From: an uncultured Algibacter sp.
GTDB taxonomy: Bacteria > Bacteroidota > Bacteroidia > Flavobacteriales > Flavobacteriaceae
Length of the DNA: 64,000 nucleotides
Direction: 5' to 3'
Assembly: GCF_947495925.1 (NCBI RefSeq)
Contig: NZ_CANMAU010000001.1
Coordinates: 1-64,000 of the forward strand
Below are positions 1 to 64,000 of this stretch, one piece after another. Made by a program: the position numbers and the translations under genes. Below the pieces are notes generated by a model. The model saw nothing but the letters and a program-made list of their open reading frames with translations. It was not told where the DNA came from and did no database searches. Positions within the stretch are counted from its first letter, which is position 1, and every line of letters begins with the position of its first letter.

Positions 1-44
1 TTTTTTTCTTTGTTTGCTTAACTTGTTTCCTTGCTAAGCGGGTG

Positions 45-74
45 CAAATATAAAACCCTTTTTTTATTCCACAA
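45..74 (-). promoter_or_regulatory. promoter, leftmost copy of the tandem array
   Basis: On the minus strand the -33 TTG (72-74) is followed by 19 bases and the -7 box TATATTTG (45-52), an exact match to the Bacteroidota sigma-A consensus TTG-N17-23-TAnnTTTG. The start-site region GCACCCGCTTAGC follows. It is directed out of the left edge. Confidence 0.75.
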
Positions 75-183
75 TAGCTTTTTGATATTTTTTTTAAAAG
101 TTTTTTCTAACTCTTTTTAAATCTCAAAATCAACTTCCTTATGAACTTTTACCTCAAACAACTACTGCCGTTTTTAGCGGCTG

Positions 184-213
184 CAAACATACAACCCTTT
201 TTTATTCTCACAA
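184..213 (-). promoter_or_regulatory. promoter, middle copy of the tandem array
   Basis: The minus strand shows TTG (211-213), a 19-base spacer and TATGTTTG (184-191). Immediately downstream is the hairpin GCCGCTAAAAACGGC (167-181). Spacer length and flanks match the leftmost copy closely. Confidence 0.72.
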
Positions 214-321
214 TGACTTTTTTGAAATTTTTTAAAGTTTTTTTAACCTTATTTTTACACCTCAAAACTACTTATGAACCTATCGCTTTCTAAACAACTA
301 TACTGCCGTTTTTAGCGGCTG

Positions 322-353
322 CAAATATACCACCATTCCCTCATACTAAACAA
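322..353 (-). promoter_or_regulatory. promoter, rightmost copy of the tandem array
   Basis: The -7 box TATATTTG (322-329) is perfect and is followed by the same GCCGCTAAAAACGGC hairpin (305-319). The best TTG is at 351-353, giving a 21-base spacer, so the -33 part is less like the other two copies. Confidence 0.62.
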
Positions 354-753
354 ACTTTTTTTAAGCTTTTTTTGCCTTTTTTTTACCAAAACTTTTAACT
401 CCCTAATAAACCGTAGTTTATCAATCCACTTTTTTTAATATAACTAAACTTAATAATACACTCATAATCTTTTTTGATACTTTAATACGAACCTATACCT
501 ATTATATACCAAACTAAACACTGAAACTTATTATAGAAGACTATCCCTCATATAAAGCGATTGAATATTTAATACCTTAATAGAAATACATAATCCCCAC
601 TTCCCAACAAACGGCCAAACCATCTCATAATAACTTAATTCATAATCCATATACATTAAGTATAGTATATAAATAGAACGTAACGAGGCCCAGACAAGAC
701 TTATAATCAATAATCCTAAACCCTATTTGAACGCCTTTAGAATAATTAAAACA

Positions 754-2727
754 TTACATGAAAAAATTCCACACTAAACCAAACCGTATTATAGAATCTC
801 TGTAGGGGTTATAGGGTGCAGAATAATAATTATAACCCGTAAAGGGAGAATTGAAATGTTCAAATTTTAAATACAACCGTGCTGTTCGCAGCTTTGCATT
901 AATAAAAAAATCTAATCGCGGGAAGTCGCCAAACTGTCTATCCCTCTGGACATAAAATTCTGCCAATATAGGATTATAGGCATTCATGTAATACTTGGTG
1001 AAATAATTAAGCGTTATTCCTGTTTGTAAAAACAAGGCTTTTTTAAACACATGCGAAGAGAAATACAATGTATTACGTGTATTGAATTCTGGCACATTTA
1101 AAATAGTATCTTGATCTTTTACATTTTGGTATTCAATAGTATTGTTTAATGCAAATTTGCCAAACTTAATTTCGTTTTGAAAACGAACCCTTAAATAATT
1201 AATAGTTTTACTGTTTTGAAATGGTGCTACTTGTCCTGTGTTCTCATCTTCCTTAAAATAAACATAATTATCAATAGTGGAATAATCAACTGTAACTTTT
1301 GCTATCTTTTTAGATTCAATTTCAAAAGCTATTTGTTGAGTCTCTTCATTATTAAACTTATTCTGCCAATTATAATGAATATAATTACTTTGATATAATA
1401 AGGTATTGAAATTAGGCGCTTTTGAACTATGATTTATAGAGCCTTTTGCAGAAATATCATCAGTGATTTTAAACATTGCGTCTCCCTTGATATAATTACC
1501 ATCAAAATCTCCAGATACATTAAGCCCAACATCTCCATTAAGTTCAAAACCTTTATAGTATTTATGATATTTTGCTCCTGCTGCGAATATATTTCCTTTA
1601 AGCCTATTGATTATGGTCTCGCCCTCAAGAATTACTAGTTTATTATAACCATAGTTGTAATTGTTATTGCTAACGTTAACTTGTAAATCTCCAATAATAT
1701 TATTACTATAATTTAACCGAAATTGATTGTATAGATCTGTAATCTCAGATCTATCAAGTAAATTACTCCCGTTAAAAGAATCTCCAAATAGATCCGTCTG
1801 AGCTGTAACTTGGCTATAAGAAAATTGTTTATCACTATACGAAATGGTATGACCTACACTTAAATCATTATTTACTAATGAATCATTAGGGTTTAAAACC
1901 GCATAACTATGATCTAAATGAAATCGTTTCCCTTCAAGCAGACTCTCAGCATCTTCGAAATTCACTTCCAACAGGGATCGTTCAATGAATTCTGGATCGC
2001 CGCTCTCAAAATTTTCTACACTAAAGTCATCAAGTCCACCGTTTTCCTGATTCAATAAATCCTGAATAGTAATATGTCCTTTAACATTATACCTTTTATT
2101 TTTAGTTTGGTAGTTTGATGTAAATCTAAAATTACCAGTACTTGTAAGTATGTGTTGATATTTACCCAAAGAACGCAACCCTTTATAAGCTACTGAAAAA
2201 TTATACTGGGGAGACATATTAGCCGTAAAAAAAGCATCTAATAATTGACCTTGTTCAAATGCAGTTCTTGCGAATAGCTCTGTAAACGGAGTTGGAACAC
2301 GGTAATATTTAATATCTTCAACTTCCATGTAATTGAAGTGCCTCGCTCTTGCACCAAATTCTGGCATTAATCTGGTATTTTCAAAGTTATACGTTAATGT
2401 GTTATAGGTTTGCCCAAGATTTGAAAATGGAATCAATCCAAAATTATCCTTTCTTAAATAATTATGCTTGTAATCTTTGTATACCGTTAATGAGGTATCC
2501 ACATAAGTCGTATCATTCTCATGAGATATTATAAGATAATCCTGAATTTTAGGCACCTCATCTTCTTCCCCTTCAGGTTTATTAGAAGACATTCTTTTAA
2601 CAGGAGCAAGCGAATCGTTTTGTATAGTATTTTCATTGGATTCTCCCTCATTTAGAGTTACTTTATCTTGAGCATTAACATTGCTTATAAAACAAACCAA
2701 AAGTAAAACACAAACAAATCTTCCCAT
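754..2727 (-). CDS. Porin_10-type outer-membrane beta-barrel protein
   Basis: This is a putative outer-membrane porin of the Bacteroidota family formerly called DUF4289 (Porin_10). The ORF track begins at a TTG, but I choose the internal ATG at 2727. It gives a clean signal peptide (MGRFVCVLLLVCFISNVNAQ), and the TTG lies upstream of the predicted start site of the promoter box at 2746-2753. After the signal comes an acidic linker, then about 550 residues of alternating aromatic and polar strands, and the protein ends in FGLVWNFFM, a typical C-terminal barrel strand. It follows the DUF4302 gene by about 100 bp but has its own promoter, so it need not belong to the Sus operon. The transported substrate cannot be read from the sequence. 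Confidence 0.8.
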   Translation of the reverse strand: MGRFVCVLLLVCFISNVNAQDKVTLNEGESNENTIQNDSLAPVKRMSSNKPEGEEDEVPKIQDYLIISHENDTTYVDTSLTVYKDYKHNYLRKDNFGLIPFSNLGQTYNTLTYNFENTRLMPEFGARARHFNYMEVEDIKYYRVPTPFTELFARTAFEQGQLLDAFFTANMSPQYNFSVAYKGLRSLGKYQHILTSTGNFRFTSNYQTKNKRYNVKGHITIQDLLNQENGGLDDFSVENFESGDPEFIERSLLEVNFEDAESLLEGKRFHLDHSYAVLNPNDSLVNNDLSVGHTISYSDKQFSYSQVTAQTDLFGDSFNGSNLLDRSEITDLYNQFRLNYSNNIIGDLQVNVSNNNYNYGYNKLVILEGETIINRLKGNIFAAGAKYHKYYKGFELNGDVGLNVSGDFDGNYIKGDAMFKITDDISAKGSINHSSKAPNFNTLLYQSNYIHYNWQNKFNNEETQQIAFEIESKKIAKVTVDYSTIDNYVYFKEDENTGQVAPFQNSKTINYLRVRFQNEIKFGKFALNNTIEYQNVKDQDTILNVPEFNTRNTLYFSSHVFKKALFLQTGITLNYFTKYYMNAYNPILAEFYVQRDRQFGDFPRLDFFINAKLRTARLYLKFEHFNSPFTGYNYYSAPYNPYRDSIIRFGLVWNFFM

Positions 2728-2745
2728 AACTGTTATAAAACCCCG

Positions 2746-2753
2746 CAAAGGTA
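2746..2753 (-). promoter_or_regulatory. -7 promoter box for the porin gene
   Basis: TACCTTTG on the minus strand fits TAnnTTTG and lies 18 bases before the chosen ATG. No TTG at ideal spacing is evident, so the promoter is only a candidate. It argues against the TTG start given in the ORF track. Confidence 0.5.
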
Positions 2754-2825
2754 AACACAAAATATGATAACGTTATAATTTGAAAAAATTATTTACATCA
2801 CTTTTATTTAACTCTAAAAGCTTTA

Positions 2826-4214
2826 TTAATTTAACCACAAGCCATAGGTTCTTAAGTTTGATTGGCTCAAACTTGTAAAGGTTCCTGAGGAATTTGGGTA
2901 AGATACAATATCACTAGAAAAAGTACCTTCATCTGTATAATACATACCCTCAACACTAGCCCAGAATTGCACAAAAGGAGATAACTGCTGGAACAATTCA
3001 AAACCGAGTTGATTTGTAACTCCTTCAAAGGTCAAAAATAGTTTATTATCTTCTGTTACCGGTTTTAACAAGTATATGGCTCTTTCAAGATTAGGATTAC
3101 TAGGATTAGAAAAAAATACATCTACGCGAACATCGCCAGATGGGTCAGGTACTGCAAAATAGGCCAGTCCAGAATAGACCCAATCTGAACGACCGTCGGT
3201 TTGAGTAACATTAAACTCCATAGTCTCAATAAGATTGTTAAAGCCTGGTGACGTAAGAGGATTCACCCCATCTTCAATAAAAGAAATGAAAATTTGACGC
3301 CCCACCTTTCCTATACCATTTACATCATCTTTAAAAAATGACGGTGTATTACTCAAGTAAACGGTTGCTGTAGTACCATTAACTGAAGACACATAACTAG
3401 ATGAATTTTCGTCATACAAAAATTCTTCGTAAACCTCTCCTTCATATTCAAATGCTGGACTAACAACAAATCCAGTTTCATTAAAATTTAATCCAAAATT
3501 ATACTCAACTACATTACCATCTGACAATGTAATTTGTGGGTTAGCATATAACCTCAAGGCATCGTAATTAAAGTCAAAATTAGAAGTACCTGTACTGTTT
3601 TGAACTGTAAGCAACTGAAATACGGAAGAATCAATAGTTGGTAAAATATTTTGCCTTTGAGCAAGAGAAGCTTCAGCCTCCATTATACTTTCTGCTTCAA
3701 AACTTGCAAAACCTGTTGGCGAAAGCTCTAAGAAACTGGAATTTTTATTCCGTACGTCTCTAAAAACTAGATTCCCATTTTCATTTCCATAATATTGAAA
3801 CACTGAAGTTCCTTTAAAACCAGTTCCAATTAAGCCATCAGTTGAAGGATCGCTAACCTTTTGAATATGGTTTCTTGTAGTAAAAACTAATTCGGTAGTT
3901 GTGCCAAGCCTGACCTCAAATGAAGATGATTCTATTGCGGTTTCTAAATCAAAATCTGAAGTCATATCCACGGTACCATTCGTATTAAACTTCAAATAAA
4001 ATGTAAACCCACCAAACTCATCATTTTTAGTAAAATAGACGCCTCTATAACCTTGCGCTTCTGATGTCAATAAACTTAACACTTCTGAATTTCCTTGAGC
4101 AATCCGTTCTGCTGGCGAATCCTCAAAAAGTACTTGATTGTCATCATTATTACATGAGAAAAAACATAGAATTAATAAACTAATTGCAAAATATTTTCTA
4201 TACATACTTTTCAT
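2826..4214 (-). CDS. DUF4302 family lipoprotein of a Sus-type uptake locus
   Basis: This 462-residue protein has a lipoprotein signal ending in CFFSC (Cys near residue 21), so it is probably anchored to the outer membrane facing the cell surface or periplasm. The segment SPAERIAQGNSEVLSLL just after the signal and the following beta-rich body fit DUF4302, a Bacteroidota family usually encoded beside SusC/SusD and a zinc metallohydrolase lipoprotein. The same order is seen here: it is the fourth gene, six bases after the metallohydrolase. The biochemical role of DUF4302 is not established; participation in capture or processing of the imported substrate is inferred from context. ATG codons at residues 1 and 4 are both possible starts. 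Confidence 0.8.
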   Translation of the reverse strand: MKSMYRKYFAISLLILCFFSCNNDDNQVLFEDSPAERIAQGNSEVLSLLTSEAQGYRGVYFTKNDEFGGFTFYLKFNTNGTVDMTSDFDLETAIESSSFEVRLGTTTELVFTTRNHIQKVSDPSTDGLIGTGFKGTSVFQYYGNENGNLVFRDVRNKNSSFLELSPTGFASFEAESIMEAEASLAQRQNILPTIDSSVFQLLTVQNSTGTSNFDFNYDALRLYANPQITLSDGNVVEYNFGLNFNETGFVVSPAFEYEGEVYEEFLYDENSSSYVSSVNGTTATVYLSNTPSFFKDDVNGIGKVGRQIFISFIEDGVNPLTSPGFNNLIETMEFNVTQTDGRSDWVYSGLAYFAVPDPSGDVRVDVFFSNPSNPNLERAIYLLKPVTEDNKLFLTFEGVTNQLGFELFQQLSPFVQFWASVEGMYYTDEGTFSSDIVSYPNSSGTFTSLSQSNLRTYGLWLN

Positions 4215-4220
4215 AAGTTC

Positions 4221-5075
4221 TTATTTTACCAGTTCTACCATTCCTTTATAAGCCAACTCCTGTAATTCATAGATATCAATCCCAAAATTTGTACTATAGT
4301 AATCTGCAACCATCGCTTCTTTTTGTCTAATAATTGCTTTAGATTCTGGATTAAGAATACTATTTACAATCGCATCAAAACCTGTTTTGGAGTTAGTAAG
4401 CATTTCAGAAACCATTTCCACAAAATCCTCACTACCTTGGCTCGAAGCATATGCCGTTATATAACCTAGTTCCCTAGCTTCTTCATCAGTTCTATTAAAC
4501 CAATTTGCATTATAATTCTGAGGATTAATTTGATTATATATGGGATCATACGGAATATTTTGATTTAGAATATGTCCGTATTCATGTTGTACTGTTTTTA
4601 AAGGCTCCTTAATACTATTAATATCACTAAAGTCTAAATAATCAATATTAAATAAAGTAATTTTAGTGCCAGCCTCGGCTATACCCAAAGTGATTGTTGG
4701 CGTGTTCGGGTTAAAATTAAAACTACCCACAAATGTAAATTGTCTGGGTGCAATATTTTTAATAAAATCCACACCACCAACCTCGGTATACGGCTCTACC
4801 CATGCTTTCTGTAAAGCAATAGCAACTGGGCGAACACTAGATTGTAAAGGTGGATGTAAAAACCTATCTATATCAGTATCATTTATATCCCATTTATACA
4901 ATACTTCAATATTATAAGGTTCTACAAAATTTGAACGCAACCAAACGTCTAATCTATTTAATATTGGAGTACTTGTATCAATTTGACTTTCTCCTACACT
5001 ATCACCACTATTGCTACATGACATAAAGCTCAAGACACTAACAATAGCTAGTATAATTCTCATATATTTTTTCAT
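4221..5075 (-). CDS. substrate import-associated zinc metallohydrolase lipoprotein (HExxH)
   Basis: The protein carries HEYGH (HExxH) in VQHEYGHILNQ, the zinc-binding and catalytic motif of gluzincin-like metallopeptidases. It also has a lipoprotein signal (VLSFMSC) and matches the family of Sus-associated zinc metallohydrolase lipoproteins known from Bacteroidota uptake loci. I prefer the second in-frame ATG (5075; MKKYMRIILAI) over the track's start, because the upstream codons run into the A-rich tract just after the susD stop and add no signal features. It lies between susD and the DUF4302 gene, in the usual order. It probably cleaves a peptide or amide bond in the substrate before import; the substrate is unknown. 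Confidence 0.85.
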   Translation of the reverse strand: MKKYMRIILAIVSVLSFMSCSNSGDSVGESQIDTSTPILNRLDVWLRSNFVEPYNIEVLYKWDINDTDIDRFLHPPLQSSVRPVAIALQKAWVEPYTEVGGVDFIKNIAPRQFTFVGSFNFNPNTPTITLGIAEAGTKITLFNIDYLDFSDINSIKEPLKTVQHEYGHILNQNIPYDPIYNQINPQNYNANWFNRTDEEARELGYITAYASSQGSEDFVEMVSEMLTNSKTGFDAIVNSILNPESKAIIRQKEAMVADYYSTNFGIDIYELQELAYKGMVELVK

Positions 5076-5100
5076 AACTCTATTTTTTTTTAAAAACATA

Positions 5101-6600
5101 TTACCTTGGGTTTTCTGCTATTCCAAAAGATTGAGCTGCCTCCGGAATTTGAATTACTCGTCTTAAATCGTCCTTAGGCAATTTATAACTATTACCGAAG
5201 ATATCTCGATGGTTAATTTCAATATTATGCCGCTTAACATCGAACCACCTCAACCCTTCATTATAAAATACAGTTCTTTTTATATCGAGTACTGCAGCTA
5301 CCAAAGGAAGTGATGGGCTCGGTATATTATAATAAGGAGTATATTCAGTACCTGTTAATCCTTGATAAAAGTTGTTAATTGTATTTATGGATAATAAATC
5401 TGTTAAGGAATTATAATTCGTAGTTTTAACCTGAAGTGATATATTAATATCGTCGGTAGCTTTTTGTAATTCTCCCTTCATTGCATAGGCTTCCGCCCTG
5501 TTCAACAAAACTTCATCTGTTGATAAAAGAACAAAGGTCACAAAAGGAATACCAATACCTACCGCTTGGTTGGTTACTTTAAAATATTCTTGATATTTGG
5601 GTGTAAGATTGTTTTCTCCTCCACCTCGTGTAAATATATTATAGGCCCAAGATTTTCCAGTAATGTTTGCGCTGAATATCGTATTCACTAAATTTTGACT
5701 CAATTGATATTGAGCTACACCCTCCATTCGATTATAAATAGAAGCACATGAAACCAATAACAAATTTGCAGATTCCAAAGTAGAATTTGTGTACAGGCCT
5801 ACTTGTTGCTGAAATGTTAGTCCGCTTCCTGTTATATTTGCTATATTTCTCAATTCATTTATCTCATTCGAACTTCCCAAAACCTTATTGCTATGTTCTA
5901 TTACTTTATCCCAGTTTGCCGTTACTAAATAGAAGCGTGATGCAAAAGCACTCGCCGCACGTTTGGTAAAATGAAATGTAGGAACAGAATAATCATCCTC
6001 AATGAGGTTTATTCCTTCTTCTAAATCTCTTTTTATATTTTCGTAAACATTAGCAATAGTTCCCCTAGAATAGTCCCCTAATAAAACCGTTTCTGGTTTA
6101 GTAATATATGTTATGCCCAGATCTGAGCCTGCAGTTGTCGGATTATATGGTTTACAAAATATAGTTACAAGCATAAAATGTGCATACGCTCTGCACAACA
6201 AAGCCTCTCCCTTTAAACTATTTAACTCATCTCCCCCGCCTAACTCTTCAATTGAGGCTAACGCCTGATTTGCCTGGGCTATGGCTTCATAAGCCTCATT
6301 CCAATAATTGGTAGGTGTATCTTCGTCAATATCATTAATATCCTCCCAAAAGTACATGAGTTGGTTTACTCTAAACTCACTAGTTTGACTAAATCCCTTA
6401 TCTCCCGCATTATCAGACATTGGTTCTAAAAACGGAACATAAGCCGCTTCAGGGTAGGCTCCTACCAATAATTCTGCAATTTTTTCAGGACTATCAATTG
6501 TTGTTCTATTATCGGGTGTTTCGTCTAAAACCTCATCACAAGAGGATATTAACAAAAACAAAAACGCCACTTTTAGTATGTTATATTTGATGTTTTTCAT
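5101..6600 (-). CDS. SusD/RagB family nutrient-binding lipoprotein
   Basis: This is the surface lipoprotein that caps the SusC channel and binds the ligand. From the ATG at 6600 it begins MKNIKYNILK and has lipobox LLISSC. It then shows the alpha-helical TPR-like body (for example GEALLCRAYAHFMLVTIFCKPYNP) and the conserved C-terminal region with the FYNEGLRWFDVKRH segment typical of SusD. The track's earlier start overlaps the end of susC; the chosen start leaves a 10-base gap. It is co-transcribed with susC upstream and the HExxH lipoprotein downstream. No glycoside hydrolase or lyase is nearby, so the substrate may be a peptide or metal complex rather than a glycan. Confidence 0.92.
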   Translation of the reverse strand: MKNIKYNILKVAFLFLLISSCDEVLDETPDNRTTIDSPEKIAELLVGAYPEAAYVPFLEPMSDNAGDKGFSQTSEFRVNQLMYFWEDINDIDEDTPTNYWNEAYEAIAQANQALASIEELGGGDELNSLKGEALLCRAYAHFMLVTIFCKPYNPTTAGSDLGITYITKPETVLLGDYSRGTIANVYENIKRDLEEGINLIEDDYSVPTFHFTKRAASAFASRFYLVTANWDKVIEHSNKVLGSSNEINELRNIANITGSGLTFQQQVGLYTNSTLESANLLLVSCASIYNRMEGVAQYQLSQNLVNTIFSANITGKSWAYNIFTRGGGENNLTPKYQEYFKVTNQAVGIGIPFVTFVLLSTDEVLLNRAEAYAMKGELQKATDDINISLQVKTTNYNSLTDLLSINTINNFYQGLTGTEYTPYYNIPSPSLPLVAAVLDIKRTVFYNEGLRWFDVKRHNIEINHRDIFGNSYKLPKDDLRRVIQIPEAAQSFGIAENPR

Positions 6601-6610
6601 TGTACTTTTT

Positions 6611-9600
6611 TTAGAACCCAACATAGAGTGAAAATGTAAATAATCTTGAAATTGGATACGCTACACCTCCAGATCTAAAAAACTCGGGGTCTTGACCTCC
6701 TAGTTTAGAATCTGAATAAATCAAAAATGGGTTCGTTGTTTGTAAAGTCATTCTAAAATTAGAAAGTCCTAACTTTTTAATTGTTTGTTGATCTAAAGAA
6801 TATCCCAAAGTTATATTCTTCATTCTAACAAATCCTCCGTCGGCAACACGTTCGGTTGAATAATTATACGCATTATAAGCTCGCTCCAAATTATTCTCTC
6901 CAAAAGATTGAATTACACTTTGCGAAGCTATAACTGGCACATTAGTAATATTCTCATCTCCAGGAGCAATCCATCTATTTACAAACTCTCTCGGAAATAC
7001 ATCTAAATCTGTATACTCGGAGGCAAACGATGGTGTAAGCCTTATTTTATTTCCCGCTGAAAATGAAATAAAGAAACTAAAATCCCAATTTTTATATTTA
7101 AAGTTATTTGATAATCCACCTGTTAAATTAGGGTCTGTGCCCCCCTCATAAACTAAATAATCTAAAACATTATCAGTGTCTTGAAAATCTATCAAATCAT
7201 AAGGATTTGCTGGATCATAGTCTGGAAGCTCTGTTAGAAACTTTGGTAAACCAAACTCATTTAAACCTTCAAACTTATATGAAAACAAGGATCCTTTAGG
7301 AAAACCAACAGCATTTCCTCTTCCTGTTCCTGTAATTAAATCAAAAACATTAGCTTCTTGCTTTAAAGAGGTAACCTCCTGTTTAAAATGTGAAATATTA
7401 AACCCTGTTCTCCAGCTAAATTTATCCGTGTCAATATTTACAGTATTAATTTGAAACTCGATACCCTTTGTAGACATTTCTGAATTGTTACCTAATTTAA
7501 TAGACTGCCCACCAATTCCTGTGGTTCGTATAAGATCAATTAAATCCTTACCCTTTCGAGAATACAGATCGAGATTCATCATAATTCTATTATTAAAGAA
7601 TCCCATATCTAGCCCTAAGTTCAATTCTAGGGTTTTTTCCCAAGTTAATTCCGTATTCTGCAAATCCTCAATTTCAATAAGATTCTCTCTATCAGCAGAA
7701 AAAAGCCTATCTGTTATTTGATTTCTAAATACTGGTAAATTATTCGTAGCATTATCAGCCAATAAAGCCACTAACCCATAACTGGGTCTAAATGCCATAC
7801 TGGATACTATATTCGATTTTTTTATAAAATCTTCCTTATCAACATTCCATTTCCCGCCCAAGGTATACGTTGGCAACCATCTTGAATCTTTAGATTTTCC
7901 AGCTCTATTTGAGCCCTCATAATTTCCTGTAACATTTAAAACGTATTTCTTATTATAATCATAAGTTACATTAGCGAAAAAAGACATCTCACGTTGGCGA
8001 GTTTCAAAAGAAGAAAAGTAATCATTGCCTTCTAAAATAGCCTTTTTTAGAATATCAGGATCAGTAAATACAGTTCCACCTCTAGAAAATTGATATCCGT
8101 ATCCTGTATTAGAACTTCTACTTCGATCGGTATATCTGTATTCTTGTCCACCATAAATTCTCAAACCATGTATATCATTGTAGGTTTTATTAAAATCTAT
8201 AGTGTTCCTGAAGGTATAAGTAGTTAATGTATTCTTACTAGTTGTTAAAATCCCTCCAACTGGCAACACTACTCTGGGCCTTGAATTTGGCTGATCGGGA
8301 TCACTAAACAAAAACGTATTTGAATCTTGAACAATCGTTGTTTCATCGGCTCTATATGCAGCCGCTACGTTAGAATTTTCAGTTTGCGATTGTTCACCAT
8401 TTGAAGTTACAAATCTTGCAGATCCTAAAAAGTTATAAGTTAAATTATCATTAATCTGATATTCCGCCTGCCCTTGAAATTTAATATCAGACACATTCAA
8501 TTCTAGTGAATTATTCTCAATTTCTTCTAAAATATTAAAAGGAGCCCAATTATATCTTGAGTATTCCAAGTTCCCATCATTGTCTCTTGGTCTTAACGCT
8601 CTACTCGTATTAAGTGCATAACTAAACGGGTTAATATCAAAATCTCTAGTAAACGAGCCGCCTACAACATCTTCTTGTCTACTATTTGAACCAGGAGCCA
8701 ATTGATTTCTTAATGAACCAATAAGTTGGGTTGTAATTTTTAATTTATTATTTGATAAATAATAAGTGTTCCTTAAGTTCCCTGTAAGTCGTCTCACCCG
8801 ATCTGCAATTGTCCATCCAGGATCTGAGTAATATCCTATAGATGCATATGAAGTTGAATTATTACTTCCACTTGAAAAACTTAAAGTATGCGTTTGTGTT
8901 GGTGTTGCCCTAAACAGGGTATTAAACCAATCTGTATTGGCTAATTCGTACTGTTGAAGAAATTTTGCTCTTGCCTCGGGTGTGTTTCGCAGCTGAAATT
9001 GCCCAGTATTTGAGTCAAAATTATCAATAGCCCGATACATAATATTATAAATCCCACCATATCTGCCCTGAAAAGAGGTCGGTAAATCTAAAAACCCTTT
9101 AGATTCCATTTCTCTATATATAGAAACCGTTTCTTGGGAATTCAAAAGATCATAATTATTATACCTAGGAACATCCCTTACTGCTACTTCCACAGAGTAA
9201 TTAACCGTTGGCTTTTGGTTTTTCTTACCTGTTTTTGTGGTAATTACCACAACCCCATTTAAAGCTCTCGCACCGTACAAGGCTGAAGCTGATGCATCTC
9301 TCAAAATTTCAAAACTTTCTACATCAGAAGGATTTAAACCTGCTACAGCCGAACTTAAAAGTGTGTTAGGGTCTCCAGAAACCAAATCTGATACAGATAA
9401 ATTCACTATTTCTTCTTGAATAACCCCATCAATAATCCAAATTGGTTTGGTATCTCCTAAAATAGACGACGCCCCTCTTATGGTGATTCTAGGAGCCGCC
9501 CCAAAAGTTCCTGTCACATTTTGCACACTCACACCAGCAGCACGACCTTCAAGAGCTCTAGAAATATCTGCTACTCCATCCAACTTAATGTCTTTAGCTT

Positions 9601-9976
9601 TAATCGTTTGAGAAGCACCGGTAAAAAGCTCTCTTTCTACATTTTGATACCCAGTAATTATTACTGCTTCCAAATCTTCCAGATCTTCTCTCATCGTCAG
9701 GTTAATAGTTGTTTCAATACCAACAACTACTATTTGAGTTTTCATACCAATGAAACTGACTTTTAATTCTTCTCCCTCGGTGGCGAAGATGGCATAAACT
9801 CCATCAAAATCTGAAACAACTCCCCTGTTTGTACCATCAATCACAACGGTAACCCCTTCTAGAGGCAATCCGTTTTCATCAGAAATAGTACCAGAAATTT
9901 GATTTTGTTGAGCATTGATCAGTATAGTTATTGACATGAAAAGATATGTCAACAACCAAGTCAATTTCAATTTCAT
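6611..9976 (-). CDS. SusC/RagA family TonB-linked outer-membrane protein
   Basis: At 1121 residues it has the full SusC layout. A signal peptide ending in INAQ is followed by an N-terminal carboxypeptidase-regulatory-like beta-sandwich (about 27-105, ISGTISDENGLPLEGV). The TonB plug (about 115-250) contains PIWIIDGV and the signature DASASALYGARALNGVVVITTK. A large 22-stranded barrel follows, ending in FTFSLYVGF. It imports a ligand captured by the SusD partner, powered by TonB-ExbBD. It is the first gene of the four-gene minus-strand operon. No FecR or ECF sigma regulator is adjacent, so the regulator must lie elsewhere. It is about 90 residues longer than the second SusC in this window. Confidence 0.95.
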   Translation of the reverse strand: MKLKLTWLLTYLFMSITILINAQQNQISGTISDENGLPLEGVTVVIDGTNRGVVSDFDGVYAIFATEGEELKVSFIGMKTQIVVVGIETTINLTMREDLEDLEAVIITGYQNVERELFTGASQTIKAKDIKLDGVADISRALEGRAAGVSVQNVTGTFGAAPRITIRGASSILGDTKPIWIIDGVIQEEIVNLSVSDLVSGDPNTLLSSAVAGLNPSDVESFEILRDASASALYGARALNGVVVITTKTGKKNQKPTVNYSVEVAVRDVPRYNNYDLLNSQETVSIYREMESKGFLDLPTSFQGRYGGIYNIMYRAIDNFDSNTGQFQLRNTPEARAKFLQQYELANTDWFNTLFRATPTQTHTLSFSSGSNNSTSYASIGYYSDPGWTIADRVRRLTGNLRNTYYLSNNKLKITTQLIGSLRNQLAPGSNSRQEDVVGGSFTRDFDINPFSYALNTSRALRPRDNDGNLEYSRYNWAPFNILEEIENNSLELNVSDIKFQGQAEYQINDNLTYNFLGSARFVTSNGEQSQTENSNVAAAYRADETTIVQDSNTFLFSDPDQPNSRPRVVLPVGGILTTSKNTLTTYTFRNTIDFNKTYNDIHGLRIYGGQEYRYTDRSRSSNTGYGYQFSRGGTVFTDPDILKKAILEGNDYFSSFETRQREMSFFANVTYDYNKKYVLNVTGNYEGSNRAGKSKDSRWLPTYTLGGKWNVDKEDFIKKSNIVSSMAFRPSYGLVALLADNATNNLPVFRNQITDRLFSADRENLIEIEDLQNTELTWEKTLELNLGLDMGFFNNRIMMNLDLYSRKGKDLIDLIRTTGIGGQSIKLGNNSEMSTKGIEFQINTVNIDTDKFSWRTGFNISHFKQEVTSLKQEANVFDLITGTGRGNAVGFPKGSLFSYKFEGLNEFGLPKFLTELPDYDPANPYDLIDFQDTDNVLDYLVYEGGTDPNLTGGLSNNFKYKNWDFSFFISFSAGNKIRLTPSFASEYTDLDVFPREFVNRWIAPGDENITNVPVIASQSVIQSFGENNLERAYNAYNYSTERVADGGFVRMKNITLGYSLDQQTIKKLGLSNFRMTLQTTNPFLIYSDSKLGGQDPEFFRSGGVAYPISRLFTFSLYVGF

Positions 9977-10128
9977 AGATTTTTTTTTGAATTAATCAAT
10001 TGTAAATTTCTTAATAATTTCTTTAAGAAACAAAGAGATCTAGGAAACAACTAAACATTCAGTGAATTTAATGGATATTCTAATAAACATATTCTTCTTT
10101 AAAGCACTCCCTCAAAAGTCATTCAAAT

Positions 10129-10161
10129 AAATAAAGCCGGCTATAACAGCAGGCTTTATTT
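10129..10161. terminator. orphan terminator-like hairpin in a divergent region
   Basis: Arms AAATAAAGCC (10129-10138) and GGCTTTATTT (10152-10161) pair over 10 bp around a 13-base loop, with two more GC pairs possible beyond one mismatch. It is followed by a T-rich stretch on the plus strand. Both flanking genes read away from it, so if it is a terminator it must end a small unannotated transcript. Confidence 0.45.
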
Positions 10162-10331
10162 TAAATATTTATTCATTTATCCTAAAGAGGAATGAATATT
10201 TATTATGAGTTAGTCCTTACAAACTTGCAATTTTTTTCATGGAAAAACAAAAATCATAACCAAAAAAAGAAGTAAACACGAAATTTAGCCTGTTGGTGTT
10301 TTACGGAATTATCAAAAACAATATCTTTATT

Positions 10332-10439
10332 ATGACAAAATCATTAAAAAAAGTTAACGAAATTGTCAATTTTCAAAAGTCAATTGAAAATATGATAAAA
10401 TGTCTAGGATCTTTTTTAGGTACACATAATAATTCATAG
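10332..10439 (+). CDS. possible 35-residue basic peptide upstream of rnhB
   Basis: ATG at 10332 opens a 35-codon frame (MTKSLKKVNEIVNFQKSIEN...) ending with TAG at 10439, 33 bases before rnhB. It is lysine-rich at the start with an amphipathic-looking middle, and a TATCTTTA box ends a few bases upstream. Short frames arise by chance in AT-rich DNA, and I recognise no family. Treat it as a weak candidate for an upstream leader ORF. Confidence 0.2.
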   Translation: MTKSLKKVNEIVNFQKSIENMIKCLGSFLGTHNNS

Positions 10440-10472
10440 ATCATATTATTATTTTATCAATATTTTAGCCTT

Positions 10473-11072
10473 ATGTTATTAAAAAATCATTCAAGCTTTA
10501 TTTTAGAATGTGGCACAGACGAGGCTGGCAGAGGGTGTTTAGCAGGTCCAGTTACTGCGGCTGCGGTTATACTACCAAAGGATTTTAGCAATGGTATTTT
10601 AAATGACTCCAAACAAATAAGCGAAAAAAAGCGTTTTGCTTTAAAACCTGTTATTGAGCTACAGGCCGTAAGCTTTGGAGTTGCCCATATATTTCAGGAA
10701 GAGATTGATAATATTAATATTTTAAATGCGTCCATTTTGGCTATGCACAAATCTATAGATAAGCTAGAACCAGCACCTGAGTTTATAATTGTGGACGGGA
10801 ATAAATTCAAATGTTACAATAGCATCCCACATAAAACCATTGTGAAAGGAGATAGTAAATATCTAAGTATTGCGGCAGCTTCTGTTTTAGCCAAAACCTA
10901 TCGTGATTTATACATGAATAAAATTCATGAAGAATTTCCAATGTATAATTGGAAACAAAATAAAGGTTACCCAACCAAAGAGCACAGAGCCGCTATACGC
11001 ACCTATGGTATTACCAAATATCATCGAAAATCGTTCCGATTACTCCCAGAACAATTAAAGTTAGAATTATAA
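10473..11072 (+). CDS. rnhB: ribonuclease HII
   Basis: RNase HII nicks the RNA strand of RNA-DNA hybrids, including single ribonucleotides misincorporated in DNA. The 199-residue protein shows the family start [15 protein letters not shown], with catalytic Asp16 and Glu17. The third acidic residue is in FIIVDGNKF, and the fourth lies after [21 protein letters not shown]. Length is normal for the family. It is the first gene of a rightward set, followed 52 bases later by the beta-propeller lipoprotein. The ATG at 10473 is the only sensible start because the glycine-rich motif begins only 13 residues in. Confidence 0.96.
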
Positions 11073-11124
11073 ACTTTTAATGCATTAAAAAAAATACTAG
11101 GTTTGTAAAAAACTAAAGGTATTC

Positions 11125-13560
11125 ATGAGATTTTTTTTCATTCCCCTACTACTTATATTAATTGTTAGTTGCGCTGATTCAAAAACAAAAAAAACAAAAC
11201 TTCTTGATTTTGCACCCTCAAATGCCTCTATAATCATTAAAGCTTCAAATATTGAAAGCCTAAAAAGTGCAGTTAATAATAATGATTTTTTACAAAAATT
11301 TTCAAAAACTAATTCTTTTAAAACACTTCAGAATAAACTAACCAATTTATCTGTTTTAAAGCCATCTGAAGAATTATTGATGTGCTTTTCTCATGACGCT
11401 CAAGATAGTTTACAATTCTCAGTAATCACTCAATTTCATGATGAATTATTTCATACTGATTCCCTTACAGATTACAAAGAAGAAAGCCTACTTTATAATA
11501 AAAAAACGATTATTAAATCAACAATAAACGACAAGTCCATTTATAGCACCGTAATTGATAGTACATTTTTTGCGTCCTCATCTAAGTCCATTGTTGAAAA
11601 CGTTTTTACTCCCTCTAAAAAATTTGTTACCCTAGATAAAGTATTTAATACAACCAGTAATGATAAAACGTTCTCAATTGGTTTGAGGCCGAATAGTGAG
11701 TTTGTTAAGTCTATGTTTATTGAAGATTCTATTGAGCTAAATAGCTTTACTGAATATATAGTAGCAGATGTTGAACTCAATCAAAATGAGATTTATTTTA
11801 ATGGCATTACCAAAGCAGAAGATTCTACAAAAAGCTTAATCAATATTTTTAAAAACACCGTTCCTCAAGAAAATCAAGCTCATAAAATCGTACCTTCCAA
11901 TAGTGATGGTTTTATGAGTTTCACATTCGATGACTTCGCCATCTTCCGAAATAATCTTGCAAAGTTTAGTATGCAAGACTCAATTTCAAATAATCGTTCT
12001 ACATTATTTAATGATATCGTTGAAGTGGGTGTCGTTTATCAGGATGAAAAACGTGCAATAATTTTAAATTCTTTAGATATTATAGCAACAAACGATGCAC
12101 TATTAAATGAAAAAACACCCATAGATACTTATAGAGCTGTCGACTTATTTAACTTTAGCGAGCCTGCTTTATTTGCTAAAACTTTTACACCATTAATTAC
12201 GTACAACAAGGCTAAGCTATATTGCATGATCGATCACTTTTTTGTATTTGGTGATGATTTGGAATTAATGCAAAATATTATTGCCAGTTATCAAAACAAA
12301 ACAACACTGGCTGATAAAGCCTATTTTAAATCGTCTACAGAAAAGTTAAGCGACGCATCTTCTCTACTTCAAATTATCAATGCTTCAAGCTTGAAAACTA
12401 TTTTGAATAAGAACCTTAGGGAAGATACACGAATTAACCTAAATAGCTATAATGCTTCTGGTATTCAATTTATTTATGACAACAATTTTGCACATGTAAA
12501 TGGCATCATTCAAAAGGTAAAAGGTAGGATTAAGGTTAACTCTGTTTCAGAGGAACTTAATATAAAGTTAAGTGCAGATATATTAACCAATCCACAATTC
12601 GTAACAAATCATATCACAAAACAAAAAGAGATTGTAGTTCAAGATGTTACTAATAACCTCTATCTAATTTCAAACAAAGGTAAAATACTTTGGAAAAAGC
12701 AACTACAAGGAGCCCTTCTAGGCAAGGTAGAACAAATTGACATGTATAAGAATGGTAGACTCCAACTTGCTTTCGCAACTAAAAATAGAGTATATGTTAT
12801 TGACAGAAATGGTAAAGATGTTGCACCATTCCCATTAAAATTTAATGATGCTATTAGTCAACCTCTAGCTGTTTTTGATTACGAGAAACGTAAAAATTAC
12901 AGATTAATGGTTACACAAGGAAACTCGGTTTTAATGTATAATACTAAAGGAGAAATTGTAAAAGGTTTTGGTTTTAAATCTGCGAACAATGCCATAATTA
13001 GTCAACCCAAACATTTTAGAATTGGCAGTAAAGATTATATCGTTCTCAAAACCGTCAACAAAATTTATATATTAGATCGAATAGGAAAAACACGAATTAA
13101 AACTAATTCAGCATATACCTTTTCATCTCAGCCCATATTTTTGTTTAAAAACACATTCACTACGACAACTAAAGAGGGTAATCTAATTTCTATTAATAAC
13201 AAAGGAGATGTTTCTAAACAAAACTTAAACCTAGCAGAAAACCATTTTTTAGAAACAACAAGTAAAACTTTAGTAACACAAAGCGAAAACAAACTAGGAA
13301 TAAAACATAAAACAATTGAATTGGATTTTGGAAATTACTCGAATCCAAAACTATTTTATATTAATGATAAAATCTATGTTTCTACCACAGATTTACAATC
13401 TCATAAAGTTTATCTATTCGATAGTCAATCTAAACTACTCCCCAACTTTCCTGTATACGGAAACTCGCCAATTGTTTTAGATAATATTAACAAGGATAAC
13501 AATTTAGAATTTATCACAAAAGGAGAAAGTAATTCCATAATTTTATATCAAATGAATTAA
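11125..13560 (+). CDS. large lipoprotein with a C-terminal beta-propeller-like region
   Basis: This is an 811-residue protein with a lipoprotein signal (LLLILIVSCADS). The N-terminal part, up to about residue 450, starts with LLDFAPSNASIIIKASN and looks like the DUF3352-type proteins. The C-terminal part, from about residue 490, contains repeated blade-like units such as NLYLISNKGKILWKKQL, RVYVIDRNGKDVAPFP, SVLMYNTKGEIVKGF and KIYILDRIGKTRI, as in PQQ or WD-like propellers. No enzyme motif is visible. A scaffolding or envelope role is only a guess. It follows rnhB by 52 bases and may be co-transcribed with it. Confidence 0.6.
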   Translation: MRFFFIPLLLILIVSCADSKTKKTKLLDFAPSNASIIIKASNIESLKSAVNNNDFLQKFSKTNSFKTLQNKLTNLSVLKPSEELLMCFSHDAQDSLQFSVITQFHDELFHTDSLTDYKEESLLYNKKTIIKSTINDKSIYSTVIDSTFFASSSKSIVENVFTPSKKFVTLDKVFNTTSNDKTFSIGLRPNSEFVKSMFIEDSIELNSFTEYIVADVELNQNEIYFNGITKAEDSTKSLINIFKNTVPQENQAHKIVPSNSDGFMSFTFDDFAIFRNNLAKFSMQDSISNNRSTLFNDIVEVGVVYQDEKRAIILNSLDIIATNDALLNEKTPIDTYRAVDLFNFSEPALFAKTFTPLITYNKAKLYCMIDHFFVFGDDLELMQNIIASYQNKTTLADKAYFKSSTEKLSDASSLLQIINASSLKTILNKNLREDTRINLNSYNASGIQFIYDNNFAHVNGIIQKVKGRIKVNSVSEELNIKLSADILTNPQFVTNHITKQKEIVVQDVTNNLYLISNKGKILWKKQLQGALLGKVEQIDMYKNGRLQLAFATKNRVYVIDRNGKDVAPFPLKFNDAISQPLAVFDYEKRKNYRLMVTQGNSVLMYNTKGEIVKGFGFKSANNAIISQPKHFRIGSKDYIVLKTVNKIYILDRIGKTRIKTNSAYTFSSQPIFLFKNTFTTTTKEGNLISINNKGDVSKQNLNLAENHFLETTSKTLVTQSENKLGIKHKTIELDFGNYSNPKLFYINDKIYVSTTDLQSHKVYLFDSQSKLLPNFPVYGNSPIVLDNINKDNNLEFITKGESNSIILYQMN

Positions 13561-13617
13561 TCAGTCTTTGCCGTTTTTACCCTACTTAATTAAATATCAT
13601 AAATTTAGGTCTACATT

Positions 13618-13648
13618 TTTGTAGGGGAAAAACTAATTTCTATCTTTA
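13618..13648 (+). promoter_or_regulatory. promoter for the OmpA-family gene
   Basis: TTTG (13618-13621), a 19-base spacer and TATCTTTA (13641-13648) match the Bacteroidota promoter pattern with one deviation, a final A instead of G. It lies 27 bases before the ATG of the OmpA-type gene. Confidence 0.62.
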
Positions 13649-13675
13649 AGGCAGCTATTAATTAATTCTCAATAA

Positions 13676-15226
13676 ATGAAATCCATTAGATGTGTGCGTA
13701 GCATCATTGCTTTTTGCATTGCTTCCTTATTGTTCCTAACCGTTTCTCATGCTCAGACTAAAAAATTAAAACGACCCAAAAACACTGTTGGAGTTTCAAG
13801 CGTAGATACCTTTGTATCTGAGTCTTTCGACATTTATGAAAAGGTCTATAAATATGATGGTTATGCTAAATCCAAAACACCACTTCAAGATGAAGATTTT
13901 GACTCTTTGGAATCGGCTCTAAGTGATTTGGAAGGATTAAGTGACAGCGCTCCTGATATTTTAGGTGATCTTGACGGACTGAGTGTTATTACACAAGGAC
14001 GGGCAACATTAAGCATGAACAAAGCTAAAAAAGCCTTAAAGTATAGTATAACTACTGCTAAAGATTTGTTGCTTAATAAGAATAAAAATACAGGAGAACC
14101 TCAAAAAGAAAACTCTGAGTCTTCAACCTCAAAAAATGATATTAATAAAGATGAATCGACTTCACCGGTAATAACTGATAATGAACTTCCAGAAAATATT
14201 TCCGATGGCTTAGAAGCTTATAGTAAATATGACTTTGTACCAGGGGATAAAGTCTTGTTTTTTGATGATTTTTCGCAAGATTTTGTTGGTGATTTTCCAA
14301 GTAAATGGAATACTAATGCCTCCGGAGAAGTTGTAAAATTCAACAAAATAGATGGCAACTGGTTCGAATTTAAACCAGGTTATAATTTATATTATATTCC
14401 AGATGTAAAAGAACTTCCAGAAGATTATACCATAGAGTTTGATATCCTTACTCAAGGTATAAGCCAACAAACATCGTCTACAGCAAGATTGAATCTTTTT
14501 ATAAGCGATAACGACAAATTTACCACAGGAACTGAGCATTATGTTTCGGCTTCAATACCTTTTGGCCAATTTGGGGTGTTTAATATTAGAATGTCAAATT
14601 ACTTTAATCGTGGTGGTGGTGCTATTAATTCTGCTATTAAAGCAGATATTCGTAACGAAATAAAAAACCAACCACATATTGCAATTTCGGTAACAAAAAA
14701 ACGATATCGCTTATGGGTTAACCAAACAAAATATGTGGATATTCCCAGATTTATAGAAGAACTCAACGTTTTAAACTATATTAAATTCCATATCAATAAT
14801 TTTAAAGATGGAGAAGAACGGGTATTCATTAGGAATTTAAAAGTTGCTGAAGGCGGTGTTGATTTAAGACGAAAATTACTTAGTGAAGGAAAAATTTCAA
14901 CCAATGGAATTTTATTTGATTCAGGGTCCGCTACTATACAACCGCAATCTTTAGGTATAGTCCGTCAGATATCTCAAGTTCTTGTTCAGGATGAGAGTAT
15001 AAAATTAAATATTATTGGACATACTGATGCCGATGGATCGGACACAGCTAATTTAAAACTTTCAAAAGCTCGTGCAAAAGCTGTTAAAGAAGCTCTTATA
15101 AACATTTATAAAGTATCTGGTGATAGATTAGAAACCGATGGTAAAGGAGAAAGCGAACCTGTTGATGATAATAGCTCTGCTGCAGGTAAAGCACAAAATA
15201 GACGTGTAGAATTTATAAAAATATAA
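13676..15226 (+). CDS. OmpA family protein with a central LamG/DUF1080-like domain
   Basis: The 516-residue protein has a signal peptide (to about residue 27, SHAQ), a low-complexity acidic/serine-rich linker (about 60-180), and a beta-sandwich region (about 190-390: VLFFDDFSQDFVGDFPSKWNT) resembling LamG or DUF1080 domains. A C-terminal OmpA peptidoglycan-binding domain (about 405-516) carries NIIGHTDADGSDTANLKLSKARA and ends QNRRVEFIKI. The OmpA domain should tether the envelope to peptidoglycan, while the beta-sandwich may bind carbohydrate or protein. It has its own promoter and is followed after four bases by the small TapB-like gene, so the two form an operon. Confidence 0.88.
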   Translation: MKSIRCVRSIIAFCIASLLFLTVSHAQTKKLKRPKNTVGVSSVDTFVSESFDIYEKVYKYDGYAKSKTPLQDEDFDSLESALSDLEGLSDSAPDILGDLDGLSVITQGRATLSMNKAKKALKYSITTAKDLLLNKNKNTGEPQKENSESSTSKNDINKDESTSPVITDNELPENISDGLEAYSKYDFVPGDKVLFFDDFSQDFVGDFPSKWNTNASGEVVKFNKIDGNWFEFKPGYNLYYIPDVKELPEDYTIEFDILTQGISQQTSSTARLNLFISDNDKFTTGTEHYVSASIPFGQFGVFNIRMSNYFNRGGGAINSAIKADIRNEIKNQPHIAISVTKKRYRLWVNQTKYVDIPRFIEELNVLNYIKFHINNFKDGEERVFIRNLKVAEGGVDLRRKLLSEGKISTNGILFDSGSATIQPQSLGIVRQISQVLVQDESIKLNIIGHTDADGSDTANLKLSKARAKAVKEALINIYKVSGDRLETDGKGESEPVDDNSSAAGKAQNRRVEFIKI

Positions 15227-15230
15227 AATC

Positions 15231-15908
15231 ATGAAAACAAAGTTTATAGTATTAGTACTTACTGTATTTATAAGTTTTTCTTCGAAAGCTCAAGATGTTT
15301 GTAATGCTTATTATCCTTTTGAGGAAGGTGCTAAATTTGAAATTACTAATTTCAATAAAAAAGGGAAAAAAGAAGGTTATGTAAGTTATGAAGTAACCAA
15401 TGTTGACAATAATGTAGCCTCACTTGAAACGAAAATTTTTGATACCAAAGGAAAAGAAATAACTACGACTGGATATGATGTAACCTGCGAAGGAAACAGT
15501 ATTTCTATTGATTTTAAGTCCTTAATGAGTCCTGAAATCTTCACGAAATACAAAGACATGGATGTTGATATGACAGGTACGAACGTTGAATTCCCAAAAG
15601 AATTAGAAGTTGGTAAAACTCTTAAAGATGCTAATATGCAAATGGCTATCAACATGAGTGGTATGAAAATGAATATGACTATTAATATGATAAACCGAAA
15701 AGTAGATGCTCAAGAGTCCATTACAACACCTGCAGGAACTTTTGATTGTTATGTTTTAAGTTACACCTCGGAGATGAAGATGGGCGTGAAATATACTTTT
15801 ACAATTAAGGAATGGGTGGCAGAAGGTGTTGGTATGGTGAAAAACGAAACCTATAATAAAAAGGGAAATCTCATGAGCTATTCAGAGCTTACAAAATTTA
15901 GTAAATAA
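15231..15908 (+). CDS. TapB/DUF3108-like secreted protein
   Basis: This 225-residue protein has a signal peptide (MKTKFIVLVLTVFISFSSKAQ). The body is one beta-rich domain: FEEGAKFEITNFNKKGKKEGYVSYEV near the start, then TPAGTFDCYVLSYTSEMKM and EWVAEGVGMVKNETY near the end. This pattern is shared by DUF3108 and TapB-like periplasmic proteins of Bacteroidota. No catalytic residues are evident. It lies four bases after the OmpA gene and directly before a strong terminator, so it is the last gene of that two-gene unit. The function is unknown. Confidence 0.7.
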   Translation: MKTKFIVLVLTVFISFSSKAQDVCNAYYPFEEGAKFEITNFNKKGKKEGYVSYEVTNVDNNVASLETKIFDTKGKEITTTGYDVTCEGNSISIDFKSLMSPEIFTKYKDMDVDMTGTNVEFPKELEVGKTLKDANMQMAINMSGMKMNMTINMINRKVDAQESITTPAGTFDCYVLSYTSEMKMGVKYTFTIKEWVAEGVGMVKNETYNKKGNLMSYSELTKFSK

Positions 15909-15938
15909 GGTAATTATAAGCAAGTCCTCAAATCTTGT

Positions 15939-15974
15939 GAGCGTCAAAGTTTTATGCTTTGGCGCTCTTTTTTT
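15939..15974 (+). terminator. intrinsic terminator after the OmpA/TapB-like operon
   Basis: GAGCGTCAAAG (15939-15949) pairs with CTTTGGCGCTC (15957-15967), with a single wobble, around a seven-base loop, and seven T follow. It is well placed, 30 bases after the stop codon. Confidence 0.9.
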
Positions 15975-16024
15975 ATAACAATTCCAAGTTAATTTAATAG
16001 TATTGCAATCTTAAAACATCATAA

Positions 16025-17074
16025 ATGATTTCAAGAAAAAACGCCTCAATTTCTCAATTTATAATTCATAAAGTTGGAAATAAATTTAATGATACTAAAA
16101 ATGCTTTTTCTAACAAAACTGTTGATTTTGACGAAGCCAGTTACGATTTAATGCTGCCTTTCTTGTTAAGACCATTTGGGAGTGTTGTACAAAGCTATCG
16201 TTTTAACCATCATGCAAATATTTCGCTAAATGAAATTAATAGTTATAGCACTCAATTGTTTGCAGATGAATCTGATTTTATTGATGTTTCTAAACATATT
16301 GTTACCCACTTATACGAACAATCAAGTTCGGCTAATATTAAAACAGGTGATGTATTGGTAGTCATGTTTGAAGGAATAGAATTTAGAGATATAACGACTA
16401 ACGCAATTGGTATATTTAAAATTGAAAGCAAGGTAAATTTCTTCCAAACTTATCTAGAAAATAATAGTTATGATGTTCTGGTTCAAAAAGGTATCAGCTC
16501 AAAAAAGGTGGATAAAGGCTGCTTAATTTTAAATCAAACAGATGGCGAAGGACCCATAATTTTCAGTGTAGATAATAATAGTTATGATACGCAATATTGG
16601 ATTAATCATTTCTTAAATATTAAATATGCCGATGATGCAAACAACCATACTCAGCAATACATTGAGTTATGCAAAGAATTTTCAACCGAAGTTTTAAAAA
16701 CAAGTTATGGCGCACAAGAACAAAATACATTTCTAGCCCAGACTATTGATTTTTTTAAAGAAAATGAAGTCGTAAATGTGGAGCGCTTTAAAGATGAATT
16801 ATTTGAGGAAGACAAACACAAACGTGAATTTGACAACTACAAAAAAGAGTTTGAAGGTGAGCAAAATTTAATTATTAGAAATCAGTTTGATGTTGCCGAA
16901 GCTGTAGTTAATAAAGAAAAACGTAAGATAAAAACCGATATTAAATTAGACACTCATATTCAAATAAAACTAGATATAGATGCTCCGGATGCCTCAGCCG
17001 AATACTTAGAGCGGGGTTATGATAATGAGAAAAAAATGCACTATTATAAAGTGTTCTTTAACGCTGAAGATTAA
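16025..17074 (+). CDS. nucleoid-associated protein, NdpA (YejK) family
   Basis: The 349-residue protein matches the NdpA/YejK family of nucleoid-associated proteins. The N-terminal half has the family pattern with FIIHKVGNK, GDVLVVMFEG and AIGIFKIESK. The middle contains KGCLILNQTDGEG, and the C-terminal part is helical and charged. Members associate with the bacterial chromosome; the molecular task in Bacteroidota is not worked out. It has no signal peptide, consistent with a cytoplasmic location. It stands alone: a terminator precedes it, and a 380-bp gap separates it from the DUF1800 gene. Confidence 0.85.
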   Translation: MISRKNASISQFIIHKVGNKFNDTKNAFSNKTVDFDEASYDLMLPFLLRPFGSVVQSYRFNHHANISLNEINSYSTQLFADESDFIDVSKHIVTHLYEQSSSANIKTGDVLVVMFEGIEFRDITTNAIGIFKIESKVNFFQTYLENNSYDVLVQKGISSKKVDKGCLILNQTDGEGPIIFSVDNNSYDTQYWINHFLNIKYADDANNHTQQYIELCKEFSTEVLKTSYGAQEQNTFLAQTIDFFKENEVVNVERFKDELFEEDKHKREFDNYKKEFEGEQNLIIRNQFDVAEAVVNKEKRKIKTDIKLDTHIQIKLDIDAPDASAEYLERGYDNEKKMHYYKVFFNAED

Positions 17075-17454
17075 ACAAAAGCTTTGATTTTGGTTAACAG
17101 CCTAAGCAAACTGAAGGAACTTTTATTCTGAAAAACAAAACCTTATTACAAGTATAACTTTTCCAACAAAGCACATTAAAATCTCTTAACTCACATTTTT
17201 TGAGATTTAATCATTCATTTATAAAATAAGAAATAAACGTGTTATTAGTTCTTGCTATAAACACACGAAAAAAAGGAAATTACAGCTTAAATAACCTTAA
17301 AAATCAATTTTTGGAATTTTCCAATAAAAAGAGATTATACAGGCAAAACACTCGATGAAATACCATTTTTTAAGACAAAAAACAATATTTCATCGAAAAA
17401 CTCTTCCTTTAAGGAGCAAATAATCAATCTTTTTTTACTTTGTGAAAAAAAATT
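17075..17454. other. intergenic region upstream of the DUF1800/DUF1501 pair
   Basis: No gene is visible. Near the middle, AAATCTC pairs with GAGATTT (about 17188-17216), a weak hairpin without a real T tract. The right third contains a TTGGAA/TTCCAA palindrome around 17313-17326 and an inverted repeat of CGATGAAATA (listed separately). A TTACTTTG box about 14 bases before the DUF1800 start resembles a -7 box but lacks a good TTG partner. Confidence 0.6.
17353..17400. promoter_or_regulatory. inverted repeat with the TATTTCATCG element
   Basis: CGATGAAATA (17353-17362) is repeated inverted as TATTTCATCG (17386-17395), a perfect 10-bp pair 23 bases apart. The longer string TATTTCATCGAAAAA (17386-17400) also occurs at 23445-23459, upstream of the sensor kinase gene. 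This suggests a binding site for a shared regulator upstream of the DUF1800 gene. The regulator is unknown. Confidence 0.45.
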
Positions 17455-19095
17455 ATGGCGTCCCTAAATCCGCTTTCTGGTAGTTTAGATTTAAGAAAAT
17501 CAAAACACTTACTAAGACGAGCTACTTTTAATTATACTAAAGCACAATTAGAAGTGTTTACAGGCATGACAGCAGCTGGAGCCGTTAGTAGTTTAATCTC
17601 ACAAACAGCAAATATATTACCAGAACCTTACGACCCTCTTCCTGTAGAAGCTCCTGATGGATTTTGGACTTCTGCACCGGAATTACCAAACTCTTTTGAT
17701 GACCAGCCAAGAAAACGAGGCATAGTTACCGGCTGGTGGTGGTACAATGCCATGAATCAAATAAGTTTAAAACATAAATTATCGTTTTTTTTACATACAT
17801 GCTTTACTGTTGGTAAAGACGATGGTGTTGGTGCATCCACATATTTTTTCGACTACGTACGGTTATTAGATTTCCATGCCTTCGGAAACATTAAAACCTT
17901 GGCAAAAAAAATCACTTTGGATAATGGTATGTTAGATTATTTGGACAATACCCAAAACAACAAAAACAATCCAAATGAAAATTATGCCAGAGAATATTTA
18001 GAACTCTTCACTATTCTGGAGGGCAAACAAATTGGCCAAGGAAATTATACAAACTATACCGAAATTGATATTCAACAAGCTGCAAAGGTATTTTCTGGGT
18101 TTAGAATACAAGAAGACCGAAGCATTCTTGATCCAGATACAGGAATCCCTATGGGTTACGTAAATTCGGATTTGCACGATACAGATAATAAAACATTTAG
18201 CGCTGCCTTTGGTAATCAAATAATTACAGGAAGAAATCTTGAAGCAGATATATTTGGTGAGTTAAGTGATTTTGTTGAAATGGTATTCGCTCAACCAGAA
18301 ACTGCCAAATCGTATTGTAGAAAGTTATATCGATATTTTGTAAAAAGCACCTGGGACGAAGAAGTAGAAACAGATATTATTGCTCCATTGGCACAGCTAT
18401 TAATTGACAATAATTATGAAATCTTGCCAGTTGTACAAACACTTCTTTCGAGTGAACATTTTTATGATAGTGATGATAGTGATGCCACAGATGAAATTAT
18501 TGGCAGTATTATAAAAAGCCCTTTACAATTAGTCTCAGAGGTGTGTTCCGTATTTAATGTGTCATACCCTAATCCGAATACAGATGCCTTAAAATTTTAT
18601 AATGACTTTTTCTATAAGTTTATTCATAACTCCTATTTTAGAGCAGCAGGTATGGATTTTTATAACCCTGAGGTTGTTGCCGGTTATCCTGCGTACTACC
18701 AAGAACCAAATTTTGATAGACACTGGTTCTCTTCAAATACGATTATTGGAAGGTATAGACTTATTGAAAGCTTGGTTGAAGGCAAAAACACTATAAATTC
18801 AGGAGATATGTACGCATCACTGGATACTGTTCTCTTTGTGAAAAATCAAATCTCCAATGCCTCAGACCCCAATTTACTAATATCTGAAATGGCCGATTTA
18901 TTATATACTGAATCTATAGATACCGATAGAATAAATTATTTTAAAAGCTTTTTACTAGATCAAGGTTTTCCAGACTATTACTGGACAACTACATGGAACA
19001 GTTACTTAAGCAATAGTGATGATATTACGGTTAGAACTCGTTTAGATGCTCTTGTCATTGCCATGATTAATGCAGCTGAATTTCAATTAATGTAA
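17455..19095 (+). CDS. DUF1800 family protein
   Basis: The protein belongs to the DUF1800 family: it starts with the conserved LRKSKHLLRRATF segment and contains LDNGMLDYLDNTQNNKNNPNENYAREYLELFT, where families of this type carry their best-conserved Asn/Glu residues. It is 546 residues long with no recognisable signal peptide. DUF1800 genes almost always precede a DUF1501 gene, as here, with a three-base gap. The function is unestablished; co-occurrence suggests both act on one extracellular or envelope substrate. The ATG at 17455 begins directly after an A-rich tract and no earlier start fits. Confidence 0.9.
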   Translation: MASLNPLSGSLDLRKSKHLLRRATFNYTKAQLEVFTGMTAAGAVSSLISQTANILPEPYDPLPVEAPDGFWTSAPELPNSFDDQPRKRGIVTGWWWYNAMNQISLKHKLSFFLHTCFTVGKDDGVGASTYFFDYVRLLDFHAFGNIKTLAKKITLDNGMLDYLDNTQNNKNNPNENYAREYLELFTILEGKQIGQGNYTNYTEIDIQQAAKVFSGFRIQEDRSILDPDTGIPMGYVNSDLHDTDNKTFSAAFGNQIITGRNLEADIFGELSDFVEMVFAQPETAKSYCRKLYRYFVKSTWDEEVETDIIAPLAQLLIDNNYEILPVVQTLLSSEHFYDSDDSDATDEIIGSIIKSPLQLVSEVCSVFNVSYPNPNTDALKFYNDFFYKFIHNSYFRAAGMDFYNPEVVAGYPAYYQEPNFDRHWFSSNTIIGRYRLIESLVEGKNTINSGDMYASLDTVLFVKNQISNASDPNLLISEMADLLYTESIDTDRINYFKSFLLDQGFPDYYWTTTWNSYLSNSDDITVRTRLDALVIAMINAAEFQLM

Positions 19096-19098
19096 GCT

Positions 19099-20727
19099 AT
19101 GAAAAGAAGAAATTTTATAAAACTCTCGGCATCAGCTTCGGTCATTGGTTTAACACCTTTGCAAATACAAGCTGCACTAAAAACGTTTATGCCATATGTA
19201 GAATGTCCAGATATTTCAAATCGAAAACTGGTACTAATTAATTTGGCTGGAGGAAACGATGGCTTAAACACTGTAGTTCCATTAAACCAATACGATATAT
19301 ACAGTAATTTAAGACCGACCATAAAAGTTCCAATTTCAGGAACAAATAAATATATTAATTTAGATAGTTCTCTACCTGACAATCAACAAATAGGTCTAAA
19401 CCCAGCACTTAAAGGATTTAAATCGTTGTATGATAAAGGTTGGCTTCGTGTTTTACAGTCTGTAGGCTATCCTTCTCAAAACAGAGGTCATTTTACTTCA
19501 ACAGATTTATATCTAACAGGAAATGATGGAAATAGTCTTTTAAATGGAGAAGATACAGGCTGGATGGGGCGCTTTATGGAACATTACTATCCAGATTTAA
19601 TTGTAGAAACCTATCCGCTTGCTATAGAAATAGGTTCGAATAAAACTTCATTAGGTTTTCACGCCGAAGAAGCACATGGCTTATCAATTAACCTTACAAG
19701 GCAAGACCCTGCAGGTTTTTATTCCATTTTAAATGGGTTAGCAGGTGCTCCGCCTATAAATTTCCCAGACTCAGATTACGGAGAACAGCTAAAGTTTTTA
19801 ACCGATACGGATTCATTAACTAACACCTATGCACAATCTATTTCTAGCTCCTTTAACAAAGGCCGAAACGATGTGACTTATCCAGATTCTGATTTATCCA
19901 ATCAGTTAAAAACAGTGGCAAGATTAATAAGTGGAGATTTAGGTACAAAAATTTACATGGTTCGTATTTCAGGTTTTGACACACATGATGCACAAGTACA
20001 AGGCCCTGGAGATGCCATAGGAAAACATTATAATTTATTATCAAGACTATCTGACAGCGTTGAAGCCTTTATAAACGACTTAGAAGGTCAAAATTTAGCC
20101 GACGATGTTGTAGGCCTTACTTTTTCGGAGTTCGGTCGAAAAGCTGCTGAAAACGGAAATTTTGGAACAGATCATGGCGAAATTGCTCCTATGTTTGTTT
20201 TTGGAAAAGCAGTTAAAGGAGGTGTTTCTGGAAACAACCCAGATCTTAAGGAAGCTACCAGTATGAATAACTACCAGCTAAAGACTGTTCAATATGACTA
20301 TAGGCAGACCTTTGCTACACTTCTTCAAAATTTTCTTGGTGCTGATGATGCTGTGATTGACACCACATTTTTTAATCATACATCAAATGAAAGCTATAAT
20401 AATTTAAAAATAGAGGAGTTAATAAAAGGAACGTACGATATTTCCACTGGTTGTGTACCAAGAAGGCCCGCTGCTTTAGATGAAAATAAACTATGGTTAG
20501 TATACCCAAATCCATTCAGAGATACGGTTAATATTGCAGGAGTAAGTACAGCTGATACTATTTCATATAGAATATATAATGCTGCTGGGAGGCTTTTAAT
20601 TGAAAAAACCGATGCCTTAATTGATGGAAAGGTACGCTTAAACCTTTATAACTTAAGCAGTGGTATTTATTTTTTTGAAATTCTATCTGGAGCTAAAAAA
20701 GAAGTCCATAAGGTTGTCAAAATATAA
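19099..20727 (+). CDS. DUF1501 family protein with Tat-like signal and T9SS type A sorting domain
   Basis: DUF1501 proteins are sulfatase/alkaline-phosphatase-fold relatives. The N-terminus MKRRNFIKLSASAS carries twin arginines in an RRxFIK context, as in Tat signals. The body includes LVLINLAGGNDGLNTVVP, the family start motif, and GFDTHDAQV. The last 75 residues (from LVYPNPFRDTVNIAG to SGIYFFEIL...HKVVKI) form a T9SS type A C-terminal sorting domain. It should therefore be exported folded, then secreted or attached to the surface by the type IX system. It is translationally close to the DUF1800 gene. Confidence 0.9.
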   Translation: MKRRNFIKLSASASVIGLTPLQIQAALKTFMPYVECPDISNRKLVLINLAGGNDGLNTVVPLNQYDIYSNLRPTIKVPISGTNKYINLDSSLPDNQQIGLNPALKGFKSLYDKGWLRVLQSVGYPSQNRGHFTSTDLYLTGNDGNSLLNGEDTGWMGRFMEHYYPDLIVETYPLAIEIGSNKTSLGFHAEEAHGLSINLTRQDPAGFYSILNGLAGAPPINFPDSDYGEQLKFLTDTDSLTNTYAQSISSSFNKGRNDVTYPDSDLSNQLKTVARLISGDLGTKIYMVRISGFDTHDAQVQGPGDAIGKHYNLLSRLSDSVEAFINDLEGQNLADDVVGLTFSEFGRKAAENGNFGTDHGEIAPMFVFGKAVKGGVSGNNPDLKEATSMNNYQLKTVQYDYRQTFATLLQNFLGADDAVIDTTFFNHTSNESYNNLKIEELIKGTYDISTGCVPRRPAALDENKLWLVYPNPFRDTVNIAGVSTADTISYRIYNAAGRLLIEKTDALIDGKVRLNLYNLSSGIYFFEILSGAKKEVHKVVKI

Positions 20728-20763
20728 ATTCAGTTAAAATCTCTATGAGTAATTAAGAAGTTT

Positions 20764-21519
20764 ATGAAAACTCTAAAAACATTTTTTGGTTTAATCGCAT
20801 TTACAATTTTGATTTCTTCTTGTAATAGAAATTTACCAGAGGATTTCCTTTTTGGTAATTCTATTGAAAATGAGGACATAGAACAAAGATGGTGGATTTT
20901 AACGCATAAAAAGTATGAAAGCCCAGGAATATATCTTTATAACGAAACAACCTCGACTATTGAATTAGAACTTGAGTTACCCGAAAATTTAGAATCCCCT
21001 CATGCGCTGGCCTATGATGGAACATCTTTATGGGTTGGTGGAAATGGTGAAAACGAATCCATTTATGAGCTCAACCCTGAAACCGGAACCATTAGGTCCG
21101 AAATTAGAAACATAAGTACAGAAGGCATAGCTGTTCAAGATGAATATTTGTATTACTCCAATTTTAATAGCATTAACAAGATTGAAAAAAACGGCTCTCT
21201 TATTGAAGAAATACCAACAGACAACTCTACTTTAAATATTCCAGATATAGCAATTGATGGTAACAATCTATATTATTTACGCTATTCGGAAAATGAGTCT
21301 GTTATAAGACTAAATTTAAACAGTAAAATAGAACATACATTATCTGGGGTTGAAACAACAGGAACTTATTGTTTAGCCATTTTTAACAATGAAATAATCA
21401 CTGTAACTGCGCTAAATGAAATAAATCATAATATCCTACGCACAGGTCAATCTATCTCAACCAATGCTACAGAAATAAAAGGGTGGATTACTGCCATAGC
21501 TCCTTATTTTGATAAATAA
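20764..21519 (+). CDS. lipoprotein with beta-propeller-like repeats, unrecognised family
   Basis: The 251-residue protein has a lipoprotein signal with ILISSC. Segments such as SPHALAYDGTSLWVGGNGENESIYELNPETG, EGIAVQDEYLYYSNFNSINKI and DIAIDGNNLYYLRY look like NHL/propeller blades, so a small propeller is likely. No catalytic motif is seen. It starts 36 bases after the DUF1501 gene on the same strand and is probably co-transcribed with it. It ends 10 bases from the convergent argS stop, with no room for a separate terminator. Confidence 0.55.
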   Translation: MKTLKTFFGLIAFTILISSCNRNLPEDFLFGNSIENEDIEQRWWILTHKKYESPGIYLYNETTSTIELELELPENLESPHALAYDGTSLWVGGNGENESIYELNPETGTIRSEIRNISTEGIAVQDEYLYYSNFNSINKIEKNGSLIEEIPTDNSTLNIPDIAIDGNNLYYLRYSENESVIRLNLNSKIEHTLSGVETTGTYCLAIFNNEIITVTALNEINHNILRTGQSISTNATEIKGWITAIAPYFDK

Positions 21520-21529
21520 TCATCAAGTA

Positions 21530-23308
21530 TTACATTCTCTCTGGAACCTGAATACCTAGTACACTAAATGCACTTTTAATTGTTGCTGCCACTTTTTTGG
21601 AAAGTTGAATTCTAAAAGACTTTTCAATATCATTATCTGCTCCTAAAATAGATACATTTTGATAAAAAGAATTAAATGCTTTAACCAACTCATAGGTATA
21701 ATTAGCAATTAAGGCAGGACTATGATTATCTGCTGCATTTTGCATAACCTCAGGAAATAATTGAATTTGCTTAAGCAACTCCTTTTCTTTAGCCTGAAGC
21801 ACCAACCCTTCAAAACTTAAAGTTGTATTTAAATCTGCTTTTCTTAAAATAGATTGTATTCTCGCATAGGTATATTGAATAAACGGACCTGTGTTTCCTT
21901 GAAAATCTATCGATTCTTTTGGGTCAAATAAAATGCGTTTTTTGGGGTCTACTTTTAGAATATAATATTTTAACGCTCCCAAGCCAATTGTTCTGTAAAG
22001 CGCCTTTTTTTCTAATTCGGAATAGCCATCCAGTTTTCCTAATTCTTCAGAGATTTCTTCAGCTGTATTTGCCATATCATCAATCAAATCATCCGCATCC
22101 ACAACTGTACCTTCTCTACTTTTCATTTTTCCACTAGGTAAATCAACCATACCATAACTTAAATGGTATAAGTTATCGGCCCAATCAAAACCAAGCTTTT
22201 TCAAAATTAAGAATAAGACTTGAAAATGATAATCTTGTTCGTTTCCAACGGTATATACCATACCTCCAACATCAGGGAAATCTTTTATACGTTGTATAGC
22301 AGTTCCAATATCCTGGGTCATATATACTGCAGTTCCGTCAGCTCGTTGAACTATTTTTTTATCCAATCCTTCATCTGTTAAATCACACCAAACAGATCCA
22401 TCATTTTCTTTCTGGAATACACCAGATTTCAATCCTTCAGCAACAAATTCTTTACCTAACAAATAGGTATTACTCTCATAATACAGGGTATCAAAATCAA
22501 CTCCCAAATTTTTATACGTTTCACCAAAACCTTCATATACCCAACTATTCATTTTTTCCCAAAGCTCTACAGTACTTTTATCTCCCGCTTCCCATTTTAA
22601 AAGCATTTTTTGGGCTGCAATTAATAAAGGAGCGTTCTTCTTAGCATCTTCTTCACTGCTTCCCGCCTCTATTAAATCTTGGATCTGCTTTTTATATTCT
22701 TGATCAAATTTCACATAGTAGTTCCCTACTAACTTATCTCCTTTTAAACCAGTACTTTCAGGAGTTTCACCATTCCCAAATAAATCCCAAGCCAACATAC
22801 TCTTGCAAATATGTATGCCTCTATCATTAATAATTTGAGTTTTATAAACTTTCTTTCCAGAAGCTTTCAAAATTTCAGCAACACTATAACCTAAAAGGTT
22901 ATTTCTTACATGACCCAAGTGTAATGGCTTGTTTGTGTTTGGTGAAGAATACTCAACCATAATCGCCTTATCTTCAGGGTTTGGCTTCAAAAAGCCATAT
23001 GTCTCTTCATCTTTAATATCATTAAAGAATTCAATAAAATAGGAATCGTTTATTTCAATATTTAAAAACCCCTTAACTACATTAAAAGCTTTAACATCTT
23101 CCGCATGTTCTACCAAGTAATTACCAATCGTCTCACCTATTTGAACTGGATTCCCTTTTACAAAACGTAACATAGGAAAAACAACTAAAGTAATATCACC
23201 TGCAAATTCCTTTCTGGTTGCCTGAAATTCAACAGAATCAAGATCAATATTATATCCAGATTTTACAGCTTGTTTTACGTAATTTAATAGGGTTTCTTGC
23301 AGACTCAT
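21530..23308 (-). CDS. argS: arginyl-tRNA synthetase
   Basis: This class I synthetase charges tRNA-Arg. The HIGH motif is seen as HLGHVRNN within SSPNTNKPLHLGHVRNNLLG, the KMSK-like region is GKMKSREGT, and the C-terminal DALR anticodon-binding domain ends the protein with VLGIQVPERM. Its 592 residues are normal for the enzyme. The N-terminal additional domain (about 1-110) that contacts the tRNA D-loop is present. It stands alone, converging with the small lipoprotein gene and diverging from the sensor kinase gene. Confidence 0.97.
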   Translation of the reverse strand: MSLQETLLNYVKQAVKSGYNIDLDSVEFQATRKEFAGDITLVVFPMLRFVKGNPVQIGETIGNYLVEHAEDVKAFNVVKGFLNIEINDSYFIEFFNDIKDEETYGFLKPNPEDKAIMVEYSSPNTNKPLHLGHVRNNLLGYSVAEILKASGKKVYKTQIINDRGIHICKSMLAWDLFGNGETPESTGLKGDKLVGNYYVKFDQEYKKQIQDLIEAGSSEEDAKKNAPLLIAAQKMLLKWEAGDKSTVELWEKMNSWVYEGFGETYKNLGVDFDTLYYESNTYLLGKEFVAEGLKSGVFQKENDGSVWCDLTDEGLDKKIVQRADGTAVYMTQDIGTAIQRIKDFPDVGGMVYTVGNEQDYHFQVLFLILKKLGFDWADNLYHLSYGMVDLPSGKMKSREGTVVDADDLIDDMANTAEEISEELGKLDGYSELEKKALYRTIGLGALKYYILKVDPKKRILFDPKESIDFQGNTGPFIQYTYARIQSILRKADLNTTLSFEGLVLQAKEKELLKQIQLFPEVMQNAADNHSPALIANYTYELVKAFNSFYQNVSILGADNDIEKSFRIQLSKKVAATIKSAFSVLGIQVPERM

Positions 23309-23728
23309 TTCTTAAAGTATTTTAAGGCTGCAAAGATAACAAGATTTTTAAGTTTTATAAGAATTTAGTAAAAAGCTTAAATCTATAATACTCCGTATTC
23401 TTTGAGATTACAAAACCATACAAAAAACATATAAAACAACCGTGTATTTCATCGAAAAATACACCTTTTTTCCATGATATTTACCGTTCATCTATTCATC
23501 GGTTTTTTTGTTAATTTCTCTATATCCTTTCGTCTAATTTTTTGGTATTAAAACCCGTAAATTAGATTTTAACCAGCCTTTTTCCAACTTTTGTGTGGTA
23601 ATGCTATTAATTTCCATTTGTATGGAAAAAATAAACAAACTAACAGTCACAGCTTAACTAAGCCGTCTTACTTTCCCTCAAACTTAAGACTATTTCGCTT
23701 TTTTACGTTCGGTGATTTATTATGTTGT
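23309..23728. other. divergent intergenic region between argS and the sensor kinase gene
   Basis: About 420 bp have no credible gene if the kinase starts at 23729. The region contains the TATTTCATCGAAAAA element and two further TTCATC repeats (listed separately), plus an upstream extension of the kinase frame that lacks any protein-like character. Around 23535-23545 an AATTTTTTGG stretch resembles a -7 box, but I cannot fix the promoter. Confidence 0.55.
23445..23502 (+). promoter_or_regulatory. TTCATC repeat cluster upstream of the sensor kinase gene
   Basis: TATTTCATCGAAAAA (23445-23459), GTTCATCTATT (from 23487) and ATTCATCGG (to 23502) repeat the core TTCATC three times. The stretch ACCGTTCAT (23483-23491) also fits the half-site pattern known for LytTR-type regulators, though only one such half-site is present. 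The first element is identical to one upstream of the DUF1800 gene. This is a probable regulator-binding region. Confidence 0.45.
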
Positions 23729-25807
23729 ATGAGGAGAATAATTACTTATGTGATTGTATTATCTATGTCCTTTGGTTTTTCACAAACTAATGAGATAGAC
23801 AGTCTTGCTTTAGAACTTGCTTTTCAAAGTCAAGATTCGCTTAAAATAGATACTTCGATAAAACTTATTGAATCGTTATATGAAATTAATGATTACGATA
23901 GGGCTATGAAATATATTCTTGCTATTGAAAAGCTTTCTAATACATTAGATTATAATCATGCAACAGCTAAAATAGCTTATTACAAAGCTTTAATTTACGC
24001 AAAAAAAGGAGACTATATTAATGCTGTAAGCGGTTATGAAAAGTCCAAAAAGCTTTTTGTTTCTCTAAAGGACACCTTAAGTATCGCAAGGGTTAATAAT
24101 AGTATTGGGTTAATAGAAATAGAACGTGGCAACTACAAAAAAGGCCTAAAATACTCTATTAATGCCGTTAATGTACTGGAAAGAGGTCGTCTTAAAACTG
24201 AGCTTAATCTAGCCTACTCTAATCTAGCTAAAGCCTGCTATAACATTCAAGCTTTTGATGAGGCAACTGATTTTTATGAAAAAGCACTCCAAATACAAGA
24301 AGAGTTAAATGATTCTGAGGGTATTTACGAATCAAGCAGCAAATTAGCGGAGTTATATTCTAATAAAAAAGAGCACAGAAAAGCTATTGACTTTTATGAA
24401 AAAGTATTAGAAAGCAATATTTCGGTTAATGATTCCATCAAAGGTCGTATTTACACCAAATTAGGAAGTGAATATCTTCAGTTTAAAGATTATGATAAAG
24501 CCACAAAATATTTAGTTAAAGGCTATAATGTTAACACCAGAATAAAAAACAAAAGTGGTTTGCTAATGGCTTTAAATGGCTTAGGTGATTTAAATATTCA
24601 ACAAGGCAGATTAAAAACAGCTGAGAAACAACTCAGAAAATCTGGAGAATTTGCAAAGCAATTGAACAACAAAAAGGAATTATTAAAACATTATAAGTTG
24701 ATGAAATCTTTGGATTCCATTCGAAAGCGTTTTAATAGTGCCTTTACATGGCAGCGAAATTATTATGAATTACGTAATAGTTTGAAGCAGCAAGAGGTTT
24801 CTTTAAAACCCGATATGATTCTTCCAACAGAACCTGGGTTTGAATCACCTAGCATATCGGAAATAAAAAATGCAGAAGATAAAGCAATTATAACTCCTAA
24901 TACGAACCCCTTAGAATCTACATCTACTAAACAGCTAAATAAATTCAAAATTATTTTTTATGGTTTATTAGCAGCACTTGCCATTGTATCTACGTTTTTA
25001 GTTTTAATTTATTTAAAACGAAATAACAATATAAAGTATATGCAAGAACTTGAGGAGAAAAACATCAAGATTGAATTGCAAAATGAAGCCTTCCTTGAAC
25101 AAACTAAGCACTTAGAAAATGTTAATAATGTTAAGGATAAACTTTTTTCAATTGTTTCACATGATTTAAAAGATTCACTCTCTTCTATTAATGGTTTTAT
25201 AGATCTTTTAAAAGATGGTTCCTTATCTAGAGAAGAATTTGATAATTTAATTCCTGAATTAAGCGAAAATGCAAATAACGCATCCTTATTATTATTTAAC
25301 TTATTGAATTGGTCTAAATCTCAGATGCAGTCTTTAGAGCCTAAACCAAGTTTATTTGATATACAAGAAGTCTTTGAAAGTAAAGTAAGGTTAATTGAAC
25401 AACGTGCTGAGAACAAAGGGATTTCCATAGTTGATCATTCCTTGAGGGATTTCGCCTATGCAGATAGAAGCATGTTTGAAATTGTAATACAAAACCTACT
25501 AGCAAATGCTCTGAAATTCTGTAAAGCAGGAGACACTTTAACTGTTTCAAATCACATTAGTAATGGAAGTTGTATTGTTAGTGTTGCAGATACTGGTATT
25601 GGCATATCTAAACAAAACTTAGATAAGTTATTCAAGAGTAGTTCCTTTACAACCATGGGTACCGATAACGAGAAAGGTACTGGTTTGGGGCTTTCAATTT
25701 GTAAAGAGTTAGTAGAATTGAATAATGGTAAAATTTGGGTTGAAAGTACACAAGGTGTTGGTAGTACTTTTTATGTACAGCTACCTAAATCAAGACCTTC
25801 CTCTTAA
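23729..25807 (+). CDS. TPR-containing sensor histidine kinase
   Basis: I start at ATG 23729 (MRRIITYVIVLSMSFGFSQ), which gives a signal peptide; the track's extra 46 residues look like translated leader. The 692-residue protein has periplasmic TPR repeats (about 60-350, e.g. AYSNLAKACYNIQAFDEATDFYEKALQIQ), one membrane helix (about 405-428), a coiled coil, then the HisKA H-box SIVSHDLKDSL (His near 477). The HATPase follows, with N-box QNLLANALKF, VADTGIGI and GTGLGLSICKEL. The usual proline of the H-box (DLRxPL) is replaced by Ser. No receiver domain or response regulator gene is adjacent, so it is an orphan kinase. Confidence 0.9.
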   Translation: MRRIITYVIVLSMSFGFSQTNEIDSLALELAFQSQDSLKIDTSIKLIESLYEINDYDRAMKYILAIEKLSNTLDYNHATAKIAYYKALIYAKKGDYINAVSGYEKSKKLFVSLKDTLSIARVNNSIGLIEIERGNYKKGLKYSINAVNVLERGRLKTELNLAYSNLAKACYNIQAFDEATDFYEKALQIQEELNDSEGIYESSSKLAELYSNKKEHRKAIDFYEKVLESNISVNDSIKGRIYTKLGSEYLQFKDYDKATKYLVKGYNVNTRIKNKSGLLMALNGLGDLNIQQGRLKTAEKQLRKSGEFAKQLNNKKELLKHYKLMKSLDSIRKRFNSAFTWQRNYYELRNSLKQQEVSLKPDMILPTEPGFESPSISEIKNAEDKAIITPNTNPLESTSTKQLNKFKIIFYGLLAALAIVSTFLVLIYLKRNNNIKYMQELEEKNIKIELQNEAFLEQTKHLENVNNVKDKLFSIVSHDLKDSLSSINGFIDLLKDGSLSREEFDNLIPELSENANNASLLLFNLLNWSKSQMQSLEPKPSLFDIQEVFESKVRLIEQRAENKGISIVDHSLRDFAYADRSMFEIVIQNLLANALKFCKAGDTLTVSNHISNGSCIVSVADTGIGISKQNLDKLFKSSSFTTMGTDNEKGTGLGLSICKELVELNNGKIWVESTQGVGSTFYVQLPKSRPSS

Positions 25808-25825
25808 TGATTCAAGTTTAAAGGT

Positions 25826-26761
25826 TTAAGATTTTGGCAAAAACACTTCCGCCATCATACATCTTGCACTTCCACCTCCACATGCTTCAATAGTCTCCAA
25901 AGGACTTGATAATATGTTAGTGTACCTTTTAATAGTTTCTATTTGCGACTTCGTTAACGAATTATAGGCTGCCTGACTCATTATTAAATAAAGTTCATCC
26001 TGAGTTCCTTTAACCTGCAGCATATTACCTGCAAAGGTATTCACTTGACTTTCTGTAATATCAATAATTTCCTTACCATCTTCAACCAAATACTTAATCA
26101 CATTTTTGCGTTCCTTCTTATCATCAATACTACTCAGACAAATTATAGCAAAGTCTTCGCCCAAACACATCATGACGTTAGTATGATATATGGCCTTTCG
26201 TTCTCCATTAACAGTTTGATTTGACACAAACACTACAGGTGTATACTCAAAATCTTCACAAAACTCTATAAATAAATCTTCATCTGCGCGAGGGGAAATT
26301 GCACAATATGCTTTTCTATTAACTCGATCTAATATGACACTACCTGTCCCTTCTAAAAAAACATGCTCATCCTCCGCACTTGTATAGTCAACAATATTGT
26401 TAATTATAAAGCCTTTTTCTTCCAGAACATCCAATATATCTTCACGACGTTCTAATCGTCTGTTTTTAGCAAACATTGGGAACAAACCTACATCACCATT
26501 TTCATGAAAAGACACCCAGTTATTTGGAAATATAGAGTCTGGAGTATCTGTTTCTCTCGTATCCTCTACCACAATGACGTTTACACCAATAGCCTTTAAT
26601 TTTTCTACATAATTATCAAACTCCTTTTGAGCTATAACATTAACCGTTTCAGGCATCATATTATCCAATACTTTCTGATAGTAGTTGTTAACAGCAGTTT
26701 GTTCATTCATCCTAAAATTCACTGGACGAACCATCAATATTGTATTTGTAGTTTGTTGCAT
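25826..26761 (-). CDS. ctlX: CtlX-type citrulline ureidohydrolase (guanidino-group hydrolase)
   Basis: This 311-residue protein of the amidinotransferase/deiminase fold matches the CtlX (citrulline utilisation) type. Active-site elements are visible: FLEGTGSVILDR (acidic residue), YHTNVMMCLG (His) and GGGSARCMMAE (nucleophilic Cys near the C-terminus). CtlX of Francisella converts citrulline to ornithine, CO2 and ammonia; the substrate here is inferred from family resemblance. It starts 10 bases after its paralogue ends, in one transcript, and converges with the sensor kinase gene 18 bases away. Confidence 0.82.
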   Translation of the reverse strand: MQQTTNTILMVRPVNFRMNEQTAVNNYYQKVLDNMMPETVNVIAQKEFDNYVEKLKAIGVNVIVVEDTRETDTPDSIFPNNWVSFHENGDVGLFPMFAKNRRLERREDILDVLEEKGFIINNIVDYTSAEDEHVFLEGTGSVILDRVNRKAYCAISPRADEDLFIEFCEDFEYTPVVFVSNQTVNGERKAIYHTNVMMCLGEDFAIICLSSIDDKKERKNVIKYLVEDGKEIIDITESQVNTFAGNMLQVKGTQDELYLIMSQAAYNSLTKSQIETIKRYTNILSSPLETIEACGGGSARCMMAEVFLPKS

Positions 26762-26771
26762 ACTTTTAAAA

Positions 26772-27686
26772 TTAATCTCTTAATAAAGGCATTGTGGAGC
26801 AGCGTAATAAACCTTCTTGCTTAGCTATTTCCGAATAAGATACTTCTTCAACTGTAAATCCTTGCTCACGTAACCAATTATTTAATCTTGTAAAATTCTT
26901 TTCTGAAATAATAACATCCTCAGATATTGAAAAAACATTACTAAACATGGCGTACATTTCATCTTTTGAAATTTCAAAAACGTTTTCTTTACCAAAGAAA
27001 CCGCATAACCAGTCATACTCCTTCTCAACCAAAAATCCATTTTTATGAATAATAGCTTTCCCTTTTCCAATAGGCTGAAAACAACAATCTAAGTGCAATG
27101 CATTCTCTTTTGGGTCGGTATTTGATTTCCTTAATTCGAATGATTTAACCGTTTTATCAGGAAACAACTCTTGAATAGCAATTACTGCGTCCATATTTGT
27201 TCGGGCTGTAATAAAATCTGCATAGTTATCTCCGGAATATGTTCCAATAAAAATGTAATCATTCCAAGGCATAACATCTCCTCCTTCTACATGACACTCT
27301 TCAGGCAAAATAACTCGTTTGTCCTTAGCAACTTGGTTCCATATATAATCAATGGCATGAACCTCCTCTTCTCTATGCGGTAGTATATTCGCCTCAATCA
27401 TAATATCATCTATTACAAATGCAATATCTCTAGAGAAAATCTGGTTGCAATCTTTGATGATTTCTGGTCTGTAAACTTTAACATCATACTTCTCAAAAAC
27501 TCGGGCAACAGATTCCATTTCGCGCAACATATCGGCTTCTTTAGGATAAGTACCTGCAAGAATATGCTCTATACTTTTGGGATCGTAGCAATTCTCAATT
27601 TTTGGAGTTGGTCCGTTCTTTTCTGCAGTTCCAAGGACCACAGCCCTTAAACGTGAGACTTCATTCTTTACATTTAAATTCAACAT
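26772..27686 (-). CDS. arginine deiminase/DDAH-like guanidino hydrolase
   Basis: This 304-residue member of the guanidino-modifying enzyme fold has EGGDVMPWND (substrate-binding acids), NALHLDCCFQPIG (catalytic His) and GLLRCSTMPLLRD (catalytic Cys). The last resembles the RCMTxPLxR ending of arginine deiminases and DDAH. It lies directly upstream of ctlX with a 10-base gap, so the two enzymes probably act in sequence: arginine to citrulline, then citrulline to ornithine. Dimethylarginine hydrolase is an alternative. The assignment to arginine is an inference; the fold and catalytic triad are well supported. Confidence 0.78.
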   Translation of the reverse strand: MLNLNVKNEVSRLRAVVLGTAEKNGPTPKIENCYDPKSIEHILAGTYPKEADMLREMESVARVFEKYDVKVYRPEIIKDCNQIFSRDIAFVIDDIMIEANILPHREEEVHAIDYIWNQVAKDKRVILPEECHVEGGDVMPWNDYIFIGTYSGDNYADFITARTNMDAVIAIQELFPDKTVKSFELRKSNTDPKENALHLDCCFQPIGKGKAIIHKNGFLVEKEYDWLCGFFGKENVFEISKDEMYAMFSNVFSISEDVIISEKNFTRLNNWLREQGFTVEEVSYSEIAKQEGLLRCSTMPLLRD

Positions 27687-27771
27687 AAATACGCATTAAA
27701 TGTTTTTAGTTATCGAAGCCAAAACTATGAATAATTATATTATTCTTATATAATATTCATATAAAAAAGAA

Positions 27772-27798
27772 AAGTTTCATGAAAACTTCATGAAACTT
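27772..27798 (-). terminator. intrinsic terminator after gltA
   Basis: On the minus strand, AAGTTTCATGAA and TTCATGAAACTT form a perfect 12-bp stem with a three-base loop, followed by TTTCTTTTTT. It lies 28 bases beyond the gltA stop and insulates it from the hydrolase genes. Confidence 0.88.
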
Positions 27799-27826
27799 AA
27801 CAATTCTTAAAAAATTATATCATTTA

Positions 27827-29113
27827 TTATCTCTCCTCTACTGGAACAAACTTTCTTTCAGTTGCTCCAATATATATTTGTCTTGGCCTTCCAATTGGTT
27901 CTTTACGTAAACGCATTTCTCTCCATTGTGCAATCCAACCAGGTAAACGACCAACAGCAAACATCACCGTAAACATCTCTGTTGGAATTCCCATAGCTCT
28001 ATAGATAATACCAGAATAAAAATCAACATTAGGATAAAGCTTTCTATCCACAAAATATGGATCTTCTAGAGCTTCCTTTTCTAACCCCTTAGCTACTTCT
28101 AAAATAGGATCATCAATTCCTAAATCATGTAATACCTGATCTGCAGCTTTCTTAATAATTTTAGCTCGTGGGTCGAAATTCTTGTATACACGATGACCAA
28201 AGCCCATTAATCTAAAAGGATCACTTTTATCTTTTGCTTTCGCCATATATTTTTTAGTATCGCCACCGTCAGCTTGAATAGCTTCTAACATTTCTAAAAC
28301 GGCCTGATTTGCTCCACCATGAAGCGGACCCCATAATGCAGATATTCCAGCCGAAAGTGATGCAAATAAACCAGCATGAGATGAACCTACAATTCTTACT
28401 GTAGATGTTGAACAATTTTGCTCATGATCTGCGTGTAATATCAATAACTTGTCTAAAGCATCAACTAAAACAGGGTTTTGCACATAGCAGCTATTTGGTC
28501 TTGAAAACATCATCTTTAAAAGATTCTCAACATACCCTAAAGAGTTATCTCCATAATCTAAAGGTTGTCCTTGTTGCTTACGCATAGTCCATGCTACCAA
28601 TACAGGCATTTTCCCAAGTATTCTAACAACAGACTTATACATATCTTCTTCAGAATCTACATTTACCGAAGATGGATTAAATGCTGTTAAAGCACTTGTT
28701 AAAGAAGAAATAACTCCCATTGGATGTGCAGCCTTAGGAAAAGCATCTAAAATCTTCTTAATATCTTCATCTACAGCTGACTCCGCTTTAATATCATCAT
28801 GAAACTTATCATTCTGTTCTTTCGTAGGTAATTCTCCAAAGATTAGTAAATATGCTACTTCCAAAAAGTCAACTTTATCAGCAACATCCTCTATAGAATA
28901 ACCACGATATCTTAAAATACCTTTTTCACCATCTAAAAACGTTATAGCACTTTCACAGGAACCCGTATTCTTAAACCCTGGGTCAACTGTAATAACACCA
29001 TTTGTAGAAGCTCTTAATTTAGAAATATCAATTGCAACTTCATTTTCAGTCCCTTCAACTAAAGGAAACTCATACTTTTTACCATCAATCTCAATTGTAG
29101 CTGTATTTGCCAT
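27827..29113 (-). CDS. gltA: citrate synthase
   Basis: Citrate synthase condenses acetyl-CoA and oxaloacetate at the entry of the TCA cycle. The 428-residue length matches the long hexameric type II form of Gram-negative bacteria. Conserved elements seen are LHADHEQNCST (first catalytic His region), GPLHGGANQAVLEML (second), FGHRVYKNFDPRA, and YPNVDFYSGII with the catalytic Asp. The N-terminal beta-domain (VEGTENEVAIDISKLR...VTVDPGFKNT) typical of type II is present. It is bounded by terminators on both sides and so forms a single-gene unit. Confidence 0.97.
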   Translation of the reverse strand: MANTATIEIDGKKYEFPLVEGTENEVAIDISKLRASTNGVITVDPGFKNTGSCESAITFLDGEKGILRYRGYSIEDVADKVDFLEVAYLLIFGELPTKEQNDKFHDDIKAESAVDEDIKKILDAFPKAAHPMGVISSLTSALTAFNPSSVNVDSEEDMYKSVVRILGKMPVLVAWTMRKQQGQPLDYGDNSLGYVENLLKMMFSRPNSCYVQNPVLVDALDKLLILHADHEQNCSTSTVRIVGSSHAGLFASLSAGISALWGPLHGGANQAVLEMLEAIQADGGDTKKYMAKAKDKSDPFRLMGFGHRVYKNFDPRAKIIKKAADQVLHDLGIDDPILEVAKGLEKEALEDPYFVDRKLYPNVDFYSGIIYRAMGIPTEMFTVMFAVGRLPGWIAQWREMRLRKEPIGRPRQIYIGATERKFVPVEER

Positions 29114-29235
29114 ATGTTTTTTCGTGAATTTATGTTATTTTTTGCGGAACGCTAAATTACGAAATATCACCCTATTTTTAAAGATTATTCCGAATGATTT
29201 AATCAATTAATAGATTATCATAATTAATAGCAAAT

Positions 29236-29269
29236 AAAAAAGCGATTATTAAAAAATAACCGCTTTTTT
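29236..29269 (-). terminator. intrinsic terminator after eno
   Basis: On the minus strand AAAAAAGCGGTTATT pairs with AATAATCGCTTTTTT (one G-T wobble) around a TTTT loop, with the T tract built into the right arm. It lies 21 bases past the eno stop. Confidence 0.85.
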
Positions 29270-29290
29270 GTAATAAAACTTAATTAGTTT

Positions 29291-30589
<1,299 letters not shown>

Positions 30590-30614
30590 TTATTTTAAAT
30601 CTTTTAAATTACTT

Positions 30615-30622
30615 CAAATTTA
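30615..30622 (-). promoter_or_regulatory. -7 promoter box for eno
   Basis: TAAATTTG on the minus strand is a perfect TAnnTTTG, 31 bases before the eno ATG. A TTG at proper spacing is not obvious (a TTTAAG lies about there), so the -33 element would be weak. Confidence 0.55.
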
Positions 30623-30739
30623 CGGCTAAATCTTGTCTTATCTTAAATGTTTCCTTAGAAATTAAAGAAATAACATCTATAACGTTTTAGTAAAAAAACC
30701 TCAATAATAGCCGTATATTAATGAAGTTTAAATAGGAAA

Positions 30740-31843
30740 TTATTTCTTAATATTCTCGATAAACTGATCGAACAAATATGACGAATCGTGTGGTCCCGGA
30801 CTTGCTTCTGGATGATATTGTACAGAAAAAACGTTTTTGTTTTTCATGGCTAATCCTGCAACAGTGTTATCATTTAAATGCACATGAGTCACTTCTAAAT
30901 CCGGGTTTGCTTCGGCGTCTTCTCTATTTACAGCAAAACCATGATTTTGAGATGTAATTTCACCTTTTCCTGTAATCATATTTTTTACTGGGTGATTAAT
31001 ACCTCTATGCCCATTATGCATTTTATAGGTTGACACACCATTAGCACGTGCTATAACTTGATGTCCTAAACAAATACCAAATAGCGGTAGATTTCTTTTT
31101 ATAATCTCTTTAGCCACTTCCTGGGCTTCAACCAGTGGTTCTGGATCTCCAGGCCCGTTTGATAAAAAGTACCCATCTGGGTTAAATGCTTCCAAATCTT
31201 CAAACTTAGAATTATATGGAAACACTTTTATATATGCATCTCTACTTGCAATATTTCTTAAGATATTTTTCTTAATACCTATATCCAAAGCAGCTACTTT
31301 ATATGTCGCATTTTCATCACCAAAATAGTAAGGTTCTTTTGTGGATACTTTCGAAGCTAACTCCAAGCCTTTCATATTAGGTACTTCGGCTAGTTGTTTC
31401 TTTAAACCTTCAACATTATCAACATCTGTAGAGATCACAGCATTCATAGCTCCATGATCTCTTATATAACTTACTAAAGCACGAGTATCAACATCTGATA
31501 TTGCTAATAGATTATTATTATCCAGAAATTCTTCTAAAGATGCGTCTGCATCGTCTCTCGAATAATCATAACTAAAATTTTTAACGATGAGTCCAGCAAT
31601 TTTAATTGAATCAGATTCCACTTCGTCAGCATTGGTTCCATAGTTCCCAATATGTGCATTAGTAGCAACCATTAACTGCCCGAAATATGAAGGATCTGTA
31701 AATATTTCTTGGTAACCCGTCATACCAGTATTAAAACAAACTTCTCCAAAAGAAGTACCTTGTTTATTCCCGACTGCTTTACCGTAAAAAATAGTCCCAT
31801 CTGCAAGTAATACGATGGCTTTTTGTCTTTTTTGATATTTCAT
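30740..31843 (-). CDS. carA: carbamoyl-phosphate synthase small (glutaminase) subunit
   Basis: CarA hydrolyses glutamine to supply ammonia to CarB for carbamoyl phosphate, used in arginine and pyrimidine synthesis. The class I glutamine amidotransferase triad is seen in FGICLGHQVIA (nucleophilic Cys) and SVQYHPEASPGPHD (His-x-Glu). The N-terminal CPSase_sm_chain domain begins AIVLLADGTIFYGKAVG. 367 residues is the usual length. carB is not in the window. It follows the rplQ terminator and therefore needs its own promoter in the 84-bp gap. Confidence 0.97.
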   Translation of the reverse strand: MKYQKRQKAIVLLADGTIFYGKAVGNKQGTSFGEVCFNTGMTGYQEIFTDPSYFGQLMVATNAHIGNYGTNADEVESDSIKIAGLIVKNFSYDYSRDDADASLEEFLDNNNLLAISDVDTRALVSYIRDHGAMNAVISTDVDNVEGLKKQLAEVPNMKGLELASKVSTKEPYYFGDENATYKVAALDIGIKKNILRNIASRDAYIKVFPYNSKFEDLEAFNPDGYFLSNGPGDPEPLVEAQEVAKEIIKRNLPLFGICLGHQVIARANGVSTYKMHNGHRGINHPVKNMITGKGEITSQNHGFAVNREDAEANPDLEVTHVHLNDNTVAGLAMKNKNVFSVQYHPEASPGPHDSSYLFDQFIENIKK

Positions 31844-31877
31844 TCTAAAAAAAAGTTTTACAAAATTGCATAAAAAA

Positions 31878-31904
31878 AAGGATAAACTAAAATAGTTTAT
31901 CCTT
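31878..31904 (-). terminator. intrinsic terminator of the ribosomal protein cluster, after rplQ
   Basis: On the minus strand AAGGATAAACTA and TAGTTTATCCTT form a perfect 12-bp stem with a TTT loop, followed by a run of T (TTTTTTTTATG, part of it inside the stem end). It lies 23 bases beyond rplQ and ends the S10-spc-alpha cluster. Confidence 0.93.
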
Positions 31905-31927
31905 AATATATTAAATGCTTATTAACA

Positions 31928-32401
31928 TTATTCTTCTTCGTTTGATGCTTGAGTTTCAACTGGAGCAGCTACAGCAGGTTTAGTACCACCTCTTCTACTT
32001 CTTCTAGTTGTTTTCTTCTTAGCTTTCTCAGCGTTATAGATTTCGTTGTAATCAACTAATTCTATCATTGCCATATCAGCGTTATCACCTAAACGATTAC
32101 CTAATTTAATAATTCTAGTATAACCTCCTGGTCTGTCACCAATTTTTACAGCAACATCTCTAAACAATTCAGTTACAGCATCTTTTTGTCTTAAACTAGC
32201 CATAACAATTCTTCTGTTGTGCGTTGTATCAACTTTAGACTTTGTAATCATAGGCTCCACAAATTGTTTTAAAGCTTTTGCCTTAGCAACAGTTGTATTA
32301 ATACGCTTATGCTCAATTAATGAACATGCCATATTTGCCAACATTGCTTTTCTGTGAGCAGTTTTTCTACCTAAGTGGTTTACTTTTTTTCCGTGTCTCA
32401 T
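31928..32401 (-). CDS. rplQ: 50S ribosomal protein L17
   Basis: L17 is a large-subunit protein near the exit tunnel. The first 120 residues are the standard fold ([48 protein letters not shown]). A C-terminal tail of about 35 residues follows, first basic ([12 protein letters not shown]) then acidic (ASNEEE); such a tail is common in Bacteroidota but absent from the 127-residue E. coli protein. It is the last gene of the cluster, 59 bases after rpoA, and directly before the terminator. Confidence 0.97.
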
Positions 32402-32460
32402 GACCTTTGTTTTATCATCTTGCTACCAAACTCGTTTATCGAGGAGCAAAATATGATTAA

Positions 32461-33453
32461 TTAATCTTTATCTAATTTATATTTACTTAAATCCATTCCG
32501 AAGTTTAAACCTTTAACATTAACCAGCTCTTCTAGCTCAGTTAAAGACTTTTTACCAAAGTTTCTGAATTTCATTAAATCATTTTTATTGAATGATACTA
32601 AGTCTCCTAAAGTATCAACTTCAGCAGCTTTTAAACAGTTAAGCGCACGAACAGATAAATCCATATCGATAAGCTTTGTTTTAAGCAACTGTCTCATATG
32701 AAGTGATTCTTCATCATAAGTTTCAGTTTGTGCAATTTCATCAGCTTCTAAAGTGATACGTTCATCAGAGAATAACATGAAATGATGAATAAGTGTTTTA
32801 GCGCCTTCTGTTAAAGCATCTTGAGGTGTAATAGATCCATCAGTAATGATTTCAAAAACTAATTTTTCGTAATCAGTCTTTTGCTCAACACGATAGTTCT
32901 CAATGCTATACTTAACATTTTTTATTGGAGTATATACTGAATCAGTAAAAATAGTTCCTATTGGCGCAGAAGCTTTTTTGTTTTCTTCAGCAGGAACGTA
33001 TCCTCTACCTTTTTCAATAGTAATTTCCATATTAAAATTAACTTTAGGATCTAAGTTACAGATAACTAATTCTGTATTTAATACTTGGAATCCTGAAATA
33101 AATTTTTGAAAATCTCCAGCTGTAATTCTTTCTTGACCAGATATTGAAATAGAAATTGACTCATTATCTATATCTTCAATTTGTCTTTTAAAACGTACTT
33201 GCTTTAAGTTTAAGATGATTTCTGTTACATCCTCCACTACTCCAGCAATTGCCGAAAATTCATGATCTACACCTTCTATTCTAACCGATGTAATTGCAAA
33301 TCCTTCTAAAGAAGATAACAAAACTCTTCTTAACGCATTACCTACTGTTAAACCGTAACCTGGTTCTAATGGTCTGAATTCGAATTTACCTTCGAAATCA
33401 GTAGAATCAATCATGATTACTTTGTCGGGCTTTTGAAAATTAAATACTGCCAT
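32461..33453 (-). CDS. rpoA: RNA polymerase alpha subunit
   Basis: The alpha subunit dimer nucleates RNA polymerase assembly. The N-terminal domain shows [25 protein letters not shown] and the assembly region. A linker leads to the alpha-CTD (about 250-330) with the helix-hairpin-helix [41 protein letters not shown], which contacts DNA and activators. The 330 residues are complete. It sits in the conserved rpsD-rpoA-rplQ order, 95 bases downstream of rpsD. Confidence 0.98.
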
Positions 33454-33548
33454 ATTGTTCTTCGTTTTAATTGTTATTTAGTTGCGCGGTCTATAAGTTT
33501 GAAGAAGACTAATAAACCCTTTGGCCAAATACCAATATGATTAATATA

Positions 33549-34154
33549 TTATTTAGAGTATAATTCTACGATGAATTGTTCGTTTATGTTTTCTGGAATT
33601 TGAATTCTAGCAGGAACTGAAACATAAGTCCCTTGCTTAGTATCACTATTCCAAGTAATCCACTCATAAACAGTACTTGAGTTAGAAAGTGATCTTTCAA
33701 TAGCCTCAAGTGATTTTGACTTTTCTCTTACAGCTACAACATCTCCAGCTTTTAAAGAATAAGAAGGAATGTTTACCAATTCCCCATTTACAGTAATGTG
33801 CCTGTGAGATACCAATTGTCTTGCACCACTTCTAGTTGGAGCAATTCCCATTCTGAATACCACGTTATCTAATCTAGACTCACATAATTGCAAAAGCACC
33901 TCACCAGTAATCCCTTGTGCCGCTCTTGCTTTTTTAAATAAACCTCTAAATTGACGCTCTAAGATACCATATGTATACTTAGCTTTTTGCTTCTCTTGAA
34001 GTTGAATTGCATATTCAGATTTTTTTCCACGTCTTCTGTTGTTACCATGTTGACCTGGAGGGTAATTTCTTTTTTCGAAAGATTTATCTTCTCCGAAGAT
34101 AGCCTCGCCAAATTTACGAGCTATTTTAGTTTTAGGACCAGTATATCTTGCCAT
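33549..34154 (-). CDS. rpsD: 30S ribosomal protein S4
   Basis: S4 is a primary 16S-binding protein that starts assembly of the 30S body. It opens [21 protein letters not shown] and has the S4 RNA-binding domain [34 protein letters not shown]. It is the zinc-free form, as the N-terminal cysteine cluster is missing. A terminator and a fresh promoter precede it, so the rpsD-rpoA-rplQ unit can be transcribed independently. Its leader of about 100 bases has possible stem-loops, as would fit autoregulation by S4. Confidence 0.98.
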
Positions 34155-34252
34155 TTTAAATTTGTTTTGAGAGTGATTATGAATTAAGGTCTTAATCTTA
34201 TCCTTCGATAATCGTTGATCTCTCGTTAATACTTGTTATTTTTTTCAGTTTG
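34155..34252 (-). promoter_or_regulatory. structured 5' leader of rpsD
   Basis: Between the -7 box and the rpsD start, the minus-strand transcript can pair GATTAT with ATAATC, enclosing an inner ATTAAG/CTTAAT hairpin with a two-base loop. S4 represses its own operon through a leader structure in E. coli and Bacillus. Whether this leader does the same is inference from position. Confidence 0.35.
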
Positions 34253-34260
34253 CAAATTTA
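34253..34260 (-). promoter_or_regulatory. -7 box of an internal promoter before rpsD
   Basis: TAAATTTG followed by CAAAC on the minus strand matches TAnnTTTG exactly and lies just after the internal terminator. The -33 part is not a clean TTG. It would start transcription of rpsD-rpoA-rplQ about 100 bases upstream of rpsD. Confidence 0.58.
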
Positions 34261-34267
34261 TACAAAA

Positions 34268-34302
34268 AATTAATACCATCTATATAACAGATGATATTAA
34301 TT
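34268..34302 (-). terminator. internal terminator between rpsK and rpsD
   Basis: On the minus strand AATTAATATCATCT pairs with AGATGGTATTAATT (one T-G wobble) around a seven-base loop, followed by TTTTG. This AT-rich stem of 14 pairs may be a partial terminator that lowers read-through from the upstream ribosomal genes. Confidence 0.7.
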
Positions 34303-34342
34303 CTTGCTTTGCATTATTCTAATCGCGCTATCTTAAAGGCGA

Positions 34343-34726
34343 TTAAACTCTTCTTCTTTTTGGTGGACGACATCCATTATGTGGTAATGGCGTAACATCA
34401 ATAATTTCTGTTACTTCAATTCCCGCATTGTGAATAGAACGAATAGCAGATTCTCTACCATTTCCAGGCCCTTTAACATAAACCTTTACTTTTTTCAATC
34501 CAGCTTCTGATGCCACAGCTGCAGCATCTTCAGCAGCCAATTGAGCAGCGTAAGGCGTATTTTTCTTTGAACCTCTGAATCCCATCTTACCAGCAGAAGA
34601 CCATGAAATTACGTCTCCTTTTTTATTAGTAAGCGAAATAATGATATTATTGAAAGAAGCTGTTACATGCGCCTCTCCAACAGAATCAACAATTACTTTA
34701 CGTTTTTTTGTGCTTGTCTTTGCCAT
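34343..34726 (-). CDS. rpsK: 30S ribosomal protein S11
   Basis: S11 forms part of the 30S platform near the mRNA exit. It is recognised from [34 protein letters not shown] and the invariant C-terminus [19 protein letters not shown]. The 127 residues are complete. It follows rpsM after a 107-bp gap containing a short TAGTCTTTAGTCTTTAG direct repeat, and is the last gene before the internal terminator. Confidence 0.98.
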
Positions 34727-34833
34727 ATTTTCTAGTGCTTAGTATTAGTGATAGTCGCTAGAATCCTAAACCGTAATTTCAAACAGATTCCTTCCAACGT
34801 CTAAAGACTAAAGACTAAATTAATTGTTATTAA

Positions 34834-35202
34834 TTATGCTTTCTTCTTGTTAGCAACAGTTTTTCTTCTACCTTTTCTGGTTCTAGAGTTGTTTTTAGTA
34901 CGTTGACCTCTTAATGGTAAACCAGATCTGTGACGAATTCCTCTGTAACATCCAATATCCATCAATCGCTTAATGTTTAATTGTGTTTCAGAACGTAATT
35001 CACCTTCGATAGTAAAAGCTCCTACAGCTTCACGAATTCCGCTAATCTCATCATCCGTCCAGTCTTGAACTTTAGTACTTTCATCAACTTTAGCTGTTGC
35101 TAAAATTTCTTGAGCTCTACTTCTACCTATTCCGTAGATATAAGTTAAAGAAATTACTCCTCTTTTGTTTTTTGGTATGTCTACACCTGCAATTCTTGCC
35201 AT
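34834..35202 (-). CDS. rpsM: 30S ribosomal protein S13
   Basis: S13 sits in the 30S head and contacts the P-site tRNA and the 50S subunit. [26 protein letters not shown] and the basic tail [33 protein letters not shown] identify it. 122 residues is normal. It starts two bases after the rpmJ stop. Confidence 0.98.
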
Positions 35203-35204
35203 AA

Positions 35205-35321
35205 TTACCCTTGTCTTTGTTTAAATCTAGGATTCTTTTTGTTTATCACGTAAAGTCTGCCTTTTCTACGCACAATTTTACAATCTGCGCTTCTTTTTTT
35301 AACTGATGCTCTTACTTTCAT
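35205..35321 (-). CDS. rpmJ: 50S ribosomal protein L36, zinc-free form (not in the ORF track)
   Basis: Reading the minus strand from ATG at 35321 gives 38 residues ([20 protein letters not shown]...NPRFKQRQG) ending in TAA at 35205. This is L36, the smallest large-subunit protein, too short for the ORF track. Of the four usual zinc ligands (Cys, Cys, Cys, His) only one Cys is kept: the others are Ser, Asn and Phe at the matching places, so it should not bind zinc. It fits exactly between infA (gap of four bases) and rpsM (gap of two). Confidence 0.97.
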
Positions 35322-35325
35322 CTTG

Positions 35326-35541
35326 TTAGTATCTATAAGTTATTCGAGCCTTAGATAAATCATAAGGACTCATTTCTAATTTTACTTTATCCCCTGGTAA
35401 TAATTTAATATAATGCATACGCATCTTACCCGAGATATGAGCAGTCACAATGTGACCATTTTCTAATTCAACACGAAACATAGCATTCGATAATGCCTCT
35501 ATAATTGTTCCGTCTTGCTCTATTGCTGCTTGTTTTGCCAT
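35326..35541 (-). CDS. infA: translation initiation factor IF-1
   Basis: IF-1 blocks the A site during initiation. The 71-residue OB-fold protein is recognised from [46 protein letters not shown]. It lies directly after secY, with 10 bases between. The adk and map genes found between secY and infA in many other bacteria are absent here. Confidence 0.98.
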
Positions 35542-35551
35542 AGTATAATAA

Positions 35552-36907
35552 TTAAGCTACTGCTTTTCTATTTTTACCTGTTTTCATCAAACCATCATAG
35601 TGTCTATTCAACAAATAAGAGTTTATTTGTTGCATAGTATCAATTGCAACTCCAACCATAATTAATAACGAAGTACCTCCGAAAAATAAGGCCCATCCTT
35701 GTTGTACTCCCATAAGCTTAACAATAAATGCTGGAAACACAGCAACTAGAGCTAAAAATATAGAACCTGGTAAGGTTATCTGAGACATTATTTTATCTAA
35801 ATATTCAGAAGTTTCAGAACCTGGGCGAATACCTGGAATAAAACCACCACTACGTTTTAAATCGTCCGCCATTTTATTGGTAGGAACTGTTATTGCAGTA
35901 TAGAAATATGTAAATACTATAATCAATAAAGCAAATGTAATGTTGTACCAAAACCCGAACATATCCGAATAATTGGTTTGCATCCAAGCTCCAGCTGCCG
36001 TTTCTTTTAAGAATGAAGATCCTCCAATCCAACTCGGCACAAACATAATAGCTTGAGCAAATATAATTGGCATAACTCCTGAAGCATTAAGCTTCAACGG
36101 AATGTATTGTCTTGACCCTGCCATGGCGCTTTTCTCATAACCACCAGTAGCAGTTCTTCTAGCATATTGTACAGCAATCTTTCTAACTCCCATTACTAAC
36201 ATAATAGAGGCTAAAATGATTACAAACCAGATTACAAATTCAATTAATACCATCATTAAACCACCATTTCCACCACCTTCTAATCTAGTAGCCGCATTTT
36301 GTAAAAATGCTTGAGGTAAAGTAGCAATAATACCAACCATAATTAATAAGGAAATTCCATTACCAATACCTTTATCGGTGATTTTCTCACCTAACCACAT
36401 GGCAAAAATACATCCTGTTACTAAAATAGTTACTGATGAGAAATAGAATAAAAATCCTGTTCCTAATAAAAATGCACTTGAAGGAATACCCAATGCTGGT
36501 AAACTTGCCAAATATCCAGGAGCTTGTAATAAACAAATAGCTATTGTTAACCAACGCGTAATTTGATTTATTTTCTTTTGCCCACTAGCACCTTCTTTTT
36601 GAAGTTTTTGCAAGTAAGGAATAGCTATACCCATTAATTGTACAACAATAGAAGCAGAAATGTAAGGCATTATACCTAGAGCGAAAACCGAAGCATTAGC
36701 AAAGGCGCCACCTGTAAAGGCATTAAGCAAACCTAACAAACCACCGTCTGTCTTTTCTGCCAAGCCTCCTAATTGAGCCGCATCAATACCAGGTAAAACG
36801 ACCTGCGCACCAAAACGGTAAACCAATAACAGACTCAAGGTTACTATGATTCTGTTTCTTAGTTCTTCTATTTTCCAAACATTCTTTATTGATTCTATAA
36901 ATTTCAT
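35552..36907 (-). CDS. secY: protein translocase subunit SecY
   Basis: SecY is the channel of the Sec translocon in the inner membrane. The 451-residue protein has ten hydrophobic segments. Family motifs seen include [47 protein letters not shown] in the middle, and [20 protein letters not shown] close to the end. It is encoded between rplO and infA within the spc part of the cluster, the standard place for secY. Confidence 0.98.
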
Positions 36908-36921
36908 ACTTATAATAAGTC

Positions 36922-37374
36922 TTATATCGTTACAGCTTCTCCACCTGCAGCTTCAATAGCAGCTTTTGCTGAAGCCGTAAATTTATGAGCAGATACTTTT
37001 AATTTTGCTTTTAATTCACCCCTACCTAAAATTTTAACTAGATCATTCTTTCCAGCTAAACGGTTAGTAAACAATATTTCAAAATCTACGGTATCTTTAA
37101 TTTTCTTATCATCAACCAATTGTTGTAGAGTATCTAAATTGATACCTTGATACTCCACACGGTTGATATTTGTAAAACCAAACTTAGGTACACGTCTTTG
37201 TAGTGGCATTTGACCACCTTCAAATCCTAGCTTCTTAGAATAACCAGAACGAGACTTAGCTCCTTTGTGACCACGAGTTGCCGTACCACCTTTACCAGAA
37301 CCTTGCCCTCTACCTATTCTTTTTCCTTGGCTTTTTACTGAACCTTCTGCAGGTTTTAAATTACTTAAATCCAT
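36922..37374 (-). CDS. rplO: 50S ribosomal protein L15
   Basis: L15 is a late large-subunit assembly protein. The glycine- and basic-rich N-terminus GRGQGSGKGGTATRGHKGAKSRSG and the FEGGQMPLQRRVPKFGF stretch identify it. 150 residues is normal. It starts 16 bases after rpmD and ends 14 bases before secY. Confidence 0.98.
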   Translation of the reverse strand: MDLSNLKPAEGSVKSQGKRIGRGQGSGKGGTATRGHKGAKSRSGYSKKLGFEGGQMPLQRRVPKFGFTNINRVEYQGINLDTLQQLVDDKKIKDTVDFEILFTNRLAGKNDLVKILGRGELKAKLKVSAHKFTASAKAAIEAAGGEAVTI

Positions 37375-37390
37375 TTTTCAGTTTATATTT

Positions 37391-37570
37391 TTAAGCTTCT
37401 TCAACAGAAACTAAATGTGAAACTTTAGCAACCATACCAAGAATATTTGGTGTAGCCTCATGCTCTTTTACTTGACCAATCTTTTTAAGACCTAGAGCTT
37501 CTAAAGTTCTTTTTTGTCTTTGCGTACGATTGATTGCGCTTTTAACTTTCTTTACTTTAATCTTTGCCAT
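37391..37570 (-). CDS. rpmD: 50S ribosomal protein L30 (not in the ORF track)
   Basis: The minus strand from ATG at 37570 encodes 59 residues, MAKIKVKKVKSAINRTQRQK...HLVSVEEA, stopping with TAA at 37391. The motifs KSAINRTQRQKRTLEALGLKKIGQ and TPNILGMVAKVSHLV are those of bacterial L30. It falls in its standard place between rpsE (11-base gap) and rplO, and was omitted from the track only because it is under 60 codons. Confidence 0.97.
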   Translation of the reverse strand: MAKIKVKKVKSAINRTQRQKRTLEALGLKKIGQVKEHEATPNILGMVAKVSHLVSVEEA

Positions 37571-37581
37571 TTCTGTCTATA

Positions 37582-38106
37582 TTAAGCGTTAAAAACTTGT
37601 TCAAGTGTAATACCTCTATCTCTAGCAATAGCATTCGCGTCTCTTAGCTGTAATAAAGCATCAAAAGTTGCTTTTACCACATTATGAGGGTTAGAAGATC
37701 CTTGAGATTTAGATAATACATCATGAACACCTACAGCCTCAAGAACAGTTCTTACAGCACCACCAGCAATTACACCTGTACCAGGAGCAGCAGGAATGAT
37801 ATTTACTCTAGCTCCACCATATTTACCTTTTTGCTCATGAGGTAAAGTTCCTTTAATAATAGGAATTCTAACAAGGTTTTTCTTAGCATCTTCAACAGCT
37901 TTTGCAATCGCACTAGCTACATCTTTAGATTTTCCTAAACCTTGTCCTACAACACCAGCTTCATCTCCAACCACAACGATTGCTGAGAAACCAAATGCTC
38001 TACCACCTTTAGTTACTTTTGTAACTCTTTGTACACCAACTAAACGATCTTTAAGATCTAACCCACCTGGTTTTACTAATTCTGCACTTTTATATTTTTT
38101 AAACAT
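37582..38106 (-). CDS. rpsE: 30S ribosomal protein S5
   Basis: S5 lines the mRNA entry channel and helps decoding fidelity. It contains [37 protein letters not shown] and the C-terminal domain [45 protein letters not shown]. 174 residues, complete. The gap to rplR is six bases. Confidence 0.98.
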
Positions 38107-38112
38107 AATTTC

Positions 38113-38469
38113 TTAGAATTTTAGTCCTGCTTCTCTAGCTCCTTCCGCTAATTGTTTAACTCTACCGTGATATAAATAACCACCTCTATCGAAAGAGATT
38201 GTTTCTACACCAGCTTTTAAAGCTTTTTCAGCAAGTGCTTTACCTACTAATTTAGCTACTTCAGATTTAGTTGCTTTTCCAGCACTAATACCTTTATCTC
38301 TTGAAGATGCTGCACTGATAGTATTACCAGTAACGTCATCTACTAATTGAGCATAAATTTCTTTATTACTTCTATAAACAGCCAATCTTGGTCTTGCTTC
38401 TGTACCAGAAACAACCTTACGGATTCTGTTTTTTATTCTTAGTCTTCTATCGTTCTTTGTCAATGCCAT
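38113..38469 (-). CDS. rplR: 50S ribosomal protein L18
   Basis: L18 brings 5S rRNA into the large subunit. It is recognised from [44 protein letters not shown] and the end [26 protein letters not shown]. 118 residues, complete, 10 bases after rplF. Confidence 0.98.
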
Positions 38470-38479
38470 AACTTAATTA

Positions 38480-39022
38480 TTAAGCTGATTTACCTGCTTT
38501 TCTTCTTATTTCTTCACCAACAAACTTGATTCCTTTTCCTTTGTAAGGTTCAGGTTTTCTAAATCCGCGGATTTTCGCAGCTACTTGACCAACAAGTTGT
38601 TTATCGAATGATGTTAGTTTTACTAATGGATTTTTTCCCTTTTCTGAAACCGTTTCAACTTTTACTTCAGGAGCAATGTTTAAAACAATATTATGAGAAA
38701 AACCTAAGGCCAAATCTAATTTTTGTCCTTGGTTTGATGCTCTATAACCTACACCAACCAATTCTAATTCCTTAGTCCATCCTTTAGATACACCTTCAAT
38801 CATATTGTGCATTAAAGATCTGTATAAACCATGTTTAGCTTTTTGATCTTTAGTATCAGAAGAACGAGTAACCCAAACGCTACCGTCTTCAACTTTAATT
38901 TCTATAGAATCGTAATTTTGCGTTAACTCTCCTAATTTTCCTTTTACAGTTACTACGTTATCTTTAACGTCAACTGTTACACCTTCTGGAATGGCTACTG
39001 GATTATTTCCTATTCTTGACAT
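38480..39022 (-). CDS. rplF: 50S ribosomal protein L6
   Basis: L6 lies at the base of the GTPase-associated centre of the 50S subunit. The start MSRIGNNPVAIPEGVTVDVKDNVVTVKGKLGEL and the signature KPEPYKGKGIKFVGEEIRRKAGKSA identify it. 180 residues with the two duplicated folds. It starts 18 bases after rpsH. Confidence 0.98.
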   Translation of the reverse strand: MSRIGNNPVAIPEGVTVDVKDNVVTVKGKLGELTQNYDSIEIKVEDGSVWVTRSSDTKDQKAKHGLYRSLMHNMIEGVSKGWTKELELVGVGYRASNQGQKLDLALGFSHNIVLNIAPEVKVETVSEKGKNPLVKLTSFDKQLVGQVAAKIRGFRKPEPYKGKGIKFVGEEIRRKAGKSA

Positions 39023-39040
39023 TTCTTTCTGGCTTTAAAA

Positions 39041-39439
39041 TTAGTAAACGTAACATAAAACTTCTCCACCTACGTTATCCCTTTTAGCTTGTTTACCTGT
39101 CATAACTCCGTGAGAAGTTGAAACAATAGCAATACCAAGACCGTTAAGGATTCTAGGTAACTCATTAGCACCAGCATACTTACGTAGACCTGGTGTACTA
39201 ATTCTTTGAAGTTTTTTAATTACTGGTTCTTTTGTTTCTTTATTGTACTTAAGAGCTATTTTAATAGTTCCTTGTACAGTAGAATCATCAAACTTGTAAC
39301 TTAAAATATATCCTTGTTCGAATAATATTTTAGTAATGTCTTTTTTAAGATTAGAAGCAGGAATCTCAACCACTCTGTGGTTAGCACGCACTGCATTTCT
39401 AATTCTTGTCAAAAAATCCGCAATTGGATCTGAGTACAT
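39041..39439 (-). CDS. rpsH: 30S ribosomal protein S8
   Basis: S8 binds the central domain of 16S rRNA and, in E. coli, represses the spc genes by binding the rplE region. It has DPIADFLTRIRNAVRANHRVVEIPASNLKKDI and the end STSHGVMTGKQAKRDNVGGEVLCYVY. 132 residues. A 68-base gap separates it from rpsN. Confidence 0.98.
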   Translation of the reverse strand: MYSDPIADFLTRIRNAVRANHRVVEIPASNLKKDITKILFEQGYILSYKFDDSTVQGTIKIALKYNKETKEPVIKKLQRISTPGLRKYAGANELPRILNGLGIAIVSTSHGVMTGKQAKRDNVGGEVLCYVY

Positions 39440-39507
39440 AATGAATTGATTTTGTGGTCTTGGTTTTCGAACTATTTCGAACCTTAAACCCGATTATTTA
39501 AATAATA

Positions 39508-39777
39508 TTACCAACTAGCTTTCTTTACTCCAGGTATAAGACCTTGATTGGCCATTTCTCTGAAAGTTACACGAGAAATTCCAAACGTTCTCATATACCC
39601 CTTTGGTCTTCCCGTTAATTTACATCTATTATGCTGACGTATAGGTGATGCATTTTTAGGTAACTTCTGTAATGCTTCATAATCTCCAGCTTCTTTCAAA
39701 GCCTTACGTTTAGCTGCATATTTAGCTACTGTTTTAGATCTTTTTACCTCACGGGCTTTCATTGATTCTTTAGCCAT
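39508..39777 (-). CDS. rpsN: 30S ribosomal protein S14, zinc-free form
   Basis: S14 is a 30S head protein. The 89-residue length and the absence of the CxxC pairs show the long, zinc-independent form; the end [41 protein letters not shown] is conserved. Together with zinc-free L36 and S4 in the same cluster, it points to a ribosome with few zinc-binding proteins encoded here. Confidence 0.98.
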
Positions 39778-39780
39778 AAC

Positions 39781-40332
39781 TTAGTTCTTTTGAAAAGGTA
39801 ATCCTAATTCAGTTAATAATGATTTTGCTTCTTTATCAGTATCGGCAGTAGTTACAAATGTAATATCCATTCCAGAAATTTTATTCACTTTATCAATGTT
39901 TATTTCTGGGAAAATAATTTGTTCAGTAACTCCTAAATTATAGTTACCTCTACCATCAAATCCTGTAGCTTTAATTCCGTTAAAATCTCTAACACGTGGT
40001 AGTGCTGAAGTTACTAAACGATCTAAAAACTCATACATTCTTTCTCCACGTAAAGTTACTTTTGCCCCAATTGGCATACCTTTACGTAATTTAAAAGATG
40101 CCACATCCTTTTTAGATAATGTAGATATCGCTTTTTGCCCAGATATAGTTGTTAACTCTTCTACAGCGTAGTCAATTAACTTCTTGTCTGCAACTGCTGC
40201 TCCAACACCTTTAGATATCACTATCTTACTAAGCTTAGGAACCTGCATTACATTACTATATCCAAATTCGTCTGTAAGAGCTGCAATTACTTTGCTTTTA
40301 TACTCTTCTTTAAGTCTTGGTGAATATGCCAT
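39781..40332 (-). CDS. rplE: 50S ribosomal protein L5
   Basis: L5 binds 5S rRNA and contacts the P-site tRNA. Recognised from [55 protein letters not shown] and the end [12 protein letters not shown]. 183 residues. It begins two bases after rplX. Confidence 0.98.
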
Positions 40333-40334
40333 AA

Positions 40335-40646
40335 CTATATTACTTCATTAGATTTTGTTGAAAATCTTACTTTTTTTCCATCCTCTATTCTATATCCAAC
40401 TCTAGTTGTTTCTCCTTTTGAAGTTAACAATGATAAGTTAGAAATATGAATAGCTGCTTCTTTCTCTACGATTCCACCTTGAGGATTTTGTGCACTTGGT
40501 TTAGTATGTTTCTTCACCATGTTTACACCCTCAACAATCGCTTTGTTCTTTTCTATCAATACTTTTTGTACTTTACCTTCAGATCCTTTATGGTCTCCAG
40601 TAATAACTTTTACAGTATCTCCAGTTTTTATTTTAAGCTTTGTCAT
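40335..40646 (-). CDS. rplX: 50S ribosomal protein L24
   Basis: L24 is an assembly initiator of the large subunit near the tunnel exit. The KOW motif is visible at [24 protein letters not shown], followed by [14 protein letters not shown]. 103 residues. It lies 15 bases after rplN. Confidence 0.98.
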
Positions 40647-40661
40647 CTTAATTTTAATGTA

Positions 40662-41030
40662 TTAAAGCACTTCTGGTGCTAATGATACAATCTTCATGAA
40701 TTGCTTATCACGAAGTTCTCTAGCAACAGGACCAAAAACACGCGTACCTTTCATCTCACCTGTTGGGTTTAATAAAACACATGCATTATCATCAAATCTT
40801 ATATAAGATCCGTCTGGTCTTCTTACTTCTTTCTTAGTGCGCACAACAACTGCCGTTGAAACCGCTCCTTTTTTAATGTTTCCATTAGGAGTGGCATCTT
40901 TTACAGAAACAACAATTTTGTCTCCTACAGAAGCGTATCTTCTTTTAGTTCCACCAAGAACTCGGATAGTTAAAACTTCCTTTGCTCCAGTGTTATCTGC
41001 TACTTTTAATCTTGATTCTTGTTGTACCAT
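40662..41030 (-). CDS. rplN: 50S ribosomal protein L14
   Basis: L14 lies at the subunit interface and forms a bridge with 16S rRNA. Signature segments are [27 protein letters not shown] and [28 protein letters not shown]. 122 residues, complete, two bases after rpsQ. Confidence 0.98.
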
Positions 41031-41032
41031 AA

Positions 41033-41290
41033 TTATTTAGCTCTTTCTAAAATTTCCACTAATCTCCAACATTTAGATTTACTTAAAGGTCTTGTTTCCA
41101 TGATCTTAACAGTATCTCCAATATTACAATCGTTTGTTTCGTCGTGTGCAACGTATTTCTTCGTTTTTAACACAAACTTACCATACATAGGGTGCTTTAC
41201 TTTTTTAACCTCTGCAACAACAATTGATTTTTGCATTTTGTTACTAGTAACAACTCCTATACGTTCTTTTCTTAAATTTCTTGTTTCCAT
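41033..41290 (-). CDS. rpsQ: 30S ribosomal protein S17
   Basis: S17 is a primary 16S-binding OB-fold protein. Recognised from [40 protein letters not shown] and [23 protein letters not shown]. 85 residues, 12 bases after rpmC. Confidence 0.98.
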
Positions 41291-41302
41291 CTTTCAGCAG
41301 AA

Positions 41303-41494
41303 TTATTGTAATTCTCTTTTAGTTAATTCAGTCGCAATTCTAGCTACAGTTCTTCTTACTGAACGTAATTGAATTGGATTTTCTAAAGGAGATATTGCAT
41401 GAGCCAATTTTAGGTCTGAATAACTCTTTTTTGTTTCACCAAGTTTTTCTTGTAACTCAGCTACTGATAATTCTTTAATTTCTGATTGTTTCAT
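41303..41494 (-). CDS. rpmC: 50S ribosomal protein L29
   Basis: L29 lies at the tunnel exit next to L23 and helps form the docking site for SRP and trigger factor. MKQSEIKELSVAELQEKLGETKKSYSDLKLAHAISPLENP is the family N-terminus. Two ATG codons are adjacent (41497 and 41494); I use the second because other L29 proteins begin MKxSEIKEL, but the choice matters little. 63 residues. Confidence 0.95.
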   Translation of the reverse strand: MKQSEIKELSVAELQEKLGETKKSYSDLKLAHAISPLENPIQLRSVRRTVARIATELTKRELQ

Positions 41495-41506
41495 CATCTT
41501 AAATTA

Positions 41507-41926
41507 TTATGCTTCGTAATCGCGAGCAATTAAAAACTTAGTTTTTACAGGTAGTTTTTGTGCTGCTAAACGTAATGCTTCTTTTGCAACGTCTAATGGC
41601 ACACCACCTATTTCAAATAAAACACGACCTGGTCTACATACAGCTACCCATAATTCTACAGCACCTTTACCTTTACCCATACGTACTTCAAGAGGCTTTT
41701 TTGTAATAGGCTTGTCTGGAAATATTTTAATCCAAAGTTGACCTTCTCTTTTCATGTAACGTGTAGCGGCAATACGAGCTGCTTCAATTTGACGAGCGGT
41801 AATAAACGTAGCGTCTAATGCTTTTATTCCAAAAGTACCATTTGAAAGTTGATGCCCTCTTCCAGAGAGACCTTTCATGCGTCCTTTTTGTTGTTTACGA
41901 AATTTTGTTCTTTTAGGCTGTAACAT
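41507..41926 (-). CDS. rplP: 50S ribosomal protein L16
   Basis: L16 shapes the A-site tRNA region of the large subunit. It begins [37 protein letters not shown] and has [44 protein letters not shown]. 139 residues. It follows rpsC after 21 bases. Confidence 0.98.
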
Positions 41927-41947
41927 TTTTCTTTACTTTATAAAAAA

Positions 41948-42667
41948 TTACTTTCTACGACGAGGTCCTTTGTTTCCACCTCTTCCGGCTCCACCTTTTC
42001 CTTGCTTCTTAGATAATCCAACAAGCGGAGAAAGTTCTCTTTTACCATATACTTCACCTTTCATGATCCATACTTTTACACCTAATCTACCATAAGTAGT
42101 ATGTGCTTCAACTAAAGCATAATCAATATCGGCTCTAAAGGTTGATAAAGGAATACGTCCCTCTTTGTAGTGCTCAGAACGTGCCATTTCAGCACCATTT
42201 AAACGTCCACTAATTTGGATTTTAATTCCTTCAGCATTCATACGCATTGTAGCAGCGATAGCCATCTTAATTGCACGTCTGTATGAAATTCTGTTTTCAA
42301 TTTGACGAGCAATACTAGATCCTACTAAAAATGCATCAAGTTCAGGTCTTTTAATCTCGAAGATGTTAATCTGAACTTCTTTTCCAGTAATTTTCTTAAG
42401 CTCTTCTTTTAACTTGTCTACCTCTTGACCGCCTTTTCCGATAATAATACCAGGTCTAGCCGTAGTGATAGTAACGGTTACAAGTTTTAAAGTTCTCTCG
42501 ATGATTACTCTACTTACACTAGCTTTAGATAAACGCGCGTGAACGTATTTTCTAATCTTATCGTCTTCGGCAAGTTTATCACCATAATCGTTTCCTCCGT
42601 ACCAGTTAGATTCCCATCCTCTGATAATTCCTAAGCGATTTCCGATTGGATTTGTCTTTTGTCCCAT
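41948..42667 (-). CDS. rpsC: 30S ribosomal protein S3
   Basis: S3 guards the mRNA entry channel. The KH domain shows [21 protein letters not shown], and the C-terminal domain has [52 protein letters not shown]. 239 residues, with a basic glycine-rich tail. Seven bases separate it from rplV. Confidence 0.98.
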
Positions 42668-42674
42668 ACTTTTA

Positions 42675-43085
42675 TTAAGCTTGTGTGTTATTATTATTAG
42701 CTCCTACCACTAATGTTACATGGTTAGAACGTTTTCTAATTCGGTGTGCACGACCTTGAGGTGCTGGACGCAATCTTTTTAACATAGATCCGCTATCCAC
42801 TTTTATCTCTTTTACAAATAATTCTGCAGATTCAACATCAGCATCTTCATTCTTAGATTGCCAGTTAGCGATAGCTGATAATAACAACTTCTCTAAACGA
42901 CCAGATGCTTCTTTTTGGTTGAATTTCAAAATATTAAGTGCATTCTCTACCTTTTCGCCTCTTACTAAATCGGCTACTAAGCGCATTTTTCTTGGTGATG
43001 TAGGACAATTATTAAGTTTAGCAAAAGCAACTTGCTTTTTAGCTTCCTTAATAGCGTCTGCCATTTGTTTTTTACGACTTCCCAT
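42675..43085 (-). CDS. rplV: 50S ribosomal protein L22
   Basis: L22 extends a hairpin into the exit tunnel and is a site of macrolide-resistance mutations. Recognised from [31 protein letters not shown] and [28 protein letters not shown]. The 136-residue protein has an N-terminal extension of about 20 residues ([20 protein letters not shown]) over E. coli L22. Confidence 0.97.
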
Positions 43086-43091
43086 AGCTTA

Positions 43092-43370
43092 CTACTTTTT
43101 ACCTTTGTTTTTAGCACCTGCATGTCCACGGAATGAACGTGTTGGTGAAAATTCTCCTAACTTATGACCTACCATGTTTTCAGTAACATATACTGGTACA
43201 AATTGACGGCCATTGTGCACTGCTATAGTTTGCCCAACAAAATCAGGAGTAATCATACTGGCTCTAGACCAAGTTTTAATTACTGTCTTTTTGTTAGATT
43301 CAACATTTGCAGCTACTTTTCTCTCTAATTTATAATGAACGTAAGGTCCTTTTTTTAATGATCTTGCCAT
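43092..43370 (-). CDS. rpsS: 30S ribosomal protein S19
   Basis: S19 pairs with S13 in the 30S head. [19 protein letters not shown] and [16 protein letters not shown] identify it; [27 protein letters not shown] is the core signature. 92 residues, three bases after rplB. Confidence 0.98.
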
Positions 43371-43373
43371 GTC

Positions 43374-44201
43374 TTATTTCTTTCTACGTTCTACAATATA
43401 TTTATTACTTGCCTTAGTCTTAGAACGGGTCCTGAAACCTTTAGCCGGAATACCGTTTCTAGAACGAGGATGTCCACCTGCAGATTTACCTTCACCACCA
43501 CCCATCGGATGATCAACTGGATTCATAACTACTGGTCTTGTACGTGGTCGTCTTCCTAACCATCTTGTTCTACCAGCCTTACCACCAACTAATAATTGAT
43601 GATCTGAGTTAGACACAACACCAATTGTAGCCATACAGTTAGCAAGAATCAATCTTGTTTCTCCTGAAGGTAATTTAACTGTAGCAAACTTACCATCTCT
43701 TGCCATTAACTGAGCAAATGCACCAGCACTACGAGCCATAACAGCTCCTTGACCTGGACGCAACTCAATACAAGAAATAATTGTTCCTAATGGAATTTCA
43801 CTTAATGGCATTGCGTTTCCAATTTCTGGAGCAACACCTTCTTTACCAGATACTACATTTTGCCCTACTTGAAGTCCATTTTGTGCAATAATGTATCTTT
43901 TCTCACCATCTTGATAATTCAATAAAGCAATAAAAGCTGTTCTGTTTGGATCGTATTGGATAGAAGCAACTTCACCAGGAATCCCTGCTTTGTCTCTTTT
44001 AAAATCGATAATACGATACTTTTTCTTATGACCTCCACCGATATAGCGCATGGTCATTTTTCCTTGACTGTTTCTACCACCAGACCTTTTGTTCGGAACG
44101 AGTAAACTCTTTTCCGGCTTATCAGTAGTAATGGCGTCATAACCATTTACTACTCTAAAACGCTGTCCTGGTGTGATTGGTTTTAATTTTCTTACTGACA
44201 T
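43374..44201 (-). CDS. rplB: 50S ribosomal protein L2
   Basis: L2 is essential for subunit association and peptidyl transferase function. It contains [17 protein letters not shown] and the C-terminal signature [37 protein letters not shown], including the conserved His of PVDHPMGGG. 275 residues, complete. Confidence 0.98.
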
Positions 44202-44211
44202 TTTTGTCTAA

Positions 44212-44502
44212 TTACATGTTACTGTATAAATCAATCATTTCACCTTCCGCCAGTTGTACAATTGCCTTTTTAACAGCATTTGTTTTACCATGTTGAATAC
44301 CAGTTTTTGTAAACTTGGTACTACGATCTGGACGGACATTTATAGTACGAACTTTTTCAACAGAAACACCATAAGCAGCTTCCACCGCTTTTTTGATTTC
44401 TACCTTGTTCGCCTTTGTGTTCACCGCGAAAGTATAGCAGTTTCTTAACTCGCTATCTGCAGTCGCTTTTTCTGTGATTATAGGTTTAATTAAGATACTC
44501 AT
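44212..44502 (-). CDS. rplW: 50S ribosomal protein L23
   Basis: L23 is the docking site for trigger factor and SRP at the tunnel exit. Recognised from ILIKPIITEKATADSELRNCYTFAVNTKANKVEIKKAVEAAYGVSVEKVRTINV. 96 residues, seven bases after rplD. Confidence 0.97.
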   Translation of the reverse strand: MSILIKPIITEKATADSELRNCYTFAVNTKANKVEIKKAVEAAYGVSVEKVRTINVRPDRSTKFTKTGIQHGKTNAVKKAIVQLAEGEMIDLYSNM

Positions 44503-44509
44503 CTGTTTC

Positions 44510-45139
44510 TTATTTACTTAAGTTTGTTTCAATTCCTTCTAAAGCACCTTCTAAAAGTATTACTTGATTTGCATTTAAAATCTTGTAAGTACTTAATTCT
44601 GAAGAAGTTATAACCTCAGAGCCTTTTAAATTGCGCGATGACAAATATACGTTATTATTTGACCCACCCAACACAAACAGAGATTTTTTGTTTTCAAGCT
44701 CTAAAGCCTTTAAAACCGCTGTAAAGTTTTTTGTTTTTGGAGCGTCAAAATTAAAGTCTTCTAAAACCATAATTGACTTCTCTCCTGCTTTGATACTTAA
44801 GGCAGATTTACGTGCTAAACGCTTTAAGTTTTTATTAAGCTTGAAGTTGTAATTTCTTGGTCTTGGACCGAACATACGACCACCACCTTTAAATACACCA
44901 GACTTAATACTACCTGCTCTTGCTGTACCAGTTCCTTTTTGCTTTTTAATCTTACGCGTAGAACCAGAAATCTCCCCTCTCTCTTTAGATTTATGAGTTC
45001 CTTGCCTTTGGTTTGCTAAATATTGTTTAACATCCAAATAAACTGCGTGATTATTAGGCTCAATAGCAAACACATCTTTAGAAAGGTCTGCCTTTCTACC
45101 TGTGTCTTTTCCGTTTATATCTAAAACTGCTACTTTCAT
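44510..45139 (-). CDS. rplD: 50S ribosomal protein L4
   Basis: L4 lines the exit tunnel and, in E. coli, also represses the S10 operon through the mRNA leader. Recognised from [54 protein letters not shown]. 209 residues. Its start overlaps the rplC stop by one base. Whether it regulates this cluster through the rpsJ-rplC leader is an open question. Confidence 0.98.
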
Positions 45140-45756
45140 TATTTTCTAATAATTACATAAGCGTTTTTGTGACCAGGAACACATCCTTTAACCACAAGTA
45201 GATTCTTTTCAGTAACTACTTTTAAAACTCTTAAATTTTGAACTTTAACTGTATCTCCACCCATTCTTCCTGCCATTTTCATTCCTTTGAAAACACGCGC
45301 AGGATAAGATGCTGCTCCAATAGATCCTGGTGCTCTTAAACGGTTATGTTGACCGTGCGTAGCTTGACCTACACCACCGAAACCATGACGCTTTACAACA
45401 CCTTGAAATCCTTTACCTTTAGATGTTCCTGCTACATCAACAAATTCTCCTTCGTTGAAGTGTTCTACAGTGATAGCATCTCCTAATTTGTACCCCTCAT
45501 CAAAACCTTTGAATTCAACAACTTTGCGTTTTACAGAAGTACCCGCTTTTTTAGCATGACCTAAGTCTGCTTTAGTAGCGCTTTTCTCTGTCGCGTCATC
45601 GAAACCTAATTGAACAGCTGAATAACCATCAACTTCCTCAGTTCTGACTTGGGTAACTACGCATGGCCCAGCTTCAATTACTGTACAAGGAATATTCTTC
45701 CCGTTTTCATCAAAGATGCTGGTCATACCGATTTTTTTTCCAATTAACCCAGACAT
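45139..45756 (-). CDS. rplC: 50S ribosomal protein L3
   Basis: L3 is an early assembly protein close to the peptidyl transferase centre. Recognised from [39 protein letters not shown] and [40 protein letters not shown]. 205 residues. Unlike most neighbours it is separated from the upstream gene by 142 bases, which hold the structured leader and the SD-led short ORF. Confidence 0.98.
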
Positions 45757-45788
45757 AATTATTTATTTAATTTATTACTATTTGCTAT

Positions 45789-45866
45789 TTAAAATTCAAG
45801 GCCGAAATACATTTCAGCCTTGAATTGTATTTTTCCGTTTTTCCCGCGACCGCATCGGTGGGACAT
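45789..45866 (-). CDS. possible 25-residue ORF with a full Shine-Dalgarno sequence
   Basis: ATG at 45866 opens a frame of 25 codons (MSHRCGRGKNGKIQFKAEMY...) to TAA at 45789, inside the rpsJ-rplC gap. It is preceded by AAAGGAGG (45876-45883) with nine bases to the ATG, a textbook ribosome-binding site in a genome that otherwise shows none. The peptide is basic and resembles nothing I know. It could be a leader peptide whose translation opens or closes the downstream hairpin, or a chance frame over a structured RNA. Confidence 0.35.
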   Translation of the reverse strand: MSHRCGRGKNGKIQFKAEMYFGLEF

Positions 45867-45875
45867 GTTTAAATT

Positions 45876-45883
45876 CCTCCTTT
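45876..45883 (-). promoter_or_regulatory. strong Shine-Dalgarno sequence, partly sequestered in a hairpin
   Basis: AAAGGAGG is complementary to the anti-Shine-Dalgarno CCTCCTTT of 16S rRNA over eight bases. The GAAAGG part pairs with CCTTTC just upstream, so access would depend on folding or on translation to the end of rpsJ. Confidence 0.55.
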
Positions 45884-45898
45884 CGAAGGAAAGGCAAA

Positions 45899-46204
45899 CT
45901 ATACTTTAATCTCTACTTCAACACCACTTGGTAACTCTAGTTTCATCAAGGCATCAATAGTTTTTGATGATGACGAGTAGATATCCAATAATCTCTTGTA
46001 AGACGACAATTGAAACTGCTCTCTTGATTTCTTGTTTACGTGAGGAGAACGTAATACAGTGAAAATTTTCTTGTGTGTTGGTAATGGAATTGGCCCAGTT
46101 ACCACAGCACCAGTACTTTTTACTGTTTTTACAATCTTATCAGCAGACTTATCTACCAAGTTATGATCGTAAGATTTTAATTTTATTCTGATTTTTTGAC
46201 TCAT
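45899..46204 (-). CDS. rpsJ: 30S ribosomal protein S10
   Basis: S10 is a 30S head protein that also serves as NusE in transcription antitermination. Recognised from [64 protein letters not shown]. 101 residues. It lies 11 bases after fusA rather than at the head of an operon, showing that the str and S10 groups are fused here. Confidence 0.98.
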
Positions 46205-46215
46205 TTTCTTAGATT

Positions 46216-48342
46216 TTAAGCTTCTACACCTTTAGCTGCTTTGATAACTTCTTCAGAAATATTTGAAGGCGTTTCAGCATAGTGAGAAAATTCCATTGTT
46301 GACGTTGCACGACCAGACGATAATGTTCTTAATGTTGTAACATATCCAAACATTTCAGATAATGGCACAGTAGCTTTAACTGTTTTTGCACCAGCTCTAT
46401 CTCCCATATCACTTACTTGTCCACGACGTCTATTTAAATCACCTACAATATCACCCATATTTTCTTCAGGAGTAATTACCTCAAGTTTCATGATAGGTTC
46501 CATAATCACTGCTTTTGCAGCTTTTGCAGAGTTTTTAAATCCAAGTTTCGCAGCTAATTCAAAAGATAATTGATCAGAATCTACATCATGGTAAGATCCG
46601 TCTTTCAATGTTACTTTCATAGCATCAACTTCGTAACCTGCCAATGGTCCGTTAACCATTGCCATTTTAAATCCTTTTTCAATTGAAGGGATAAATTCTT
46701 TGGGAACGTTACCACCTTTAATTATAGATTCAAACTGAAGTCCTGTAGCACCTTCTTCAGCTGGCTCGATTGTAAATACAATATCAGCAAATTTACCACG
46801 ACCACCAGATTGTTTTTTATAAACCTCTCTATGATCAGCAGCTTGAGTAATTGCTTCTTTGTACTCAACTTGTGGTTGACCTTGATTTACTTCAACCTTA
46901 AACTCACGTTTAAGACGGTCAACAATAATATCTAAGTGAAGCTCACCCATTCCAGAAATAATAGTCTGTCCTGAAGCTTCATCAGTTCTAGCAGTAAATG
47001 TCGGATCCTCTTCTGCTAATTTAGCTAAAGACATCCCTAATTTATCAACATCTGCTTTTGTTTTAGGCTCAACCGCTATACCAATTACTGGATCAGGGAA
47101 GTCCATAGATTCTAATACAATAGGATTCTTTTCATCAGACATAGTATCACCAGTCTTAATGTCTTTAAATCCAACAGCAGCACCTATATCTCCTGCTTCA
47201 ATATAATCGATAGCATTTTGCTTATTAGAGTGCATTTGATAGATACGAGAAATACGTTCTTTTTTACCAGAACGGTTATTCAAGATGTAGGAACCAGCAT
47301 CTAAACGACCCGAGTATGCTCTAAAGAATGCTAAACGACCTACAAAAGGATCTGTAGCAATTTTAAACGCTAAAGCCGAAAATGGATCTTTAACATCTGG
47401 CTTACGTATCGCTTCCTCTCCTGTTCTTGGATCGGTACCTACAATGTTATCTCTATCTGTAGGAGATGGTAAGTAACGACAAACAGCATCTAATAAAAAT
47501 TGAACCCCTTTATTTTTAAATGCAGAACCACAAATCATTGGAATGATAGCCATATCCATTACAGCAGCTCTAAGCGCAGCATGCACTTCTTCTTCTGTAA
47601 TAGAATCTTCATCTTCCATGAATTTTTCTAAAAGATTCTCATCGTAAGTTGCAACTTCTTCAATTAAAAGTGCACGATACTTACGCGCTTCTTCTTTCAT
47701 ATCTTCTGGAATATCGATCACATCAAAAGTCGCCCCTTGAGTTTCATCATGCCACACTATAGCACGATTCTTAACTAAATCAATAATCCCTTTAAAGTCC
47801 ATCTCATCACCAATGTTTAAAACAATTGGCACAGCGTTAGACTTCAACATATCTTTTACCTGCTGACAAACACCTAAAAAGTTTGACCCTTGACGGTCCA
47901 TTTTATTAACAAAACCGATACGAGGCACTTTATAGTTATCTGCAAGTCTCCAGTTAGTTTCAGATTGCGGCTCAACACCATCAACTGCACTAAACAAGAA
48001 TACTAACCCGTCAAGCACACGTAAAGAACGATTTACCTCTACAGTAAAATCAACGTGCCCTGGAGTATCAATTATATTAAAGTGATACCCTTTAGTATCA
48101 GGAGTTGGTTGTCCATTTTCAATTGGAAACTTCCACTCACAGGTTGTAGCAGCAGAAGTAATTGTAATACCCCTTTCTTGCTCTTGCTCCATCCAGTCCA
48201 TTGTAGCAGCACCATCATGCACTTCTCCAATTTTATGAGACACACCTGTATAATAAAGAATACGCTCTGTAGTAGTAGTTTTTCCTGCATCAATATGTGC
48301 AGCAATACCTATATTTCTAGTGAATTTTAAATCTCTTGCCAT
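46216..48342 (-). CDS. fusA: elongation factor G
   Basis: EF-G drives translocation of tRNA and mRNA and, with RRF, ribosome recycling. The 708-residue protein shows G1 [13 protein letters not shown], switch [11 protein letters not shown]4 NKMDR and G5 GSAF, then domains II-V with [10 protein letters not shown] and the [22 protein letters not shown] end. Spacing to rpsG is six bases and to rpsJ 11 bases. tuf, which follows fusA in enterobacteria, is absent from this cluster. Confidence 0.98.
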
Positions 48343-48348
48343 GTCCTA

Positions 48349-48825
48349 TTAAAATCTAAAGTGAGAGAACGCTTTGTTTGCTTCAGCCATTTTATGAGTA
48401 TCAACTCTTTTCTTAACAGCCGCTCCTTCTTCTTTAGCCGCAGCTAAAATTTCCGAAGCCAGACGTAAGGCCATAGATTTTTCATTACGTTTTCTAGAAT
48501 AACCAATCAACCATTTCATAGCTGTTGATACTTTTCTATCCGGACGAATCTGCATTGGAATTTGGAATGTTGCACCACCAACACGACGACTACGTACTTC
48601 TACGTGAGGCATCACATTTGATAACGCATCTTTCCAGATCTCTAAAGCTGTTTTTTCTTCGTCTGTTTTTTTCGAATCTACAATATCAATTGCATCGTAG
48701 AATACTTTAAAAGCGATAGACTTCTTTCCATCCCACATCATCATGTTAACGAAACGAGTTACTAACTGATCGTTAAAACGTGGATCTGGTAAAAGCGGTC
48801 TCTTTTTTGCTGCTCTTTTTCTCAT
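48349..48825 (-). CDS. rpsG: 30S ribosomal protein S7
   Basis: S7 nucleates assembly of the 30S head and lies near the E site. Recognised from [46 protein letters not shown] and [22 protein letters not shown]. 158 residues. It follows rpsL after 21 bases. Confidence 0.98.
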
Positions 48826-48846
48826 GTCTTCTTCTTAAAGTTTTAA

Positions 48847-49221
48847 TTACTTTTTAGGGCGTTTAGCACCATACTTAGATCTACGTTGCGTTCTACCTGA
48901 AACACCTGCTGTGTCTAAAGCACCACGTACAATGTGATATCTAACTCCTGGCAAATCTTTTACCCTTCCACCTCTAACCAATACTATCGAGTGCTCTTGT
49001 AAATTATGTCCTTCACCACCGATGTATGCATTAACCTCGTTTCCGTTTGTTAAACGAACCCTTGCTACCTTACGCATTGCTGAGTTAGGTTTTTTAGGAG
49101 TTGTTGTGTAAACACGAGTACACACACCACGTCTTTGCGGACAAGAATCTAAAGCAGCCGATTTACTCTTCTTGGTTATTTTGGCTCTTCCTTTTCTTAC
49201 TAATTGCGAAATTGTTGGCAT
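48847..49221 (-). CDS. rpsL: 30S ribosomal protein S12
   Basis: S12 helps control decoding at the A site. Recognised from [36 protein letters not shown] and [25 protein letters not shown]. Both lysines whose substitution gives streptomycin resistance in other bacteria (PKKPNSA and GRVKDLPG) are wild type. It is the first gene of the ribosomal cluster, read from a near-consensus promoter. Confidence 0.98.
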
Positions 49222-49245
49222 ATATATTAATATAAATTTTATTAT

Positions 49246-49259
49246 CCTCTTCTAAGAGG
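49246..49259 (-). other. 5'-terminal stem-loop of the rpsL transcript
   Basis: CCTCTT and AAGAGG, with an AG loop, form a six-pair hairpin at or next to the predicted transcription start, five bases after the -7 box. A hairpin at the very 5' end could protect the long ribosomal mRNA from decay. The tandem promoters at the left edge show a hairpin in the same place. Confidence 0.5.
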
Positions 49260-49263
49260 GGTG

Positions 49264-49294
49264 CAAATGTAGAAATTAAAATTTGAAATTCAAA
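49264..49294 (-). promoter_or_regulatory. main promoter of the ribosomal protein cluster
   Basis: On the minus strand TTTG (49291-49294), a 19-base spacer and TACATTTG (49264-49271) are an exact fit to the Bacteroidota consensus. The start-site region GCACCCC is GC-rich and resembles that of the left-edge promoter (GCACCCG), as expected for growth-rate-regulated genes. Confidence 0.85.
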
Positions 49295-49396
49295 CCCTAA
49301 ATCATTAATTTTCAATAGAAAGTAAAAATTACTTCTACACCTATATTATAAGCTTAGATTTTCCGTTAGATTTACAGAAAAAATAGCTTTTAAAAA

Positions 49397-51094
49397 TTGC
49401 AAAAACCTTCCCTTTTAATCCTAATAATATTTCTAAGTTTCCTTTCAAAAGGATTAGGTCAAACTTTGCATTTAAAAATTGACGGATATTCCAAAGGAGA
49501 AACCAAAATATTAGACTCCTTAAATTATTCAAAAAGCCATATTAACTTTATCTCTATACAATCAGAAATAGATTCTATTCAAAACACTCTCAGAACCATT
49601 GGCTATATAGAAAATAAGTTGCTCGCCATAAAAAAGAAAAACGACAGTAGCTTTCACGCCCAAATACACCTAAAAAAACAATTCAGCAGTATACATATAT
49701 ATTATAGTAAAACAGATATAAAAAAGGATCACTTAAATTTTATTTCTAAAGATGTTCAAGACAATTACTTTATTCTTAATATTTCTGATGTTGAAAACGC
49801 ATTAACTTTTATTAATAATGAAATATCGCAAAACGGACAACCTTTCTCAAAATTGAAGCTCGACAATTTTAGAAAAGATGATAAATCTAATTTCTTAAAA
49901 GCCGATTTGATTCTTAGTAAGAATAACAACAAAAGAACAACCGATAAAATAGTTATTAAAGGTTATGAGAAGTTTCCGCGTTCATATTTAAGACACTATT
50001 TAAAAATTAAACGAAAGCAAGAATTTAATTTAGAAGCTATTAGAAAGAAAACGGCAGAACTCAATAGTTTAAATTTTGCCAATGAACTAAAATCTCCTGA
50101 AGTATTATTCACTAAAGATTCCACCACATTGTTTCTTTATCTTGAAAAATCAAAGAGTAATGCCTTTGATGGTTTTCTAGGTTTTGGTACAAATGAAGAA
50201 ACTAATAAACTACAATTTGATGGTTATTTGAATTTAAATCTTATCAATAATTTAAATTTCGGAGAATCTTTCCACTTATTATATAAGAGTGATGAAAACG
50301 ACCAACAAACATTTGAAGCCGATGTTTCACTGCCCTACCTATTTAAATCCCCCATAGGAGTTGATCTTCAATTACGCATCTTTAGAAGAGATTCATCATT
50401 TACAACTACAAATCAATCTGCAAAACTCCATTATCAAATTAATTCCAAACATAAGATTTTTGGTGGTGTTATTACCTCAGAATCAAACAATCTTTTATCC
50501 GAAGACATCGTATCATCAATAACAGACTATAAAACTCAATACTTTACATTTGCCTATCAATTTATAGAACCTCAAAATCGCAACATACTTTTTCCAATAA
50601 ATTCCAGAGCTTTCATAGAAACAGGATTCGGAGAAAGAACGAGTGTTAGTTCTTCAGAACAACAAACACAACTATTATTGGATGCCAATAAAATCTTTAA
50701 TCTTAATTTAAAGAATAGTTTCTTTTTTAGAGTGAATGGCGCTAGTTTGATTTCAGATTCATACTTTGAAAATGAATTATTGAGGTTTGGAGGAATTAAT
50801 TCCATTAGGGGATTTGAAGAAAACAGTCTTTATGCGACACTCTATGGTGTTATTAATACAGAATATCGTTACCAAATTTCCAATTCTATTTATGTGCACA
50901 CCATAATAGACGCGGCATACTTTGAAAACCAAATAATCAATTCTAATCAAAAACTCTTTGGTTATGGCTTTGGTTTTGGACTTTTAACCAAAGCAGGATT
51001 ATTCCGATTCAATTATGCAAATGGCAAAAGTGAAGATGTTTCATTTAAGCTATCAAACTCAAAAGTTCATTTAAGTTTAACTTCAAAATTTTAG
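49397..51094 (+). CDS. Omp85-type outer-membrane protein with POTRA-like domain
   Basis: This 565-residue protein has a signal peptide (LLILIIFLSFLSKGLGQ), a periplasmic part of about 240 residues containing a POTRA-like unit (KIVIKGYEKFPRSYLRHYLKIKRKQEFNLEAI), and a C-terminal barrel. The barrel has GGINSIRGFEENSLYATLYGVINTEYRY, the RGF-type signature of the Omp85/BamA superfamily, and ends HLSLTSKF. It may assemble or secrete other outer-membrane proteins. The start is a TTG: no ATG exists in the frame before the barrel, and a stop codon lies six bases upstream. It diverges from rpsL. Confidence 0.82.
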   Translation: MQKPSLLILIIFLSFLSKGLGQTLHLKIDGYSKGETKILDSLNYSKSHINFISIQSEIDSIQNTLRTIGYIENKLLAIKKKNDSSFHAQIHLKKQFSSIHIYYSKTDIKKDHLNFISKDVQDNYFILNISDVENALTFINNEISQNGQPFSKLKLDNFRKDDKSNFLKADLILSKNNNKRTTDKIVIKGYEKFPRSYLRHYLKIKRKQEFNLEAIRKKTAELNSLNFANELKSPEVLFTKDSTTLFLYLEKSKSNAFDGFLGFGTNEETNKLQFDGYLNLNLINNLNFGESFHLLYKSDENDQQTFEADVSLPYLFKSPIGVDLQLRIFRRDSSFTTTNQSAKLHYQINSKHKIFGGVITSESNNLLSEDIVSSITDYKTQYFTFAYQFIEPQNRNILFPINSRAFIETGFGERTSVSSSEQQTQLLLDANKIFNLNLKNSFFFRVNGASLISDSYFENELLRFGGINSIRGFEENSLYATLYGVINTEYRYQISNSIYVHTIIDAAYFENQIINSNQKLFGYGFGFGLLTKAGLFRFNYANGKSEDVSFKLSNSKVHLSLTSKF

Positions 51095-51211
51095 TTTTAG
51101 CTTACAATTTTTCAACGATTTTGCACAAATTGGTAAATTTTAACCATTATTTATTGTTTTATTAACTTTTTATTATGATTTTTGGCATTGACTAATTCAA
51201 ATAATTATAAA

Positions 51212-54200
51212 ATGAAAACAAAGTTTAGTGGAATTCTAACGCTACTACTAGCGTTTGTCGTGCAAATAACGTTTGCACAAGAAAAAACTATTTCAGGAAC
51301 AGTTTCGGATGGATCAGGTTTACCATTGCCAGGAACTACTGTTTTAGTTAAGGGTACAACAAATGGTACCTCAACAGATTTTGATGGTAACTATTCTATT
51401 CAAGCTAATTCTGGAGATACTCTAGTTTATAGTTTTGTTGGTTATTCAACTCAGGAGGTTGTTGTTGGATCGTCAAGCACACTCAACGTAACATTGACTG
51501 AAGACGCGGAGTCCTTAGAGGAGGTTGTTATTACTGGTAGTGCATCAGGAAAATCAATTAAGGAATTAAGTTTTGCTTTAGGACAAGTGAACAATGAGCT
51601 TCTGGATAATGTTCCACAACCAAATGCAGGCCAAGCCCTTCAAGGTAAAATTTCAGGTGTTTCCGTTTCTCCTTCTGGTGGACAACCAGGTAGTGACGTG
51701 AACATCCAATTAAGAACAGCCAATTCATTAGCAACTGGTCAAAACCCTTTGATTATCTTAGATGGTGTTATCTTAGAGGGAGGCTTAGCAGATATCAATA
51801 CGGAAGATATCGATCGTATTGAGGTTGCCAAAGGTGCAGCTGGAGCCTCATTATACGGGTCTAGAGCGGCAAATGGTGTGATCCAAATATTTTCTAAACG
51901 CGGTAAATATGGGGATAAAGTAAATGTTACATATAGATCTGAAATTGGTTGGAGAAATGTGAATGCTGAATATGATTTAGCAAACACGCATAAGTTCTTA
52001 ATGCTTCCTGATGGTTCCGATTTTGATTTATCTACAGGCTCAAGACAACTTGATCCAGATGGATTTGCAGATAATCCTTATCCAGCAGGCAGTCCCTTGT
52101 ATGATAATCAAGATAGAGTCTTTCAAACAGGTCAATTCAATTCGCATTTTGCCTCTGTGAATGGAGGTAGTGAAAGTGTGAGATATTTATTCTCTTATTC
52201 AAGACTGGATGATGAAGGAATTTTCAAGGAGGTTGATAATTACAGAAGAGACAACTTCAGATTAAACTTAGATAGTAAATTATCTGAAAAATTGAACTTA
52301 AAAACATCTCTTTTTTATGGTAACTCAAGAAGAGATGCTGGGATTAATTCTGGATCCACTGCGAATGTTCTTTTTGCTACCTTAATGTCAGAACCAATAC
52401 ATGATATGCTTGCTCCTAATGAAGAAGATGGCTCGCCTTACAATTATGACTTTGACACTATTGATGGGAATAACAGAAACCCACTTTATCAATTAGCTAA
52501 TAATGACAGACAAGAAAGAAGAAATAGAGTTTTAGGTAATGTAGCTTTAGACTATAAAATTATGCCATGGCTAACCTTAAATGGTTCTTATTCTTATGAT
52601 TACGAAAACAACGCCTTTGAAAACTATATACCAAAAGGTTATTTGTCTGACAGCCCTGATGGACAAGCTAAGGATATAGGTTTTATCCAAAGATCTAATT
52701 TCAACGGTCGTGCACAAAATATTAGGTTTAATGCATTATTCTCTCAAGCTTTTGGTGAGGATGACGCTTTTAATTTAAACTTTAGATTAAGTTACTTAAA
52801 TGAAAGATATAATAGTTCATTTAATAATGCCGAAGGTTATAATTTAGCTGTCTCTGGTATTCGTTCATTAGACAATATCAAAGATAGACCAGCTTTAGCT
52901 TCAGAAGCTCAAACCATTATATCTGATAGTTATTTTGCCATTGCAGATATTGATTATAAAAAGAAATATATATTTAGTGGGGTTGTAAGACGTGAAGGAT
53001 CTTCTTTATTCGGCCCCGACACTAGATGGGCGAATTATTTTAGAACGAGTTTTGCTTACAGGTTAACTGAAGATTTTGAAATCCCAGGTATTCAAGAATT
53101 AAAATTAAGAGCATCATATGGTACAGCTGGTATTAGACCAACTTATGAAATGAGATTTGAAACTTTTACATTAAGAAATGGAGCAGCAACTAAATCAACT
53201 ATTGGTAATAATCAATTAAAACCTGCTAAAACAGGTGAACTAGAATTAGGTATTAATGTTGACTTCTTAGATCGTTTTAATTTTGAATTTAATTATGTGA
53301 GAGCAGTAACAGACGATCAAATTCTTAATGTTCCATTATCTGCAGCTACAGGCTTTGGTTCTCAGTGGAGAAATGCTGGAGAAATAGAAGGTACAACTCT
53401 TGAAGCTTCTTTAAACTATGATATTATTAGAAATGAGAATTTCTCATGGAATTTAGGAATCGTTTGGGATAAATCTAAACAAAAAATCACACGCCTAGAT
53501 GTTCCTTCATACCTAACGGGACCAGGAACTCAGAACACAACTTTCTTTAGAGTAGAAGAAGGTCAAAACTTTGGTATTATGTATGGTACGGATTTTATTA
53601 GATCTTTATCAGATTTGCCAGCAGGTCTTAATCCTAGTGATTATGTCGTAAATGGTGAAGGTTATGTGGTTGATGCAGGAACTGGATCAACACCTGTTGC
53701 CCGAGTTGATGATGAAGGTAATGCCTTTTTCGTAATTGGTGATATTACTCCAGACTTTAGAATGGGTATAAACACCTCTCTGAAATATAAGAATTGGGCA
53801 TTTTACTCCCTTTTCGACTGGAAACAAGGTGGTGATATTTATAATAGAACTAACCAATGGTTATATCGTGATACAAGGCATGCAGTTTCTGCAAATTCAC
53901 AGACTCCAGCAGCCTTTTACGCAGGTCTTTACAATACTGGTAACCCAAGTTCTGGTTTTATAGAAGATGGTTCGTTTGTTAAACTTAGGGAACTTTCTCT
54001 TTATTACACGCTTAACGGTGACCAAATGGGTAACGTTGGTAAATTCATTGAGAGTGTTAGACTAGGTTTTATTGGTAGAAACCTAATCACTTGGTCAGAC
54101 TATAGTGGTTTCGATCCGGAAATTACAAATCAAGCTGAAGCATCTAGATCGGACTTAACAAGTAGAGATACTAATGGTCTTGGTAATGACGCGAATACCC

Positions 54201-54289
54201 CTGGTGGTGACCCTAATGTATTTAAAGTGGATAACTTTCCTTATCCTACTACTAGATCGTATAGCTTTTCTGTGCAATTAAACTTTTAA
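51212..54289 (+). CDS. SusC/RagA family TonB-linked outer-membrane protein (second copy)
   Basis: I start at ATG 51212 (MKTKFSGILTLLLAFVVQITFAQ), which gives a proper signal peptide; the track's start adds ten residues encoded in the leader. The mature protein has the carboxypeptidase-regulatory-like domain (ISGTVSDGSGLPLPGTTVLVKG), the plug with NPLIILDGVILEGG and KGAAGASLYGSRAANGVIQIFSKRG, and a barrel ending SYSFSVQLNF. It is about 1025 residues. It pairs with the susD gene 11 bases downstream. No accessory lipoprotein or enzyme gene follows, unlike the first Sus locus. Confidence 0.95.
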   Translation: MKTKFSGILTLLLAFVVQITFAQEKTISGTVSDGSGLPLPGTTVLVKGTTNGTSTDFDGNYSIQANSGDTLVYSFVGYSTQEVVVGSSSTLNVTLTEDAESLEEVVITGSASGKSIKELSFALGQVNNELLDNVPQPNAGQALQGKISGVSVSPSGGQPGSDVNIQLRTANSLATGQNPLIILDGVILEGGLADINTEDIDRIEVAKGAAGASLYGSRAANGVIQIFSKRGKYGDKVNVTYRSEIGWRNVNAEYDLANTHKFLMLPDGSDFDLSTGSRQLDPDGFADNPYPAGSPLYDNQDRVFQTGQFNSHFASVNGGSESVRYLFSYSRLDDEGIFKEVDNYRRDNFRLNLDSKLSEKLNLKTSLFYGNSRRDAGINSGSTANVLFATLMSEPIHDMLAPNEEDGSPYNYDFDTIDGNNRNPLYQLANNDRQERRNRVLGNVALDYKIMPWLTLNGSYSYDYENNAFENYIPKGYLSDSPDGQAKDIGFIQRSNFNGRAQNIRFNALFSQAFGEDDAFNLNFRLSYLNERYNSSFNNAEGYNLAVSGIRSLDNIKDRPALASEAQTIISDSYFAIADIDYKKKYIFSGVVRREGSSLFGPDTRWANYFRTSFAYRLTEDFEIPGIQELKLRASYGTAGIRPTYEMRFETFTLRNGAATKSTIGNNQLKPAKTGELELGINVDFLDRFNFEFNYVRAVTDDQILNVPLSAATGFGSQWRNAGEIEGTTLEASLNYDIIRNENFSWNLGIVWDKSKQKITRLDVPSYLTGPGTQNTTFFRVEEGQNFGIMYGTDFIRSLSDLPAGLNPSDYVVNGEGYVVDAGTGSTPVARVDDEGNAFFVIGDITPDFRMGINTSLKYKNWAFYSLFDWKQGGDIYNRTNQWLYRDTRHAVSANSQTPAAFYAGLYNTGNPSSGFIEDGSFVKLRELSLYYTLNGDQMGNVGKFIESVRLGFIGRNLITWSDYSGFDPEITNQAEASRSDLTSRDTNGLGNDANTPGGDPNVFKVDNFPYPTTRSYSFSVQLNF

Positions 54290-54300
54290 AAAAAAACAAA

Positions 54301-55866
54301 ATGAAAATATTAAAATTTAATAATATTGTATACATGAGTTTTGTACTTATGTTTATATCATGTGCTGATGACATGGATGCGGTTAAAAACCTTAACAATC
54401 CAGATAGACAGCAAGTAGTAGCTGTAGGTGCAGATTTAAATGCAGTTGTAGGTGGTGGTTACACAACCTGGTGGCAAGCTAATAATAGAGATACATACGC
54501 AGCTCTATGTGTTGCCGCTGATCATGGTACTGCTTCTTGGGGTAACTATGGAATGCGGTCTTTATCGTGGGAACCAAGAAACCCAATGCTTAACGCTGCT
54601 TCTTGGGCAGACGCCAATGTTGTGGAGCAGCCATGGCAAGGTAATTATGCTTCTATATCTTCTGCAAATGATGTTTTGGGTGCCATAAATAATGACGGTA
54701 TTGAATGGATTGAAAACGATGTAGATAGAACACCTCAAGTTAAGGCCTCTGCTCATTTTTTAAGGGGTATAGCATACGGTTACTTAGGATTACTTTTTGA
54801 AAAAGGATTCATTGTTGATGAGAATACTGATATTTCGCAAAAATTGCCATTTGTTACTTATCAAGAATTAATTGCTCAAGCCGTAGCAGACTTAGATGCG
54901 GCAATAACTATAGCGTCAAGTAATGATTTTACGCTAACTGACAACTTTATCAATGGTATGACGCCTAATAGCGCTGGGTTAATCAAAATGTGTAATTCTT
55001 TTAAAGCTAGATTCATTGTTCAATCAGCAAGATTTATGGATGAAACTAATGCTATTGACTGGAACACGATAAAAACACTTACTCAAAATGGAATAACGGA
55101 AGACTTTGGACCAACAGGAGATAATGGTGTAATTTGGTGGAGTAATGTTTTTGTTTTTAGCGAATCGCCAAATGGTTTTGGAACTTTTGGAGGTAGATTA
55201 GACATGAGAGTAGTTAATTTGCTAGATCCTAGTCAACCAGAATTCTATCCAGCAACTGCAGGTGATGTTTTAGAGAACCCAGAAATGACTACCGATGATG
55301 CCAGAGTTGGAGAAGGCAAGGATTTTGAATTTAGAGAAAACATTGTCTTCTTTCCAGATAGAGGTCAGTTTCATTTCTCTCACTATATTAACATGCGTTA
55401 TAAAAATGGTGATAATTTTTCTGATGGCGTAGATTCTAAACAACTCAAATCCTTTATGCTTGAAGACAATAGATTATTGTTAGCTGAAGCGCAAGCTAGA
55501 TTAGATCAACTTGGAGATGCAGTTACTACTGTTAATGAAAGTTCTAGGGTAACTAGAGGTAATTTGCCTCCTTTAGCTGCAAGTGCATCTAAGACTGAAA
55601 TCATGGACGCCATTTTTTACGAGCGTTATGTAGAACTATTCAATTCAGGTTGCGGAACTGGATTCTTTGATAGAAGAAGAACCAATCAATTACAAGTTGG
55701 AACTTTCAGACACTTCCCAGTACCTGCAACAGAATTACAGGTAATTGAAGAGGAATTATATACTTTTGGGGGTGTAAATGCTGATCCAACTGGGGTTGTT
55801 CCTCATTACGATATTAGTACTGTACCAGCAAGAACAGATGATTCAAATCTTCCTACTTTCAATTAA
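54301..55866 (+). CDS. SusD/RagB family lipoprotein (second copy)
   Basis: The 521-residue protein has lipobox MFISCADD, the helical SusD body (HFLRGIAYGYLGLLFEKGFIVDE) and the C-terminal RLLLAEAQARLDQLGDAV and FYERYVELFNSGCGTGFFDRRR region. It is rich in Trp and Gly early on (GGGYTTWWQANNRDTY). It is encoded 11 bases after the second susC and followed by a strong terminator, so the pair is a minimal two-gene uptake unit. The ligand is unknown. Confidence 0.9.
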   Translation: MKILKFNNIVYMSFVLMFISCADDMDAVKNLNNPDRQQVVAVGADLNAVVGGGYTTWWQANNRDTYAALCVAADHGTASWGNYGMRSLSWEPRNPMLNAASWADANVVEQPWQGNYASISSANDVLGAINNDGIEWIENDVDRTPQVKASAHFLRGIAYGYLGLLFEKGFIVDENTDISQKLPFVTYQELIAQAVADLDAAITIASSNDFTLTDNFINGMTPNSAGLIKMCNSFKARFIVQSARFMDETNAIDWNTIKTLTQNGITEDFGPTGDNGVIWWSNVFVFSESPNGFGTFGGRLDMRVVNLLDPSQPEFYPATAGDVLENPEMTTDDARVGEGKDFEFRENIVFFPDRGQFHFSHYINMRYKNGDNFSDGVDSKQLKSFMLEDNRLLLAEAQARLDQLGDAVTTVNESSRVTRGNLPPLAASASKTEIMDAIFYERYVELFNSGCGTGFFDRRRTNQLQVGTFRHFPVPATELQVIEEELYTFGGVNADPTGVVPHYDISTVPARTDDSNLPTFN

Positions 55867-55888
55867 AAGAGTAGAAATTTACAATACT

Positions 55889-55922
55889 AAAAACCACTTT
55901 CTATAAGAAAGTGGTTTTTTTT
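55889..55922 (+). terminator. intrinsic terminator after the second susCD pair
   Basis: AAAAACCACTTTC (55889-55901) pairs with GAAAGTGGTTTTT (55907-55919), a perfect stem with loop TATAA, continued by more T. It lies 22 bases after the susD stop. Confidence 0.92.
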
Positions 55923-56021
55923 ATTTGATTAAATAAAACTCTAATCAATTATTAAGAGTAAAAAGTTAAACTATTTATCGGACAATCTTCTTCTTAAAAT
56001 TGATTTACTACCTTTACCCCA

Positions 56022-56756
56022 ATGGAAAATCAAACACAAATATTCGGAATAAGAGCCATTATTGAGGCCGTTAATTCAGGAAAAACCATAGATAAAGTAT
56101 TTCTTCAAAAGGGGCTAAAAGGCGATCTATTTTCAGAACTTGAATCCTTGGTAAACAAAAAATCCATTAACAAGTCTTATGTGCCTATTGAAAAATTAAA
56201 CCGCCTAACTAACAAAAATCACCAAGGGGCAGTTGCTCAAATATCTCCTATTGAATTTTTTGACATGGAGAATTTAGTTATGAATGTTATAGAATCTGGT
56301 AAAACGCCATTATTTCTACTATTAGATCAATTAAGCGATGTTAGAAATTTTGGTGCCATTATTAGAACTGCCGAATGCACAGGCGTTGATGGTATTATTG
56401 TGCAAAAAAAAGGTGGAGCTCCTGTTAATGGAGACACTATAAAAACAAGTGCCGGAGCAGTATTTAAAATTCCCATTTGCAAAGTTGACCACATAAAAGA
56501 TGCTGTATTTTTCATGCAAGCATCAGGTATCAAAGTTATTTCTGCTACAGAAAAAACGACCAACACTATTTACGATGTGTCATTTACCGAGCCTTGCGCT
56601 ATTGTTATGGGTTCTGAAGGCCGCGGAATTAACCCATCTATCATTAAAGTTTCGGATGCAAGAGCAAAACTCCCATTACTTGGTGAGATTGAATCTTTGA
56701 ATGTATCTGTAGCTTGTGGTGCTTTTTTATATGAAGTGGTAAGGCAAAGGCGTTAA
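56022..56756 (+). CDS. rlmB: 23S rRNA (guanosine-2'-O-)-methyltransferase, TrmH/RlmB family
   Basis: This SPOUT-class methyltransferase of 244 residues probably modifies G2251 of 23S rRNA. The N-terminal substrate-binding domain starts IFGIRAIIEAVNSGKTIDKVFLQKG. The catalytic part has DQLSDVRNFGAIIRTAECTGVDGI and the knot motifs AIVMGSEGRGINPSIIKVSD and LPLLGEIESLNVSVACGAFLYEVVRQR. Its TAA stop shares the TTAA with the stop of the opposing rhomboid gene. Confidence 0.92.
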   Translation: MENQTQIFGIRAIIEAVNSGKTIDKVFLQKGLKGDLFSELESLVNKKSINKSYVPIEKLNRLTNKNHQGAVAQISPIEFFDMENLVMNVIESGKTPLFLLLDQLSDVRNFGAIIRTAECTGVDGIIVQKKGGAPVNGDTIKTSAGAVFKIPICKVDHIKDAVFFMQASGIKVISATEKTTNTIYDVSFTEPCAIVMGSEGRGINPSIIKVSDARAKLPLLGEIESLNVSVACGAFLYEVVRQRR

Positions 56757-57475
56757 TCTGATTTATTTTCTTTGTAGGTATAATTAACTACTGAAGACTC
56801 CTTGTCTTCCTCTATATTTTCTATAAAATTCCCATTTTCATCAAAATGTTTTAGGAACGGATCATCCTCTTCATTATAGTTTTCTTGTTCCCAAACATAT
56901 TTCTTAGGTTTTGCAATTTCCTTTCTAAAAAACAAAGCGAATACCAACCCTGTAATTAATCCTGAAAGATGACCCTCCCAAGAAATTCCTTTTTCAATAG
57001 GTAATGTATACCAAATCATACTGCCATACATAAAAACCACTACAAGAGATAATGCAATAAGCCTATAATATTTAGCAAAAACACCCTTAAAAAAAGTGAA
57101 ACTAACCAAAACATAAATAAGGCCACTAGCACCGATATGATACGATGGTCTGCCAATACACCATGTAAAAAAACCAGAAAACAGAATACCAAGCAAGATA
57201 ACTTTCCAGGCAATAGGCCTGTAAAAATAAAACAATGCCATTGAGAGCACTAATAATGGCATCGTATTATGATAAATATGCTCTATATCACCATGAAAAA
57301 AGGGACTTACCATAATTCCTCTTAGGCCTTCTAATGTATGAGGGTAAATTCCGTATTTACCAAAGTTATAACCAAAACGCACTTCAAACCAAAATACCAA
57401 CCAAATAATAAGCACAAAGAAAACAGGGTAAGCCACCACTCCTGTTGAAAACCTAAATTGACTGCTATTATCCAT
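56753..57475 (-). CDS. rhomboid-family intramembrane serine protease
   Basis: The 240-residue membrane protein has about six hydrophobic segments. The catalytic Ser is in HIGASGLIYV (GxSG) and the catalytic His in WEGHLSGLITG. HGDIEHIYHNTMPLLVL is the usual early loop. The last 55 residues are a soluble acidic tail (EEDDPFLKHFDENGNFIENIEEDKE) outside the membrane domain. It probably cleaves membrane proteins within the bilayer; no target is indicated. The stop codon overlaps that of rlmB, so the two convergent genes have no space for a terminator. Confidence 0.9.
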   Translation of the reverse strand: MDNSSQFRFSTGVVAYPVFFVLIIWLVFWFEVRFGYNFGKYGIYPHTLEGLRGIMVSPFFHGDIEHIYHNTMPLLVLSMALFYFYRPIAWKVILLGILFSGFFTWCIGRPSYHIGASGLIYVLVSFTFFKGVFAKYYRLIALSLVVVFMYGSMIWYTLPIEKGISWEGHLSGLITGLVFALFFRKEIAKPKKYVWEQENYNEEDDPFLKHFDENGNFIENIEEDKESSVVNYTYKENKSD

Positions 57476-57667
57476 TAAATTAAATATAACAAATTCTTAA
57501 CCAACATAAACTTAAATGCTAAATTGTCAGACATTGAGGGTAAGTGATAAAATAGCTTGTTTGAAATCCTTTTATTTTTCACGAAAAGAAATAGTACTAG
57601 AAGGAGTACCATATTTTTCTGAAATGTAGCCCTAAAAACTTAAATAAATTACATTAATTTTACAGTT

Positions 57668-58951
57668 ATGAATGCCAATGAACCTTTAGCCGAACGCCTT
57701 AGACCAAAAAACCTGAAAGACTATGTCAGTCAGAATCATTTGATAGGTAAAAATGGTTCATTAACCCAACATATTCAGCATGGCTTAATTCCATCAATGA
57801 TATTCTGGGGTCCTCCAGGAACTGGTAAAACTACTTTGGCTAATATTATAGCAACAGAGTCTCAACGTCCTTTTTATTCCTTAAGTGCTATAAATTCAGG
57901 GGTAAAAGATATTAGAGACGTTATTGAAAAAGCCAAACAAAGTGGTGGCTTATTTACCACCAAAAACCCTATTTTGTTTATAGATGAGATTCATAGATTT
58001 AGTAAATCTCAACAGGATTCACTTTTACAAGCGGTGGAAAAAGGTTGGATTACTTTAATAGGAGCCACCACTGAAAACCCAAGTTTTGAAGTTATACCGG
58101 CTCTTTTATCGCGCTGTCAAGTCTACATACTCAATGCTTTTAATAAACAAGATCTAGAAACCCTATTAAAAAGAGCAATCACCACTGATGACCTACTGTC
58201 CAGAAAAAAAATCACTCTCAAGGAAACTGCTGCATTACTAAAAATATCAGGAGGAGATGCCAGAAAATTGCTTAACATATTCGAACTCATTGTCAACACC
58301 TTTGATAGTGAAGTAATTGAAATTACGAATGCAGTTGTACTTCAAAAAGTTCAGAATAATACCGTTCGTTATGACAAAACAGGAGACCAACATTATGATA
58401 TTATTTCTGCATTTATAAAATCTATTCGTGGTAGCGATCCTAATGGAGCCGTTTATTGGTTGGCACGCATGATAGAAGGCGGCGAAGATGTTAAATTTAT
58501 AGCCCGCAGATTGTTAATCTCGGCGAGCGAAGATATAGGTAATGCAAACCCTACGGCCTTAGTAATTGCTAATAACACGTTTCAAGCAGTTTCCACAATT
58601 GGATATCCAGAATCAAGAATTATACTGAGTCAATGTGCAACATATTTGGCTTGCTCACCTAAAAGCAATGCCTCTTATATGGCTATTGGTAATGCACAAA
58701 AATTAGTTCGAGAAACTGGAGATTTAAGTGTGCCTCTTGAAATACGAAATGCCCCCACTAAACTCATGAAAGAACTAGGGTATGGTGACAATTATAAATA
58801 TGCTCATAACTACAACAACAATTTTGCAGATCAGGAATTTCTACCAGATGAAATAAAAAACACAAAGTTTTATGAGCCAGGAAACAATTCTAGAGAAAAT
58901 GCACACCGAGAGTTTTTAAAGCAACGTTGGAAAGACAAATATAATTACTGA
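57668..58951 (+). CDS. rarA: replication-associated recombination protein A (MgsA/RarA ATPase)
   Basis: This AAA+ ATPase acts at stalled replication forks. The 427-residue protein has [24 protein letters not shown], Walker [10 protein letters not shown], Walker [17 protein letters not shown], sensor region [19 protein letters not shown], and the C-terminal tetramerisation/MgsA domain [41 protein letters not shown]. It stands alone, divergent from the rhomboid gene. Confidence 0.97.
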
Positions 58952-59047
58952 ACGTTTAATCTCTTACCTTCAATTTATTTCAGATTTGAATTAGCCGAGA
59001 ATATCTAAAACACTACTCTAACTACAAAACAATATCTTAAATCAGCC

Positions 59048-59941
59048 TTAAAACTTAATATTTAAAGTTTTTTGTTTTAACACATTGTTTTCATAATACT
59101 CAACCACCCAATCATCACCTATCTTAAAAACTACAGCACTTTTACCTTCTACTAAAAACACATTTTCAAGGTTTGTTTTTTTTACTTTATAAACCACCTT
59201 TGGTGAACTATCAACTAGCTGATATCCATTTTCAATTTTTTGAGCATACAGCACACTATCTAAGACTTTCTTCGAATTTTCCTCCACGGTTTCATTAACA
59301 GGCTTTGGAGTTTCTTTAGCTACCACAGCCGTTGTTGCCACAACCGCAGGAACAGCTAATGAAGCATTAGATGAATTCTCACTAACTTTACTAGCTCCAA
59401 CCTCTTTTTCACTTTCCAATTCTTGAATCTGTTGTTTTAATTGCTTGATTTCCTCTGACTCACTTTTTACAACTGCCGTAGCACCTAAGCCTATGACACC
59501 ATCATCTGGTCTATACGAATAATTAACAGTTTCAAAAGACTTAAAAGCTTCACGCAGCGCTTTATTATAAGCTATTTTAAATTCTTTTTCCCTACTTATT
59601 CCTAGTACCGACTCATAAACTAGCTTACCATTACAATCCTTAAGTACAACTTTTAACTTAGTTGTAAACATGCTTGAATCCTTAATAACATCAGAATCTA
59701 ATGCTAAACACCTATTAAAATTCAAATCTTCGGGATAATCAGTTCCTTCCATAATAGCTTCAAAACCGTACTTCTCAAATAGAAATTGAGTTAGGGAATT
59801 CAATTGATATTGATCATTCTCTTTCAAAAAATCATACTTATTAGGAACAATCACATATTTATAATTGTTAATACTTTTTTGAGCAAAGACAGAAGAGATT
59901 AGAATACATGTAATTAGTGAAGAAAAAAATTTAGTTCTCAT
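59048..59941 (-). CDS. secreted protein with central coiled coil, unrecognised family
   Basis: The 297-residue protein has a signal peptide (LITCILISSVFAQ), an N-terminal alpha/beta domain (about 25-150, with YVIVPNKYDFLKENDQYQLNSLTQFLFEKYGF), a short coiled coil (SEEIKQLKQQIQELESEKE, about 163-182), and an Ala/Val-rich linker (ALAVPAVVATTAVVAKE). A small C-terminal domain ends ENNVLKQKTLNIKF. No catalytic motif is visible. Its start overlaps the end of the DUF5723 gene by 11 bases, so the two are translationally coupled. It probably works with that outer-membrane protein. Confidence 0.55.
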   Translation of the reverse strand: MRTKFFSSLITCILISSVFAQKSINNYKYVIVPNKYDFLKENDQYQLNSLTQFLFEKYGFEAIMEGTDYPEDLNFNRCLALDSDVIKDSSMFTTKLKVVLKDCNGKLVYESVLGISREKEFKIAYNKALREAFKSFETVNYSYRPDDGVIGLGATAVVKSESEEIKQLKQQIQELESEKEVGASKVSENSSNASLAVPAVVATTAVVAKETPKPVNETVEENSKKVLDSVLYAQKIENGYQLVDSSPKVVYKVKKTNLENVFLVEGKSAVVFKIGDDWVVEYYENNVLKQKTLNIKF

Positions 59942-61349
59942 TTTTTTTAAAAATATAGTTAAACCCTAGTTGTAAAGATACTCCTTCTGCATCATATATG
60001 TTTTTATATTGGATAAAATTATCTGCCATTGCATAAAAATTCATTCTTCCAATATGCGCTGACAACCCAATGCCCAAATTATAAAAAGAGTATGAATCTA
60101 TAGTGTAAGTTGCTTTTAATCTTAATCCTTTAAACAGATATCTATAATAATAAGTTGTTAATGCTAATTGGGGTCGTCTTGGTCTATTAACAGCATATAA
60201 TTGAACCCCTGTAGCGTTTAAATAACCTAACTCCTCCTTGATGCAATTACAGTCCTCTTCTTTTTTTTCGCCGAACGCATAGTTTAAGGATGCATTCAGC
60301 TTAATTGGCCTCCAGGTTGTATAGCTTTTATTAGTAACGTCAATATTAAATAACTCTTCAAAGTCCTCTTCAATTTCACTCCAATAATCATCTGCCGTTT
60401 CACTACCGTTAGATTCTGGAAAAATTGGATTAATTCCTTCAAATACATAATCCCCTTTGAGTTCATGATTTTCAACATCTTTACTGTGGTGAATAAAACC
60501 AATATCTAACAAACTACCATCTACTGTCCATTGTTTGGTTATGTTATAACTAAACCCAACATCAAACCCTAATCCAAGGTTACCTCCAAATAATACCCGG
60601 TTAGCAATTGTTTTTATTGCGCCCTCCGAATCTGAATTTTGATCATCATCTAAACTAGCTATTCCTGACGTTCTCAGTTTAAGGTTTAAATCAAAAATAT
60701 GATCATAAACATTATCATTGCCAGGCACAGTAACAAACCTGCCTTTATTTCTAGTTGAATTTACATTAACTATACTTGAATAAATTTTTCCTCTAAAGCC
60801 GTAATTAAGTTTGCTGTTTACTTTCTTATTATAACCCATATGAAAAACAGATATAACTTCAGCACTTAGGCTAAAATCACTCAAATCGAACACCTTATTT
60901 ATATTATTCTGATTACCTTCTAGAGCTAAAATGGCATAATCTTGCGGAAAATAATTAATCATATCTAATTCCTGATACAACCCAAAACTGAGATATTCAT
61001 TTTTTTCATAGCTACTTCCAAAGGCAAACCCTGCGGAAAACAGATCCAATTGTTGATTAAAACTTATATAATCATTATCATTCATGCTATTAACTGCATT
61101 ACGAAGTTTGGTGTTGAAATTAACACCATCATTGGCAAAAACATCATATACCGTTGCCCCAGTAGTTCCACCATTAACATGAATATGAGATAGTAGTGGC
61201 ACCCCAATATAGCCTTTATTACCAACCTTACCCCCAGGATTAAGTATTAAAGATTGAGGGATTTCTAAAAACCCATAAACGATTTGTTTGTTCTGAGAAA
61301 AAGAAACAAACCATAATAAAAATAGTATTAAAGTGCTTCTAATTTTCAT
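59931..61349 (-). CDS. DUF5723 family outer-membrane beta-barrel protein
   Basis: The 472-residue protein has a signal peptide ending VSFSQ and an extended beta-strand pattern. It matches DUF5723: GFLEIPQSLILNPGG near the start, then LSFGLYQELDMINYFPQDY, GFDVGFSYNITKQWTVDGSLLDIGFI, and a last strand VSLQLGFNYIF. This resembles the PorP/FadL-like barrels of Bacteroidota. Its start overlaps the lipoprotein gene stop by four bases and its end overlaps the coiled-coil gene by 11, so the three form a tight cassette. The function is unknown. Confidence 0.72.
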   Translation of the reverse strand: MKIRSTLILFLLWFVSFSQNKQIVYGFLEIPQSLILNPGGKVGNKGYIGVPLLSHIHVNGGTTGATVYDVFANDGVNFNTKLRNAVNSMNDNDYISFNQQLDLFSAGFAFGSSYEKNEYLSFGLYQELDMINYFPQDYAILALEGNQNNINKVFDLSDFSLSAEVISVFHMGYNKKVNSKLNYGFRGKIYSSIVNVNSTRNKGRFVTVPGNDNVYDHIFDLNLKLRTSGIASLDDDQNSDSEGAIKTIANRVLFGGNLGLGFDVGFSYNITKQWTVDGSLLDIGFIHHSKDVENHELKGDYVFEGINPIFPESNGSETADDYWSEIEEDFEELFNIDVTNKSYTTWRPIKLNASLNYAFGEKKEEDCNCIKEELGYLNATGVQLYAVNRPRRPQLALTTYYYRYLFKGLRLKATYTIDSYSFYNLGIGLSAHIGRMNFYAMADNFIQYKNIYDAEGVSLQLGFNYIFKKNEN

Positions 61350-61909
61350 AATGCATCTTCAATTTCAAAATAAAAAACAGCTTTTGATTTTAATTGAATG
61401 GAGCCAGGGGTATCCTCATTTATAGTAGGCCCGGGTAATAACCTGTAAGTAAATAAAATGAAACTCGTGTTTTTAAGAGCTTGGAGGGAATCATCTTCAA
61501 ATGTTTCAATATGTGATGAAAGTACATCTTCTCCTGTTTGAGAAGCCTCTTGAATAACTGTAAATGTATGTTGCAATTGATTGGCTACATCGAGCATATC
61601 TACACGTAATTCAAATCTTCTATTTATAGAATTTATAGTTTCAAAATCAAACTCCGCCTTAACTAAATTATCTAAAATAAAATCATCATCAAAAAATTCA
61701 ATGAAAACAAAGTCTTGAATAATTTCAATTTCGACACCCGAGTCCAAAAATGATGGAGCTGGTTCGTCAAAAAACACCAGACTTGATTCTATTACTGGAG
61801 TAAACACATAGTCCCTAGCTTGTTCAAAGTCCACATCTTTAGCACAAGAACCGAATATTATTAAAATATACAAAACATAGATTATCTTACTCAGGGCTTT
61901 TCTTATCAT
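61346..61909 (-). CDS. small lipoprotein, unrecognised family
   Basis: The 187-residue protein has a lipoprotein signal ending in IIFGSC (Cys near 22). The rest is acidic and beta-rich (VFIEFFDDDFILDNLVKAEFDFETINSINRRFELRVDMLD), as in a small beta-sandwich. It is not assigned to a family. The ATG of the DUF5723 gene overlaps its stop codon (4 bases), which indicates translational coupling, and yjjG lies 27 bases upstream. It is probably the outer-membrane partner of the DUF5723 barrel. Confidence 0.6.
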   Translation of the reverse strand: MIRKALSKIIYVLYILIIFGSCAKDVDFEQARDYVFTPVIESSLVFFDEPAPSFLDSGVEIEIIQDFVFIEFFDDDFILDNLVKAEFDFETINSINRRFELRVDMLDVANQLQHTFTVIQEASQTGEDVLSSHIETFEDDSLQALKNTSFILFTYRLLPGPTINEDTPGSIQLKSKAVFYFEIEDAL

Positions 61910-61936
61910 AAAGAATCTTTAAATATTTTATGAAGA

Positions 61937-62626
61937 TTACAAATAAAATTTCAATTTAGTGAGCTCATTTATTTGTTTGACATCTTTATCAATTCCAATA
62001 CCTTTAGCATCAAAAAGAATGACATCCATTCCTATGTTTTTAGCACCTAAAATATCAGCTTCATAACTATCTCCAATCATAACGCTTTCATTTACGTTTG
62101 CGTATGCGCTTTCTATAGCATAATTAAATATCTTAGGATTAGGTTTTTTAACACCAACCATTTCAGAATTAGTTACTGTTTTAAAATACTTAATAATATT
62201 TGACAGAACTAATTTTTTATGTTGCACCTCATCAAAACCATTCGTAATGATATGCAAATTATAGTTCAAACTCAAATAATCAAGAACATCGCACGTATTA
62301 TCAAACAAATAATTAAAGGAGGTTAAGTGATTTATATAATCATCTGAAAGCTTATAAATTATATGTTCATCTATTTTAAAATCAATAGCTTGAAACGTTT
62401 CATTGAGTCGAACAAATCGTAACTCTTCTTTTCCTATTTGTTCTTCCCTATAAAGTTTCCAATATTTAAGATTAATAGGTTCGTAGTGAGAAATAAACTC
62501 TTGTAGAGGTATTTCTAAATTATTTATTTTAAAAATCTTTTCAAAAGCTAGAGCAGAATTTTTATCGAAATCCCAAAGTGTATGATCTAAGTCAAAAAAA
62601 ACATCTTTTATATTTTTAAGCTTCAT
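61937..62626 (-). CDS. yjjG: YjjG-family noncanonical pyrimidine nucleotidase (HAD)
   Basis: This HAD phosphatase of 229 residues is similar to E. coli YjjG, which removes phosphate from noncanonical pyrimidine nucleotides. Motif I is DVFFDLDHTLWDFDKNS (nucleophile Asp in DLDHT), motif II is IITNGFD, the Lys is in VGVKKPNPKIF, and motif IV is MIGDSYEADILGAKNIGMDVILFD. The helical cap lies between motifs I and II. It overlaps the end of the upstream deacetylase-like gene by 11 bases. The substrate assignment is inferred from family similarity. Confidence 0.85.
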   Translation of the reverse strand: MKLKNIKDVFFDLDHTLWDFDKNSALAFEKIFKINNLEIPLQEFISHYEPINLKYWKLYREEQIGKEELRFVRLNETFQAIDFKIDEHIIYKLSDDYINHLTSFNYLFDNTCDVLDYLSLNYNLHIITNGFDEVQHKKLVLSNIIKYFKTVTNSEMVGVKKPNPKIFNYAIESAYANVNESVMIGDSYEADILGAKNIGMDVILFDAKGIGIDKDVKQINELTKLKFYL

Positions 62627-63917
62627 TAGCAGAATCTATAATTATATTAAATAATTCTTTAAACCCCTTCCATCTAACATCATCGTTGAAAGTGTAATTA
62701 TGAAAAAGAGGAATAAAAGTACCATTAACTTTTTTAACCGCCTCTATTATTTCATTCATAACTTTCTTCTTATCAAGAAGTGATTTGTGCATTAATAAGG
62801 CATTATCCATAACCTGATATGGAAATACCACTAATGGAGTTTGCACCTCATAATCTAAATCGTAAAACAAAAAAGGTGTACATGATCCAGCTCTAAATCC
62901 AATCTGATTTACATAACCCATGGTATAATCTTCCTGAATTTCTAATGAAATAAGGTTTCTATACGAATCTGGTAAATTAAGCTTTGAGAAAGACTGTCGT
63001 GAGGCTCTTAAATTCGTATTCAATATGTCTTCAATTTTAATTTTCTCTTTTTTTAGAATAGCCTCGTCTTCAATCGCAAGAAAAGAAATTTTAAGACCTA
63101 CTTTACAATAGTCTGCAACATGCTTAATAAGTGAAACATACTTTTTCTTATTCGGGTTTATGCCTTTATCATAAGTAGAATAATCTCCAATTAAAAAAAA
63201 CAAAAGAAATTTAAACTTAGACACTTTCTGCCTATTTATAATATATTTAAATGTATCATCTGGGTCATGTTTAAAGCCAAGCAAGACCGCAAACCTAAAA
63301 TACAAGTTTTTAATTCTCAATCTAAATAAATCAAGAAATATACCTCCAAAAGACCGCATCAATCCCTTCAACTTATAATTATACGGGCTTGGTACATCAA
63401 TAATAGGAACAACGTTGTATTGTCTTTGAGGGAATTCAAACTCTGGAAATTGTTTTTGTAACGCTTCTTTAAACTTGTAAGCCCAAATATCAACAACAGG
63501 TTGTTTCAAAAAGCCTTCTTTAAAAGCTGAGCTTTCTTTTGCTGTAAAACGTCCATATTCATCCTTTACATGAGGCATATATTCCTCATATCTAGATAAC
63601 ATATAGAATGCTGCAGAAAAAATATCAAAAGGCATAGAGCTCTTTTCTCCAACATAAAAGAAACACTTAGTCTCATCCCATTTATGAACGTTAATCTCTA
63701 CATCACTTAAACCTTGCTCAAACAATATGTCGTGACTTTTTATAAAAAACTCATTCCCTAGTTGTTGTTTAGCGTATGACATTTTCAAGCCATCATGTGC
63801 TATAAATTCTTCAATTTTAGCAGTAAAACCAACCTTTACACCAAGTACTCTGGTACAAATATGTTTGAAAATATAATTTAATCTAGGTGATTTTTTATGT
63901 GTATAAACTAAAAGCAT
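62616..63917 (-). CDS. polysaccharide deacetylase-like protein (CE4-related)
   Basis: The 433-residue protein matches the CE4-like polysaccharide deacetylase family found next to radC in many Flavobacteriaceae. Visible parts include PFDIFSAAFYMLSRYEEYMPHVKDEYGRFTAKESSAFKEGF early, VVPIIDVPSPYNYK (with the Asp that starts the catalytic barrel), the central RASRQSFSKLNLPDSYRNL, and GTFIPLFHNYTFNDDVRW near the end, with a likely metal His. It overlaps the radC stop by one base (TAATG). No signal peptide; role in the envelope or polysaccharide metabolism is inferred. Confidence 0.7.
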   Translation of the reverse strand: MLLVYTHKKSPRLNYIFKHICTRVLGVKVGFTAKIEEFIAHDGLKMSYAKQQLGNEFFIKSHDILFEQGLSDVEINVHKWDETKCFFYVGEKSSMPFDIFSAAFYMLSRYEEYMPHVKDEYGRFTAKESSAFKEGFLKQPVVDIWAYKFKEALQKQFPEFEFPQRQYNVVPIIDVPSPYNYKLKGLMRSFGGIFLDLFRLRIKNLYFRFAVLLGFKHDPDDTFKYIINRQKVSKFKFLLFFLIGDYSTYDKGINPNKKKYVSLIKHVADYCKVGLKISFLAIEDEAILKKEKIKIEDILNTNLRASRQSFSKLNLPDSYRNLISLEIQEDYTMGYVNQIGFRAGSCTPFLFYDLDYEVQTPLVVFPYQVMDNALLMHKSLLDKKKVMNEIIEAVKKVNGTFIPLFHNYTFNDDVRWKGFKELFNIIIDSANEA

Positions 63918-64000
63918 TACAATAGGATTTTATCAGCAAAACTAAAATATGCTTTCTCGGTTATAATTAAATGATCAAGTACTTTTATGTCCATACTTAT
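63917..64000 (-). CDS. radC: RadC/JAB-domain protein, C-terminal end only (cut by window edge)
   Basis: The last 27 codons of a minus-strand gene are visible and end with TAA at 63917. The translated end ISMDIKVLDHLIITEKAYFSFADKILL matches the C-terminus of RadC-type JAB/MPN proteins (typically DIKVLDHLIIT...YSFAD). The stop overlaps the ATG of the deacetylase-like gene by one base, so the two are coupled. The rest lies beyond position 64000. Confidence 0.85.
   Translation of the reverse strand: MSMDIKVLDHLIITEKAYFSFADKILL

Follow-up and report, generated by a model that had tools for sequence, protein, structure and literature searches.

A DUF1501 protein combining a Tat-type start with a T9SS type A sorting domain, and its signal-less DUF1800 partner, in a relative of Algibacter

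The window analysed here comprises the first 64,000 nucleotides of contig NZ_CANMAU010000001.1 from an uncultured Algibacter sp. (assembly GCF_947495925.1). On its forward strand, a gene at 17455..19095 encodes a DUF1800 protein of 546 residues, which matches PF08811 over residues 18–544 (E 4.8e-70, 237 bits, over the gathering cut-off, covering positions 1–418 of the 419 in the profile). A spacer of three bases (19096..19098) separates it from a second gene on the same strand (19099..20727), which encodes a DUF1501 protein of 542 residues with a Tat-type start and a T9SS type A tail and is matched over cut-off by PF07394, PF18962 and TIGR04183. Translational coupling of the two genes is likely. 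Of 48 such gene pairs in relatives, 40 have an intergenic gap of −20 to 50 bases. The gene downstream of the pair (window 20764–21519) encodes a lipoprotein-like β-propeller protein with a weak match to DUF5050. In G297, a relative placed in the same genus as the source genome, a counterpart likewise lies behind the pair (L123:4575-5375); in G330 it does not.

The DUF1800 protein carries neither a signal peptide nor a C-terminal sorting domain (CTD). Its ATG is directly preceded by an in-frame TGA, which rules out an upstream start; since the Pfam domain begins at residue 18, there is no space for a signal peptide, and since this domain extends to residue 544 of 546 there is none for a CTD. 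The N-terminus has no hydrophobic stretch, like those of the Bacteroidota partners that we read. A conserved HLLRRATF sequence in DUF1800 was considered as a Tat motif and dismissed, since it belongs to a predicted helix within the Pfam domain and no h-region follows it. The structure model of this protein is fair (pLDDT 77), and the best match of its fold in the PDB was no better than E 0.6.

The DUF1501 protein matches PF07394 with 66.8 bits (cut-off 27), the alignment being restricted to profile positions 243–384. Its core (19249..20178, forward strand) contains catalytic-like motifs with residues resembling metal ligands: GGNDG (residues 51–55), HF (131–132), GFDTH (292–296), EFGR (344–347) and GTDHG (356–360). 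In an alignment of 12 DUF1501 members, GGNDG, HF, GFDTH, SEFGR and GTDHG are near-invariant. The AF2 model is of low confidence (pLDDT 56), and nearly all of its top matches in the PDB are LtaS, sulfatases and alkaline phosphatases, with TM-scores of at most 0.4. These near-invariant Asp/His motifs and the weak structural match suggest that DUF1501 could be a metal-dependent hydrolase or transferase of the alkaline phosphatase superfamily.

The N-terminus of the DUF1501 protein (MKRRNFIKLSASASVIGLTPLQIQAALKTF, beginning MKRRNFIK) bears the motif RRNFIK at residues 3–8 (19105..19122); in the form KRRNFIK it corresponds to the twin-arginine consensus S/T-R-R-x-F-L-K near the N-terminus. It is followed by a weakly hydrophobic h-region and a c-region (LSASASVIGLTPLQIQAAL; 19123..19179), which may be cleaved after QA. 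The curated Tat profile models TIGR01409 and PF10518 do not match the window protein itself, so that the basis of the Tat call is the motif together with its conservation and the h-region; among 12 relatives (E ≤ 1), TIGR01409 matches five and PF10518 four. We compared 80 homologous loci from Bacteroidota, Rhodothermota and Ignavibacteriota. The first arginine and the phenylalanine two residues past the second arginine are kept in all 80, the residue between the arginine pair and the phenylalanine varies freely, and the second arginine is present in 77 and replaced by lysine in three (11 and one, respectively, among the 12 aligned members). All 20 readable DUF1501 genes in plasmid records, which were used as outgroups (one from Bacteroidota, the rest from other phyla), also start with RR. 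Lysine in place of the second arginine was seen in the T9SS-tailed DUF1501 proteins of L127, L156 and L161 (Weeksellaceae or near) and of L211, and it is common to all of the Weeksellaceae-type examples seen; in the sequences compared, the second arginine is therefore not absolutely kept.

The h-region was also set against that of other T9SS cargo. In the window protein the maximum mean hydropathy over 12 residues is 1.47. The median for the 80 DUF1501 proteins is 1.54 versus 2.44 for 41 Sec-type T9SS cargo proteins of the source genome, and the two distributions do not overlap (U = 0; the 80 loci are kin, so the p-value overstates their independence, and a few N-termini that were mis-assigned or ended at contig ends were omitted). 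We found no Sec signal on the window DUF1501 protein, judged by its RRxFIK start and by an h-region lying below the whole range of the Sec-type cargo. In the remaining T9SS cargo, the signals are of the Sec type and their cores are clearly more hydrophobic.

At the other end of the protein, residues 468–541 of 542 (20500..20721, forward strand) form a T9SS type A sorting domain, with 45.6 bits for TIGR04183 (cut-off 23) and 52.8 bits for PF18962; a scan of the whole genome found it too. TIGR04183 matches all 12 aligned relatives (E ≤ 1) and PF18962 matches 11 of them. A CTD model derived solely from the remaining T9SS proteins of the source genome, and hence independent of DUF1501, recognises the tail in 75 of the 80 homologues; two of the five misses are lost to contig ends and three (L148, L158 and L162) have no recognisable tail. 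The arginine pair and the tail occur together in 72 of the 80 loci, including four (L138, L175, L179 and L180) counted by hand, as GTG starts or an offset had evaded the first pattern of the script. The sequence-only reading of this DNA had delimited the two open reading frames as given here and had described a Tat-like start joined to a T9SS type A domain in the DUF1501 protein; the near-invariance of the arginine pair and the score of the tail bear out this description.

This pairing seems to be confined to the DUF1501 family in the four genomes sampled, because among approximately 120 type A T9SS proteins with readable N-termini only two contain RRxF[LI][KQ] and both are DUF1501: the window protein and a protein of G250 (MKRRHFLQHAASS; L294). 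Other T9SS proteins with a loose arginine pair (L114, L252, L259, L287, L307 and L308) were inspected by eye and were not taken as Tat substrates, having either no F/L-K context or a strongly hydrophobic core; L252 (SRRHLLYW) is the least certain of these.

The source genome (3.84 Mb, nearly complete and close to Algibacter) encodes TatC, two TatA-type proteins and SprA (PF14349), and it contains 50 type A CTD matches. It also contains a second DUF1800–DUF1501 pair (C1:636785-639318; L033, L221), the DUF1501 protein of which begins MDRRKFLKQSSLASSLFFVPSFVKA (MDRRKFLKQSS), thus with a Tat start, and has no CTD; this pair can serve as an internal control for what the CTD does. A third DUF1501, of the planctomycete type, is encoded at C7:18689-19957. 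Co-occurrence of DUF1501 with TatC was tried as a test and was uninformative, as 296 of 297 Bacteroidota have TatC. In a tree of 70 DUF1501 cores (a quick tree, in which L218 was represented by a wrongly picked open reading frame and its long branch was ignored), the CTD-bearing proteins fall into one well supported group, which includes a few whose tail is not recognised; the CTD-less pairs of Bacteroidota form a separate group. As read from these sequences, the architecture of a Tat start with a T9SS tail is old.

The sequence-only reading had also noted that DUF1800 has no visible signal of its own, and this holds generally in Bacteroidota, where none of the pairs read has one. The N-terminus of DUF1800 could be measured in 48 pairs: the median distance from its start to the core is 17 residues, and a Sec-like stretch was found in none of the 48. 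In Chlorobiota/Ignavibacteriota, two DUF1800 proteins (L176 and L179) carry their own Tat-like start, with a short h-region. Two others (L181 and L162) have an RR start with no clear h-region. Among the plasmid records, at least eight proteobacterial pairs have a DUF1800 with a Sec or lipoprotein signal (Paraburkholderia L214, Cupriavidus L217, Vibrio L218, Sphingomonas L220 and L239, Novosphingobium L227, Phyllobacterium L228 and Agarilytica L238, with Vibrio L240 as a probable further case), and signal-less DUF1800 proteins are found in, for example, Persicobacter L215, Ensifer L230, Rhodobacter L234 and Paracoccus L235. Because several proteobacterial DUF1800 proteins are equipped in this way, DUF1800 probably works outside the cytoplasm; where it has no signal, it would most simply travel with DUF1501. 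In a plasmid of Thermus thermophilus (NZ_LR027520.1; L237), a transposase gene of the IS982 family interrupts the DUF1800 gene of the pair.

We propose that the DUF1501 protein acquires its fold in the cytoplasm, probably with a metal in an alkaline-phosphatase-like site, and that it would be exported by Tat and then secreted by the T9SS. Loading of the metal in the cytoplasm is a possible reason for the use of Tat. The DUF1800 protein, encoded directly upstream, would most likely bind DUF1501 in the cytoplasm and be carried through Tat as a ‘hitch-hiker’, and it may then accompany DUF1501 through the T9SS. We hold the route of DUF1501, Tat followed by T9SS, to be probable. This route had been put forward from the sequence alone, and the comparative data back it: the near-invariant arginine pair, the h-region separate from that of Sec cargo, the conserved tail, the presence of TatA, TatC and SprA, and the paralogue with a Tat start and no CTD. 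For DUF1800 as a Tat passenger, which was part of the same suggestion and is plausible because some Proteobacteria provide DUF1800 with a Sec or lipoprotein signal of its own, we see the chances as evenly balanced. A DUF1501 protein taking Tat and then the T9SS, with DUF1800 carried along, is likely to be the best explanation of the locus overall. A wider reading, in which DUF1501 belongs to a phylum-wide class of T9SS cargo exported folded and a single Tat signal and a single CTD take it across both membranes together with a DUF1800 partner that has neither, is put forward more tentatively and we would not yet favour it.

The N-terminus of DUF1501 might be an ordinary Sec signal in Bacteroidota, its arginine pair being a relic of the family and the protein reaching the T9SS unfolded. 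This would accord with the description of all T9SS effectors as Sec-dependent (PMC10202324, PMC12618676), with the lysine variant fixed in the Weeksellaceae relatives and with an h-region that is still moderately hydrophobic. In a relic, however, one would expect drift towards lysine, the usual basic residue of Sec signals in the source genome, whereas the arginine pair persists in 77 of 80 loci and the phenylalanine in all 80, across three phyla and around a residue that is free to vary; nor does the h-region overlap with that of the Sec-type cargo, and we therefore consider a Sec signal improbable. Still more improbable is that Tat exports DUF1501 and that an inactive tail leaves it in the periplasm. 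The CTD-less paralogous pair of the source genome, which is presumably periplasmic, and the three homologues in which no tail is recognised speak for this fate, but a model derived from other cargo detects a tail in 75 of the 80 loci and the window tail scores about twice the cut-off.

The main rival to DUF1800 travelling with DUF1501 concerns the partner itself, which could be a cytoplasmic chaperone or maturation factor of a Tat substrate, in the manner of DmsD and TorD for molybdoenzymes, and never be exported. The conserved pairing, the adjacent upstream gene and the signal-less state of DUF1800 in the Bacteroidota pairs would all suit such a role. The Sec or lipoprotein signals of several proteobacterial DUF1800 proteins and the Tat-like starts of the two from Chlorobiota/Ignavibacteriota would, on the other hand, be needless for a chaperone confined to the cytoplasm, and we regard this role as rather unlikely. 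On the preferred reading, DUF1800 would leave the cytoplasm bound to DUF1501.

Hitch-hiker complexes of the Tat system, such as E. coli hydrogenase 2, consist of one subunit with a Tat signal and one without, encoded by adjacent genes. The present pair resembles them in having one Tat-signalled protein, one signal-less protein, adjacent genes and a partner apparently bound outside the cytoplasm. It differs in that the proteins are not redox enzymes, that a second step across the outer membrane, by the T9SS, would be needed and that the complex is putative. Some Tat-exported proteins, for instance Pseudomonas phospholipases, are then taken up by type II secretion, which handles folded proteins at the outer membrane. 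The route proposed for DUF1501 would likewise have two steps, but the outer-membrane step would be that of the T9SS with its C-terminal domain.

A conserved DUF1800–DUF1501 operon with a Tat motif on DUF1501 was noted in 2016 in Proteobacteria with chitin synthases (PMC5122149). The present pair shares both domains, the operon arrangement and the Tat motif with that family; the description consulted makes no mention of a T9SS tail, whereas here DUF1501 bears a type A CTD and DUF1800 has no signal of its own. The sorting domain (TIGR04183/PF18962) is shared with T9SS type A cargo such as RgpB, RemA and AmyB. Known cargo of this type is described as Sec-only, while DUF1501 here has a Tat-type signal. 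The statement in the sequence-only reading that most T9SS cargo uses Sec is correct and, if anything, too cautious: according to T9SS papers of 2023 and 2025, every effector bears a Sec-dependent signal peptide (PMC10202324, PMC12618676). Our literature search, in which subscription papers were thinly covered, found no paper on Tat-exported T9SS cargo, which is accordingly weak evidence. New here are the conservation of the pairing of Tat start and tail across the phylum, its restriction to DUF1501 among the cargo sampled, and a partner that has lost, or never had, its own signal. If the proposed route is correct, a conserved Tat-signalled family would break the rule, given in recent T9SS papers, that all effectors use Sec and fold in the periplasm, and would constitute a testable exception to it. 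It would give direct evidence that the T9SS takes substrates that have folded before entering the periplasm, perhaps together with a bound partner, and would place the little-known DUF1501–DUF1800 pair at the cell surface in Bacteroidota.

Finally, the Tat motif is preceded in one subgroup (L128, L129, L131 and L133) by a long stretch rich in His, Asp and Glu that starts from MCD and leads into a textbook motif, SRRSF[LM]Q. Long, charged n-regions with the same residues, starting with MC before the Tat motif, also occur in L203 and in L032, the planctomycete-type DUF1501 of the source genome (G000:C7); MCDTHNTSPYKGLEHDGHDLEHKTWSRRSFLQ is an example from the whole set. This type of n-region is conserved beyond what a Tat signal needs, and perhaps binds metal.

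Follow-up and report, generated by a model that had tools for sequence, protein, structure and literature searches.

The outer envelope of the Bacteroidota is defined by surface lipoprotein-barrel pairs, among them SusCD and BamGH. In the BAM complex of this phylum, the FadL-like barrel BamG is combined with the surface lipoprotein BamH, and this arrangement extends phylum-wide (PMC12611786, PMC12578637). An acidic export signal of surface lipoproteins has also been described (PMC5080379). PorV and PorP/SprF, the shuttles of the T9SS, are outer-membrane barrels of the same phylum, like the barrel studied here. Canonical FadL channels are not known to come with a partner gene for a lipoprotein. 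For DUF5723 the Pfam entry gives no function, partner or classes, and in the literature that we searched neither DUF5723 nor DUF4621 had been given a functional study. In the present study we describe a DUF5723 barrel gene that is paired with a lipoprotein gene, and distinguish such lipoprotein-paired members (class A) from a class B that is partly fused to OmpA domains.

The window is a stretch of 64,000 nucleotides from an uncultured Algibacter sp. An earlier note on this DNA had claimed three overlapping envelope genes, for a lipoprotein, a DUF5723-type barrel and a secreted protein with a coiled coil and an Ala-rich linker (hereafter the arm), and had compared them to an outer-membrane assembly with a periplasmic arm. 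The three minus-strand reading frames are present as claimed (187, 472 and 297 aa; Table 1), and the overlaps of 4 bp (ATGA, lipoprotein/barrel) and 11 bp (barrel/arm) are exact. Gene order is kept in dozens of genomes, many of which retain the 4-bp overlap, and thus the layout is not due to chance. Upstream, yjjG lies 27 bp from the lipoprotein gene and overlaps by 11 bp the gene of a DUF7033 protein, which scores 131 bits against VimE (cut-off 440) and stands beside yjjG across Flavobacteriaceae. Downstream follow the convergent rarA, a rhomboid gene and rlmB. No complete reading frame of radC was found within the window; the gene was seen at the corresponding position in a relative (L101, PF04002). 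The proposed upstream link to yjjG, the deacetylase-like gene and radC holds in that these are conserved neighbours, but they also remain where the lipoprotein-barrel pair is absent. Scans for promoters and terminators yielded no more than shuffled sequences.

Table 1. Features of the locus, in positions of the window.
Feature	Position	Strand	Remarks
rarA (MgsA) AAA+ ATPase	57668..58951	+	Convergent neighbour, marker of the fixed locus
Secreted arm, 297 aa	59048..59941	-	Alpha/beta domain, helix, low-complexity linker, C-terminal beta-meander
DUF5723 outer-membrane beta-barrel, 472 aa	59931..61349	-	Class A (lipoprotein-paired); near-invariant NP(A/G) at residues 37-39
4-bp overlap (ATGA) between barrel start and lipoprotein stop	61346..61349	-	Kept in many relatives
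Lipoprotein of signal-peptidase-II type, 187 aa	61346..61909	-	Jelly-roll domain at the C-terminus; a short representative within a long Bacteroidota lipoprotein family
Codons of C22-AKDVDFEQ	61820..61846	-	Conserved C-x-[KSE]-[DE]-x-D-F-[DN]-Q, like the acidic lipoprotein export signal
yjjG-type HAD pyrimidine nucleotidase (TIGR02254)	61937..62626	-	Neighbour
DUF7033 protein	62616..63917	-	Sub-threshold VimE deacetylase similarity, neighbour

The middle gene encodes, as the note had proposed, a protein of the DUF5723 type, and a full-length one (PF18990, 366.9 bits against a gathering cut-off of 26.8). When the family profile was compared with solved structures, the only match was the FadL-type channel CymD, a weak one made of two low-scoring pieces (E 0.0012). 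It is by this weak match and the NPA-like motif at residues 37-39 that the barrel looks FadL-like. A Cys-x-Cys element at residues 367-369, near the C-terminal third, was seen in 41 of the 51 family barrels checked. In a tree of DUF5723 proteins, class B forms a clade set apart from the remainder, which we call class A. Class B was seen in L061-L066, L086 and L097 (for example L063:6148-8244), and some of its members carry a fusion to thrombospondin type 3 repeats (TSP3) and an OmpA peptidoglycan-binding domain; one genome (G044, L065) carries two class B genes in tandem.

The lipoprotein has a lipobox (..FGSC) with its Cys at residue 22. As single sequences, the lipoprotein and the arm gave nothing convincing in Pfam, NCBIfam or PDB, and NCBIfam and PHROGs offered no useful match for the unassigned proteins of the locus. 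A profile of the short lipoproteins, built from Flavobacteriaceae members only, aligns with the C-terminal 120-130 residues of proteins of 376-931 aa, with E-values of 9.5e-10 (hhalign, long family), 2.6e-8 and 3.6e-6, and two groups of these long lipoproteins match each other at E 3.8e-27. The AF2 model is a beta-sandwich with a pLDDT of 78 (about 90 over residues 80-180). A Foldseek search with this model retrieved mostly generic jelly rolls, and with them the DUF4621 structure 4h3w of Parabacteroides BDI_1231 (E 1.3e-4), which is also the top, weak profile match of the lipoprotein (E 0.025). By profile comparison, the short Flavobacteriaceae lipoprotein is the counterpart of the C-terminal domain in the proteins of this 376-931 aa family, to which DUF4621 (PF15414) belongs. 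Both have the homologous C-terminal jelly roll and both can be encoded upstream of DUF5723, directly so for the DUF4621 gene of L073, whereas the Flavobacteriaceae lipoprotein is about half as long and is missed by Pfam's model. No literature on BDI_1231 and its neighbours was found. The stretch after the Cys resembles the acidic lipoprotein export signal: of the six residues that follow the Cys, two are acidic in the window protein (CAKDVDFE) and at least two in 58 of 78 relatives, while the remaining 20 of 78 have fewer than two, which counts against surface export.

The third protein is probably secreted, as had been claimed, with a signal peptide recognised by eye, a predicted helix at residues 163-182 and an Ala/Val/Lys-rich unstructured linker in a low-confidence model. 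The model is poor (pLDDT 50) and predicts a beta C-terminus; a fold search with it gave only sub-threshold CadC/PelC/TolB-like matches at E about 0.008. Two Cys residues of the alpha/beta domain, C78 and C103, are invariant. The arm is a near-universal, unannotated protein of Flavobacteriaceae whose C-terminal region comes in at least two types, and it is rare outside this family (8 of the 198 genomes of a class sample, six of these eight belonging to the family).

The distribution of the three genes was studied in one draw of 151 Flavobacteriaceae genomes, with adjacency counted from match coordinates and a class cut of at least 231 bits for the DUF5723 barrel. The barrel was found in 78, the lipoprotein in 78 and the arm in 128. 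Barrel and lipoprotein were both present in 76, only one of them in two genomes each and neither in 71; in 76 of the 78 barrel genomes the lipoprotein gene is directly beside the barrel gene, and the pairing is well supported. Among the exceptions, G016, counted as lipoprotein only, has an adjacent DUF5723 below the class cut, G098 has a lipoprotein and no barrel, and G025 a barrel and no lipoprotein. In G098 the lipoprotein gene (L120:4693-5253) is kept beside the arm gene, with no barrel gene left between them. In 72 of the 78 barrel genomes the arm gene is adjacent as well, and the arm is present in 53 genomes that have no barrel, usually still next to rarA, in a locus that is otherwise identical in nearly all the cases inspected. 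Most of the inspected pair-less genomes show the order radC-DUF7033-yjjG-arm with a convergent rarA and yjjG-arm gaps of 1-123 bp. Three Flavobacterium genomes (G128, G095 and G123) carry the pair at another place, apart from the arm, which in G128 and G123 stays at rarA. Co-occurrence of the three genes in other genomes is thus found within Flavobacteriaceae, and shared location explains it better than a shared machine.

Co-divergence was analysed at 41 loci containing all the genes, as the partial correlation of tree distances given rarA and rlmB. The barrel and the lipoprotein gave a partial r of 0.76, the highest of all pairs tested, at a p of 0.002, the lowest value that 500 permutations allow; the test is not perfectly specific, with weaker excess correlation (0.30-0.38) seen also for DUF7033 and the rhomboid protein. 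The arm shows no excess, either with the barrel (-0.03) or with the lipoprotein (0.06). Since it is present without the barrel, stays at rarA and shows no excess co-divergence, we judge the arm not to be part of the pair; it is taken as a separate envelope protein of Flavobacteriaceae, encoded by the next gene at the locus. A quick tree of the flanking genes, covering 70 loci, shows 17 changes in the state of the pair, and well-supported branches force at least 13 of them. Such counts by themselves cannot separate gain from loss, but the constancy of position and order points to repeated loss. Given no fewer than 13 such changes on this tree, the pair is dispensable. The tree of the barrel disagrees with that of the flanks at 5 of 20 strong splits, so that some exchange is possible.

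The pair is ancient and occurs across the whole Bacteroidota phylum, here taken as a broad GTDB grouping. We inspected 64 loci outside Flavobacteriaceae, hand-picked with the best scores first and not a random draw, in which a class A barrel has an HMM-homologous lipoprotein directly upstream in 45 of 52 cases, from 20 family-level groups, and a class B barrel (in this count, one told by an N-terminal motif or a length of more than 620 aa) in none of 12. For 42 of these 45 the gap is at most 20 bp or the genes overlap. One further upstream lipoprotein, in L204, has a larger overlap, and in L074 and L076 lipobox proteins below the HMM threshold lie upstream of the barrel. Beyond the pair itself no gene neighbour recurs phylum-wide among these loci, synteny being lineage-specific; in some groups the neighbours are LptF/LptG, DUF3467, a TPR protein or T9SS cargo. 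A conserved protein that ends in a sorting domain of the T9SS is encoded just upstream of the pair in L088, L196, L198, L199, L201, L227 and L231, in most of which a convergent LptF/LptG gene pair lies on the opposite side.

Identity with proteins already described was also considered. Profiles of lipoprotein, barrel and arm gave no match to the chains of the Flavobacterium BAM structure 9N2D at E up to 10. As 9N2D was in the library, the missing BamG, BamH and BamP matches are meaningful at the level of sequence, and structural resemblance may still exist. We rejected barrel and lipoprotein as BamG and BamH on this result and because about half of the sampled Flavobacteriaceae lack the pair, and the arm as BamP on the lack of a profile match and on its beta C-terminus, predicted in the low-confidence model, against the three-helix C-terminal domain of BamP. 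L141, a FadL-like protein encoded in the same genome, had no BAM match either, and is thus not BamG or too divergent. The barrel was likewise rejected as PorV, with an hhalign probability of 0.9 percent against the probable PorV of its own genome.

Several ways of reading these data were weighed. A single assembly of lipoprotein, barrel and periplasmic coiled-coil arm, as the earlier note had suggested, would agree with the adjacency of the arm in most barrel genomes, with its 11-bp overlap and with the envelope targeting of all three proteins. We consider it very unlikely, as the arm persists where the barrel is missing, in most cases at the same locus, is separated from the pair in the three Flavobacterium genomes, shows a partial r of about zero, and is hardly found beyond the family, in lineages where the pair is common. 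From that proposal the lipoprotein-barrel unit stands, by adjacency within and outside the family and by co-divergence, and the membership of the arm does not. The likeness of the pair to BamG-BamH, a FadL-like barrel with a surface lipoprotein in broadly the same lineages (PMC12611786), raises the idea of an accessory sub-complex helping the folding or assembly of surface-rich outer-membrane proteins, with which it is also consistent that the f18 genomes, devoid of SprA, have no confident DUF5723 match. However, the pair has no detectable homology to BamG and BamH and is not at the described bam loci, and those two proteins behave as essential while the pair has been lost repeatedly; such a role seems improbable to us.

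We give an equally low probability to a link with the T9SS, in which the barrel would be a PorV-like shuttle or attachment platform and the lipoprotein its partner. The conserved T9SS C-terminal signal protein just upstream of the pair in f17, f35 and f46 (outside the class), with LptF/LptG convergent on the opposite side, and the VimE-like neighbour in Flavobacteriaceae argue for it; against it stand the negligible profile similarity to PorV and the occurrence of DUF5723 where SprA_N was not found, namely in G382, in G495 (where the L074 locus consists of lipoprotein and barrel) and in the control Bacteroides ihuae. Because DUF5723 occurs without SprA, strict dependence on the T9SS is unlikely. 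It is also rather doubtful that the pair is structural or adhesive and free of transport, the barrel mainly positioning the surface lipoprotein. The lipoprotein is already anchored in the membrane, and the strong co-divergence suggests a specific interface over mere anchoring, even if the peptidoglycan anchor of OmpA in part of the sister class B and the variable lipoprotein size (178 to 931 aa) would suit such a role.

The reading that we prefer, tentatively and at a little less than an even chance, is a two-component outer-membrane module in which a surface jelly-roll lipoprotein sits on a FadL-type barrel and which handles a hydrophobic or lipid-like ligand. In this module the lipoprotein gene, immediately upstream of the barrel gene, would probably be translationally coupled to it, and its product would be flipped to the cell surface by means of the acidic export signal. 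The N-terminal C-x-x-D-x-D-F-x-Q stretch may then dock on the barrel, leaving the jelly-roll domain to cap it from outside, in a position much like that of the surface lipoprotein BamH on the FadL-like BamG. By a FadL-like mechanism, the ligand would then most likely pass through or be handled by the barrel, with the bound lipoprotein acting as lid or receptor.

The real unit is thus smaller than the proposed one, two genes instead of three, yet far more widespread. An apparently unstudied lipoprotein-barrel pair is spread over the phylum as GTDB broadly circumscribes it, a partner is supplied for DUF5723, a Pfam family of unknown function, and DUF4621 is united with lipoproteins that have no Pfam model. 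The pair may even be, though we consider this unlikely, an unrecognised phylum-wide outer-membrane machine for the transport or placement of lipids, lipoproteins or surface polymers, working in parallel with BamGH, SusCD and the T9SS and independently of them.
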